Shown here piece after piece: positions 1 through 64,000 of a stretch of DNA of 64,000 nt. Origin of the DNA: Albula goreensis. Taxonomy: Eukaryota > Chordata > Actinopteri > Albuliformes > Albulidae. The stretch is from assembly GCA_022829145.1 (NCBI GenBank), contig CM040747.1, forward strand, positions 1,833,948 through 1,897,947, read 5' to 3'. Position numbers and translations under genes: made by a program. The stretch's first letter is position 1. The number at the start of each line of letters is the position of its first letter. Under the pieces are notes generated by a model. That model did no database searches and was not told the DNA's origin. It worked only from the letters and a program-made list of their open reading frames with translations.

Positions 1-1192
1 ATCGGTTGTTCTGCTTTCCGACTGCAGGGGCTCGAACTGGGAATCCTTGTCGGGCGCCGCTCGCCGCTCGCAACCGCATGATATTGCATAATATTTTGCA
101 GCCTGTCATGGTGAACGGGGCATTATGAGCTAATTTGCATGTGATTCCCGGCTACACACGGCTCTGTGCCACAGGCAAATGGTTTCCCGCCTGCCACTTC
201 CCCCCACAAGAATGTGTGAACTGTCGCGCGTTACAAGCGCGATGCCTCATCACAGCATCGCAACATGCATTTTATCCCCTTGGAGGGAATTCCCTACGCC
301 TTATCTGTTAATCGTCAAAGCTGGGATAGCCCCATCGTCGGCCTCATGTAAAGCGACTGGACTTCCCCCATTTTAGCCGGCTGCCTTAACTTCACAAGCC
401 ACAGATGAATCCCGGTGAGTTTTCACACGGTCCCCCAAACTCTGCCCACAATGCGCAAATACAGCCGTGCTACTTCCTTTTCATCCTTTCCCCCTTCCTT
501 ACGGTGCTGTTTTCCAATTTTGCTTAATCGCAAACTCTCCTTGCTTACTTCCCAACGAGCTGAGTTGTCATAAGGCGCCACTATACTACTATATAGGCTG
601 AGGTAACAGACTGCAAAGGACGTCTATATCATGTGCAGTAAATGTTTTAGTCGCAAATGTTTCAAAATGACAGCATAGGTGTATTCCAGCTATTTACAAT
701 GCAAGATCAGCAGAATTATATTTTTGGGAAGCTTGCAATTTCCTTTTAAAAACAAGTGCTGGAACACTGTTTAATTATTTATGAAAACAGAAATACCATC
801 AGGCTATTTTTGAACACACTTAAACCCTTTCTGCTTTGGAGTTTTGTAAATATAAATTATTATCTGACATGTTGGCTAGTAGAATACTACAATTAACATT
901 TGTAACAAATTTGTTTTGGATTATCCATAGTTGCATCTGAAAGATGCAATCTAAATCCACCAGCAGTCTTGTAATACCTTCATACCTCTAGAACCAGATC
1001 AAGACAAATGAGTACTCTTACATTTCAAAATGTCCCACATCACCAAAATTTCTACAAACAGACAAAAAAGGCAAAAAAAAATTCCAACAGCTGTTCAGCT
1101 GCAGACTTAAACAGAACACCCTGTTCTCAGATACAGCAGTTAGGAAAAAATATTCCATATCTGCTCACCCCTCTTTAGCATGTATGCCTTAC

Positions 1193-1275
1193 CTGTAGTG
1201 TCATTTGGGTCACAAAAGGTGTTGAACTGTGAACTGAAACTGGTCAGGACTGCCGAGGGACTGGTGTAAAACTCT
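1193..1275 (-). other. Candidate orphan coding exon
   Basis: On the minus strand a pyrimidine-rich stretch leads to AG and then an open segment of about 27 codons ending ACTACAG followed by GTAAGGC, a strong donor. The reading (FYTSPSAVL...CDPNDTTG) has no stop and looks protein-like, but I recognise no family. It could belong to an unidentified gene running off the left edge, or be chance. Confidence 0.22.
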
Positions 1276-1525
1276 TCAGGATGCCGAGTAAGAAAGTAAA
1301 AGAGATAAAATAAGTAGCATTACATTCTTGGGCAAGTTCAGTATGTCTGAGACCTTCAGAGACTGTTTAATAACATTCAGTAATAACAGTGCAGATGTTG
1401 GGCCGTTGAAAGACTCTTCCCGTTTAAGTTTAGCGAGGCAATTCGAACTTGTAATATGGTTAAAAGTAATCGCAGTGACTGTCATGGGTCACTGAAACTG
1501 CGTATGACAGTTTAATCAGGTGTAA

Positions 1526-1568
1526 TTTGCATTGGATAAAAGCATTGGCTAAATAACTGTAATGCAAC
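1526..1568 (+). repeat. SINE 3'-tail fragment
   Basis: The stretch reading GCATTGGATAAAAGC followed by GGCTAAATAACTGTAATG is a diverged match to the CTCTGGATAAGAGCGTCTGC-TAAATGA tail shared by many teleost SINEs and L2-type LINEs. No tRNA-like head is visible beside it, so this is a truncated copy. Confidence 0.4.
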
Positions 1569-2383
1569 AGTAGCCTTCACTGTCATTAACTATCCCATCC
1601 AGAGCTGTCAACAGTTCTGTTACCGATGAATCCCATGAGTGTTTTATGTCAGAATGTAAAATGTTATGTATAATTTATTGGCATTTCTCTGAGGTGAAAT
1701 ATATTGCCTTTGTGTTCCTTTGACACCATTGGTGGTATGTGGTTCTTGAATTCTGCCGTGCAAAGGTGGAGGAGGTCCATAAACATCTTACTATGGCCTG
1801 GATCAAGTGACAGCAGCCAAGAGTGCTCCCACTGACGGAGGGCAGGGGGTTTAAACTGCCGCTGTATTACTCAAATCATTCGCTCACTACTGCCTCCTCT
1901 GGTCAGTCTGGACCCTGTGATTGGCCAGCACTGCTGTGTCAGTGTAGGTGACCTCCAGCTCAGCAGCTACACAGTTCAGCTGGCGGTCTTCTGAGTGGAA
2001 AACAAGCAGCCATCTGACTTCATGTATTTAAATGGAAGATATTCATTAGTTTTCAGTCACATTTATTTTGATTACATGCTTGGCAACTGTTTTGCTAAAG
2101 AGGAAAGAGATAACCTGGTCTGGGGATATGTCTATATGCTTGTGCTCTTTCTTTCCTACCTCTCTGAGAAACGTCATCAGATTATGAATGGCTTGCTAAT
2201 TTAGGAACATGATCCGAGAAATTATAATTTATTTCTATTTATTCTATATTCAACACATTGTTGAATTTGCCCTCCTCAATTGGCAGAGATTGGTACGGCC
2301 ATGAGTCAGGTCGACAGGTGAAACGGCAAACGGCATTCCTCATGAACAAACACATCCTGATGCCTTTCTCTGTAAACTGAATG

Positions 2384-2389
2384 TTTATT
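2384..2389 (-). terminator. Polyadenylation signal AATAAA, ormdl2-like gene
   Basis: Minus-strand AATAAA (TTTATT on plus) lies about 810 bp downstream of the ormdl2 stop codon, with no clear gene between. It is the most plausible 3' end of that transcript. Assignment is by position only; other AT-rich hexamers exist nearby. Confidence 0.4.
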
Positions 2390-3198
2390 GCCAAAGTACG
2401 GTACAAACTGAGATGGATCACAAAAACTATGCACAGCTTCAAGACTTCAGAAGAGTTTCCAAAAAGAACCGGCTGACAACGTATTGGAACGATGTGTAAT
2501 AAAGCAAAAAAAAAAAAAAAAAATTAAATATAACACATAAATAAATAAATAATCAAGAAATTGTACAAAGGCACAACTGAGACCGTACTCTGGATATACT
2601 CCCCTCCCTCAACCCTTTGGTGGAATGCAGTTTTTGGCTTGCTTAGATTCACAACCACAGCTGGACCTGTCCAAGGCTCGGCATTTACTCATTTATCCAA
2701 GACGTTACAAACAAACAGAGCAGAAGTCCTCCTCAGCTTCAGCAGAGAGTTCACTCTCTAACCATTAAATGAAATCATGACACTTCTGAACTTCTTTGAA
2801 ACACAAAATGTTATACGCAAGCCATGGTGTGCTAAACTATTAATATTTCTCATCCTAATTTTGTGTAAAAAAAAAAAATAATAATAATAATAAAAACAAT
2901 TGCCAGACAGGACAACAGATGGTGCACTCACATATGAATGCTCAAAACAACTTGAAAATATGGAAAGAAAAAAATAGGGAAAAAAACAGCATCACACTGT
3001 GAAGAGTAACTGCACACAACAGAGTGCCCCAGTCTGCTGCGCAGTTCAGTGTGTCCGTGTTTTTGGGTGCACAGTGATAATCTGAACTCTGATAAATTGG
3101 ACACGGTTTCCTGTGCCCGTCCTAACACATTCGTGACAAAGGCGTGCATGAAAGTCAACCCCCAATCCGCCCTCCCCATGCACAGTCAGAGGCCGCTT

Positions 3199-4082
3199 TT
3201 AGTACTTGTTGATCCCAAAAATGCGAACTCCATGGAACTGAGGAAGTTTAGGAAGAAGAACACTGAGCAGAGAGCTTGTGTTGACCAGGAAGTGAGTGGC
3301 GTCATACTTGGTGTAGAAACTGGCCAAGATGTAGCTAGAAAATAGAAACAAATAAATCAGTTAATTACTTAGAGTACTGCTGTTGTGCGTGTATCACAAT
3401 TCACACAACTGATGCTCTGCTTGGTAAAATCTGAGACAACACAGACTTGTGAGCCACTTCTTCCTTTTGCAACATCATAATCAATCGTATCACAGGGTAG
3501 GCAGCACCTAAAATACACACAAACAAATCCACACAGACTCCTCACTGTGGCCATGATGTCACTACTGAGCAGATCAATGTTCTCTCTTAAGCCCTATGAT
3601 TGACAGGAGATTAGAAACACTCAAACTACATTACATGAGGTCCAAGTCAAATTACAAGACACTTCCAACCAACAGAAGAGTGATGTTTTATTCTATGGTC
3701 ACTCAGAGTACACCCCTGATGTAAGCTGCTTGTGTGCCATATACAATATAAGACACTTTGCTGATATACTGTGCACACGCATGCACACACACACATACTC
3801 ACACACGCACACCCGCGCACACACACACACGTGCACACACACACGCGCGCACGTCCCACACACACACACACACGTGCACACACACACACACACACACGTC
3901 CACACACCACACACACGCAACACACGAGCACGTCCCACACACACACACACACACACACACAGATACGCACGCATGCACGCACACACCTGCAGACACACAC
4001 GCACGCGCACACACACACACACACACACAGACACACAGACACACACACACTGCACGCACGCACGCGCACACACACACACACA

Positions 4083-4161
<79 letters not shown>

Positions 4162-4805
4162 GCTGAATCCAAACTGATCTTACAGCACAATGGGGGAGAT
4201 GGTGAGAAACTTGCGTGAGGATGTGAACTGAATGCCGTAGTCCAATCTGCTCCCAGTGTGTGAGCAGGCGAGCTTTGCCCTGGTCAGGGGTCTCGAAAGG
4301 GGTTCCTTTCACCGTGTGCAAGAACAGGTACATCACCTGAGGGGTTCAAGAATCAGGCGTTTATCCAGCGCAACTTGCACAGTCTACATTTTTAAACACG
4401 ATCCATTTCTACAGTCAAGGCAATTTCGGCAAACTAACTAACAAACTAACTAAACTAACTTAAGGGAATCAATCCTGCAACCTCTAAGCTACAGGCCTGG
4501 CTCCCTAACCACTATACTGGACACACTATCAGACACTATCTAGTGTCTGTATGCAGATGTACACACTTCAAACACAGACACAAGTTTCTAGAGGGATAAA
4601 CAGATGACAGCAATATATCACGTTGACTGACCAGGTTATGAATGACGTTTGTGAGGGTCCACACTAAAGGCACGCTGAAAAACGGGATGCTGAGCAAGAC
4701 CACGTGTAGCACAGCGACCAAAAGCATGTAGGCCAGCCAGATGCCGCGGCTGTTCATCACCCGGGTGTTGGGATTCACCTCGCTGTGCGCCACGCCCACA
4801 TTCAT
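3199..4805 (-). CDS. ormdl2: ORM1-like sphingolipid biosynthesis regulator (ORMDL2-type)
   Basis: ORMDL proteins are small ER membrane proteins that bind serine palmitoyltransferase and restrain sphingolipid synthesis when ceramide is high. Three coding exons read on the minus strand: 4632-4805, 4184-4336 and 3199-3334, giving 153 residues, the family's exact length. The start is the ATG opening [15 protein letters not shown], the invariant family N-terminus, including Asn13, which is linked to ceramide sensing. Exon 2 carries [20 protein letters not shown] and exon 3 ends HGVR-FGINKY, both family hallmarks. Donor and acceptor sites are canonical. Exon 2 has one extra A at 4244/4245 (GAGCAGATT-GGACTAC), which shifts the frame; without it the family sequence [13 protein letters not shown] is restored. 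Intron 2 begins with a large TG/CA microsatellite. ORMDL paralogues are nearly identical; I chose ORMDL2 from synteny with pan2 and il23a. Confidence 0.9.
3771..4160. repeat. Long CA/TG microsatellite in ormdl2 intron 2
   Basis: About 390 bp of almost pure CA dinucleotides with CG and AT interruptions (CGCGCG, GTGCA). It starts 24 bp beyond the exon 2 donor of the ormdl2-like gene. Alternating purine-pyrimidine tracts of this length can adopt Z-DNA. All long open frames across it are low-complexity artefacts. Confidence 0.95.
4464..4530 (-). repeat. tRNA-derived SINE head, antisense
   Basis: Minus strand reads AGTATAGTGGTTAGGGAGCC, then GTAGCTTAGAGGTTGCAGG and ATTGATTCCC. This resembles the A-box/B-box head of teleost tRNA-derived SINEs. 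It lies in intron 1 of the ormdl2-like gene. The promoter boxes are degenerate and the unit is truncated. Confidence 0.6.
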
Positions 4806-5472
4806 CCTGTCAAAGGTGTGGCCGGCCTGGTCTGACACTGCAGCCCAGAGCAAAGGGGAAGTTAGCCAGCGCAATGCCACCTAAGAGAGGGCACTGCTGG
4901 CAAACATTACCTACACACAACCGCCATGAAATGGAGGAACTTCTTAACCCCGCAGTACAGTTCTAAACCCCCGCTCCGATACATGCGACCTCAGATACAA
5001 ACGAAGTCTGCTGTTAGCTGGAAGTTGGCTAGCTCGCTAAATGGTGTTCGGGAATGACAAACAAGTCAGTGAAGATTACGTTAGTGTCGCTTTGTTAGTA
5101 ACAACGGGCCGGGGCTCTGTGAAATCATATGTGTCTGTTGAATTGCAGAAAGATTATTTTAAGTAGTCCGGTGTGTGGCTGTCTCTCGCTTTATAGCCAA
5201 CGTTAGCTAGCCAGTTATGGTAGTTCTAAGGAATATTTGCAAACCTGTTTCCGCCCAAGCCTTCTTGAGATACTATCTTCGTTGTTCAATCACCACACAT
5301 AAAACCTACAATTTTCAAAAAATAAAAGTAACATTTCACATGCGGTTAAATGTAATATTTCACGGACTGATAGCTTAATACCAGCGATATGTATTTTTAT
5401 ATGCTAGCTAACTGCATGACTACGTACGAGGTTTATCTTCTGCCGCTGTAACCAGGAAATCCCGTGCTACGG

Positions 5473-5504
5473 CCAATCCCGCCCCCATCCCGCCTTTAGA
5501 TTGG
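5473..5504 (-). promoter_or_regulatory. Probable ormdl2 promoter: CCAAT and GC boxes
   Basis: A compact cluster holds CCAAT (5473-5477), two GC-box-like CCGCCC/CCCGCC motifs (5478-5494) and ATTGG (5500-5504). It sits about 670 bp upstream of the ormdl2 start codon. Coding exon 1 has an upstream CAG acceptor (GTGTCAG, near 4842), so a non-coding first exon is expected near 5.3-5.45 kb. TATA-less CCAAT/GC promoters suit a housekeeping gene. Confidence 0.5.
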
Positions 5505-5512
5505 TCCAAGAG

Positions 5513-7260
5513 ATTAAAGACTTTGTGTGGATTGATCAGGATAAATGTCAGTTATACAGTAGTTAGGGCCTGTATACTTGTGATTGGTTTGAAGTTGCGT
5601 TTTCCCGTTACAGAAACGATTTTTAAGCGGGTATCATGAATTCTGTGCTATATACTCTAGCTAGTGATGAGGGAATGTAATTTCATTTAACCTAAAATGG
5701 ATGGAGCATTTTGGTGCTTTCCTGTGAGGAGCAGAATATTTTGACAGCTTAATTTTTGATAAACTGTTAATTGTAGCTCAGCCTATTATTAGGTTCACTT
5801 TACAGTCATTAGTGTAAACAACTATGGATGCATCTTACAACTTTTCACTCTCCTCCGATCCCCAAATACCATTCATTTCCTACCTGAAATAAGAGGCTGA
5901 CCAACTCTCTAACTCCAATTAAGCTCTTTGCTCCTTTGTTTCCTTCTACTGTGTTCATTTGTAGAACCATAATTAGAAGTCTATCTTAATTTACCTACCC
6001 TTATTAATTATGTGCTCATAAATGTTTTACATTTTGTAGCCTTTTTTCAACTTTTTCCAACCAGACAGAAACTGATTATTGACAAACCATGATCAATGTG
6101 ACAAACAATAAAAAAGTTATGTACTACATATGGAACTGTTTTATGGCTGGTGGGCCACAATAGTGAATAGTGAATTTCACAATTGTGAAAAACATTTAGA
6201 CGCTTGTATGTATGTATGCATGTATTTATCATTTGTGTATGCAGGTAGGTTATGTGGGTAAACTGTGTCTGCATGTATGATTTTTGGATACTCATATGCA
6301 TTGACATATCTGCTTGGAAACATTTAACAGTAATTATCTTTCAAGGGTAATATTAGGTGGGGCTGTTTCAAAAAGGAAGTAGTACACAACTAACTTGTGG
6401 TATCTGTTCAAATTAATTCCAGAAACTGTCATAGGTCACTGAAACCATTTGTGATAAATATAATTATAACACTTAATTCACTTAGAATGACACAGTTTTT
6501 TTCCTGTCCTATCTCTTGATAAAATACGCATTTGTTTAAATCTAATTTCTTTAGATCGCCTCTGAAAAAAGAAAGGCAATAGTTACTTCTCTTTTTTGTC
6601 ATATCAGAGGATAGTTTACTTGATATACTTAAACATTAGTTTATTTGATATGCTTAAAAATTAGGAATCCATGCGTACAAATTATATTAAACTGTGTTAT
6701 TATTATCATTATTAGTAATAATAATTCTTAATGTTAATGTCTTAGTCTGAATGTTGTAATAAAGTTCTTAATAAAACCTGACATTTGGCCTGGTGCATTT
6801 CTTCTGCCCAGAATTAATTGATTTTTTGCACATCTTTTGATGTTTTTTTTTTTGCCAGAACCATTGAGGTGTTTCAGTCACTTTCAGAAATGTCAACCTT
6901 CTCTGACCACATACCGTCAGAGCTCTACCACCTAGGCAAACGGGATCCAATCAGCGGCCGTTCTGGCTGAATTTCAGGAAGTTGCGGCACTTCCACACAG
7001 AAGGAATTAGAACGTTTATGGAAAGCACAACATCCTTCTCTTTTTAAGTGCTATCCGTGGCCAAAGTTCAGGAAATTCATTGGCATTTCCACTGGAGTTT
7101 CCTCATTTGTCTGATTGTATACAGTTTTTATTCTTCATTATTCTACTTGTCCTGTTGCCACATTCCATTAGGATTGAGGGAAAAAATGCAGAAGTAACTT
7201 GAAGTAAAACAAATGAGAACCACTGTAAGACTGTTAGACAGCTTACACCAATATGACAAT
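5513..7260. other. Intergenic, ormdl2 promoter to il23a 3' end
   Basis: AT-rich DNA with no recognisable exon on either strand. It contains short TATG/TGTA-type repeats around 6195-6260 and scattered homopolymers. Nothing else is supported. Confidence 0.6.
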
Positions 7261-7279
7261 ATGACTTCTTTGTCACACA

Positions 7280-7450
7280 TTTATTTATCAACTTTAAGTT
7301 ACAAAAGTACAGTCATCTTGGTCAGTCATGTTAAATACATTAAATAAATATGACGATAAATAAATATAAAAGTTAATAAATACTTTATAAAGAGAAAATT
7401 TTCTTTATAAATACATGTGAAATAAATAAGTTAATAAATATTTCTAATCA
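7280..7450 (-). promoter_or_regulatory. il23a: il23a 3' UTR: AU-rich element and poly(A) signal
   Basis: Read on the minus strand, 7325-7450 is packed with ATTTA pentamers, several as overlapping TATTTATT nonamers. This is the class II AU-rich element typical of cytokine mRNAs, bound by TTP-family decay factors. An AATAAA signal (TTTATT on plus, 7280-7285) follows, placing the mRNA 3' end near 7260, about 460 bp past the stop codon. Rapid message turnover is inferred. Confidence 0.7.
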
Positions 7451-7722
7451 AATATAAAAACATTTTTTTCCATTGCTATCTCAGAGATGAACATCCCCTC
7501 TTCAGCAGACATTGTACATATTATGAAAATAACTCACATTTAGTTACTATTTTTTTTCAGCACCCTGGAAGGAGAGAAACAATTTTGTCTTGCTTTCTTA
7601 GATCAGTGATCATTTGAGGCTGACATTGTGTGTGTAAAAAAAAAAAAAAAATTCTACTATGCTGATTTGCCACAACCTCAAGCCTAATACTGATCAGTTG
7701 TGCTCCAATCTCAGCTGTGTCA

Positions 7723-10297
7723 TTAGTTTTGGTGGCAGAGTGCAGGGGGGGCATTGCCATGGTTTGCAGGGTTGCCCGCGGCAAAGACACGGGCCACAAT
7801 GATGGAGAATGAGAGTAATCTCTCCACACTGTACCGCAGCAGGTCCTCCTGCATCCAGTCCTTACTGTGGGACGGCTCCTCGGTGACTGACACCAAAGGC
7901 CTCTCGCTCTGGAAAACATTCAATGCAGGTTAATTATGCTTGCGCTAAGAAAGTACCTTAGTAATGTAACTACCGTCTGTTACATGGCAAAAGACACTGA
8001 TATAGTCTTAAATCAACATAAACAAGACAGACAGACTTTTATTTATTTTGTACATGTTCACATTCCCTTAAAATCACGACTGGCTTCTTCTCTCCCCATA
8101 GTAATCAAAGAAAAGGAAATTGGGTAGGATCCAACAGATGCAAGTATGTGATATGGAACCTATGGCCTTGGGCAACACTAGGCATTTTAGACTTATGTCT
8201 TCCCTTATCATTGTCCGCATCAAGCCACACGTATGTTACAGTTCATCGGGGGGTCGCCCTCCCAATACAAGAATAACTTTATCTAGAAGTTTTGGTAAAA
8301 TCCCCCAACAGAGCTTTGTGTTTCTTAGATTTTGTGTGCCTGGTAATCTGATATCAGTAATAGAGCTGGAGGGGATCCACCTGTCTGGACAGCAGAGCCC
8401 CTTGGAGTCCAGTCACATCAGAGGAGAATGAGAAAGCAGGGGAGGAGCTGCTGTCTTTATCACCCCCCATGCCAGGAGTGTTCGCCGGCCTGACCACTCC
8501 AAAGCCTCACACACACTATGGAGCTGTCCCCTGTTTCAGTCTCTCAGACTTCACACTACAGCTCTCATACTGTCCTGACTCCAGGGCAGTTAGCCCTGAG
8601 CTCTGTTTCTGAGCGGCATAAGTTCAGGAACCGCCAAAACAACACTACCGCATTACCACATATTCGCCATTTCTTTCTTTTCCTCTTTTTCCTAGAGTGG
8701 TGATGCAACGTGAACGCTGTTAAAAATCTGTGTTGATTCAACCACTTTTTTTTTGACAGGGGAAATTGTGTGGCGGCACACGGGTCTGTTTTTCAGCTTT
8801 GCGGAAAGTCACTAAAAGACCACTGGACTCACGGTCAGCTGGCCGAGGAGCCTGGACACGGAGCGAGCCACTTCCCGTGCCATCTCCCACTCTGATCCTG
8901 AGAATAATTCCCTCTTCTGGAAAATCCTGGAGTAGTTTCTCAGAGCAGCAGTGATCTTCTGAAGGCAGGGCTGCGGGGACAGAGTGGTGTGGAAAGCTGA
9001 GTGACCTCAGCGCCAGTGTTCTCTCAGTACATTACAGTCATTAGCAGAGTCTCTGATCCAGAGCGACTTGCAGTTTGAGAGAACATAAGTGCATTCACTC
9101 AATTAACATGACAAATGGTACCAGACCTGGCTGAAAACATTCACACATAGTATATATGTTACATCAGTACAGTACCAATATTAAAAAAACTATACTAATC
9201 AGATCTAAAATACAACTCTTAAGTAGAAGCAACAAACTCTACTAAGAAAATCATAACTGGTAACAGTGGATGTACTTGAGTTCATGGCTCTGAAAATTAA
9301 TTGTTAATTAATTAATGTATTGTAATTTAAAAATTTTCTCTTGTGACAATAGCACCTGTGTTCAATTTGCTTGACATTTGAACACATTCCTATGCATTTA
9401 GGTGGTGGTTCCCAGATACACTCAGTTGTACTCTTTCATTTAAAAATTCTGTCCATTGTATTGTCTCCTGTGGTGGAGTTTTTCAGCTGCACAAACTGAG
9501 ACTCAGGAATCTCTGGGGACAGCAGATGTGCTGACTGAAACACACAGGGTTAAATGAGCCACTGGACTGACTTTTGGGGCTGAAATTTGAGGATGCCAGG
9601 CTATGGGCTCAGAAGACATCCCAAAGCACTGCTCAGGACGCTTGACGATGTATCTTGCTCAACATACTACAATTCTACAGTCCTTATTACCAGTACAATG
9701 AAAAAGGCCGTACCGTCGCGTCCGTTTTTAAACCCGCAGGATCGCACATGTCGCTGGCCTCCACCTTCAGTATCTTGTCGCTGATATTGTACTCCATCGG
9801 GAGAGAACCACCGAGAACCTGCATCAACAGAGCATACACTACAGTTACAATAACAGTGAAATAATTGTTCCACTTGTTTGACCCAACTACTATTATAATG
9901 GCTATATGTTAACATTAGCATCAAGAATAAAAACAGCATGATAATATCTGGGAATCCTCTTCATCATCGTTACTCGTATCTTCACAATTGTAGGCACAAC
10001 CATATAACCATAAGAAGCGTTCTTCATTTCCCAAATCAGCATATCCTATCAGATTTCTCTCATCTTTAAGGCTAATTTAAAATACAACAATAAACACGTT
10101 TTACATAATCAGTAGAAATTCATTTGAAAATGACTTACTTCTTTAGCAAGCTCTTGCGCAAATTTGTTGAGTCTTACAGAGCTTTCAGTGCAGAGTTCCC
10201 AGTTGATAATCGGCGCCCCATCTGCTCGAATCCCAGTCAAAGTCAAACCCAAAATAATGGCTGCAGCAACAACGGTAGAATGCAACAGTGAATGCAT
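7723..10297 (-). CDS. il23a: Interleukin-23 alpha subunit (p19)
   Basis: p19 is the four-helix subunit that pairs with IL-12B/p40 to make secreted IL-23, which supports IL-17-producing lymphocytes. Four coding exons on the minus strand (10139-10297, 9714-9818, 8833-8970, 7723-7908), all phase 0 with canonical splice sites, give 195 residues; human p19 has 189. Residues 1-25 are a signal peptide (hydrophobic core VVAAAIILGLTL). Exon 1 keeps a W-x-x-C (WELC) near the mature N-terminus. Exon 2 has MCDPAGL, matching human GCDPQGL, and exon 3 opens PCLQKI, matching FCLQRI; these two cysteines fit the intrachain disulfide. The last helix, ERLLSFSIIVARVFAAGN, matches human LQAFVAVAARVFAHG. The human cysteine that bonds p40 aligns with alanine here. 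Position head-to-head with pan2 is the human arrangement and supports the call. Confidence 0.9.
9030..9075 (-). repeat. SINE/L2 3'-tail fragment, antisense
   Basis: The minus strand contains AAGTCGCTCTGGATCAGAG followed by ACTCTGCTAATGACTGTAATG. This is the conserved 3' tail of teleost SINEs, here inside il23a intron 2. No tRNA head is seen. Confidence 0.65.
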
Positions 10298-10391
10298 GTT
10301 CCAGGGTCAGTGAGTACCTGTTTGCAGCCTCGAAATATTCACTTTGATCCTGATCTGGAGATCATCTGAAATGCATGTCTTTTCTTTCACA

Positions 10392-10495
10392 TTATATACA
10401 ACGGCTCACACAACGGTGACTCACGCGAGGACTTTCCCCGCTGCCTGTCCGACAGGTGAACGGCCGACTTAATTGTCTCACGGTTTCGTTTTCAC
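10392..10495 (-). promoter_or_regulatory. il23a: il23a core promoter: TATA, AP-1, NF-kB-like and ISRE-like sites
   Basis: Upstream of the il23a ATG (10297), in order: a TATA-like TATATAA on the minus strand (10392-10398, about 95 bp upstream), a perfect AP-1 site TGACTCA (10417-10423), GGACTTTCCCC (10429-10439; nine of ten bases of the classical kappa-B site GGGACTTTCC) and, on the minus strand, GTGAAAACGAAACC (10482-10495), which fits the ISRE pattern GAAANNGAAAC. This is the layout of an inducible inflammatory cytokine promoter. Sites are read from sequence; activity is inferred. Confidence 0.6.
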
Positions 10496-11759
10496 GAGAG
10501 CGTATAAACACTACGGAGAAAAAATAAAAAGTTGGCCGAATATTTTTGTAGCTTATCTGATAAAAGTCAATAAAAAGGTGTTCAGGGAATTCTTTAAGAT
10601 TAATCACTCAAGAAAGTAGTGTCTGATGACTAAACTGCCACCAATTCATGGCCCTTCTTTGCTATATAAATTATTTTTATTTTTATTATACAATAATCAC
10701 CTTTCATTTAAATCATTTAGCTTATTAATTTAGTTCACTTTATGCAAAACAACTTTTGTACCACATTTCAAGCAGCTAACAATTTAATGATTAATGTCGT
10801 GCGCAAAATTTATATTTGCCATTCTAATAGTATCTAAAATAACAATACCATACAATTATGAGACTTAAATTTGAGATTTTTTTTCGTTTGTTTAATTACT
10901 ATGGACCATTTGAGAATTACATTCTTCTAGTTTAAGCGTTTCAGTTCAGAAACTGACTCAATAAGTCAAGGGAACTGACATAAAGTAAAACCTTTGTGAC
11001 CTATGCTATACTCACTTATTTGTGAATCTGAAACTACCATGGCCAAGGGATGAACGCACGCTGGCAATTTCGTTTGTTTTAGTTCCTGGTTTTTACAGTT
11101 CTCCGCCGAATTTGTCATATTGGTTATTTAAACTTATAAAGCCTATTGTATGACAGAATTGCATATACATTGTATAGTTGCAGGTGACCACAGGGTAAAA
11201 ACTGTTCATACACTGACAAACCTATTTGATTGTATTTTAGAGAACGACTGTTTTATTTTCAAATTTTGAATGACCATATACGGATTTGAGCTTATACTTT
11301 AAGAGCTTATACTTTATCCATTATATCTATTATTTTAAGCATATTATACTTCACTTTTCAACTTGACTACACAGAACCATGGGCTCAGATATATTATTAT
11401 TATAATTATTATTACCATCATTATTAGTGGTAGTGGTAGTATTAGTAGTAGTATCTGCACTTCACCAACATTTCCCTCTCTTGTTTCTTTGTACTTGTTT
11501 ACTCTAATGGCCACTTTATCTGGAAGAAGAAAGCTTGTTGTAAATTTGTAAGTAATTATAAATGTAGTATTTATTTGTAATAATAATGTACCCTCATTAT
11601 TAATTTGTCGGCATTATTTATTTTCATGAGTTACATACCGGTAGGTCGTGTTTGTTCTCAATAGTGTTCATCAAAAGTGACCTACACCTGGAAAGTGATC
11701 CTGCAACCTTCCTGTTTTAATACCAGTTTCTAATCCAAATGAAATGCCAGGAAATTTGT

Positions 11760-11925
11760 TTGGCGGCCTGTAGCCTAGTGGCTAAGGTACATGAGTAGGA
11801 CCCTGGAGGCTGGTGGTTCAAGCCCCAGTCCAGCCACAGCAACAATACCACCTTGAGAAAGGCCCTTAACCCCACATTGATCCAACTGTAAGTCACTTTG
11901 GATAAAGTGTCAGCTAAATGACTAT
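11760..11925 (+). repeat. tRNA-derived SINE
   Basis: A complete-looking short element. Its tRNA-like head has an A box (TAGCCTAGTGGCTAAGG) and a B box (GGTTCAAGCCC). A body follows (GAGAAAGGCCCTTAACCCC), then the teleost tail GTCACTTTGGATAAAGTGTC-AGCTAAATGAC. Spacing and tail show it is a SINE insertion, not a functional tRNA gene. It is non-autonomous and would depend on an L2-type LINE. Confidence 0.85.
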
Positions 11926-12324
11926 CATGCCATGTCATGTATGGTTGGCCATAACAAACACATACTGTGCCCCAATGTACAAACATGGCATAAGAAGGCC
12001 AAGAAACATTCATTCTCATGCCAAAACAAATTTTTTCCCTGGATTTATATGTCGCTGTCGTCTTTTTCCAGTTCAGCAAAAACATCTTCATTACCATTTT
12101 GATTCTTTAGAAGACTTTGTTACTCTGTCTTAGACTGTCTACACTTTACAGGCCTAAGAATACTGCATCTGAAGCTCAGGTGAGAACACGCCCTGAAACC
12201 TGTGTGACAGGTGCTCTGAATGACGGGGGTCTGGGATTGGCTAAAGCATCTGACATCATTGAATATTATGATGTTAAGTGGACATATGAAATTATGTTTT
12301 ATTTATAGTTTCATGTAATTTTAG

Positions 12325-12400
12325 GTTCTGCTGCCTCTTTGGCCAGGTGTCCCTTGAAAAAGAGATTTATTTTTATAAGTAAATACATTATTAAATACCT
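12325..12400 (+). repeat. Dispersed retroelement tail fragment
   Basis: GCTGCCTCTTTGGCCAGGTG, then CCCTTGAAAAAGAGAT and TTTATTTTTATAAG, resembles a common fish dispersed repeat ending in CTTGAAAAAGAGAT. It is truncated on both sides. Family assignment is from memory of the motif and needs a repeat-library match. Confidence 0.45.
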
Positions 12401-14916
12401 TGTTATCGTCTGGCCCTTTTTGTGGAACACAAAAATTAAAGGAGGACAAGCAACACTCCACATGTTAATTGTGTCAGACAGACACAGACTCTGAGACTAT
12501 TTAGACAAGCATGTCCAAACATTAATCACAAGGAGACTATTCACGAAGAACCCAGATCTTTGTTTGAGTTTTACATGTTTGATATAATCAAACGTATTTT
12601 AAAATGTATGCAAGGTTCTCACTATTTGTGTGATCATTTTATTTTTATTTTGTTTTTTTAATCACTGGCATACACAATATGCAGACAAACATTATTTAAA
12701 GCATAAAAAACAAGGAAAAGTAGCCAGTTAAATAAGCACATATTTCATGGGGGGCATTAATTCATTAACAATAAATAATAGCAATATAGAAAAAATATTA
12801 CACATCTACTTGTGTGTTTGATTTTAGGCTATGTGTGGAAATTTGATTGCTCATTGCTGCAAATTGTGATCATTATTTAAATTACCCCAGGGAGCTTTCT
12901 AAGAAGAACTGAAAGAGGAATTTGTTGTGAGTTCATGAGAGGGGCTTGGCCATTCATATCAGGTGTTGCGGTTTGTAATTTAACTCCCCCCCCCCACTTA
13001 ATCTAGTTTGCACAACAGTTGTAGAAACACATGACTCAGATTTTTTTTCATCTGAAACACCCCTATGATGTAATCATCAAAACAATTACCCTCCCTGTAA
13101 TGTGATAATGCTTTAAATTCCTAGTATGACAGAGGATGTGAGGACATTTCAGACACAACCGTGTGCTTGTGTTGACTGCCATAACAATGCACTCATCTGA
13201 GTTTATATCTTTAAAAAATATATCTCCCACACAGCCATGTTTTTCCCCATATTTTTGCCAACGGTGTTTACTGGAGAATTTCCATTAATGTCACCAGCTG
13301 TCATCAGCTTAGTATTCTTCGATAACTCACTGTACAGACACATTTCCGCACATACACACATAGATACATAAACACACACATAAACACAATACATGTGTAC
13401 ACACAACGTAAGCGCTAGATTTCCTCTTCTGAAAATTGGACAAATATTTGAGTGGTCAGAGATACACGTGCTCAGGCTAACCGCACTGGGGAAGCGATAG
13501 CAATTCTTTTCTGCTGCTCAAAGAGAGAGAGAGAGAACAATGTTTGTTTTTTATGTCAAAAGATCCGCTTTGAGTAGAGAGTCTCAAGCCCTGGGGAGCA
13601 TGAGATCAGTGTGTTTGTAGTGGCTTTGAGTACGTACACCGAACCTTCCTTTGACGTCCCACCTTGCTTTATTCACCAGAAATGTATTATCTCAATTGTT
13701 ATGCAAGGGTGACTCTGTCCCCAGGAGAAGTCCATAACAAAAAAAAAAACAACCCAAAAAAAATACATTCTGGTAAATGATGAAATGTGGAATTTCTAAA
13801 AAGCACATTTGACCACTTTAAAGGTAATATCTTTATGGATAACCATGGTGTGTGAAAATTATTTCATGTCAAAGGTCCATTGTACTTTGTCCCTTCAAAT
13901 GCTAAAACATCAAGGTGTTTAGTTGTATTTCTTTATTCTTAAAAAAACAAAACAAAACAAAAGTTACACTGTAAGGTACAGCTGAACATAGCAGATTGTG
14001 GCATGAGTGCAATAATTACAAACAACAGCACAGAGAAGTGAAGTGAAGATAATTCAGGTGTAAGTCTACCAAAGAGTTTTATTGTTTCAGATTAGCATAT
14101 ACTGTGGCTGGGACTCAGCCCACATTCGTCCTTAGCTTTTACTCATAACTGAAAGCAAATTTTGTTTTTATCTTAACCGACACAGTTTGGAATGTTCAAC
14201 AATAATGAAAAGTAGCTCTCCAAACTGCTCTTGTAGAGCAAAGGGATGACACTCTTATTCAATGGTGAGTAAAAGTCAAGGATAAATGTTGATTTGTGTC
14301 TGTGTGTAGTTCCGATATCATGCTTGTTGTTGTTTGGGTATACATTTAATTTTGTTGCTCTAAAATTCTAGTTTAAGCATGCAGAAGCAGAAAAAACCCA
14401 TGCCAAATTTTAATTGACAACCATACTTCAATATCTGTCTTTCTTAGGGTGGTGATGATATTGCCTGCGAGATAATAACTAATAATTATGTTATATGTGA
14501 CGTCTATTGACTTGATTACATAGTATACAGATACAACATACGGGTGGAAATATACAGCTCCTAAGGATATAAGGACCTGCGAAAAATAACACCCCGGAAA
14601 AATATGGAATGAAAAATAAGTTACATCTAAAGTATGTCAAATTAAATTTTTCTTTTGTGACTAAAATACCTTCACATGTTGTCTATTTACCAATTGCGAC
14701 AAGATTCCTCCTGTTTTTATTTGCCAGCTTTCCTGCACTGCTCTGAGAAACCTGACATGAAGTAAAACTACAATATCTTGCGCCCTCCTGTGGTGCATAC
14801 CCGCTACTGCAATACTTGTATTTTGAGCCGACCAAAGTTTCGGAAGCGCTGAGTCTTCTGGTGGAACATACCGCCTTTGCAATGGCACTTTGCAAACTGG
14901 CGCACCCTTTAATGTG

Positions 14917-15063
14917 ATTGGCTACGGATACACTAAACTTGTTACCTTTAAATTCTTATTGGTCAAAATAGTTCACAGTGAACAAATGACTCGATTGGTT
15001 ATTGGACAATACAATTTCAAGACTGCCGCCCAGGACCTGACGCGCTGGAATTGTACCGGAAGT
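14917..15063 (+). promoter_or_regulatory. pan2: pan2 promoter: four inverted CCAAT boxes and an ETS site
   Basis: ATTGG occurs at 14917, 14958, 14994 and 15001, and a perfect ACCGGAAGT (GABP/ETS) site at 15055-15063. There is no TATA box. Spaced CCAAT boxes bound by NF-Y with ETS sites are typical of constitutive vertebrate promoters. A likely non-coding first exon follows, ending near TTGTACAG/GGTAAAC at about 15169. It lies about 590 bp upstream of the pan2 start codon. Confidence 0.55.
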
Positions 15064-15651
15064 ATCCAAATGTTATTGTTGTGTGAATGAAACCATGGAC
15101 TAATTAAGATTTTTGTGTGTTTCGGCAGTAAAACCCGTTTGTGCATGCTTGTTTGTACCTTTGTACAGGGTAAACGGAGACTGAGTTTGTTAAAATGTAT
15201 TCTCAATATTTGATATATTTTGCTAGCTGCTAGTTAATCTGTCGCTAGCTAATTTGGGTGGTCCAAGTTAGCTAGTTTAGCAAGGAAGCTAAGAGAGTTA
15301 GCTAACTAACCTTATCGCCGGACCTGTCGTAGGTGCCCAGCTCTGGTATTTGAGATTTGGCTGTTGCTTCGCATTCACTATAGAAACTGCAGTTTATGTG
15401 TTTGTGATTGAGGCGTACTTTCTTGCCGAGCTTGCTAACTGTCCGATACTTCAGATGAAATGAATTTGCTGAGTACCCAGCTACTTAGAAATTTAGATTA
15501 ATTATTTTGAATTTAAACACAAGTTTGTTGAGCCATAGTTTACCTGTGGTGTAGGCAAGGGCGCTAAGGAACAAGCTACTTGTCGTAGTGGTATATATGT
15601 CGTTTAATTGTGTAAATCAGTATTTGCTTGCCAAATTGAGCTGCTCTCATG

Positions 15652-18614
15652 ATGAACTATGAGGGTCTGGACCCAGGGATGGGCGAGTTCTCACCCTCCC
15701 TCCATGGTGCAATGGAGTCGGGGCTGGAGTCGTCCATGGACCCGCGGCTCGACCCGTCGCTACTGCAGGGCGTGGAGCTTGACCCCGAGGGGCTGGCGGT
15801 GTCCGTGCCCGAGTCTGTACACCTGCTGGAGGGGATGTTTTCAGAGCTGCACAGCGCAGTCGCTGAAGTGGGAATACCGGTCACCGCAGCTCACTTCGAT
15901 CTCCAGGAGGAATTGCTATGGATGGGGAACCACAGAGTAAGGCGTTTACAACTACCTTCAACCCTCAACACAGCGAGCAGTGCCTGCCTTTCAAACGCTG
16001 AATCTTTTACTATAAATCTACACACGTGTCCAAGGCACACGCCAAAGCTAAAAAGGAATTGTTTGATGTTTGCAAGGGGCCGGTTAAAGGAATTCACGTT
16101 TCCCTCACTCTCACTGTCCGCAGGGCCACGCCAGCTCTTTCTTCGGCTCCACGATGGGCCGCTACTCGTCCTTCCAGGTCCATGCGACAGATGACATCCG
16201 GAGCATCCAGAGCCTGGAGACCGGCGTGCTGTTCCTGTCGAAGAGCAACCTCAAGTGCCTGACCCGTGGCGGCCTCATCATGTTCGACTACCCGTGAGTC
16301 TCACTGACAGGTCACCCAAAGTTACCTTTAGTGCGTAAAAATAACTCTGCATTCATATTCCTACACAAATTTGCCTGGGAATGGCAACCAAACGGTGGGA
16401 CACAGTAAATTGTCTAATACCATGTCATTTCATATTACTTCTTAAATCCCCTTTCATATCACTACTTAAATCCCCAAATATGACTATTTTAAAAGCTTAC
16501 ATTTCAATATGTAAGTATTACATGTCGTAGCGTGTATTCACTTCAGGATGGAGGAGGGAGCGGACATGCACAGCCTGTTGCTGACGGACAACAACACGCT
16601 GCTCTTGGGCGGACTGCAGAACTACGTGTCTGAGATCGATCTGAACACCGTGCAGGAAACGCAGAAGGTAGGAACACAGACTGTTTCACCACGCTGTTCC
16701 CTTTCACCCAGTCCATCTCTGCACGATGCATGTATAACCTTAAGCGCTTTGACTGTCTGACCATTCTTATCCAGCATTTTTGGAAGTACTATAAGTGCGT
16801 TTAGCAGTGATGCTGTAAATGCTTGAACGTCTGGAATGATACCCTGTACTAAAACATTAAAATGAAAAATTGCATCGAAAAACTGAAATGCATTATTACT
16901 AAAAGGTATTCTAGATCCCGCTTGTATCTTTGCCTAGCTGTGTTCATGCATGCTTGCTTATAGCTATTTCAACAAAAGCAATCAGATTGTAAAAATATTA
17001 AATAGTTATATCATGAGTAATTATATTTTGACATGTTTAAATGCTACTGTTCGCTAACTCTTCACCATCTCTCAGGGATCTCAGATGCAGTTACTATCAT
17101 CAGCCGGGTGAACACTGGTGCTATAGCACTGTGACCTCCACATGATGTGTTAATCAAAAGTTTTTTAGTCTGAAAGAAGCAATGGTAGACAGCAAGGGAT
17201 GATAACCATATCTGACCTGATGAGTAGTTATAGATATATGAAGTGCTGGCTCGGTGGAGTTTGCAGTTGCAGACCTGTAGCTGCAGATTTTGTGTGTGTT
17301 TTTGCAGTTCACTGTGGAAGTTCCCGGCGTGGCGATCATGAGACAGTCAAACCGCTTCTTCTTCTGTGGTCACACCTCTGGAAAGGTGAGACAGGCAGAC
17401 CCCAGCCTCCAGCTCACATTCGTCTGGGCTTTGTGCTGCTGTGACATCTCAAGTCTGTAAGTAACTGTGCCTACAAAATTTAGAATTGCAGTTTGGCCTC
17501 CCTCCCCTAGGTGTCGCTGCGTGACCTGCGGACGTTCAAGCTGGAGCAGGAGTTTGACGCTTTCTCGGGCAGCCTGTCGGACTTCGACGTGCACGGGAAC
17601 CTGCTGGCGGCGTGCGGGTTCTCGAGCCGCGGGCTGAACGGGTTGGCGTGCGACCGCTTTCTCATGGTGTACGACCTGAGGATGATGCGCGCGGTGACCC
17701 CCCTGCAGGTGCATGTGGACCCGCTCTTCCTGCGCTTTATCCCCACCTACACCTCCCGCCTGGCCATCATCTCCCAGACAGGTACGCCGTGGGGTCTGCT
17801 GTGTGTGCGTTTGTCTGGGTCTGGGTCAGTGATGTGCTCAGACGTTCAGAGGGGCAGTTCCTCTACCAGTGTTTATTAGTGCTAATAATGGCTAATCCCA
17901 GCTATCAGAATCCTTCAGAGGGGCACCTTGGCCAAAAGAGGGCAAATGGGCCGTTGCCCGGGCAACAGTAGCACGAAGCTGTGCACATCCCTGGTCTGTG
18001 TTTGTCTCTCTATGTTTGTAAGCCTGTGTATTTGAAAGACTGTGTTCCCCCATTTCCTGCCTGCGTATATACGTGTTTTGCTTTGTGTGTGCACGTTTTT
18101 TTTTCCATTTTGCATATGTTGGTGTTTTTGCCTTTGTGTGTGCCTGTTTTTGCCTCTTTGTATGTTTGTTGTCCATGAATGCGTTTGTATGTCCTGTGTG
18201 TGTTTGTGTGTGTGTGTGTGTTTGCATTTGGACAATTCAATATGCCTGACCCCCCCCCCCCCCCACAGGACAGTGCCAGTTCTGCGAGCCCACGGGCCTG
18301 GCGAACCTCGCCGACATCTTCCACGTCAACACGGTGGGGCAGCTGCTGATGAGCTTCGACGTGTCGTCCAGCAAGCAGGCGCTGGCCTTCGGGGACTCCG
18401 GCGGCTGCGTGCACCTGTGGTCCGACGCCCCCGAGGTCACCTTCAACGGCTACTCCCGCGAGACGGACTTCGCTCTGCCCTGCCTGGTGGACACGCTCCC
18501 CCACCTGGACTGGAGCCATGACCTGCTTCCCCTGTCCCTCATTCCTATGCCCCTGACCAGCACCGAGCCGCTGCTGTCTGATTGGCCCAGCACCCTGGCC
18601 ACGCCCAGCCCCAG
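15652..18614 (+). other. pan2: pan2 exons 1-6: N-terminal WD40 propeller
   Basis: These exons encode about the first 424 residues. Diagnostic PAN2 segments are [19 protein letters not shown] (exon 3), [20 protein letters not shown] (exons 4-5), [17 protein letters not shown] and [11 protein letters not shown] (exon 6). In the known structure the propeller helps contact PAN3 and orient the complex on poly(A) RNP. Exon 6 is preceded by a run of 15 C followed by ACAG. Confidence 0.9.
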
Positions 18615-20593
18615 GTACCTCACCTTTGCCTGCTGCATGTTCTCAGACCCAATCTTGGGGTTGTATGCTCATATTCCACATTTCAGCCCCAATTACAACC
18701 TCTAAGTACAACAGCCTGTCTTCTGCTGTTCCCAGTTGGACACTTTTAATGCAACTGGCTAATTCAGTGTGGTCCCTATTGCTTTGAGTTCAATGACAGC
18801 AAAGTTCAGAGTGCCAAACCTACATTATGTTACAATTTGAGGAAGACCATGATGGTAGATCTTTAGCACATGTTTTCAGTGGAGTTATTTGATAGAGAGA
18901 TTGGTTGTAAGAAAAAAAGCATACATAGACTATTCCTAGGACTGTGTTTTGAGATCCCATGATCCCCTGGTTTCTCTGTCTGTGGGTGAGGTGTGTAAGG
19001 TAAATCTCTGTGTGTGGGTGAGGTGTGTAATATAAATCTCTGTGTGTGGTAGAGGTGTGTAAGGTAAATCTCTGTGTGTGGTAGAGGTGTGTAGGGTAAA
19101 TCTCTGTGTGTGGTAGAGGTGTGTAAGGTAAATCTCTGTGTGTGGTAGAGGTGTGTAAGGTAAATCTCTGTGTGTGGTAGAGGTGTGTAAGGTAAATCTC
19201 TGTGTGTGGTAGAGGTGTGTAAGGTAAATCTCTGTGTGTGGTAGAGGTGTGTAAGGTAAATCTCCGTGTGTGGTAGAGGTGTGTAGGGTAAATCTCTGTG
19301 TGTGGTAGAGGTGTGTAAGGTAAATCTCTGTGTGTGGGTGAGGTGTGTAATATAAATCTCTGTGTGTGGTAGAGGTGTGTAATATAAATTCTCTGTGTGT
19401 GGTAGAGGTGTGTAAGGTAAATCTCTGTGTGTGGTAGAGGTGTAAGGTAAATCTAGAGTGTGTGTAGGGAAAAGGTGTGTAAGGTAAATCTCTGTGTGTG
19501 GGTGAGGTGTGTAAGGTAAATCTCTGTGTGTGGAAAGAGGTGTGTAAGGTAAATCTCGTGTGTGGTAGAGGTGTGTAGGGTAAATCTCTGTGTGTGGTAG
19601 AGGTGAGTAAGGTAATCTCTGTGTGTGGTAGAGGTGTGTAAGGTAAATCTCTGTGTGGTAGAGGTGGTAGGTAAATCTCTGTGTGTGGTAGTAAGGTAAA
19701 TCTCTGTGTGTGGAAAAGGTGAGTAAGGTAAATCTCCGTGTGTGGTAGAGGTGTGTAGGGTAAATCTCGTGTGTGGTAGAGGTGTGTAAGGTAAATCTCT
19801 GTGTGTGGTAGAGGTGTGTAAGGTAAATCTCTGTGTGTGGTAGAGGTGTGTAAGGTAAATCTCTGTGTGGTAGAGGTGTGTAGGGTAAATCTCTGTGTGT
19901 GGTAGAGGTGTGTAAGGTAAATCTCTGTGTGTGGGAAAAGGTGTGTAAGGTAAATCTCTGTGTGTGGTAGAGGTGTGTAAGGTAAATCTCTGTGTGTGGA
20001 AAAGGTGTGTAAGGTAAATCTCTGTGTGTGGTAGAGGTGTGTAAGGTAAATCTCTGTGTGTGGGAAAAGGTGTGTAAGGTAACTCTCTGTGTGTGGTAGA
20101 GGTGAGTAAGGTAAATCTCTGTGTGTGGGAAAAGGTGTGTAAGGTAAATCTCTGTGTGTGGTAGAGGTGTGTAAGGTAAATCTCTGTCTCACCAGACGAG
20201 CTCCTCCTGTGGACCCGGAGATCCTCCGCACCATGAAGACGGTGGGGTTCATTGGTTACGCCCCAAACCCTCGGACACGACCCCGAAACCAGGCAAGCCG
20301 TTCTCCTGTGCTTAAGCTAGTGAAGGGGGCGACAGGTTTCACTCAACCAAAAATAGGAGGAGCTACCATATAGCATTAGTGACTAGCTGATAAGGAGAGA
20401 TGATAGTGCTTTGCTGTCAAGAGACAAGTCAGTGATTGATGGCTGAGTTTATCGCCACCGGTAATGGGATTTTTTTTCATCAGTTTTGCTTATAGCATCA
20501 TAGTTCTTGTAACGGTACTCTCTATAGATATTCTCTGTTCCACCGTTTCATAGTTATCCTCTGCTGCTGCTCCATATCCCTGACAGTGCTCTA

Positions 20594-20671
<78 letters not shown>

Positions 20672-23600
20672 CAGGTTCCTTACAAGACCAAAGAGGTGGA
20701 GTTGGAGTATGACAGTTACAGCCAGGTTCCTGAGTCTCCCATTGGCCGGGACGAGGAACCTCATCTCTATATGGTGCCCAAAAAGTACAGGAAGGTATGT
20801 TATTGTCCTATATGTACTGTATAAAGGGTGGCAGACAGTTCAGAATGACCTTGCAAAGAGGAAAAAGTAAACACACTGCTGAAGTCTGCAATACTTCCAT
20901 GTTTTTATAACATTCACCTCTGGTGACTCTCAATGTGTTGTCCAGGTCACCATAAAATACTCCAAACTGGGTCTGGAGGACTTCGACTTTAAGCATTACA
21001 ACAGGACCCTGTTTGCAGGACTGGAGCCCCACATTCCCAACGCCTACTGCAACTGCATGATCCAGGTGAGGCGTGTCACCGTGCAGGTGGAGCCCCTTAA
21101 ATCTGTGGTCCTCAGTCCTGTTCCTGTAGGGTCGTGGTGTACGCAGGTTATTCTTTTCATCTGAAAAAAAACAGGTTGTTCAGATTTAAAAGAGCAGGTG
21201 AAGTGAGTCATCTTCTGGTAAGGGACCTGCTGAAGAACTACAAAAACCAGCAGACCCTGCTGCCCTCTGGGACCCAACAGTGAGGACCATGGCTCTGAAA
21301 GACTGTTTTGGGCCTGTTGTTTTGCTGAGTTCGATGTTGGTTTCAGCATTCAAGCCACTGACATTACCGCGGTCATGCTGGTTCATGTAATAGAATCCTA
21401 ACTCCTGTACTGGGCTGTTTGTCTATAGTGCCTTTTATCCATAATCCTATAAAAATATATTGAAAGAATAGTTCACAGTCAGGCGGTGCTGCTGTCAGTG
21501 TCAGTAACTATCCTTTAGTAATCTCCGTTTGAGTTCTGGGTTCCAATGCTTTTCTGGAGCCGAGGGGCTGGGATGTGGCTCCATAGCACAGGAGCTTGTT
21601 TGAGTGTGGGACTGTACCTGCTCCAGGTGCTGTATTTCCTGGAGCCCATCCGCTGCCTGGTGCAGAATCACCTGTGCCAGAAGGAGTTCTGCCTGGCCTG
21701 TGAGCTGGGCTTCCTCTTCCACATGCTGGACCTGTCCAGAGGAGACCCCTGTCAGGTGACCTGAACCCAGCTGCCTGTGGGACTTTCACACTTCCTGTTT
21801 CTGCTTTTCCGTTTTCTGTCTCACTTCTTGTTTGGATTTTCACTTTCCGCCTCACATTCTGTTTCATCTGTATTGGGACCATGTACTCTTGATACATCAC
21901 ATCATATTAGTTATTTAGTACATGCATGTGTTTTTAATATAAGTAATAGTACCACTCTTGGTTAGCATCAACAAGCATCACTGCAAGGTACCTATGCTAA
22001 CTATGATTAGTTCAAACAGTGAGCTAATTCTAAGATAATCGTAACCATAATTATCATAATCAAAAACAAAACCTAACCTCAGTTTGTTGCAGGATACAGC
22101 CTGAATATGCCATCTCTTTCTGTCTCTGTCCTCCTCCTGCTCTCCTCTCTGTCTTTCTGCAGGTGTTTGCATAAACAAGTATTGATGTTTTCCTCAGCCA
22201 TTCTTTTTTTTTTTTTTTTTTTGATTTTTATCTCTCTTCCTCTTTCCCAAGGCCAGTAACTTCCTCCGAGCGTTCCGGACGATCCCGGAGGCGTCGGCCC
22301 TGGGCCTGATTCTGGCCGACTCGGATGAGCAGACGGGGAAAGCCAGGCTGGGGCGTCTGGTCCAGAGCTGGAACCGCTTCATCCTGACCCAACTGCACCA
22401 GGAAACCCAGGAGCAAGAGGGACCCCAGGCCTACAGGGGCGTCAGCAACAGGTACGGCCTCAGGCCTACAGGGGCGTCAGCAACAGGTACGGCCTCAGGG
22501 CAGGGCTCAGCAACAGGCCTCAGGCCTACAGGGGCGTCAGCAACAGGTACGGCCTCAGGCCTACAGGGGCGTCAGCAACAGGTACGGCCTCAGGCCTACA
22601 GGGGCGTCAGCAACAGGTACGGCCTCAGGCCTACAGGGGCGTCAGCAACAGGTAAGGCCTCAGGCCTACAGGGGCGTCAGCAACAGGTACGGCCTCAGGC
22701 CTACAGGGCGTCAGCAACAGGTGCGGACCTCAGGGCAGGGCGTCAGCAACAGGTAAGGCCTCAGGCCTACGGGGCGTCAGCAACAGGTACGGCCTCAGGC
22801 CTACAGGGCGTCAGCAACAGGTAAGGCCTCAGGCCTACAGGGGCGTCAGCAACAGGTACGGCCTCAGGCCTACAGGGGCGTCAGCAACAGGTGAGGAGGG
22901 ACTCCAGGTGCGAAGGGGCATAGCAACAAGTAAAGAGGGTCTCCAAGGTATACTGGGGAGTCAGTATTAGGTAAGCCCCCAGAAAGAAGAAAATGTGCTT
23001 GTTTTGGTGAGAGAGTAGTCACTGCTCAGTATAAGCAGTGGGTAACTTGCCTTGTGATCCTCTGCTGTTTCCTGGCCGGTTGTGATGTGTCATTGTGCTG
23101 TCTCCTGCAGCGGGCTGGGCTCGTCGGGGGAGTCTGTGATCGGCCGGCTGTTCGGGTGCGAGGTGGAGAACAGCAGCCTCTGCCGCTGTGGGAAGGAGAC
23201 CGTGCGCTCGTCCCTCACTCTCCTGTTCACCATGCACTACCCTGAGCAGAGCTCGCTCGGTGAGTGACCAGCTAACAGGCTAGGCCTCCGATAAAACACT
23301 AAGAGTTACAGTCAGACCTCCAGGTGGCTCATGGGTTTGGGAAGCAGGCGAGAGCCTGGGGACCAGGTGTGTAAGTCCCATTACTGACTATGACCAGAGG
23401 TGTGCATTGCCAAAGCAACAATCGACCCAGTCTTGCCAGGATGATCAGAGTTAAACCAGTTAAAGTTGTTCTTATGATCCATAGAATGTTTTGTGAGATT
23501 TTTTCAGAAATGCAGTTACAGAGTTTAACAACTAGTACAACCCATCGTTAACTTAAAGAAGAGGCTGTCGTTTCTGCCACCAATCCTTTCTGTGCTTGTC

Positions 23601-24565
23601 GTTCATCTGTCAATCCCTCAGATAAGTCCATAAAGGAGTACGACTTTGCAGAGATCCTGAAGAAGAGCATCTGTCTGGAGCAGAGCACCCAAGCCTGGTG
23701 TGAGAACTGTGAGAAATACCAGCCCACAGTGAGTACTGCGCCCCCCCCCAGCCCACAGTGAGTACTGCGCCCCCAGCCCAGTACTGCGCCCCCAGTGCGC
23801 CCCCTCAGTACTGCCCCCAGCCCCCTCAGCCCACAGTGAGTACTGCCCCCCCCCAGCCCACAGTGAGTACTGCCCCCAGCCCACAGTGAGTACTGCACCC
23901 TGCCCCCCCAGAAAACACTGCCCTGACTGGCTTGTGTTTTTGCGGTGTGTTTTAATGTGAGGTGGAATGTTACCTGAGTGTCTGTTGCTCCTCTGATCTC
24001 CAGGTGCAGACACGCAACATCCGCTGCCTCCCGGACGTGCTGGTGATCAACTGTGAGGTGAACAGTGTGAAAGAGGCGGAGTTCTGGAAGGCCCAGGCTG
24101 AGGTGAGGCCCTCAGCCAATCAGGGCCCTGCTGAACCATTACCGTGCATTATAACTCGGCCAATCACAGCCCTGCTGCACAGGCAGAGCCGAATGCAGTA
24201 CTGTGTTCTTATGAGTTTGATGTTTGGATGACAGGCCAAGACATTTATGTGAGTCTACAATAAAAAAAAACTCAGAAAAAGAATCCGATTCTTAAGTTCA
24301 AATTCATTTACTGTTTGTGTTTCTGTATAATGAAATAAAACTCAATGAAAGCTTTGTATTGGGCATATAAGAAATAGTGCTTTGCTGTGGGGAACCCCAT
24401 CAGATGTATCTCCATTTCATCTCCATTTGTCGCTTGTCTGTGTTGTGTCCTCAGTACGCTTTCAACAAGGCCATGAAAAAGGAGGAGATGGAGCGACCGA
24501 AACCACCCAGAGAACCCATCCCAACCGAGTGGTGTGTGGAGTAAGGGCATTTAAATACACATATC

Positions 24566-24605
<40 letters not shown>

Positions 24606-24746
24606 TTCCTTTGTATAAGTGTATATGTGTATGTATCTGTGACCCTGTGTCTGTTTAGTTGTGGAGTAAGTTGTGTTGATGATAAATATTCTTTTCTATT
24701 TAAAAGCATCATGGTTTAAGGTCTGAATATTTTTGCAAGGCACTGC

Positions 24747-24800
<54 letters not shown>

Positions 24801-27800
24801 ATTCTGTGGTGTTGATATCGCCCCCTGCAGGGAGGATCTGTGCAGTGCAGAGGGCCTGACCTTTGACACCAGAGCGGAGGACCTGCGGCACGTGTGGATC
24901 CCCCTCAGCCTGAAGATGTCCATCAGCAAGACCCAGGGTTGGAGATCTGCTCCTGGAGCGAGAACGAGGAGGTGAGAGGCGTGCCGAGCCATGCCAGGCC
25001 GAACCGAGCCGAGCCAAACACAACTGAGCTTAGCCATGCCAAGCTGAGTCCAAGCTAACCCATGCTAAACTGCTTGATGAAGTGGATGACTGCATGGGGC
25101 GGGTTTTATTTTCAGTGGGATTATGCAGGTAATGTATCCTGTTTTCTGTGAAGTTATCGAGATAATGAGTCAGTCATTATGCAGGTAATTTATCCTGTTT
25201 TCTGTGAAGAGTTTTTTTTTTTTTTTTTTTTGGTGACGGACCACAGCTTAGTGCCGCGGAGGAGGCAGAGGGCGCTGCCATCTATGACCTGGTGGTGACC
25301 GTGTCCCATGTGCTGGACGCTCGCACCGGGGGAAGTCTGGTTGCACACATCAAAGTGGGAGAGACCTACCACCAAAGGAAAGAGGTGAGCCGGAATGGAG
25401 GGTGGAGTGGAGAGATGGAGGCTGTACACAGCGAGCATAATTATTATAAGTAGTAGCAGTAACAATAAACCTGTATTTATATAGTACCTCACATAAAGAA
25501 TAAAAAGACAAATACAAAGCGTAGGTTACATGGAATAGGTCAACTGAGAAAAATTTGTATAAATGTGACAATTGTAGTTTGAGAAGGAAAGTCCTTCTTT
25601 GGTTTCCAAAAGGAAGGAATCCAGTTTTGACTCATTCATAACAGTGTCTAGTCAGTCAGGCTAAATTAGTTAAATCGATTGCTGATGTGTCTTGACCTGT
25701 GTCTTGTCTAGTAATGATAAAATCTGTACCTGTTCCCATCAGCTGTGTCTGTCTGTTTCAGGGGGTGACACACCAGCAGTGGTATCTATTCAATGACTTC
25801 CTGATTGAGCCGATTGATAAGGTAATAACACCAAATGTTAACGGCATGCACAGAGCGTGACCTCATCATAACGCTCCGGCCCTTACAAAATACTATATCA
25901 ATCAGTATTCATGAGAAAATGCATTGCTCATCCGATTAGTGTTGTGTAGTGTTAGTTTGACATCCTGCCTCAGGAAAGCCAGGTTGTACACTGGGGTCGA
26001 GAATGGCCCTTTACAGGTAAAGGTGTTCTCCCAGCATCCTCTGAAGTGTGTCTGCTCATCTGTTCATTCAGGCTGAGGCAGCCCAGTTTGACGTGAGCTG
26101 GAAGGTTCCGGCGATACTGTATTACGCCAAGAGGAACTACCACACCAAATATGACCTCCGCAGTAAGACACGCTGCCGCCCACCCCCCACACTCTGCTCC
26201 TAATGCTGATATCGTCCTCTATGCTGCGTAATGAACTGCGCTCACCTACTTCCACAAGCGTGTGAATAGAGCTAATTTCTGAATGCACAGACATGGAGTA
26301 CACATTTCAGGTGCTTTTGTTGTGTAGCAAGTGCTAGGTAAGAGCTGAATGGAGTTTAGTCTGATTTTGATTGTGTGTTGGATCACAGTGCCAGGACAGG
26401 ATTCTGGTCTGTCAGATATAATTTCGTATGGCTCATGAAGTACATGTGTTTGACTGTATTTTGTTATTCTCCCTCATAATCCAGTTTGAGAGTCTTGGGA
26501 AGGTGTTGACGATATGCTGTCTGCAGTATTTTATGCAGTGCTGTTAGAATGAGGCTGTGATACCCATAGGCTGTGTATAGTCAGCCGAGGTCCTCGCTTA
26601 CCTGTTTGTCTCCCAGCGGTCCTCATTTGCCTGTTTCTCTCCCAGAGGTCCTCACTAGCCTGTTTTAGCCTAGAGGTCCTCACTTGCCTGTTTCTCTCCC
26701 AGTTAAGAACCCGATAGAGGCCAGTGTGCTGCTGGCGGAGGCGTCTCTGGCCCGAAAACAGAGGAAGAGTCACGCCACCTTCATCCCCCTGATGGTCAGC
26801 GAGATGCCGCAGGCCGGGGACCTGGTGGGCCTGGATGCTGAGTTTGTCACGCTCAACCAGGTCTGTGGTCACCATGGAGATATGAGTCCACAATGTCTGA
26901 AGTCCTGTGTGTGTGCCTGTAAGCCTGTGTGTGTGTGTGTTATTGCTGGATTTGGTCATATGACCTTGTTTTCTGCAGGAAGAGGCGGAGCTCCGGAGCG
27001 ATGGCACCAAGTCCACCATCAAGCCCAGCCAGATGTCTGTGGCGCGCATCACGTGCGTACGTGGCCAGGGGCCCAATGAGGGCGTCCCGTTCATCGACGA
27101 CTACATCTCCACCCAGGAGCAGGTGGTGGACTACCTGACCCAGTATTCGGGCATCAAGCCAGGAGACCTGGACGCCAAGATCTCCTCCAAGCACTTAACC
27201 ACACTCAAATCCACCTACCTTAAGCTGCGCTTCCTCATTGACACCGGAGTGCGCTTCGTGGGTCACGGCCTGCAGAAGGACTTCCGGGTCATCAATCTGC
27301 TGGTAAACAGGGAGAGGACTCTCAGACTCACTCCTGGGGACACACTGTGTTTGCCAGTGTTTGTAATGGCTGCAATTTTGCATTTGAACTCATTTTTTAA
27401 AATATTATTTTTTTGGCACTTCTGCTTTGTTTGGTGGTGGGTGGGTGGGGAGGGGGGTCCTGGGGTGGCATACAGTGGGTGTACTGGGCTGCGTTTGGGC
27501 CCAGGCCGCTGTGGTGGGAGCTTGTCCTTGGTGCATGGTATGTGTGCTACCGGGGCCCCCAGTACTTAGACTCATTTAAAAACAGTGCAGGTCTGGCTCT
27601 GTCTCATTTGTCATCATTCAATGCATCATTATACTTAAATACATTAGTTCCAGTGAGTGGGCTCCGCTGTCAGATAGGACCCAGTTTATTTCAGCTGTCA
27701 GGGTATATTTGAATCCATTAACATGGAACCTCTTTCAAAGGGAATTAACTGCAGAATAGAAAATGAAAGCAGTAGTTGCTCGACTGTCTTGGATTTGATT

Positions 27801-28170
27801 GTGGGCCATTCATGTTTCACAGAATACATGGCTATTTCTGACATAATGTGATTGTGAGAGGGTAAAGCATCTTTTTTAAGCATTGAGCAGCTCATTTAAT
27901 TGGGGGAACCAGCACACAGGGTGGGTCCCCAGGATGTAGTTTGTGAACCGTTGTGAAAAAAATCATCCAACCTTTGCTCTTATCCACGGTGGGAGGAGCT
28001 AACCATGGCCAATGTTTTCTTTGATTGGCCTAGGTGCTGAAGGATCAGGTGATTGACACGGTGTACCTATTCCACATGCCAAGGAAGAGGATGATCTCAC
28101 TGCGTTTCCTGGCCTGGTACTTTTTAGGTGACTGTTACACTCCATATCTCCATAACTCCATAACTCCATA

Positions 28171-28203
<33 letters not shown>

Positions 28204-28821
28204 ACATCTATCTATACTAACTTCTTTTCATTTTTTGGAAGTAGTGCATTTTGAAACTGTCTGAGGCTTCTATAAGGCTGATGTAGATGCATGCATGTAA
28301 AGAGTGCCTCCATAGTATAAAACAGATTTAAAAAAAAAAAAAAAAAAAAAAAAAGAACAAAAGCTAGCTGTGATGAGTCTCCTCTTCATCTCAAAACTAA
28401 ATCAACATTTATCTGTGAAACAAGCATAAATTAACTATTAATTTTTTCAATAAGTTTTTCACTATGCTGTATCTTCAAACTTACGTTTTTCCTCAAGCCA
28501 AATTTAAATGCCATAGGTATTTGTGATGTAGCTACAGTGAGTCTCCTCTCCCTCTTTCTTCCTCTTACCTTGTGCACTGTGTGAATGATTCCTCCATGTG
28601 CAGACCTGAAGATCCAGAGTGAGACCCATGACAGCATAGAGGATGCCCGCACGGCCCTGCAGCTGTACCGGAAGTACCTGGAGCTGAGCCGAGGGGGTGG
28701 GAACGATGAGGTCCGCAAGGTTCTGAAGGGGCTGTATGAGAAAGGCCGCAAGCTGGACTGGAAGGTTCCAGACTGCGACGGCGGAGAGGGTCAAGGTAGC
28801 CCCAAAAGTACGACATTTTAA
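15652..28821 (+). CDS. pan2: PAN2-PAN3 deadenylase catalytic subunit PAN2
   Basis: PAN2 is the exonuclease that, with PAN3, starts cytoplasmic poly(A) tail shortening. Coding exons: 15652-15936, 16124-16293, 16547-16667, 17308-17385, 17511-17781, 18269-18614, 20196-20292, 20675-20794, 20946-21065, 21627-21755, 22252-22451, 23111-23259, 23622-23728, 24004-24102, 24455-24540, 24831-24971, 25247-25384, 25762-25821, 26072-26162, 26703-26860, 26979-27302, 28034-28127, 28604-28821. They sum to 3602 nt; with one missing base near 24938 this is 1200 residues (human about 1200). I prefer the ATG at 15652 (MNYEGLDPG, as in human MNFEGLDPG) over the in-frame ATG at 15649. Order of parts: WD40 propeller, linker that binds PAN3, inactive ubiquitin-hydrolase-like domain, DEDD exonuclease. 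All phases agree. Intron 7 uses a GC donor. Several introns hold tandem arrays made from splice junctions. Confidence 0.97.
18977..20186. repeat. 1.2-kb minisatellite in pan2 intron 6
   Basis: About 38 tandem copies of a roughly 31-32-bp unit (core GTGTGGTAGAGGTGTGTAAG then GTAAATCTCT). Variants include GGAAAAGG for GGTAGAGG and units shortened by a few bases. The array ends 9 bp before pan2 exon 7; its last unit runs straight into TCTCACCAG. Every unit carries AAG-GTAAAT, a good 5' splice site match. A 438-codon minus-strand open frame is produced by the repeat and is not a gene. Confidence 0.97.
20293..20674 (+). other. pan2: GC-AG intron 7 of pan2
   Basis: Exon 7 ends AACCAG and the intron begins GCAAGCC, not GT. 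The next exon begins after TTTCAG with GTTCCTTACAAGACC. Joined, they read [18 protein letters not shown], matching human NPRTRLRNQIPYRLK in phase, so this is the true junction. GC donors with otherwise strong consensus (AG/GCAAG) are a known minor class spliced by the major spliceosome. The intron's 3' end is a TG microsatellite. Confidence 0.85.
20597..20670. repeat. (TG)n microsatellite abutting pan2 exon 8 acceptor
   Basis: About 37 uninterrupted TG units run to within four bases of exon 8, leaving only TTTCAG-like sequence as acceptor. The normal polypyrimidine tract is replaced by TG repeat. UG repeats in RNA are known binding sites for TDP-43 and CELF proteins, which can alter exon use. 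Confidence 0.95.
21103..21300. repeat. Inverted-repeat (MITE-like) element in pan2 intron 9
   Basis: The ends read GTGGTCCTCAGTCCTG and, inverted, CAGTGAGGACCATGG. Internal arms contain AGGGTCGTGGTGTACGCAGG and ACCAGCAGACCCTGCTGCCC. The same arms recur at 33927-34120 in mcrs1. This looks like a short non-autonomous DNA element. A target-site duplication is not clear. Confidence 0.6.
22425..22897 (+). repeat. pan2: Tandem array of pan2 exon 11 end plus donor site
   Basis: About 14 head-to-tail copies of a 35-bp unit. The first copy is the coding end of exon 11 (CAGGCCTACAGGGGCGTCAG, then CAACAG) and its donor GTACGG. Each full copy therefore repeats exon tail and 5' splice site. Copies differ at the donor: GTACGG in most, GTAAGG at 22652, 22753 and 22821, GTGAGG at 22891. 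Some units have lost one C or an internal block. Splicing at 22820/22821 would add 369 nt (123 codons), in frame and stop-free, and again end in the phase exon 12 needs. Confidence 0.95.
23719..23910 (+). repeat. pan2: Tandem array of pan2 exon 13 end plus donor site
   Basis: The exon 13 end and donor, AGCCCACA/GTGAGTACTG, is repeated downstream with C-rich spacers. At least four further intact copies of CCCACAGTGAGTACTG occur, plus truncated ones (AGCCCAGTACTGCGCCCCC). The first extra donor (23757/23758) would add 29 nt and shift the frame. This is the second array in pan2 formed from an exon-intron junction. Confidence 0.9.
24567..24604. repeat. (TG)n microsatellite, pan2 intron 15
   Basis: A nearly pure TG run shortly after the exon 15 donor (24540/24541). 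A second TG run follows in the same intron. Confidence 0.95.
24751..24798. repeat. (TG)n microsatellite upstream of pan2 exon 16
   Basis: Around 24 TG units about 30 bp upstream of the exon 16 acceptor (CCCCCTGCAG). With the run at 24567 it makes intron 15 rich in UG repeats on the transcribed strand. Confidence 0.95.
26586..26702 (+). repeat. pan2: Tandem array of the pan2 exon 20 acceptor site
   Basis: Four head-to-tail copies of a roughly 29-bp unit (GGTCCTCACTTGCCTGTTTC then TCTCCCAG). The last copy is the real 3' splice site of exon 20 (TCTCCCAG/TTAAGAACC). Copies 1 and 2 keep CTCCCAG; copy 3 is degraded to TTTTAGCCTAG. Use of the copy 2 AG (26645/26646) would add 57 nt but brings an in-frame TAG. 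This is the acceptor-side counterpart of the donor arrays. Confidence 0.9.
26703..28821 (+). other. pan2: pan2 exons 20-23: DEDD 3'-5' exonuclease domain
   Basis: This is the catalytic RNase domain. Motif ExoI is GLDAEFV (Asp and Glu at about residues 981 and 983), ExoII is GHGLQKDF (Asp about 1090), and ExoIII is [10 protein letters not shown] (His about 1137, Asp about 1142). All four acidic metal ligands and the motif histidine are present, so the enzyme should be active. The C-terminus reads [15 protein letters not shown] then a short tail ending SPKSTTF and TAA at 28819-28821, near the end of the human protein. Confidence 0.95.
28160..28215. repeat. (TCTG)n(TCTA)n microsatellite, pan2 intron 22
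   Basis: A compound tetranucleotide repeat 30-90 bp after the exon 22 donor. It is followed by a 25-nt A run near 28330. Confidence 0.9.
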
Positions 28822-29541
28822 AACAGCTTTGTGTCCCACAGAAGCTGAGGGAGGTCACCAGACTTGGAGGTTCGTTGCGTTCAAATTCGGTCAGTTCAGG
28901 GCAGAGACTGAGATTCAGTTCATCAATTGAAAAATCATTAATCAATTAATGAATTGAATTAAATTTGCTGGTTTGACTGAGTTGAATTGGAAGTGGCCCC
29001 AGTCCTGGTGGTCTCAAAGGCACAAGGCCTTGACAGAATACAGGTGCTTGAAGGCTGATGGCTGTGTTCTCCCTCAGGTGCGGTGTTTCCCTCTGTCATG
29101 GGGCTGTGACCGGGGCAGGCTGCTGAACCTGAAGATGACATTCCCTCCAGCAGATGTGGGCTCCGCCTGTTTAACCTCCAGTTTCACCACCACGTGTCTC
29201 CAAAGCGTTACTTCCAACTGAGAATTTTCGTTCAGCGGGGTTAAGGCCTTGAGGTCACATGAAATAGACCCAGCCTCATTCCTGAGTTAGCTTTGACGGA
29301 GGTTAATCCGGTGGAAGTCACCTGAATGACTTTCTCTCACCTACACTGAATCTCTCAGATCCTGCACATCGGGGCACTTCCACTGTGCACGACGAGGATC
29401 GATACATTTAAACTTCCTCAAGACAGTATTAACTGACTTAATTTGACTGCCACATGTACCGCACTTAAGTGTTTTTAAAGGAGAAATGTATGCTTTATTT
29501 GACTGGAATTGTACAGAATGAATTTTGCCTTTCAAAAGAAA

Positions 29542-29547
29542 AATAAA
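29542..29547 (+). terminator. pan2: pan2 polyadenylation signal AATAAA
   Basis: AATAAA lies about 720 bp after the pan2 stop and is followed by a TG/T-rich stretch (GTGTCACTTGTATTTGC), the expected downstream element. This gives a 3' UTR of roughly 0.74 kb. Confidence 0.65.
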
Positions 29548-29918
29548 GTGTCACTTGTATTTGCAATTTTTGCCAAGTGTTTTTCTTGTGAATGGTAGAT
29601 TTTGATAAGTTGTAAAGACAACATATGTTATGAATTTGCTAAAATAGAAAAATCATTGGAACTATGTGAAACTGCCAGGATCAGATTCTTCTGTTTATTA
29701 AAATGCATGTAATTGCTCATACAAATTCTGTTTGTTGTAACTTGGTATTATTTTAGTATTAATAGTTTGGTGATCAGAGCAAAGTGATCTTAGAAAGTGT
29801 TATGTACAGATATATATAAAGTATGTGCTTTGTTACATGTGTATATTATTCTGTTAATACGATTTTAATGGGGTAGAACACTTACTGGTCTCCAATCATG
29901 ACTCAAACCTCCGACTGG

Positions 29919-30084
29919 GGCTGTGTTCCAATCGTCAAATTTGTCTCCTCCTTTCCTTCCCTTCACTGTTCCAAAACGAAGGCTAAGTTCCAATACTTTT
30001 TCTCGTCTCCTTCTTTCCTCCACTCGTTTCCTCTCCTCCTTCTGGAGAAAAGGAGGAGACGAGAAAAAGTATTCGAACGCAGCC
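29919..30084. repeat. MITE-like hairpin element upstream of mcrs1
   Basis: Terminal inverted repeats read GGCTGTGTTCCAAT at the left and, inverted from the right, GGCTGCGTTCGAAT. Internal arms (ATACTTTTTCTCGTCTCC and its complement GGAGACGAGAAAAAGTAT, about 29994-30072) can form a long hairpin. It lies about 100 bp upstream of the proposed mcrs1 ETS site. Target duplications are not evident. Confidence 0.55.
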
Positions 30085-30179
30085 TGGAAGACGCTCAGGT
30101 CTTCGGCTTTCTTGTATTCTTTATACCCTTATCACGTGACGGGGTTTAGGCTCATGAAGTGCGTAATTTCCGCAGGTTT

Positions 30180-30187
30180 CCGGAAGT
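30180..30187 (+). promoter_or_regulatory. mcrs1: ETS-type site in the probable mcrs1 promoter
   Basis: CCGGAAGT, the ETS/GABP core, lies about 690 bp upstream of the mcrs1 start codon. The start codon exon appears to begin after TTGTCCAG near 30796, so at least one non-coding exon should lie between. Promoter placement is inferred from this motif and the gap of about 0.6 kb after the pan2 3' end. Confidence 0.4.
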
Positions 30188-30871
30188 TGAGATGGGGGCG
30201 ATGGATTGTTTTTAGTAGCGGAACTATTGTCAAAATTGTATTGTCAACAAATCAGGCACTACATTCTGAAAACAAAAATATAAAAGCACATATTTGAAGA
30301 GAATTCAAACGCCGTCAAGGAAACGGTAAAGTTGTTGATGCAGTTCCTCAACAGGGCGTAATGTAAGACAGTTTTTCTTTGCTAGCATTAGCTGGATAGC
30401 TGTCTTACAAGACAGGTTTGTCTTGACGTTATGTAGGCTAATGCTAGCTAGCTAGTGTATGATATCAGTTAATAGTTTACGAAATCATATTCAATTAAAT
30501 CTTCGTTACTTGTAAAATGTTGCTATTTGGGATGTTAGCTGACCATATTATTGATTAGCAGCTATAACTCTGAATTAATAAATGTAAAAGTGAGACATTG
30601 TTATCAGAAGTAGTTAGCTTGTAAGCTAATTAGCGCCTTTTCGCGTCAAATTCAAATGTGAATCTATCTTAGCTAGTGCAGAAGCGTGTAGTGTGCCGTT
30701 ACGTGCTGTTTTGTGTATAGTTTATTATAGTATAGTTTGAAGTTCCGTGTTTAACTAGCTATCTAGTATCCTTTTTAATTTTGATTGTTGTCCAGAGCAG
30801 ATCACTGGAAAACTCGTTCATAATAAATGACCTGGACACTTGTTTAAAAGAGCTGCATCTGGCACGAGGCC

Positions 30872-33800
30872 ATGGATAAGGGTAAGATTAATCTTGTTTG
30901 TACTTTGTGTATTCTGTGCGTTTAATTCAAATCAGCTCAGTGTGTTCGAGTTATTTCATGAGCCACTGTAAGTGACGTTCAATGTAAGCATGAGCTGACT
31001 CCCATAGTTGCTGTTTGGTTTCTCCACAATGTTAACTTCAAAACAGTGTATACATATATGTAGTGGTACATGTTGTGGAAAAACAAATACAGTGTTAACG
31101 AAACTGATGGAGGGTCTTCATTTTTGCGTGCTGTTGCCATAGATATGCTCGGAGGCGTTGCGGATGCAATGGTCGCTGGGGCAACCGCAGGGAACGCCGC
31201 AGCGCAGAGTCGATCTGAGGACGAGGAGTCGGCGGGAGGCAAAGACGTCAAAAGAACAGCGGCGCAAGCATTCAGCGGCGTGGTGCCCAAGCGCAGAAGC
31301 TCCTCGAGGTCAGTGTGGCTGGATCGTGCATTACACTGGCCTGCAGACACCGAATCCTCTCAGCTCTACTTCAGTGGCTCACATACTGTGCCTGCAGGGG
31401 TTCTCTTACAAGCACTGTCTGGATCAGTGAAGGCTCTTTGAAACAACTGTTCTTGCATGCGTCCATAACTTTTTTCCATAACCTTGTTTTCTCACACTGG
31501 ATGTTTCTCTTGTTGCCATTTACTCTGTCTTTGAACTCATCCATGCGTCCATACTTAAAGCAGTTGGGAGGCATCTGCACCTTCTGGCTTGTAATTAATA
31601 TCAGCTGCTCTGTAGGCTGTCTGCACAAATTAGTCATGTGACTCATTAGAGAAAAGTTTCATGAGTATTTCCTTGTGTAAACTAAGGAAGTAAGTTTGTA
31701 ACCAGGAGGACGGAGGCTCTGATTCACACACTTTAGCTCACTGCCGCTCGTCAGAGGAAAGGTGCTCTGTGCTGAAAGCTAATGCCAGCTTCCTCCGGTG
31801 TGAAACGTCTCCTGCTCTCTCGTTCAGGTCCATCAAACGGAAGAAGTTTGATGATGAGCTGGTGGAGAGCAGCCTGGCCAAGTCCTCTAGCAGGGTCAAA
31901 GGACCCCCCGCGATGGAGCCCGCACGCTTCTCTGGGAGTGAGACCTCCTCTGCTGAAAAGAAGAAGGTAAAAACCCCCCAGGCCTGCTCAGTGTAGTGGG
32001 GAAGGCTAAATAGTAGTAATGGTTGAAATGAGGTTTCATGAACCCTGTTTGGGTGGAGCTGCGCTCAGCTGTCACTCATTTACTTGTTTAAGCCAATCAG
32101 AAATTTTTCTCTCTACAGCCAAATGTGGTCACTGGTCCAAATCATTGAGTCACTGATACTGTATTGCTCCTCCCAGTTTTGCTCCATATAACCTCACTAC
32201 CCCATCACTACTATTCAGAGAATGAAATGATTATGATCAAGTGCTGTGAATCCTTTTTAATTTGGTTAAAAAAGTTAATCCAATCACCAGGGAAATCCCT
32301 GACTGGCATGAAGATGCTATTGATAGGGGCAGCAATTTATTACTCTAATCTTCTGCTTAATCTTCTGGCTCTGTCTCCGCAGGTGTCCAAGTCCAGCATC
32401 GCGCCGGTTCCTCCGATGACCACCGTGGTGACGCCGCTTCCCATCACCAAACGGGTGAAGAAGAGCCGACAGCCGCTGCAGATCACCAAAGACCTGGGCC
32501 GCTGGAAGCCCGTGGACGACCTCCTGCTCATCAACGCCGTGCTGCAGGTCAGCGCCACCAGAGGGCAGCACTGCCTTTGTGTGCCTCTGTCAGCGTCTCA
32601 GATTACCTCCCCTTCGGTTCAGCTCAGGTTCCAAACGCTTGGTCTCAGGCAGCCTTTAGCTGAAGGCCCAGCTGGCTCCTCATGACCCTTTCCCAGTTAT
32701 ATATCCTGCAGTCCCAAAACTGACATGCCAGTGAAAGTCTGAGTTGTTTTGACATTTTCTGACATTTGTGCCATGAAGAAACCTTATGCAGAGCCCATAT
32801 GTTCTTGCATATTTTACAGGTTTGACATTGGCAAGAGCAGCAGTTGATGCCTAGTGAAGGAATATGTCAGACTGTTCTTGGCTGTTGTTTACATAATTAT
32901 TTAAGTTTTAATCAAGACTGCTGATGAAAGTTCGCTAAAGTGTAAATAAATCTGGAATGGGTATTGACTGATTAGCAATGTACTGATTAGCTTGCATTGC
33001 CTCTTTTAATTACCTGAAGTAAATTTAAATCAATAGTTTAGGCCTATACTGGAGCCAAAGCTGGCGTTCAAAGACAAACTAAAGCATGATGGTCCAAAGC
33101 CTAAGACCCCCTCACCCACCCCACCCCCAGAAAGCCTGAGGTGACAATGAGGGGGGGGGAGCAGAGTCCATCTGCTTCTGCCTGGTACAGGGTAACATGC
33201 CCATGTTGGCAGTGGATAACTTTGTAAGCATGTGTCCCTTTTCAGACGACGGATTTGACGGCGGTGCATCTGGGAGTGAAGTTTAGCTGCCGATTCACCC
33301 TGCGGGAGATCCAGGAGCGGTGGTACGCCCTGCTGTATGACCCTGTCATCTCCAAGTAAGCGCCTTGCTTAAAAAAAACCACCCCCCGGCCACCAAGGAG
33401 AGCTGCAGCAGATGCTAGAATTACACAAACCGTAATAATCGTTTACCATAAAGCCTCCAATAGACACTGGGGTTTTAATATGACCCAGCCAGCTGGGAAA
33501 ACACACACATAAAAGGGCAAATGAAAGCTGGTCTCAGAGGTAAGCAGGTAGGGACAATATGTCACTATGGTAACCAGCAAGTAGTTTGATCACTCCCAAG
33601 GCAGGGCTACTAACATACAGGAACTGCAGTTTACTTAACAATGTCACAGGTAGGGTAAGGACTGAGTAATCTCCAGACAAGGTGAGATTTTTTTAAACTG
33701 TTGGTATGATGACTGTGTATTGATGATGGTAGCAGTGGTCCCACAGCTCCTCTCTCTCTCTCTCTCTGCCCCCCAGGTTAGCGTGGCAGGCCATGCGACA

Positions 33801-36596
33801 GCTTCACCCTGAGGCTATCGCAGCCATCCAGAGCAAAGCGCTGTTCAGCCAGGCCGAGGAGGCCCTGCTGGCCAAGATCGGCTCGGTGAGCAAACTCCGT
33901 CTCCCCCACACTGAGAGTTTGTAAAACCATGGTCCTCACTCCTTTTCCTGGAGGGCCACAGAGTGTGCAGGTTACTGTTTTCAACCAGTTAAATCCCAAG
34001 AAACCGGGTGAGGCGAGTTAACTGTAATCTGCTGTTTTGATCAGTCAAATATTAGCTGAGCTGCAGCAAAAACCAGCACATGCTGCGGCCCTCCAGTACC
34101 CGGAGTCAGGACCCCTGCCGTTAAACCGAGCCACACACTACACTAGGGATGGGCTGGGGAGGATTTCATGAACTCTGATAGGGTGGAGCCACACTCAGCT
34201 GTCAATCATTGACTTTTTTAACCAATCAAAAATGCTTTCTATCCACAGCCAAGGTGGTCATTGGTTCAAATCATCGAGTCACCGATACTGTCTAGTAGCT
34301 CGTTCCTCTGAATGAAACCTCATCCCCCCATCACCGCACTTCAGCTCTAATGATCATCGTCACGAGTTTATGAAAAGTGAAGGAGATTTCAAGATTCAAG
34401 ATTCTTTATTGTTTCGTCTCATATACAGGTGTAGGAGAGTAAAAACCTTTGGTTTCAGCTCCATGACTGTACAGTGTAGGAAGGAAGTGCTGAGTTAGCA
34501 ATAAGTACAGATAGCGGTAAATATATATAAAAAAGAATGAAAACTAAGCTAATGTAAGTAAACAAATGTAACTAAAAACTAAACCTAATATCAAGAACTA
34601 AATAATAAAATAGGGAAAGGAGCATAATCATAGAACAGTGCAGCAGTATGGTGAAGATATGCAGAACAACCAGACAAAAACAGAATCAGGAAGCTGGGAT
34701 CCCAAACCACACAATTTTGACAGTGTAGTGCTGCCCTCTGCACCAACAAACACACTGTCTGTGGATTTGGACTGAACTCACATTTCCAGCAGCATTTCGG
34801 AAGGGCTTTTGGTAGCTGGCTGGAAACTGGAAGGTCCTGAGAGTTACCGCAGATGTTGTAGTGATTGTATCCTACTAACACAAAACACATTCTGCTCACT
34901 CTCTCTGGAAATAAACTTGAATAGCATTTGGAGTGTTCTACACACAAAAATTCTTGCTCCTCACGAATTTACTGCACATTCCAGGTCCCAAAACAGACAG
35001 GGTGTCTGTTCATTTTGCATTCCCAGCCTTTCAGTGGCTGTGCCTGAAACTAACTAACAAAACAAAGAAACGACTTATGTGCATACGACAAAAACTGGGG
35101 TTCTCTTCCTTTAACACAGTAATTTAATTGGTCAGTTTACAATTTCCAGTTTCCATGGTGAAAAGGTAAAAAAAAAAAAAAAAAAAAGTTATGTTTTTTT
35201 TTTTCCCTCTCCAAATGGAAAACTTGTCAACAATTTGTCATTACGTCAGCTTTCCAGAAGACATGATTCAGTTCCCTGAGCAAACTCTAAAATCTGAAAC
35301 TGATTTTGCATGTGGCGGGGGCGCGGCGGGCGCAGGCGAGCCAGCCCAAGCTGGAAGTGTTCCAGGAGCTGCTGAGCAAGCACCCTGCCGTGTTCTACCC
35401 CTCCCGCACCCCCAAGAGCCTGCTGGTGCACTGGCAGCTACTCAAGCAATACTACCTACTGGATGACCAGAGCGGTGAGTGTATCCCACAATGCCCTGCT
35501 CTCACACAGTCTTTTACATGCTGTTTGAGCTCGACCCCTCCACACCCAACCCTCCCAGTCTAACCCCCCCTCCCTGTTTGTCACCTCCACAGTTCAGCCC
35601 CTCCCAAAGGGTGAACAGGTGCTGAACTTCTCAGACGCGGAGCAGCTGGTGGACGAGGCGAAGCTGAAGTGAGTGCTCGTGGTGAAGCCGTGTGTTTGAG
35701 TCCCAGCCCTAACATCACCGGCTGCTGTCATGGGTCGACACTGTGGAGGGAATGACCGGCCCTGCCTCGCTGGGTAGAGCTGCGTTTGAGCCAGTTTAGT
35801 CTCCAGTCTCACAGCTCCCTGTCCAGACTGGCCGGACACTAATCATGTGTTGAGTTTGTGTTCCTCTGGCGGCACAGGAAGATCAGTCACATTTGCAGTG
35901 CGGAAAGAAGCGAGGGCTAGTCCTTATGTGAACTGGAGGAGTGTGTGTGTGTGTGTGTGCGTGTGCGTAGCTTTCTCTTCCTCTTCCCAAATCTGGGGGA
36001 GACACTCTGTACATGGTTTTTGTTGGGGGGATCTGTGCATGTTTTGCCCCAGTGTGGAACCTGATTACTGTTTGTCTGGCTTCCTCACACAGGGAGACCA
36101 GGGATGAGGTGCTGGAGCACGGTAAGCAGCCGTTTCATAATGAACACACAGAGTGGGGCGGGTGAGAGTGGGGCGGGTGAGTGCGGGTGAGGGCAGTGCG
36201 TGGCGGGTGAGGTTGGGGCAGGTGAGAGTGTGGGGCAGGTGAGAGTGCGGGGCGAGTGAGGTTGGGGCAGGTGAGGGTGCGGGGCAGGTGAGAGTGCGGG
36301 CCGGGTGAGGTTGGGGCAGGTGAGAGTGCAGGGCAGGTGAGGTGGGGCAGGTGAGAGTGCGGGGCAGGTGAGGTTGGGGCAGGTGAGAGTGCGGGGCAGG
36401 TGAGGTTGAGGCAGGTGAGAATGTGTGGCAGGTGAGAGTGCGGGGCAGGTGAGGTTGGGGCAGGTGAGAGTGCGGATCCTGTTAAGATTTCCACCCACCC
36501 AGATGTCATGTACCTGTCATGTTTGTGAAGGGTGATACTTTTCCAGCTAGATTGGTTGAGGTCAGTATTCTCCTTTGTGAGTGACGTACGTACACA

Positions 36597-36629
<33 letters not shown>

Positions 36630-36987
36630 CTGAGCTGCTCTCTGCCTCCCCACAGAGCTGATGATCGCGGACCGGCACCAGAAGAGGGAGATTCGGCAGC
36701 TGGAGCAGGAGCTTCCACGCTGGCAGGTCCTGGTGGACAGCATCACAGGTGAGACCCACACACACACACACACACACAGCATCACAGGTGAGCAGCCTGA
36801 GACACACACACACACACACACACACACACAGCATCACAGGTGAGCAGCCTGAGACCCAGACACACACAGACACACACAGCATCACAGGTAAGACCCACAC
36901 ACACACACACACAGCATCACAGGTAAGACCCCACACACACACACACACAGACACACACAACACACACACAGCATCACAGGTAAGACC

Positions 36988-37024
<37 letters not shown>

Positions 37025-37089
37025 CATCACAGGTAAGACCCACACACACACACACACACAGCATCACAGGTAAGACCCCACACACACGT

Positions 37090-37120
<31 letters not shown>

Positions 37121-39916
37121 GCATCACAGGTAAGACCACACACACACACAAACACACTCAGCATCACAGGCAAGACCCACACACACACATGCACACACAC
37201 ACACACACACACTTGAGTGTGTGTTCAAAACGTTCAGTGGATGTTGGGAGTAAAATCACTTTATTAAACATCAAACGCTTACATCATTAATCCCCTTCAA
37301 AGTACTCCCCTCGCGCGCACACCCTTTTTCCACCGTTTCTGCCGCTGTCAGACACAATTGTGGACGCGCTCTTTGCCAGTCAGCTTCAGAGGGTCTGTCG
37401 TGTTGGATTTAATGTCTCCGATCGTGTCCAATCGCTTCCCTTTCATCGCTCGTTTCTGTTCGGGGAGCAGCCAGAAGGTGCAGGATGCCAAGCTGTGCGA
37501 GTGAGGAGGATGAGGGACCACAGGGGGTGCTCTGCATGCAGCAGCTCCGCTCGCCAGACTGTCTGATCAGGCCTCATACATGCACACACACACTCATATG
37601 CAGGCATGGACCTGCGCAAGCTCACTCACTCACTCACTCACTCACTCACTCACTCACATACACACTCACTCACTCATTCACTCACGCTGACTCGCTCACT
37701 CACTCAGTCACTCACTCACTCACTCACACTCACTCACTCACACTCTCACTCACTCACTCACTCACTCAGTCACTCACTCACTCACTCACTCACTCACTCA
37801 CTCACTCACTCACTCACTCACACATATGTACAATCGGAAAAAAACACATTACAAATAGATACATCCAGTTTGAACTTTACACACTTAACATGTCAGAGTG
37901 AAGACAATAAATTATAAAAATTAATTTTACTCCTCATACAAATGAGTTCACTGGCAGCTTCATGTTTTTCTCAAGACTACATCTCTTTTTGTCTTTTTGT
38001 GCTTTGTCAGAGATTAGGAACTGTGCAGCTCCTGCACTAGTGCACCAGCTCACCTCTGTCATCTCTCTGCATAATAGACCCATTCTGTGTGATCTGCTTT
38101 GCTGGTGAGCGGTTGAGCTCATTCTTCATCAGGCCAAAGGGAATAGCAAATGTGAATCCTTTCTGTTCTCCTCTCTGTGCTGCCACAGGAATGAACTCGC
38201 CAGACTTTGACAACCAGACGCTGGCTGCGCTCGGGGCCGAATGGTGCGCTATCTGATGAGGTCCAGGGAGGTGGGTCTGATATCTGATGTGGGCAAACAA
38301 GCACTTTTAGTAAACACGTCTCCTGAGAGGTCTCATGTTTTTTCACATCACTCCATTCACTAGTGTCTATATGTGAATGCATACTATTTTTTTTTGCCAA
38401 ATATTTCAATACGTGATGCATAAATCTGCCTAAATGCTTGCATCTTTGGGGAAAGGAAAGATGGGAGTCTACATTAGTATTTAAATTGAAAATGGAGCCT
38501 GAAAAACAAGACTCAGGTGTTTATATGGGAGTGAATTCCCTCTCCACCCGCAGATCACGCTGGGGAGAGCCACCAAGGACAAGCAGATAGACGTGGACTT
38601 GTCTCTGGAGGGACCGGCCTGGAAGATCTCCAGGAAACAAGGTACCCTGATCCCCATGGCCTCCTCACACGAGCTCTAGCCTCTGCTGCAGAGAGTCTTC
38701 CCTGTCCAGGGGAACTGTCACGCGCTCCCACAACCCCAAACCCCCATCAGCCGCACCATTACCCCCCTATGTGTCAGCTGCCCCCCTCCCCTCCTGCTCA
38801 CTGCTAATTGGAAATGAAAGGCAACAAGTGTGGCAAATCGGTCAATTTCTCCCGAGAATACCCGATTAGAAAACTCATCTGCATGTTTAAACAAGGACGC
38901 CGCTTTGCCTGGGAGGGTAATTCAAGTCGACAGGAGTTGTGGCAGAAGGAAGGTAAACAAAACATATTTATGACCACAGGTACCTGGTAGAGCTAGCTGA
39001 CAAATGTACGGCTGTGTTGAAACAAAACCCAAACTGATGTGACTTATTTGTGCTTTCTAAAAGACAATAGCTGCTTACATAGTTGTGTATGGCTGACTGA
39101 GTAGCAGTAAGGGCAGCGGTGATTGGTTGGAATGAACAGTAAGGGCGGCAGTGATTGGTTGGAATGAAATGAAAGCCTGTAGGCACACAGACCCCCGGCT
39201 CTGTGTTTGAGGCGTGTGATGCAGACACACTGAGGCTGAGCTGGTTGAGACGACGCTGAGGCGACGTTGTTGTCTCCGTGTGCGCCTCCGCAGGGATCAT
39301 CAAGCTGAAGAACAACGGGGACTTCTTCATCGCCAATGAGGGCCGCAGGCCCATCTACATCGACGGGAGACCGGTCCTGTCAGGGAACAAGTGGAAACTC
39401 AACAACAACTCAGTGGTGGAGGTGAGCAGGAAGAGGGGGAGGGGCTTGGAGATCTGAGGAGAGAGGAATGGGGCTGGTTGGCTATGGAGAGTCAGAGGGG
39501 GAGGGGCCAGTGAGCCTGATGGACAGAGAGGGGGCGGGGCTAGTACACCTGAGGAATGGAGGGGGGAGGTCTTGTTAGTGCTAGGGAATTGGAGGGGGCA
39601 GGAAGCCTATGAAAAATGGAGAGTGTGAGAATTTAAGTGATGAAATTAAATGCACATGTATATTAAGCTGCAAAGCTTGACAATTCAAAAAGGTAAATTT
39701 TATTATCAAACACAATTGTTCCATTTTTTTTATTAAGTAAATGCAGCTATAACCGTGACAGTGCTGAGCCACATTTAAAACATTCCAGTCCTGCTTAACG
39801 GTTCCCTCCCTCCCTCCCTCCCCCTCCAGATCGCAGGCCTTCGTTTCGTCTTCCTCATCAACCAGGAGCTGATCGCCATCATCAAAGCGGAGGCGGCAAA
39901 GATGAGCCAGCAGTGA
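30872..39916 (+). CDS. mcrs1: Microspherule protein 1 (MCRS1)
   Basis: MCRS1 is a nuclear and nucleolar FHA-domain protein found in the NSL acetyltransferase and INO80 complexes and at spindle microtubule minus ends. Coding exons: 30872-30881, 31143-31308, 31828-31966, 32383-32547, 33246-33355, 33777-33885, 35336-35474, 35593-35668, 36093-36121, 36656-36748, 38189-38270, 38554-38641, 39294-39421, 39830-39916. They sum to 1421 nt; adding one base missing at about 38231-38236 gives 473 residues (human 462). Exon 1 encodes only MDK plus one base, as in human. Basic tracts PKRRSSSRS and TKRVKKSRQ are likely nuclear signals. DLGRWKPVDDLLLINAVLQ and FSCRFTLREIQERWYALLYD mark the MCRS N-terminal domain. 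ELMIADRHQKREIRQLEQEL is a predicted coiled coil. ITLGRATKD through FFIANEGRRPIYIDGRPVL is the C-terminal FHA domain. All phases agree. Confidence 0.96.
32026..32232 (+). repeat. Dispersed repeat, copy 1 (mcrs1 intron 3)
   Basis: About 200 bp that recurs at 34155-34368. Shared blocks include GGTGGAGC, CTCAGCTGTCA, AACCAATCA/AGCCAATCA, CACAGCCAA, TGGTC, CAAATCAT-GAGTCAC-GATACTGT and CCCCATCAC. Divergence is about a quarter of positions. No coding capacity or terminal repeats seen, so the class is unknown. Confidence 0.75.
33927..34120. repeat. Inverted-repeat (MITE-like) element, mcrs1 intron 6
   Basis: Left end TGGTCCTCACTCCTTTTCC, then TGGAGGGCCACAGAGTGTGC. Right end, ATGCTGCGGCCCTCCAGTAC then GGAGTCAGGACC, is its approximate inverse complement. 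Shares arms with 21103-21300, so it is a second copy of the same family. Confidence 0.65.
34155..34368 (+). repeat. Dispersed repeat, copy 2 (mcrs1 intron 6)
   Basis: Second copy of the roughly 200-bp element at 32026-32232, same orientation, immediately downstream of the inverted-repeat element. The two copies sit about 2.1 kb apart in introns of the same gene. Confidence 0.75.
34385..34445 (+). repeat. Dispersed repeat motif (TTCAAGATTC type)
   Basis: TTCAAGATTCAAGATTCTTT then ATTGTTTCGTCTCATATACA resembles a repeated sequence common in fish genomes that starts with doubled TTCAAGA and leads into TTTATTG. The right-hand boundary is unclear; AT-rich sequence follows to about 34620. Confidence 0.4.
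36135..36475. repeat. G-rich minisatellite in mcrs1 intron 9
   Basis: Imperfect tandem units of 17-21 bp alternate GGGGCAGGTGAGAGTGC and GGGGCAGGTGAGGTT through about 340 bp, starting 14 bp or so after the exon 9 donor. Each unit contains CAGGTGAG, a near-ideal 5' splice site, although the real donor is CACG/GTAAGC. The plus strand has repeated GGG tracts with G-quadruplex potential. Minus-strand proline-rich open frames are artefacts. Confidence 0.93.
36589..36630. repeat. (CA)n microsatellite before mcrs1 exon 10
   Basis: A CA run ends about 26 bp upstream of the exon 10 acceptor (CTCCCCACAG). Confidence 0.9.
36739..37212 (+). repeat. mcrs1: Tandem array of mcrs1 exon 10 end plus donor site
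   Basis: The last ten coding bases of exon 10 and the donor, AGCATCACAG/GTGAG, recur about nine more times, each followed by a CA run. Later copies read AGCATCACAGGTAAGACC, a stronger donor; the last is ACAGGCAAG, a GC donor. Splicing at the first extra copy (36787/36788) adds 39 nt, in frame and stop-free, and restores the same phase. Units vary from about 35 to 58 bp because the CA part changes length. Confidence 0.93.
37614..37822. repeat. (CTCA)n microsatellite, mcrs1 intron 10
   Basis: About 205 bp of ACTC tetranucleotide repeat with occasional ACACTC, GTCACTC and CGCTC interruptions. All frames are open (THSLTHS type) and non-coding. Confidence 0.95.
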
Positions 39917-42710
39917 GCAGCAGCAGGGCGCGAGGGAAGGGGGGGCGGGGGTCCTCTTCCCCTCCTCAGGACTGCTCAGCAGGCTCAGCCAGTCCTGAGC
40001 GCTGCTCCTGAGAGCAGCAGGAGCAGCACGTGCTCAGCTAATCAGCCGCTGCCAAACTCTGCTACCTCGCAGCTCATTGGACCGTTCTGGGGGAGGCGGA
40101 CTGTGTGTGGGGGGGGGGGACCGTCCGTTGAGATACTGGCGCTCCGCTCGGGTGAAGTCAAAATGAGGTTTTTTTTTTTTTTTTGGTAAAAGTGAGTCAG
40201 GAATTAACATGTTCCTTTCTCATTCTGAAAATGTCTTAAAAGGCTGAAGCTAACTCGGGTTTGCAGTGACTTCTCTGTAGGGTCCTGGTAATTAAAGTGG
40301 ACCTTCTCGACCTCACCACATTGTGTCCCAGAAACATTTGAATTATTACATCTCAGAACCCTGATGGGGCCTTTTAACCCGACACTATTTTGCACACAGT
40401 TTCACAGCAGAGACTCAGTATGATTTTTTGCAGCTCTGTTTTTTTTGGAACATAAAGACAAGATTTTGAGTTCTGACACAATGTCAATGAAAGGTTCTGA
40501 GATAACTACACTCTACAGAATTTCACACGTCTCAAAATGTATTTTGAAGACAGACCGATTAAAAAGGTTTATTTTGAAAGGTTTAAGGCAGGTACTGTTC
40601 ACATGCTTTTGCACCAATAGGCTTGCTTGCCAGTGTTGTCATACCTTGGTTTAAGCAGCTGTTTGAGCCATCAATAGAGAGCAACTGTGTCTGTACAGGA
40701 TGTAAAACACATTCTCCATTGTTCTGAAGAGTGTCGTTTTTGTCCGGCACATACCACCACATTCACTCTGCGATTCTCTGCCAGAAACCCACAAACTGGA
40801 GGCCAGTCTTACCTGCAGCCAGTCGGTATTGCTGCAGGTTTTCATTCCAGCCAAGCAGGAACACACCTGAAAAAATGAATCACTCCTGTCAAGACCGAGG
40901 ACACTTGGCTGAATCTGAGGAATCAGGTGTGTTGCTCGGTTGGAATGAGAAGCCTGCAGTCACGCTGGTGTTGTGAGGAGACTGGCCACACCTGGCGTTG
41001 CCGGATAGCTGGGGTTGAGCTCACTCACTGTTTGAACAGATTTTCCTATCAGACATGCTCGTTGTGGTGACGATTGGAATGAATTGTACAGTTGTATACG
41101 AGCTCACCATGCTGGTTGATACAGTAACGTTGGTTTGTGTGGCAACCATTTTGAGAAGGAACGTCGCCACTGCCCGTTTTCTGTAATATTTTATGACGCC
41201 TGTCCCCTTAGTTTTTAAAAATGTATTTACAGCTGAATTTTGTTTATCTTCATTAAATGGCTTTTATTTGAACTTGAGTCCTTTTTTCTGTACTGTAATA
41301 CCAACCACAGGTGGTGAAAACCAGCACACTGTAAAACTTTTGCAAGATTTTGCACTGATCAGAATAACAGCCTGACGCGCTCAGCTGGGCTGACTTAGTT
41401 GGGACTAGTCTGATTGATGTCTTAAACACGGCTCCAGGATTCATAAACATTTCGCATTATTCATGCGAGCGATCAAGTCGAGTTTCTCTGTCTCAATCCC
41501 ATCAACCCTCTGGATCGGAAGGAGGACATTGCTGCTGGCCAAACTGCTAGCTCAGAGCCGGCTCCATTCCGAGTAAAAATGAGATATGCTCGGAAATATG
41601 TCACACACCAGATATCAGTCTTGGTGTACATTCCTCCCCTATTCAGAACCCAATATTTGGAAAGGTAACGCCTTCATCTACTCAGTAACCTTAACCAGTA
41701 ACTAGTTATACCATGTGATATGTATGAGAATGCATGTGACCGCAGTGTAAAAATTATATGAGGAAGTCGCTCACACTGGAAAAATACACATTCACTGGTG
41801 TCATTTTCTGGATTGTGCTATGCCATTTTCGAAATGGAGGATGTGATGTACAACTGAAAGGACATCAAGATGAATCAAGTGGTCTTCAAATTACATTTCC
41901 ATTACAGTAGATGTCTCAGAAAGGCCATGCTGCCAGTGGTACTCTGAGCAGGTTTGTGCTTCTTGCTTGCTGCATTGACAAAGGGCAATCTTGTCACAAT
42001 CTATTTTGCACAGACACTCAACATTTTGGCAATTAAGCCCTTCTGTTGACTTGAAAGCATGTAATACCCACCATTACTGTTGGAATTTCTCTGGAATGAA
42101 TGGAGAAATTTAAATTCGCTGGAGTTCATTTTGTAGCTGTCCAAATGAATGGAAGTCTCTTCAGGTTCTCCAGGAACCCAACCCATCAACAACTAAGTCA
42201 TAGAGAGGGCGAACACAAGATTTAAATGGCTGGGTACCTACTGCGGCAGTCAGCAAGGTCACTTCTGCGTTCTGGAACTTTTAAACAACTTCTCACCATT
42301 TACCTTGTGGTCTGAACAGGAAGACTTGGCTTTCCATTAGAACTTCTGTAGAGCTAAATGGAAGGGCTTGATTGCCAAAAACAAAACAAAAAAAAACATT
42401 GGGAGTATCCCTTTACATTCAAGGTTCCACAAACAAAAAGACAGAGGGCAACTCCTAAAACAACACGCCAACAGCTTCTGGCGTGACGGTTTTGGCACTT
42501 CCACCCTGTTACTGAAGACGATCAAAAAAAATAAGCTTGATAAAAATGAAGTCATGCAGGGTAGCAGGCCTACAGGCCCATAACTGACCCCCCCCCACTC
42601 TTCTGCATAAAGCACAATAGCTGTTTTATGCAGAAGAGTTATTGCATGGACTGCGCTCTATTCATATATAATTTCATCTGAACAATAAAATGGATGACAA
42701 TAATTAACCA
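39917..42710 (+). other. mcrs1: Probable mcrs1 3' UTR
   Basis: No exon is recognisable. AATAAA at 42684-42689 could end a long 3' UTR; earlier ATTAAA variants at about 40290, 40555 and 41252 could end shorter forms. A MITE-like inverted repeat (40829-40962) lies inside. Which signal is used cannot be told from sequence alone. Confidence 0.45.
40829..40962. repeat. Inverted-repeat element
   Basis: Left arm CTGCAGGTTTTCATTCCAGC and ACACACCTGA pairs with right arm AATCAGGTGTGTTGCTCGGT and TGGAATGAGAAGCCTGCAG. The arms are roughly 35 bp around a short loop, a foldback element. It lies within the proposed mcrs1 3' UTR and would form a hairpin in the RNA. Confidence 0.65.
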
Positions 42711-42752
42711 CAGAGGAGCCGGGACACAGGGGCATTTGCTAACAATTTTATT
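42684..42752. terminator. Convergent polyadenylation signals of mcrs1 and spats2
   Basis: AATAAA on plus at 42684-42689 and AATAAA on minus at 42747-42752 face each other. Cleavage 10-30 nt beyond each would put the two 3' ends within a few tens of bases, or overlapping. Plus-strand mcrs1 and minus-strand spats2 are the only genes that point here. Confidence 0.45.
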
Positions 42753-45700
42753 AATAGTAAATGAGAAGAAGTGTGCCAATCAGTGAAGATGTTTGTGTCC
42801 AAGTGCTGCTTATACTGGAGCGAATGGGGGCGTGCGAATGTCTTTGGTCCGTAATCAGTGGAATGGAGGAAGAGAAGAAATGAGAAGGGTGACAGAAGGC
42901 ACTTCACTAGTTTACAGTTGTCTCAGATCTCAGATGAAGAAGGTGGGGTAAGGGATGGGGAGGGGGGCAAAAGGGTTATACACAGGAAGTAGAAGATTGC
43001 TAAACGGTGCAATTCCTGTTTCAAACCCACAGGTGACCCCCCCCCGGACACACAAAGACATCCACAGACATAACTGGAGCCCTCTGTGCTGGGCACTCAC
43101 ACGCATATGTAGTTACATACAAACATACATACGTACATACAGAAGGCATTCCAAAGAAAGCGTATCGTTTCAATCAATCATTAATCATGTAAAGCAAAGG
43201 AGAGTAAGCAGGAGGTGTCTATCTCTTAACCGCTCCACGACAAAATATCAAGTCAAAAAGGAGCTTCAAAAATCAAAAAAAAAAAAAAAAAGGACTGCAG
43301 AAAGGCAGCGACTCAAATTGGACAGTAATTGTTTCTTTGGAGACGACTATCTAAAGAGAAACAAAGGTCCTGGAGGACGCTAAAGTAATGGGGGTGAAAA
43401 GCAGAATCTGCAAAAGACTGCAGGACTTGGGGAGGACACACAGAAAACGGCTGCATGATTACCAAAAAAAAAAAAAAAAACAACAAAAATGTAAGTATCG
43501 TTCCAGTTCTGAAGTGGGTCCAGACTCCATCTGGCCCGACAACATGTAAAGTACGCACTGACTGGAGAAAGACCAGAATATTTATGAGATTCAAATGTTG
43601 AAATGGGGGTGGTGGAGATGAAGACTGGGCTAAGTGAAACCTGGCAGCATGGTTTGGGCTGTTTTTAATGCAGGGCATAGCTCTCCATGGGCTGTGGCAG
43701 ACGCTCGTAGGTGTGGAAATTACAGATAAGGCCTTAAAGGCAGAAAGGGGAGGGGGAATAGGGAGGCACAAAAGAGGAGGCGTGGAAGTATTTTTTCAGA
43801 TGCCCCGACATTCACATTCATCTCTACCTGAGAGCGTAAGCAGGCGATGTGAACCTAATGTCTTACTTACCAATCAGGGCTTCCACGGTAAACACACAGG
43901 ACAGCCAATCAAAGCAAGCCTTGAGAGAGTCCGCCCCTTTTCAAAGCAAAATCACGCCACATGTGTCCCCCAAGGATGTGAGTAGCCCCTGATTTTCTGA
44001 CCTAGTTAACGTTCCACCTAAAGTCAGAACCTGTGTTATTCATTTGACAAGGGGGACGCGTCTCTTCTTTCAGGAGACCTAGACCATGCTGGCTGTGGCA
44101 TACTCAAGTCCACAGCGAAAATCAGTGGGCTGCAATTTTTCACACCTGCAATGACAGACAGGGTTGCAGTTGACGCTTGATGTGCCCAAACACGGTTTGG
44201 GCGCACACCACAGCGGCAACAGAGGGGGGGGGCAGACGGCGAGTTTCATGAGGTGTTGTAACGTTTTGTAAGGTAGCGCTGCAGAGTGCTTGAGCATGCA
44301 GGGAAGCCACTTCAGATCTCCGCCCCCACCCTCAGCGCGTTTAGTAATGTGTTCACTGCTGACACACTGTGGTAACCTTGATTCACCCCTTGACATTTTT
44401 TGTTTTAGCTGTTTTTTTTTTTTTTTTTTTTTAAATGCTCATTAACATGGTGTGTGGTTCCCAAAAGTCAGAAAATCTAACTGTAACACACACATGCTCC
44501 CAGCCACAATGAGGTATATCTCCAGCTCCTGTTTGACCGCTATGAGCTGCTGAAGACGTGCGTTATCAGCAAAGAAAACATGATCACTGCCTTCAGCATC
44601 TCTAACAAAAAGAATGATTCAAAAGAATCAACAGCCATGGTAAGCACTACAGAAACTCTTCACTGAAGAACTGAAAGGCCAACTTAAACCACATTCAAAT
44701 GCGTCTGTAATCTGGGCTGCCGCCTCAGTCCAGGATAAGGTTGAGAGGCCAGTGTACTTACGAAAAACAAGCTACTCCCCATTCGCTACTCGTGTGTTTC
44801 CATATGATCGTATATCCAACATATTTAGAGGTCAAAGGTGAGGACGTTTCATGATAATGTACAATTGTAAAATAAACAAAAAAAAAATTTGACACAGACA
44901 CTGTGGATCCTGTATCACATTGTCTGATCAAACATTCTTCTGCTGTGCAAAACAGATGCAAGCAGAGATCACAGTTCAGCTTAGAGAGCGCCCTCTACAG
45001 GACTGGAGGCTTGCAGCTCAAACTTTGCGAGTGCGTCACCTCCCTTACTTTATAGACGCAGGGGTGAGATCCATGAGCCAGCAGAAAAGATGGTCATAAG
45101 AGTAAAATAAAAAAAAAAATAATCTGAACCTTCCTGGCTCCTTCCTTATCGCAAAAAAACAAGGAAGCTGACTGCAGAGCAGAGCATAACTCGATGCGCT
45201 CAAGACTTGGAAATGAATAAACATAAAGCTAAATTTGAAAACGGAAATAATGTTATCAGATTAAAGCTAAACATCGAAAAGGAGAAGGGGAAAAAAAAAA
45301 AGGTAGAAACATTGATAGTTGCCCTAAAGAATGAGGGCAAACGACCTCAACTACATACAAATTAAGACTCAGAATAACGGTCAGCTTTAATCTTCAGCAG
45401 CTCCAGTACTGCAAGAGAGAGAAAAAAAAAAAAAAAAAAAAAAAAAACCTAACACAGACCTCTCCAAAGTCCCAAAGAGGTTATCCAAGTCTACTCAGAG
45501 GGGCTGCAGACAGCACCCATCTCAGGACAGGACAGAACTTATAGGCAAAAACAGCGATCTGCTGCCAAAAGATGTGAAAAAAGGCTTCAGAGAGAGAGGA
45601 AAAACGGAGTGACAGAAAGTAGGGAATAAAAAAAAAAGACACGGAGAAAGAGGAAACAGTGGAATGTGGAACTGGGGGTGGGGGTGGGGGATTGGGGTGG

Positions 45701-45839
45701 GGGTTGCCTACAAGTGATCCTACAGTTCCGTAAATGACAAGATGTAAACTTCAGTTCTATTCTTCATCGTTGGGGGTGGATGGGGGTGGACTTTGGGGGA
45801 CAGGGTGGGGGGGGGGAGTTGGGGGAGTGGGGGCGGGTG
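42720..45839 (-). other. spats2: Probable spats2 3' UTR
   Basis: About 3.1 kb between the spats2 stop codon and the minus-strand AATAAA. No other exon is seen. It contains several A runs and, at 45663-45838, a G-rich plus strand (C-rich in the mRNA) with repeated GGGGGTGGGG blocks. Confidence 0.4.
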
Positions 45840-48800
45840 TCAGGGACAGTGTGTCCGAGGGAGCCTCTGGGGCAGCCCATTAGGCGTAGGGCGATCCTGC
45901 CGGGGAGGCGAGAGCGGGTTGGACTGGGCGGAGCCGTTAACGGACGCGGGGCTAGGCTGGGAGCCGGTGCCAGCACCCGCCCCCTGCCCACGGTTGCCTT
46001 GGTAACGATAGCCGCCGGTCCGGTTAGGGTTCCGGTCGTGGTGCGGGCCGCCGTTGTACCGGTGACCCCCAGGGTGGTAGCTCTGACCCGGACGGTGGTT
46101 GCCTTGGTAACCCTGAGGCACAAAAAAAAAAAAAAAAAAATTGTTATACATATAATGTGTGGTAAAATGTGTAACATAGTTATGGGATTAGTGGATTTCA
46201 AGCTCAGTGGGGTATGTCAGCACTACTGTTAAAGAATAATTTGGGATCATTATAAATAAAATAATCACATAACAGGTTTAGCAGAGCCTTAAGCGGTCTG
46301 TGCAGCTAGAAGAACAGAGAGAAGGCTAACCTGTCTGTGAAGCTGGGTGTAGCAGCAGAGGAAAACCTGTCTGTTTGGTTGGGTGTAGTGTAGCTAACCT
46401 GTCTATACAGTTTGGCAAAACACAGAGAAGGCTAACCCCTCTGTGTGGTTTGTCATAGCATAGCGATGGCTAACCCGTCTGTTTGGTTGGGCGTAGTGTA
46501 GCGAAGGCTAACCTGTCCGTGTGGTTTGGCATAGCGTAGCAAAGGCTAACCTGTCTGTGAGGTTTGGCATAGCACAGAGAAGGCTAACCTGTCTGTGCGG
46601 TTTGGCATAGCAGAACAAAGGCTAACCTGTCCATACGGTTTGGCATAGCGCAGAGAAGGCTAACCCGTCCGTGTGGTTTGTCATAGCATAGCGAAGGCTA
46701 ACCTGTCTGTGTGGCTGGTTGGGGCGGCCGCCGTATCCCGAGGCTTGGGGTGGGGGTGGGGCCTGGGAGATGGGTGGGGCTTGAGACTGCTGGGACGGGG
46801 CCAGTCCCTCCAGGGTGCTGCTGGGGCCGGTGATGGAGGAAGAGGCGGAACTACACCGGGAGCGGCTTGAGTAGCCAGTCTGAGGATGGTACACTGAGGA
46901 AGGGGGAGGGTGAGAGGGCAAGAGAGACACAGAGAGGGGGGAGAGAGAAGAGGGAGACAGAGATGGAGGGGAGGGAACGACAGGGAAAGAACAGAGGGCG
47001 AAGAGAAAGAAATGAAGAGAGGAAGAGAGAGTAGTGAGAGAGACGGGGAGGGAGAGAGAGAGGGAGAGAGACAGACCAAGGGAGAGAGAGAAGAGGGAGA
47101 GAACAGAAGCTGAGTCACACTGCAGATGTCTGTGGGACACACTGGTCTATATTGCTGTCACGGTTATTTATTAGTTTGTTTTACAGGTAATGACTGAGTA
47201 AGACTGGGACTAAAGGCAGTGGTCAGAACACACAGATGACAGTGTTTAAACATCCTGGAACCTTCTGAACAGCACACTAATGAGAGTCTGAAAGGAGAAC
47301 ACACTGAGTGCTTTGGAGTATAGTTTCTGGAAATTTCCAAAGGTAGCGATGATGAGTGTGCAAGTCTGCACGTGGGCGTCTGTCCTCAGACAGGGTCTTA
47401 CCTTGTCCAAATCCCATGACGCTTTTCTTCAGCGGCTCCAGCTCATACGTGAACTTGACGGCCCTCCCCAGGTCTTCGTCGTACTTGCGTTCGCTTACAA
47501 AGTGCTGCAGGGAGGAGAAAAAAAAAAAAAAAAAAAGCGCAGCGTGAGCTGGAAGCTCGGACTGAACCTGCAGGGAGAGACGGCGCTCCGGCTCACCGTG
47601 ACGCCTCTCAGCTACACACGCACCATCCTGTGCTCTGGAAATAGAACTGTACATTCAGCCAAGCCCCAAAACCAGCACGTCACCCCATGCAGCAGTTACC
47701 CCCACCGTAAAAGTCAGTTTGGGGACTACTCTTCTAAAACAATCGTTTCCAAAACCCAAAACCCTTCTCCCGCGTGCCGTGGCGCATATCTTTGCATGCG
47801 TCACAGGTGTGACGTGGCTTTCACATCGGCAAAGCTACCGCGCAAACAAAGAGGTGTTAGTTTTCCAGCTACTTCTGCAGAGTCACCTGCACCATCTGTC
47901 TCTGATTCTGTTCGGAGTCTGTCTCAGATGAGCCCGACCCACCTAATTTAACGCCTGCTTTTTATCACTTAATGATCCAAAATTGTTTTAAAATATCTCA
48001 CAACAGTTTTTGTGCATTTTAATAGCCCTAATTCTAAGCATGCAACTTGCAGAGTATTTCCTTTTTCAAGGTCGTTAAAATGTCTGCTCTGAGCATTCTG
48101 GGACGGGGACATGTGAATGGATTTCTCTTTTTTTTTTTTTTTTTCGCTCATGCGCCTGCCGCGGATTTCATCAGGCTAAGACGTTTTTCCTCACGGGGTG
48201 CAGTGACGGTCTTGGAGCCGTATCAAAAGTTTGGCATTCCCAAAATTATTCCATGACATTTGCCCATTTTGGCAATGCAAAAATACAAAATTCTTCCATT
48301 TGAAGAGAGCATTAATCCTCTGTAACCCGCTTAAGATTTCCACAGCAAACGTTTGCCAAACTGTGCAACGTTGCAAGGGTTTGGGTTGTTGACGAGCACA
48401 GCGGTTTTTCTGTGGCATTAGAAGAGCATCAAACCGCAACATTAAATGTAATCGCACATTATCACTGTTGGCAAAAATACGCAACTTAACAGTGAGGTTT
48501 TACTGGGAACGTCCTGAAGTTTAAAGAGGAGTCCAGCCCTTTGATGCGCGGTCTGAGTGCTGATCATAAGCAGGTTCCCATGCCTTTTGAAAGGAGCACA
48601 TTTCACATGGGACCACATGGGACATTTACGATTAATTAAAAAATGGAATTAGGTTAAAGGCATACACCAACATTTTGGTACTTAAGCCCTTTTTGTCTGC
48701 TTACAAAGAGTAGAAAAACAGTCCGGTGCCATTTTAATCTCTGTGTGCGCGCGTTCTGCAGAAATCTCCACAAACAATCCACCGGACCGCACTCAAAGTC

Positions 48801-51738
48801 TGTAGGAAATTCCAGGAACACAGCCGAGCTCCAGTCAAGAGCAAGGAAATATTCCTGCGTTTCGCTCATTTTCTCATTTAGCCCTTCTGCTTACAGAACC
48901 ACATCCCAAGGCTGGGGTTTGCAGGATGATTCCCTGACCTCTGATCGAGGCTAGGCTCATCTCCTGCAACATCTGCTGAGTTTCTCTGCTATTGGTAAAC
49001 AAACAAAAGGGCTGAACAGCCAAACTGTAAAATGTCAAAATGCAGTCCTTTAAAATTCACATTATGTGAAATATACTCTATTAAATAGCACTAACACTGA
49101 AAACTTCTTATGAGCCAAATCAACTCATGCATTGCGGATCGACTGCGCAGCTCTGCCAGGGGACTGCAGAGAGACTGCGCAGCCCTGCCGGGGGACTGCA
49201 GAGAGACTGCCCAGCCCTGCCGGGGGACTGCAGAGAGACTGCGCAGCTCAGCCAGGGGACTGCAGAGAGACTGCGCAGCTCTGCCAGGGGACTGCAGAGA
49301 GACTGCGCAGCTCTGCCAGGGGACTGCAGAGAGACTGCGCAGCTCTCCCAGGGGACTGCAGAGTATAAAGTTGGCAGGACTCACTCCTAAATCAGCAGAG
49401 GAAATTCCAGCGATGGGACAGAACATCAGACATAATCACTCTTTCAAACACAGGGAACAAAGGCTAAGCAGAGTACAAAATGGCTTCCAACGAAATAAAT
49501 CACGACCTACTGTCATCTTGCTCATCATTAACGTTATTTATTTTCATAATGATGACTATGATTGGCAGCCCTTGAAAAAACAACGAGAGGAAATCCCTTC
49601 AATCAATCAGCGCGCTTTAACCGACCAATTATTATTATTATTAGGTCCTGAATAGCGGTATGGTTCTTCTATTAGCTCTCCAAAATATGATCATGTGCAG
49701 ATGAAACACGAATGAGGTCAAATCTGATATGGACATTTTCAGTAACTTCTGAAAAAATGTCAGAATATTACCTTGATACATGTTTGAACAATGCAGCTTC
49801 TCAGATCTGGCCCAAAGTACTCTGCTTGAGTAGAACCCTGATATATGCTTAGAATAATTTTCAACCATTTCATATGGACCTGCCCATAACATGTATTTAA
49901 AATGCACCAGACCACCCCAACTGTAACAAGCAGAATGTATTTGAAGAGCCATTTTAAGATGTGTATGTACACCTACATATTTGCATTTAGATTATGTGAG
50001 ATTATAATTTAAGGGCAGTGCAGCTTCACTTGACTCTTTTGGAAACACCAGTCCTGTGGAGGATATGGACCTCATTTGCATTTGTGGAAGTGAATCACCA
50101 GACTCCTCCCCTTGGCTTTGCCCTCGTCAGTGGCAGCATGTGATTGGTTCAGCCTTTGAGGGAGGGAGTGTGTGATTGGCTCAGCCTTTGAGACTCTGTG
50201 TGTCATAGGGTAGGAGTTTCCTGGCGTTCTCACCTTGATGTCTGCGCGCAGCTCGGTCAGCTGGTCCTCGGACATGGACGCAGACTGGTCCGTCAGCCGC
50301 CGGAGCTCCTCTGCCTTCTTCTGCCGGCCGTCCAGGATGGCCACTGCAAAAAGAGCACCAGACTCAGTGTCCGGAGCGGGCATCCATGGCTGGGACCCAG
50401 CAGGGCTCAGCCCCCTCACTGGACCAAAGACTCTTCCACATGACTCTGCATCTGCTGAACAATGACTGGCTGCTTGGGCAAAGCACACCAGATTCTGATT
50501 GGGCAAAGCACACCAGATTCTGATTGGGCAAAGCACACCAGATTCTGATTGGGCAAAGCACACCAGATTCTGATTGGGCAAGCCCTTTTCATGTAAATGA
50601 ATATCCAGCTAAGACTACAATAACATGTAGGCTGCTACATTATGATTAGACATTCTAATTAACCCGTTGACTGCCCTCTCCCATAGTCAAAGAAATAAAT
50701 TGTGAGATTTTCATATTTCACCAAGTTCAGAGACAATTATAGCAGCCAGACTATTATTCTCATATAGGCCTGTAATGTGTGTAAATATGTGTTGGTAGCC
50801 CACAGGTTTGCAAAACGAGAAAGCAGAAATGTGTTTAAAATATTAAAATAGGACATTTAATCTGAGTGGCACTGGAGGCCTGTGGACTTCAATAAACGTG
50901 GGACAATGACGTCAAAACCACAAGAAATTTTAGTTCAGTGGTTAGTGCATCCGACACAGAAGCAGACGGAGCGTCAGCAAAACAGCTGTACAGGTGCAGG
51001 TTGGGTCAGATGATGATCCAGAAAAAGTGTGGGGGACACGTCTCCCCCATCTCCCACGGCTGAAACGCCCTCACCACAGTTACGATTTTAACTGTACTCC
51101 TTGTTTTCTGAAAGCTACCCTTGCTTGTTAGGCATAGCTACCTTTCCAGAGAGCCAGGTCATCCAGCTGTTAGCTAGACAGTAGCTTGGTGGCTCGCTAG
51201 GTGAGGCAAGATAGTTACCATTAATGTACAATCACCTGTGCGGCCCTTTCTCACACAGAGTATGCATTAAAGGTCAATAAGTGCACCCTTGTGCTCACGC
51301 GCGCAGTATTTCTGGGGGCGAAATAAACTCGCTAAGGAGGGGCGGCAGAAAGCAGAGAAGGTGCTTAACCCAGCCTCTCTCCGCACTCAGGGCAGAGGGA
51401 GGGAGCTGTCATCGCTGGGCAAGATGGAAGGCCCAGGGCAGCAGGACCATCTACATCAAACAAAGCGGCCACGCTGTGGAGGACATTACGCGCTCCGGTT
51501 GCTACGGAGATTTAGACATCATGATTGCAGCAGCTGAAAGCCGTTAGGGATGGGCTGCCGTTGGGGGTGGGGGGTCTGAGGGATTTTCTCATCCAGCCAG
51601 AGAGGGGGTGGGGGCAGGAGGGAAAGAGTGCACCAGACAGAGGCAGCACTGAGGTAGAGGAGGAGGAGGAGTAAGAGGGGGTCTGTCAGGGCAGAGGAAT
51701 GCAGTTTCAGAAACTGTAAGAGGGATTAGTGTGCCCCC

Positions 51739-51788
<50 letters not shown>

Positions 51789-53305
51789 ACGCAGAGACAC
51801 GCACGTACGCACAGACACACACACTCATACACATCACGCACACACCCCCACACACACACCTCAATCTCAGCACAAAGACACCATTCACTGTGCAGACACC
51901 TGAGCTCAACGCTATTCAGGGTTTCCAGCTCCCCCTTGGGGGGGGGAGAGAGAAAGGGCAGAGAAAGAGGAGAGAAAGAGGAGAGAAAGGGGAGAGAAAG
52001 GGGAGAGTGGCCTACATGCAGAAATATGCATTCTTGCACAGTCATGTTTGGTTACATCCAGGACAGTGATCCACACTGGGTTTTTGTGCGCGCTGAAAGT
52101 GCGCTCATTTGAACTTTGACCTCCATTCAGGAGCACAGGAACACCTCAGCCTCTCAGCTCCTCTGAAACCTCCGGGATGCTTATCACGTCACATCTCTGG
52201 GCAGGTTGCCATGGTAACCATCTGCCTTTACACATTCAAAACGGGTTTTTGGAATCTGCTTCCCTTCTTGATTCAAAACTTAAGACATGGACCTAGGTTT
52301 GAGCTTTCTTGCTTTTTGCCTGAGGAAATTCCTGCCAAAAGCCCAAAAAAAAAAAAAAAAAAAAAAGATGAAAATAAAAAATAAACTCCGCTCAGAGGGA
52401 TACGGTGAACGCCTCAGGCCTGGAGGGGCTCTGGTTTTGGGAAATTAGGGTTTATACAGATATGGTGGATTTATCTACAATATACTACCTGCGTCAAGAA
52501 GCACAACACAGCGGTGAACTCTTCTTCATATTACGACACTTGGGGGATAACTAGAAATTTCAGAAATGACCTGAAATTTCCAAACACAAGATCCAAGCTT
52601 TTGTGTGTATAATAGCATGCTAATGTATCTGAGGGGCGGGGCAAAATACACCAGTATATATAAATACTGCAATACCAAAATGACCAGCACAGGAAAATAT
52701 GTAGGGTGACAGCACGGACACCATTTTGTATTTTATTTGGCTATTCAAGATTTCGTCATTCTAGTTAAAGCCGTACAGTCTGTGAAATGAATCCCTTATT
52801 TGTCAAAAAGACTGAAAAGTCGATTTGAAGTTTATTGCACCAAATCTTCAAATATTTTTTTCTTCTTTCTTTCAACACTGAACCCACAACTACAGAAAGA
52901 TAAGCCTGTCTGTTATCACTGGAGAGCTGAGTGACACAGCGATGGGATCCTTCGGTTCACACCAGATAGCCCCTTGTTTCTGCGGATATATGATCAGCAG
53001 CAGGGATTTGAAATGGAAACCCAATGCCCCACTAACCTCAATGACATTTATTTTTCTTTGAGCAAACACTGTTTGAGCATCTGGTAATGGTGTCATGGGG
53101 GAGTGAGCTAGGCTGGGGTTGGGTGAGAAGGCTGGGCCATGTGGGGGGGAGGGGGTTTAGTAGGCATGGGGTTGGTTTGGACCACTGGGGGGGGTTAGGC
53201 GTTAGGTTTGGGGTTTGGATCAGGGAGCCTGGGGTCACACTTACTGGCTTCTGCTTTGACTTTGTCCATTTCGGCCAGCAGGGCCACCTCCCGGTCCATC
53301 AAACT

Positions 53306-53343
<38 letters not shown>

Positions 53344-54212
53344 CAAACCCAGGTCAAATCGATTCCAGAGTCTGACATGATAACCATACCTGCTGGCGTG
53401 ACACAGATAAGATAGAACCTGCACTTTGTTTTTTGGCTAACCGTGCTTGCCTTCCGTAACCAGGAAGTCTGAGAAGTGCCGCTTTAAAAGCAGTTTGGAG
53501 GGAGGGGAGAGTCGTGGAGACGGCGTTATATTGTGTTAGGAGGCAGAGCAGGATTAGACAGGCGCTAGCGGGTGATCCCCCAGAGCAGCACTGCGCTAAG
53601 AGTTTGTGAGCAGATAGTCAGACACACACAGATGACATTTAACCCTTCCTTGGAGCTGCTGTGTCACACTGCAGGTTGTTTTTTATTTCCACACAGGGCA
53701 GAGACCTGCACCGTGCTCGCAGACACAAAGTTCATGTCGCGTTGGCCCAATGTTTGTCTGGGGCCCGGTCACCTGAATAGTATCAGCAACCCCCCCCCCC
53801 CCTTATTTTGGAGTTGCATTTCTACTCAAGTGTAATCTTTTTGAACTGCGCGAACCACTCACACACACTATCAATGCTCCAATAAAGAAAAAGCACATAC
53901 ACACACGCACGCACACACACCAGCTGTGTCAGTGTTTGAAGTTCAAATACAATTTTATCTAAAAAAAAAAAAAAAAAAAAAAAATCATTACTTAAATAAT
54001 TCAATTTTCAACTTTTTTTTTTTTTTTGGTTACTATATCTTTAAGCAGATTTTCAGTCATTTTTAAAAAAACCCTACAATATTCAGAATGAAGTATCCCT
54101 TCCATAAAGGAACTCAAATGACTCACATCCAGGATGGCAGAGAGACAAAGACAGAGACAGACAGAGCGACAGAGACAAAGCGAGAGAGGCAGAAAGAGAG
54201 AGACAGACAGAC

Positions 54213-54255
<43 letters not shown>

Positions 54256-57200
54256 AAGCGACAGTCTGACAGACAGATGGATTCTGGGCGGATAGGAACG
54301 GGCACACACCAGCTCTGGAGCTCAGCGAAGGTCTGCTTCATCCGTTTGATGGAGGAGTCCATCTCATCCTTTACCACCACCCTGTAGCGGGAGAGCGAGG
54401 CCGTGCAGCGCTGGAGGTCCTTCACAGAGCGGTCTATGTTGGGTGCTGTGGGGGGGGGGAAGGGGCAGAAACCCAAATGTGGTCAAGGGCCAGCTGGGTG
54501 GCCCACTCAAGTCTAAGGGCATGGATTAACGCTAGTAAAACACTAAGAAGAAAAATTCAGAGATCATCTCCACTGGAAAAAAAAAAAAAAAAAAAAGATT
54601 TAGTCTAGGGCTCGGCTTGACCCACGTCTGAGAACAGGGCCCTGACTGACCTATCACAGCTGTGCAGCTTCCTGATGCCTTGAACACACTGTTTAAATAC
54701 TGAATATAAATCCTCCCCATTAAATGTGCAACTCTTCAAGGACTGAAAAACACCAACCATAACAATAAACACATTGATAAATCACATTAGGTTATTACTG
54801 ATTAAACCCAACATTACGGCCTTCCTGTCCGAGTCTGAGCAAGGAGAGGAATTAGCATGTGAACGTTATGTTCCTTAGTGCTACTGAACCACCGATTACT
54901 ATGCAGCATCTCAGAAGTGTCAGAGCGGCAGGGCAGTCTACAAAATGTGCTTAAAGAAGTTAAATATTGATTATATTTAAATATATGAAGTGGGACACAT
55001 TAATCTGAACTGGGCCCTTCGCTCCTGAACTCTGAGGTGAGGGATGGAGGCTGCCTCAACCCTCAACTTTCACCCAGAAGTCAAAACTCATGGACAAGAC
55101 CCGCTCTGATTTTCACAGTTAACGGCACTCAATACGGTCAGCATTTTCCTTTTTTGCCTAGTTCTGCAGAACATATGAATTTACTTTCAAAATCTAGAGC
55201 TGTGCATTTGAAAAGGCCATATGTGAAAACAATGAATTTGGAGACAAAAATGAAATGGTTTCTCAAAAAAAAAAAAAAAAAAAAAAAACTCTTCCAACTC
55301 TTTTGCGTTTGATTAATTACTCAACTTGATTTCTCCATGTTGGAAAATGCTGGAATTCAGATTTATGTATTTGTGGGAAGTATAAATACATGGAGGGCTT
55401 GAGCTAGTTTGGGCTTTAAGTTCTACAGTCTGAAAAAATCACTTCCTCAAATGATTACGGGTTTCTCCTCACACTTTGCATGGGACCATTTAAAAAACTT
55501 ACACTAGAAAAAAAAACAATACTATTGCTTTTAATAAGGGTAGAATGGTGCGTAAAAACCAATGACTATAAATAGATACGGGAAAAAAAAAAAATTAAAA
55601 AAATGTCACACACTGAAGAAGGCCGCTTGCTGAAACGTTTGTGTGTTCTGTTCCCCTATTGCTCTTCGATTAATAAATAAGCATATAAGCATTATTTGCA
55701 GAAAACTTGCTAACGAGACATTCAGAAGCAGAATGCTTCTGGCAGGCACACCCCACAGAGTCGGAGGCGCGTACAGAAAGCTTTTGAGAGCGGACGGAAA
55801 AAAGAAAAAGGCTCTTTGATGCAGCTGCTGGACAGATGGCATGACATTGCCGCCTTGTCCTTCCGCCGTCCACACGAACCGTATGTCCCCTAACGGCCAG
55901 CTGGACAGAGATACCACATGACGCAGACTGCGACCCGAATCACAAACATCATCCGCCACCCTATTCTTCGCTGGACCAAGAGAGGAACAGCAAAGTCATT
56001 TCTACAGCGTCCAGACGAATGTGAGACACAAACCGGATCTGATACCATCAGTAGGTGTGACAGGCAAAATAATATCAAAATGGAGGACTGGACCTCCCTC
56101 TTACCTATCTTCTTGTTGCTGGCTGCTCCGTGCTGGCTGTCATCAGGGAGCAGCTGGTAGGAGGCGGGGGGTTGGTGGCCGCTGGAGGAGGGTCGGGGGC
56201 GGGACTTGTTGCCACGGCCACCCTGGCTGCTTCGGCCCCCATGGCTCAGGTGGGAGGCCTGGCTAAGGGGTCTGGGTTTGGCGTCCATCTCAACGCCTGA
56301 TGGGAAAGCAGACAGAAAAACCATCAGCTTTTCCACAGAAAGCGACTAAACCCAACACCAGTTCTGTGCTTGAAACAGGAGCGTTTATAAACCTTGGCTG
56401 AAATGTCACACCTGGATTCAGGTGTGTGTGGGCACGCAGTTCCCTGCAGGTACCTGAGGTGGCGTCAGAGAGGTCAGGCGTGGCGGGCTCCGAGTCTAGC
56501 TCGGCAGCGTCCAGGGAGGCGGAGTCCAGCTGCTCGCTCAGAGAGTCCAGCGAATCCCCGTCCAGCACAGAGCCGTTGGCATGGAAACCGTTGATGGCGT
56601 CCTTGGCATCGGACGGAGGGGCGGGTCCGGCCGGTTCTGGCTCGGCCTGCTCAGGCTCGGCGGGGGTCTCGGGCTGGGGTTTGGGCTTCGGCTTCTTCTT
56701 CTTGGGCTGGTTACCACGGCAAAGAAACATTCACCATAAAAAAAAACCACAAAGGCTGCTGGAGGTCTAGTTTGAGAGCACAGCCTTTTGGCTGAAGTCT
56801 GATAAGCCGTTAATCAGTGCTGTTATAAAAAAAAAATGGTGAAGAAAAATTGATGGTACAAGATGTACAGGATATTACAGTACAAGTTTGAGAGTACACT
56901 TGCTTGGCAAAAACTGAACGAACCTGGAATATTAAATTCTCTGTTTGGAGATGGCATGGCAACAGCTGGCCTCTTCTGGAAGCAGCTATCTGGGCTTACC
57001 GTGTGTACCGCTACACACTATCAGCATCGGAATTTCTCCGATGAAGATGGAGGAACGGAGAACTTACCTTCTTTTTACCGGTTACACTCCACTCTTTCAG
57101 GATTTCAGCAGCACTTCCTGAAGACAAACGGAAAAAACAAAGGGAGAGATTCAGTCAAACACACCTCACAAGAGCACACACCATCCAATAGAAACACTCT

Positions 57201-58906
57201 TTAGGATAGAACACATTCTGAAGGATATTTGATCTTGCCACAAAATATCATATTCAAAGAAAAGTGCATGAGCATAAAATTATGTTTTTATTAAACAGCA
57301 TGTTCCCTTAGAGAGACTGAGTGTGTTGGACTGAATTGGGCACAATACAAGGTTTACGAAAACCCTATTAACAATTAACCAAGCACACATGCCCTCATTA
57401 TGGTTAAGGTGTGGTTCAAGGACCTTTTTTTAGACAGGAACACTGTGCAGGAATGGCATGTTGAAACACAGAACACGCATTGCTGCCAGAAGACAAATAT
57501 CAGCATGACGGCAATGACAGGACAGGTGCCTTCCGACTGGCCTGGTGACTTCCTTGTTCTAAAAATAGAATCCTATACTTAGCTTTGTTCAAGCCATGAC
57601 ATGGTTATTTTTATTTAGTTGTTTTTTTTTTTTTACGCAAGCACCGGGAGCAAGGTAACAACACAAATACCTTTCATGGTTTCTTTTCTTCTGTACGAGA
57701 CAGGTGAGCGAAAATGATCAGTCTATGACGACGATACCTCAGTACGCTATGCACCACAAAAATGTCCACTAATGACGGAAAACGCGTGATGGTGTGACGA
57801 CAAGCTGTGACACCGCTGAAAAGGCACAGGGGAAAAAGCAGTGATCTCAGTGCGAAGGTTGTGTAGGGGGACACCCCCTTAACCCTCAGAAAGATGAAAT
57901 TCACAGGCCCACCAGAGGCACTGACTCAAATGGAACGGGATGCAGATAAAAGCGTTTCAGATTATTTAAGGCGGGGTGGAGGGGGGGGGGCAGCGCTGGC
58001 TCAGGAATGCTGACTCATGGCTCGGACTGCCAGCAGGAAGCGGGACCGCCTGGAGCCAAAGGAAGGCGGAGGTATCGGGTCTGAGGTGACACCGGGCCTG
58101 TGTGCTGGACGGGGCCCAGAGGATCGTCTGCTGCTGGGCTAGCAGTCAAAGCCCGGCCCAGTGAACCGCCAAAGGAACGGACTCCAGCACTGCCACGTCG
58201 GACCGGCATGCTGTTCTACGGCGCCACCTAAAGGAGGCCCTGTTTAAAGACCCCCAAAAAAATAAAATAAAAAATAAAAACTTCCAATGCTTCTAAGGTT
58301 CTAAGGTTGCTTTGTCTATTCAGGAACCAGTGGCCTAACCAGGTTGTAAAACTGCCAGCTGGAGAGACCAGGGCAAATGCGTCTAATGCCTCATCTGACT
58401 TATAAAAAAAAAAAAAAAAAAAAAAAGTAATCTAGAGTCTGGGTAACCTAGCAACCCAGCAGGATATACAATCACATTCCAAAGCACTGCATTTCCCATT
58501 CAGAACCCAGGTGGACACTCCAAATTGATAGCGTCCTTTTAACTTCCTTACTGGTAAGAAAATAAACAAACTATAAAAAGGTACTGAAACAGCAGAAGGC
58601 CCCTTTTGCGATAAGCAAATGTGCAAAAAAAAAAAAAAAAACAGCTCCAAGCTCCTCGGTTTCTCTCGTTCCCCGTTTCTCCCGCTGATGTCAAAGCCAC
58701 GTTTATGCCACCAATAGAAGACAGTCACAGCGTCCCCAGAGTCTCAACGGCAGGTTCGGTATAGTCCGGTATCATCGTGTAGTGAAACTACCTTCAACGA
58801 AGGCTTGAACGGCGCGGTCTACGCTGTTCTCAAAGTGCTGCAGCACCAGGACGATCTCGTTGTTGCTTTTGTTGGGGACTACAGCTCGGACTGCGTTTAT
58901 CTGCAG

Positions 58907-58944
<38 letters not shown>

Positions 58945-60189
58945 TTGGGACAGAACTGTGCTCAGCAAACAGATGCGCTGTACACCTCATAAGGAAATAC
59001 AATCGGCAACACATGTGAAGATATACTGCCCTGGGAAAGAAAACAGAACGCAAACAGAATTTTATAATTCATGCATTTTTTTGTGCTCTTGAATAACATT
59101 TTTTTTTTTTGTTGTTGTTGCTACAAAGCCACTGACAATCAAGGGAGTTCATTTCTCAAGACGCAATCAATTTTCCCTTGCATTCGGTGCATCAAATACC
59201 ACTAATTTTTGCTTAAAATTCACAATACAAAAATGCCTTTACTATAAATTTAAAAGCAATTAACACTTCAGACTACAGCCTTTAAAAAAAAATCATCCCA
59301 AAAGGACATCTGCAAGATTTCATTGTTTCTCTGACTGGGAGAATGCTCCTTTCGTAGGCATTTTTGCCAGCAAAATTTTAATCTGTGAGAATCATGTGAT
59401 TTAGTGAATATCTGCTCATAATGTTTATCCATTTTTCACACGTTTTGGAGGAAAGAGAACGGTCTGCCACAGACACGATGTGGCGCAAACCGAGTCACAG
59501 ACCTGAACTGACATTGGAACTGGTGCAGTATGCTTTGCCGGGTGTGGTTCTTAATTCTCTAAACCCTGACTACGTTATTTATTTGGTCATCTCTTTACGA
59601 TGTGTAAATGTCTGAACTGCTGTGCCACGCTGCACACCTAAGTCAGGGGGGTCCAAAATGTAGTCATGGGGTCCCCTGTGTACTCTGGTGCTTGATTCTA
59701 GGTGCAAACATAGGCCTACAGCTGACGTCTAATGAACTAGGCACTGGAGTGGCAGTCTGTAAAAGGAGTCCAGTTAACAGACTGACTGATTAAAGGGCAA
59801 AATTCCTTCTGCGTCCTGAGCGCTGCTGACAGTGGAAACACCTGCTTACGCGCCCCTAACTTACGCCCAGGGCGATGAGCAGGGCTTCAGAACACTGAAG
59901 GAAACGGGCCAAACCTGCACTCACAACACAGAAATCACAGAGGCATGCAAATACATGTTCTCAATTATCTTAACCAATGGCAGGTTCCCCTGGAACAAAG
60001 GGCCGTATACACTGGGACCCCCTCAGTCCTGCTCTGGAGCGCCTCGCTCTCTGCAGGGGTGCATACTGACGTAAAGCCTGGTGACCTCAATACCCTCCCC
60101 CCCCCTTACCTTCTCCTTCATCCTCTCGTAGGTGCCTCCCTGCGACATCACCATCTTGGAGTGTGTGTCAAACACCACCCCAGACGTAT
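45840..60189 (-). CDS. spats2: SPATS2 (spermatogenesis-associated serine-rich 2), 5' partial
   Basis: SPATS2 is a cytoplasmic protein of poorly known function with a UBA-like N-terminus, coiled coil and RG-rich tail. Eleven exons on the minus strand: 60110-60189, 58792-58900, 57068-57117, 56454-56706, 56105-56296, 54310-54445, 53245-53303, 50234-50343, 47402-47504, 46703-46893, 45840-46112. All join in phase to 517 residues and a stop. Landmarks: INAVRAVVPNKSNNEIVLVL, SAAEILKEWSVTGKKK, SVKDLQRCTASLSRYRVVVK, LMDREVALLAEMDKVKAEA, MSEDQLTELRADIKHFVSER, KYDEDLGRAVKF, and a C-terminal tract rich in G, R, Y and Q ending NGLPQRLPRTH. The human N-terminal exon (about 10 residues, MSRKQ-type) was not found up to 64000, so the start lies outside or was missed. 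Paralogue SPATS2L is the alternative; adjacency to mcrs1 favours SPATS2. Confidence 0.92.
46325..46713 (-). repeat. spats2: Tandem array of a spats2 exon end plus donor site
   Basis: On the minus strand the end of exon 46703-46893 and its donor, CACACAGACAG/GTTAGCC, is repeated about eight more times at intervals of roughly 45 bp through the following intron. Copies read CACAGACAG, CACGGACAG, ATGGACAG or ACGGACGG before GTTAGCC. Between them lies TTCGCTATGCTATGAC and variants. This is the same type of junction-derived array as in pan2 and mcrs1. Confidence 0.88.
49141..49364. repeat. 32-bp minisatellite, spats2 intron
   Basis: Seven copies of a 32-bp unit (GACTGCGCAGCTCTGCCAGG then GGACTGCAGAGA) with point differences. 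Long open frames over it on both strands are artefacts. It is not adjacent to an exon. Confidence 0.95.
50472..50582. repeat. 25-bp minisatellite, spats2 intron
   Basis: Four to five nearly identical copies of GATTGGGCAAAGCACACCAG plus ATTCT. It lies about 130 bp upstream of the exon at 50234-50343 and each unit contains an inverted CCAAT box. Confidence 0.93.
51738..51858. repeat. (CA)n microsatellite, spats2 intron
   Basis: A pure CA run to about 51786 followed by interrupted CA-rich sequence. No coding content. Confidence 0.93.
53305..53342 (-). repeat. (GA/CT)n acting as polypyrimidine tract
   Basis: On the minus strand a CT-repeat tract runs directly into TTTCAG/TTTGATGG, the acceptor of the spats2 exon 53245-53303. 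The polypyrimidine tract is therefore a microsatellite. Confidence 0.85.
54135..54256. repeat. Purine-rich (GACA/GA)n tract, spats2 intron
   Basis: GAGACAAAGACAGAGACAGA-type sequence leads into a GA run of about 40 bp at 54215-54254. It begins about 55 bp beyond the donor of the exon at 54310-54445. Confidence 0.9.
58905..58941 (-). repeat. (GA/CT)n acting as polypyrimidine tract
   Basis: On the minus strand a CT repeat of about 16 units precedes CCTCCTGCAG, the acceptor of the spats2 exon 58792-58900. Same arrangement as at 53305. Confidence 0.88.
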
Positions 60190-60349
60190 CTAAAAATGCC
60201 AAGAGGGGAAAAAAAGAACTCAGTCAAGATAATGATTCCTTAAAGACCCTCACCAGCCAAATTTGTTACCAGTTTTACACACAGGAATATGGATAATTCC
60301 ATAGCAGAGCAGTGACACCAGAGTTCATGGAACTAACCGGAAAAGTAGC

Positions 60350-60478
60350 GCCCCCTTACTTGCTCTGTAATTTGCTCTGTAGCTTATTTGCTCTGTAGCT
60401 TATTTGCTCTGTAACTTTGCTCTGTAGCTTATTTGCTCTGTAGCTTTGCTCTGTATCTTATTTGCTCTGTAGCTTTAT
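60350..60478. repeat. Short tandem repeat (TTGCTCTGTAGCTTA type)
   Basis: About eight irregular copies of TTTGCTCTGTAGCTTA, alternating 11- and 15-18-bp forms. It lies upstream of the first spats2 exon found. Confidence 0.9.
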
Positions 60479-61296
60479 GAGTCGCTAGCAATGGGATAGC
60501 AACGTCACATGTATAAATGTGCAAGAGCAGACATAATGGCATGTGGAAACAATTTTAGGGGCAAGTCAGAAAAACTGACTTTTACAGCCAAAACACTCAT
60601 ACTTAAACTGAAATATCAGCTTTCAGACATGGAAAAGCGAACTGTGCGCCACACCACTTCCAAACGGCGGGGTCTTATATGCAGGTGAAGAGGGTGAGGA
60701 TGAGTCACCGGGGCCTGCGTAAAGCGCATTATGGTCTGCGCTACAGTCTGACTGCGCAGCTACCAGAGGAAGAAGCCCTTGGGGAAAACTTGTGTTGCTT
60801 AAGCACCATGATGAGCTGGTTCCAGGGAAGTGGCAGCCCATTTCAGCTGGGGAAATAAACAGCAGGCTGTACACCCCAGCCCAGGGACAGGGCCTGTGCC
60901 GTTTTAGCGGTTCTTTGAGTAGGGGCGTGGGGGGGTCATTTTCAGCTGTTCTGTCTACTGCAGTGAGTCATTATCCATCAACTAACAAAACTACAGCAGT
61001 ATGCAAAACGGATTAAAACATCTTTAAAGTCTGAGGGCTACAATCCCTGAGTCAGCAGAACTGGAAATTCTTTCCAGGGGCAGGAAGAGAGGGATATTGT
61101 CTGTGTCTCTCTCTCTCTCTTTCTTTCTTTGGCTCTCTGTTTGCCGAGAGAAAGAGCGAGAGAGAGCGCAGGAGTTTCTGCACCACACACCGCTTGCTCT
61201 GTTTACCCAGGCACGAGACGTCCGGGTGTGGAGAGCGCTACCGGATCAAGCCTCCAGCCCCCACCCTCAGCCTCCACCCTCAGCCCCCACTACACA

Positions 61297-62228
61297 GCCA
61301 GCTACCAGGACACATGGCACCAGGGCTGGGGCTGCAGGACACACAGCACCAGGGCTGGGGCTACAGGGCACACAGCACCAGGGCTGGGGCTACAGGGCAC
61401 ACAGCACCAGGCCTTGGGCTACAGGGCACACAGCACCAGGGCTGGGGCTACAGGACACATAGCACCAGGGCTGGGGCTACAGGGCACACAGAACCAGGGC
61501 TGGGGCTACAGGGCACACAGAACCAGGGCTGGGGCTACAGGGCACACAGCACCAGGGCTGGGGCTACAGGACACATAGCACCAGGGCTGGGGCTACAGGG
61601 CACACAGAACCAGGGCTGGGGCTACAGGGCACACAGAACCAGGGCTGGGGCTACAGGGCACACAGAACCAGGGCTGGGGCTACAGGACACACAGCACCAG
61701 GGCTGGGGCTACAGGACACATAGCACCAGGGCTGGGGCTACAGGACACACAGCACCAGGGCTGGGGCTACAGGGCACACAGAACCAGGGCTGGGGCTACA
61801 GGACACACAGCACCAGGGCTGGGGCTACAGGACACACAGCACCAGGGCTGGGGCTACAGGACACACAGCACCAGGGCTGGGGCTACAGGACACACAGCAC
61901 CAGGGCTGGGGCTACAGGACACACAGCACCAGGGCTGGGGCTACGGGACACACAGCACCAGGGCTGGGGCTACGGGGCACACAGCACCAGGGCTGGGGCT
62001 ACGGGGCACACAGCACCAGGGCTGGGGCTACGGGGCACACAGCACCAGGGCTGGGGCTACGGGACACACAGCACCAGGGCTGGGGCTACGGGACACACAG
62101 CACCAGGGCTGGGGCTACGGGCACACAGCACCAGGGCTGGGGCTACGGGACACACAGCACCAGGGCTGGGGCTACGGGACACACAGAACCAGGGCTGGGG
62201 GCATAGGACACACAGCACCAGGGCTGGG
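61297..62228. repeat. 29-bp minisatellite, about 32 copies
   Basis: Tandem copies of a 29-bp unit (GGGGCTACAGGACACACAGC then ACCAGGGCT). Variants change ACAGG to ACGGG in the right third, GGACAC to GGGCAC, and CAGCACC to CAGAACC, in blocks that show the order of duplication. Because 29 is not a multiple of 3 and the unit has no stop in this orientation, all three plus frames are open, giving a spurious 355-codon frame. Confidence 0.97.
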
Positions 62229-62239
62229 GCTACAGGGCA

Positions 62240-62400
62240 CAGGGTGGTGGTGTGCATATGAGAACAGCCAGGGCAGCTGCAGCGTGGGCAGGGGGAGGGG
62301 GTGGTGTGATTATGAGAACAGCCAGGGCAGCTACAGCATGGGCGGGGGGTGGTGTGCATATGAGAACAGCCAGGGCAGCTGCAGTACAGGAGGCAATAAG
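62240..62400. repeat. Short array next to the 29-bp minisatellite
   Basis: Three copies of about 55 bp built on TATGAGAACAGCCAGGGCAG then CTRCAG-GTGGGC. Separate unit from the adjacent 29-bp array. Confidence 0.85.
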
Positions 62401-62694
62401 AACATCTGGGGCAGCTAAAGCAGGGGGAGGGCCTGGGGTTACAGAACACTGTTCAGCTGAATGAGCCTGCGAGGGAAGTGAAGACTCTTCAAAGGAAACG
62501 CACAAGTTATGTAAAAATATTTAAAAAGGAAGGGATACACAACAAACAGACCTCTACAATAAACAAACCTCTACAAGTAACGTCTTCACAAAAATGAAAT
62601 AAATAAATACCGAAGTACAGGCGTTCTGGCTGAGAAGCAGTCAGCAGGGCTGGGGAGAGACCCACTCTCTGCTTAATCAGCCGATAACTTCCCC

Positions 62695-62955
62695 AATTCA
62701 ATCAATTAATTATGTGGTGCATAAAACATCAGAAAACAGTGAAAGATGCCCATTTCAGTTTCCTAAAATACAAAATATTTCAATTTACTACAATGTAAGA
62801 CCAAGAAAAGCAAATTCTCACGAGAAGACAGAGCCATCGGATTTTGGGCATTTTTACTTCAAAAATGACTTCAACGATTAATCGGTTATCAAAATAGTTG
62901 GCGATTAATTTTCTTTCAATCGACTAATCGATTAATCGACTAATCGTTGCAGCTG
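62695..62955 (+). repeat. Teleost dispersed repeat ending in ATTAATCGACTAATCG
   Basis: The block GATGCCCATTTCAGTTTCCT, ACCAAGAAAAGCAAATTCTC, GGGCATTTTTACTTCAAAAA, AACGATTAATCGGTTATC and ATCGACTAATCGTTGCAGCT is a familiar high-copy fish repeat, here about 260 bp. I cannot name its class with certainty. It is non-coding. Confidence 0.65.
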
Positions 62956-64000
62956 TAGTGTGAGGTGGAGTTTGAGTGTGTCATCCAGCGAGAGGCAGTG
63001 TGAATCTCTGCTCGGAGGCTCACGTATCCCAGCCTCCCCAGCCTCTGGCTTCCTCTGTGCTCTGACTTCAGCTCTTCCAGCCCGTAAGTGGGTCATTACA
63101 GCAGGGAAAAACCACCACACACACAGACATGCAAGCCAGCACGCACACACATGCGCGCGCACACACGTGCGAGGACACAAAGCATGTTTGAGAGCGGACG
63201 GCGCTGCTGGCTGCCCTACTGGGGAGGGAAGAACAGAGCTGCACTCCCCCTCCAACACTGTAAATAACCCCCAACATCCCACCCATTCATTCATGTACCC
63301 AAAAAAAATTTGCAAAAATAATTTAAATGATGAAGCGCAGAATTTGCCAAACAAATCTTGTGTTGGAACCAGAAAAGCCAATTCTACCCAACAGTCTTCC
63401 AAGTCAGATTACCCTTGTTTTTTCCCCCCAATGTAGCCTGCATTTCAGAGCATTATCTCCACCACAGTACTGGCTGGTCTTCTCCAGAGCCATTTCAACC
63501 ACAAACCGCCAGAGAACAGAAAAGGCTTCAGTGTATTAACAGAAAAAATCAAATGCAGACCACTTGTGGAGCAGCATTGTTTGGTGAAAAGCGATACCAA
63601 ACACACCGTAGCTGCCAAGCAGTGAGATTGCATGGCTGGGTTCGTTAGAAAGCTTCCATTGATAAAGGACAAAAAGTAACAGGATCTTTCATTTTAAACA
63701 GATCCCCAGAAAGCTAAATAGGAAAAAAAAAAAAAAAAAAAAAAGGATCCAAACAACGTTTCAGTAATCTGAATCGGCCCGTTCACCGGGAAACGGGAGA
63801 TCATTGGAGCACAGCTGAAACATCCCAGCAGGTCAAACCTCCTGGTATTTGAACGTGTGAACGCACCAATAGGAACCCAGACTGCACGCAGGGTTTCGAA
63901 GTTTCACTTGACTAATCCAGATGTTTTTTTTTTTTCCTGCAGGTCGTTAATGTTGCTACACAATGATCCAAATTCAATAATTGACATGAACGCGAAAGTG

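Follow-up and report, generated by a model that had tools for sequence, protein, structure and literature searches.

A tandem array at the end of pan2 exon 11

The window that we analysed is a 64,000-nucleotide stretch of the Albula goreensis genome (932 Mb), on contig C7 (41.7 Mb in length) at 1.83-1.90 Mb. It contains pan2 and two neighbouring genes, mcrs1 and spats2, named by their Pfam matches (MCRS_N and SPATS2-like, respectively). We found that the end of pan2 coding exon 11 lies in a tandem array that continues into the intron. The features at this boundary are:

22252-22451, + strand: pan2 coding exon 11 (UCH_1 domain), with CAACAG at its end
22426-22892, + strand: 35-bp tandem array, 13.8 copies (TRF), each unit with 26 nt of exon end and 9 nt of intron
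22896-22973, + strand: two diverged copies of the exon-11 end and its donor (22896-22932 and 22933-22973), with alignment scores of 32 and 30
23111-23259, + strand: pan2 coding exon 12

The array has a period of 35 and 89% matches, and its unit takes 26 nt from the end of exon 11 and continues with GTACGGCCT. That is, minisatellite-like tandem copies span the exon-intron boundary. The copies also contain splice signals, with 13 CAG/GT donors in the array. An earlier note on this DNA had described about 14 copies of a unit that joins the exon end to its 5' splice site and thereby makes a ladder of donors. The ladder and the array are as described; the donors number 13 and not 14, the GT having been lost from the copy near 22511. 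(A CAG/GT at 22908 sits within a diverged copy and was left out of this count.) The first donor, GTACGG at 22452, and the GTAAGG copies at 22652, 22753 and 22821 had all been placed correctly. The 35-bp array itself is beyond chance. A search of the genome matched it at one place only, and its copies differ from each other by distinct variants.

The diverged copies, like the further splice-site arrays described below, are additions to the earlier note. They are ~40 bp long, lie at the 3' edge of the array and carry the donor-like words GTAAA and GTAAG. The maxima from shuffled sequences were 22 and 24, and the scores of 32 and 30 were reached by none of 2000 shuffles. The array has a homogenised core with diverged edge copies, at its 3' edge only. 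If, as we infer, the diverged copies are the older ones, then a duplication of the boundary came first and the expansion of the 35-bp unit followed.

The first donor most likely makes the normal mRNA

Joining 22451 to 23111 gives a protein that aligns without gaps, over 268 residues, to PAN2 of PDB 9qtu chain C (E 3.2e-151), which we take to be the human protein. The first-donor protein also matches Pfam UCH_1 (E 2.4e-81). A search of the genome with the UCH_1 profile gave at least 7 matches, 3 of them within this pan2 gene and the other four with E values of 3e-5 to 6e-4. We recognised no second pan2 among the matches listed. Given the ungapped alignment and the lack of a second recognised pan2, exon 11 most likely has its normal donor at 22452. 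If pan2 is single-copy, then canonical splicing should be needed. The array most likely leaves the PAN2 protein unchanged.

Reading frames of the downstream donors

We determined the frame in which each donor of the array would join exon 12. The donors that matter most to the argument are:

22452-22457, + strand: first array donor, GTACGG; canonical frame; score of this donor 3.26
22617-22622, + strand: downstream array donor, GTACGG; keeps the frame with no stop and adds 165 nt (55 codons)
22821-22826, + strand: downstream array donor, GTAAGG; keeps the frame with no stop and adds 369 nt (123 codons); score 5.96
22891-22896, + strand: last array donor, GTGAGG; shifts the frame, and the extension contains a stop

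Downstream of 22452 the array has 12 donors. At 22617 and 22821 the frame is kept without a stop; the remaining 10 shift it. It had been noted before that splicing at 22820/22821 adds 369 nt without a stop, with a GVSN end before exon 12, and that the donors at 22651 and 22752 are frame-shifting; our reading of the frames bore out both statements. Absent from the earlier note were a second donor that keeps the frame, at 22617 (165 nt added), and the high-scoring donor of the last copy (22891). The minisatellite of human IFI6 (6-16, G1P3) has a unit of 12 bp and hence preserves the frame. From this unit we derived an expectation of our own for arrays of the IFI6 type, namely that alternative donors mostly keep the frame. 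The pan2 array, with 2 of 12, departs from that expectation.

It is possible to read the array as a length-variable coding insert, as the earlier note had proposed. Use of 22821 (or 22617) would then place 123 (or 55) extra residues in the hydrolase-like domain of PAN2. Neither donor shifts the frame or brings in a stop, and 22821 is stronger than 22452. However, the open frame is weak evidence, because the consensus unit is free of stops in all three frames, as are 1715 of 5000 shuffled units. (Units of the GTAAGG type do introduce stops.) An open frame is what such a unit would give by itself; it is not beyond chance, and selection is not needed to account for it. In addition, the +369 frame hinges on one-base differences and on copies of irregular length (60 nt, 34 nt in three cases, and 32 nt). 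Among the 34-nt copies, two differ in a run of G and one is missing an A. An insert would also break the region that aligns ungapped to PAN2 of 9qtu, and with a 35-bp unit, which is not a multiple of three, most changes in array length would shift the frame. With the ungapped alignment from the 22451 join, this unit length and frame-keeping by 2 of 12 donors, the proposal has nothing in its favour beyond the open frame and a donor stronger than the first, and we think it quite improbable.

Donor strength and folding

We scored donors with a matrix that was built from 33 of them in pan2 and mcrs1. The score at 22452, the first donor, is 3.26, and 10 of 33 other donors score lower. The three GTAAGG donors score 5.96 and the last donor, GTGAGG, is the best in the array at 6.14; for each of these, 26 of 33 score lower. 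Thus four downstream donors score clearly above the first, and a fifth, GTGCGG, also scores higher (3.44). Donor strength would not lead one to expect exclusive use of the conserved donor, which several of its copies outscore.

These scores bear on another alternative, that the array is a source of splicing noise or a regulatory ladder. Stronger downstream donors would compete with 22452 and, with aberrant transcripts being degraded, the length of the array would set how much functional pan2 mRNA is left. The four donors that clearly outscore 22452 are consistent with this, as is the frame shift at 10 of the 12 downstream donors, and human IFI6 is an example of such repeat donors in use (PMC4526556). 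In contrast, the comparable duplications in amphioxus are reported to occur without disturbance of splicing (PMC3087553, PMC3902484), and no donor was singled out by RNA folding. We regard this alternative as unlikely. Use of the first donor may still not be exclusive: there are stronger donors downstream, the downstream repeat donors of IFI6 are used, and the amphioxus copies could act as cryptic sites.

RNA structure was tried as the selector of the first donor and rejected. Folding of the array gave a z of -6.1 against 60 dinucleotide shuffles and of -1.5 against arrays of shuffled units, 14 of 200 of which were equally low. The unpaired probabilities of the donors varied with the folding window, and 21 other pan2 donors were about equally buried. 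The array folds better than the dinucleotide shuffles, with no clear advantage over shuffled-unit arrays, and the accessibility of the donors is ordinary for pan2.

Possible errors in the assembly

The copy number or the bases of the array might be wrong in the assembly. Small indel errors are possible in the window because two coding exons show apparent one-base frame breaks. The pan2 coding exon at 24831-24971 reads SKTQG in one frame and GLEICSW onward in another, with an apparent one-base break at about 24938, which reflects either faulty assembly or genuine variation. The mcrs1 exon at 38189-38270 has a comparable apparent break at about 38230. One single-base error inside the array would alter the +369 frame. 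The distinct variants among the copies and the single genomic place of the array argue against an artefact, which we consider very improbable.

Other splice-site arrays in the window

We found four more arrays at splice sites, in pan2 and the two neighbouring genes:

23719-23905, + strand: a further donor array of pan2, whose unit joins the exon-13 end to GTGAGT; five exact CCCACA/GTGAGT copies including the true donor at 23729
26587-26702, + strand: acceptor array of pan2 exon 20; four copies of pyrimidine tract plus AG, the last being the acceptor of the exon that starts at 26703
36735-37180, + strand: mcrs1 donor array, ATCACAG/GTRAG; nine copies including the true donor at 36749, in a CA-rich tract, with outer limits set by eye
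46330-46714, - strand: spats2 donor array, GACRG/GTTAGC; nine sites including the presumed true donor at 46702

Five of six arrays in pan2 and mcrs1 touch a splice site. These six were selected by hand (arrays with a minisatellite period and about 2.5 or more copies by TRF, plus the CA-rich array of mcrs1). With random placement P was 0.31, or 0.09 when arrays were barred from covering exons. Clustering at splice sites in the two genes is therefore not significant (P 0.09-0.31), and the introns are short. The specific feature is that the units of the donor arrays contain the exon end plus the donor, and not contact with a splice site as such.

Several other features were seen in the same genes. 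A 32-bp array at 18973-20187 (1.2 kb, 38 copies) ends 8 nt upstream of a pan2 exon, and its unit has acceptor-like and donor-like words. At position 20293, pan2 has an apparent GC donor (CAG/GCAAGC). A CAGGTGAG-rich array at 36155-36472 begins 33 nt past an mcrs1 donor, and the end of that exon is not repeated in it.

Surveys of the genome

We looked for similar arrays in 20 blocks of 10 kb, one at 10.0 Mb of each of contigs C1-C20. Chains of donor-like words were present in 4 of the 20 blocks (L002, L007, L012 and L013) by word scan alone. Inspection by eye of the flanks of four arrays in blocks L007, L012 and L013 revealed no evident splice site. Single donor words in the 20 blocks numbered 20, backwards donor words 6 and CAGGTYAG words 11.

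We also examined 80 hand-picked donor-side stretches of kinase and myosin exons, representing 78 exon places (L062 and L063 are the opposite side of the exons in L040 and L038). Several of these come from one gene, and some are without a clear donor. Minisatellites started close to the donor in L038 (+5 for a two-copy row, with longer rows from +14), L053 (+6), L052 (+7) and L044 (+11), as counted by hand, and farther away in L055 (+38) and L047 (+116). The four close cases are all less than 2 Mb from a contig end. Near-donor minisatellites were found at 4 of 40 places less than 3 Mb from an end versus none of the 38 other places (P about 0.06 in a one-sided calculation by hand, with a limit set post hoc); none were found at the 20 myosin places near contig ends. 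The units in these four cases do not contain the exon end, unlike the pan2 unit. L053 and L038 resemble paralogous exons, and their minisatellite units differ. The scan for chains of donor-like words detected no repeated exon end in gene orientation in L024-L063 at a threshold of 3.5, at which the exon-13 and spats2 arrays of the window likewise escaped detection.

Lastly, we searched the genome for three CAGGTRAG words with gaps of 12-42, which is a sequence pattern irrespective of exons. There were 4191 matches to this triple donor word and 479 to its backwards version, compared to 2005 and 390 for CAGGTYAG and its backwards version. Counted by hand as distinct arrays on the first 67.27 Mb of C1, as far as the donor matches listed extend, there were 21 donor arrays, 3 backwards donor arrays and 6 CAGGTYAG arrays. 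The first 3.5 Mb of C1 held 12 of the 21 donor arrays and 4 of the 6 CAGGTYAG arrays. The CAGGTYAG arrays crowd at the start of C1 too, and therefore end-crowding is not special to donors. In addition, the donor word is itself about twice as common as CAGGTYAG, and therefore the excess of donor arrays, about twofold, is not secured. A preference of arrays for splice sites across the genome is suggestive only. It could be that splice-site minisatellites are widespread, change rapidly and are concentrated near chromosome ends, and that hundreds of genes have length-variable ladders of strong donors, pan2 being one case. This is a tentative idea that, on balance, we doubt.

A minisatellite at an exon-intron boundary

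We think it fairly likely that the pan2 array is a case of a minisatellite expanding over the junction between exon and intron, a structure known in amphioxus as a "mirage", and that normal splicing takes place at the first donor. The sequence shows the end of exon 11 and its donor copied in tandem as a near-uniform 35-bp unit. The first donor would yield the normal mRNA, in which the join leaves the conserved hydrolase-like domain of PAN2 intact. The downstream donors would be bystanders or low-level decoys, with most of their products frameshifted and probably degraded. The length of the array would be expected to differ between individuals while the protein is unaffected. The frame shift at 10 of 12 donors, and the similar anatomy at four more splice sites in this gene and its two neighbours, count in favour of this explanation.

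Ladders of near-identical natural donors with small differences in strength are ready tests of how the spliceosome chooses a site.

Comparison with known systems

A literature search of titles and abstract openings yielded, among the matches listed, no paper on a splice-site array in pan2 or in fish. Among fish, the growth hormone (GH) gene of Sparus aurata has tandem repeats in its introns, minisatellites that vary in length (cited in PMC3045353). These repeats are reported as polymorphic and, in what that article relates, are not described as spanning splice sites, unlike those of pan2.

Human segmental duplications contain minisatellites that have expanded in genes, and repeats at exon-intron boundaries have been discussed there as a route to new introns (PMC2812944). 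The pan2 array is similar in being a minisatellite expansion within a gene at such a boundary. The human repeats are in recent paralogs and have transcript support, whereas pan2 was recognised once in the genome, from sequence alone.

In human IFI6, as in pan2, a minisatellite, the subject of Turri et al. (1995), supplies several donors at one exon end. Two downstream repeat units of IFI6 act as donors, giving three mRNAs (PMC4526556). In contrast to that documented use, the pan2 array, with its 35-bp unit, is known from its letters.

The amphioxus mirages are the closest in anatomy. In them an exon-intron boundary is duplicated in tandem, in the manner of a minisatellite, with copies of donors or acceptors, as in Adh3, the globins BflGb6 and BflGb9, and PGBD5; AG or GT signals are present in many copies, inner units are homogenised with boundary units excluded, and haplotypes differ in length (PMC3087553, PMC3902484). 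According to the authors, regular splicing is left undisturbed (PMC3087553, PMC3902484), and the copies could serve as cryptic sites (PMC3087553). The pan2 array shares with them the boundary-spanning tandem copies, the splice signals and a homogeneous core with a diverged edge (PMC3087553). The two differ in that mirages were described in a lancelet, with haplotype lengths and RT-PCR, and the pan2 array is in a vertebrate and was seen in one assembly. The presence of five arrays at splice sites within three neighbouring genes suggests that mirages extend beyond lancelets, and they are a possible source of change in splice sites and introns in vertebrates. Judged by its anatomy, the pan2 array can be placed in an already known kind, that of the amphioxus mirages and the human IFI6 minisatellite.
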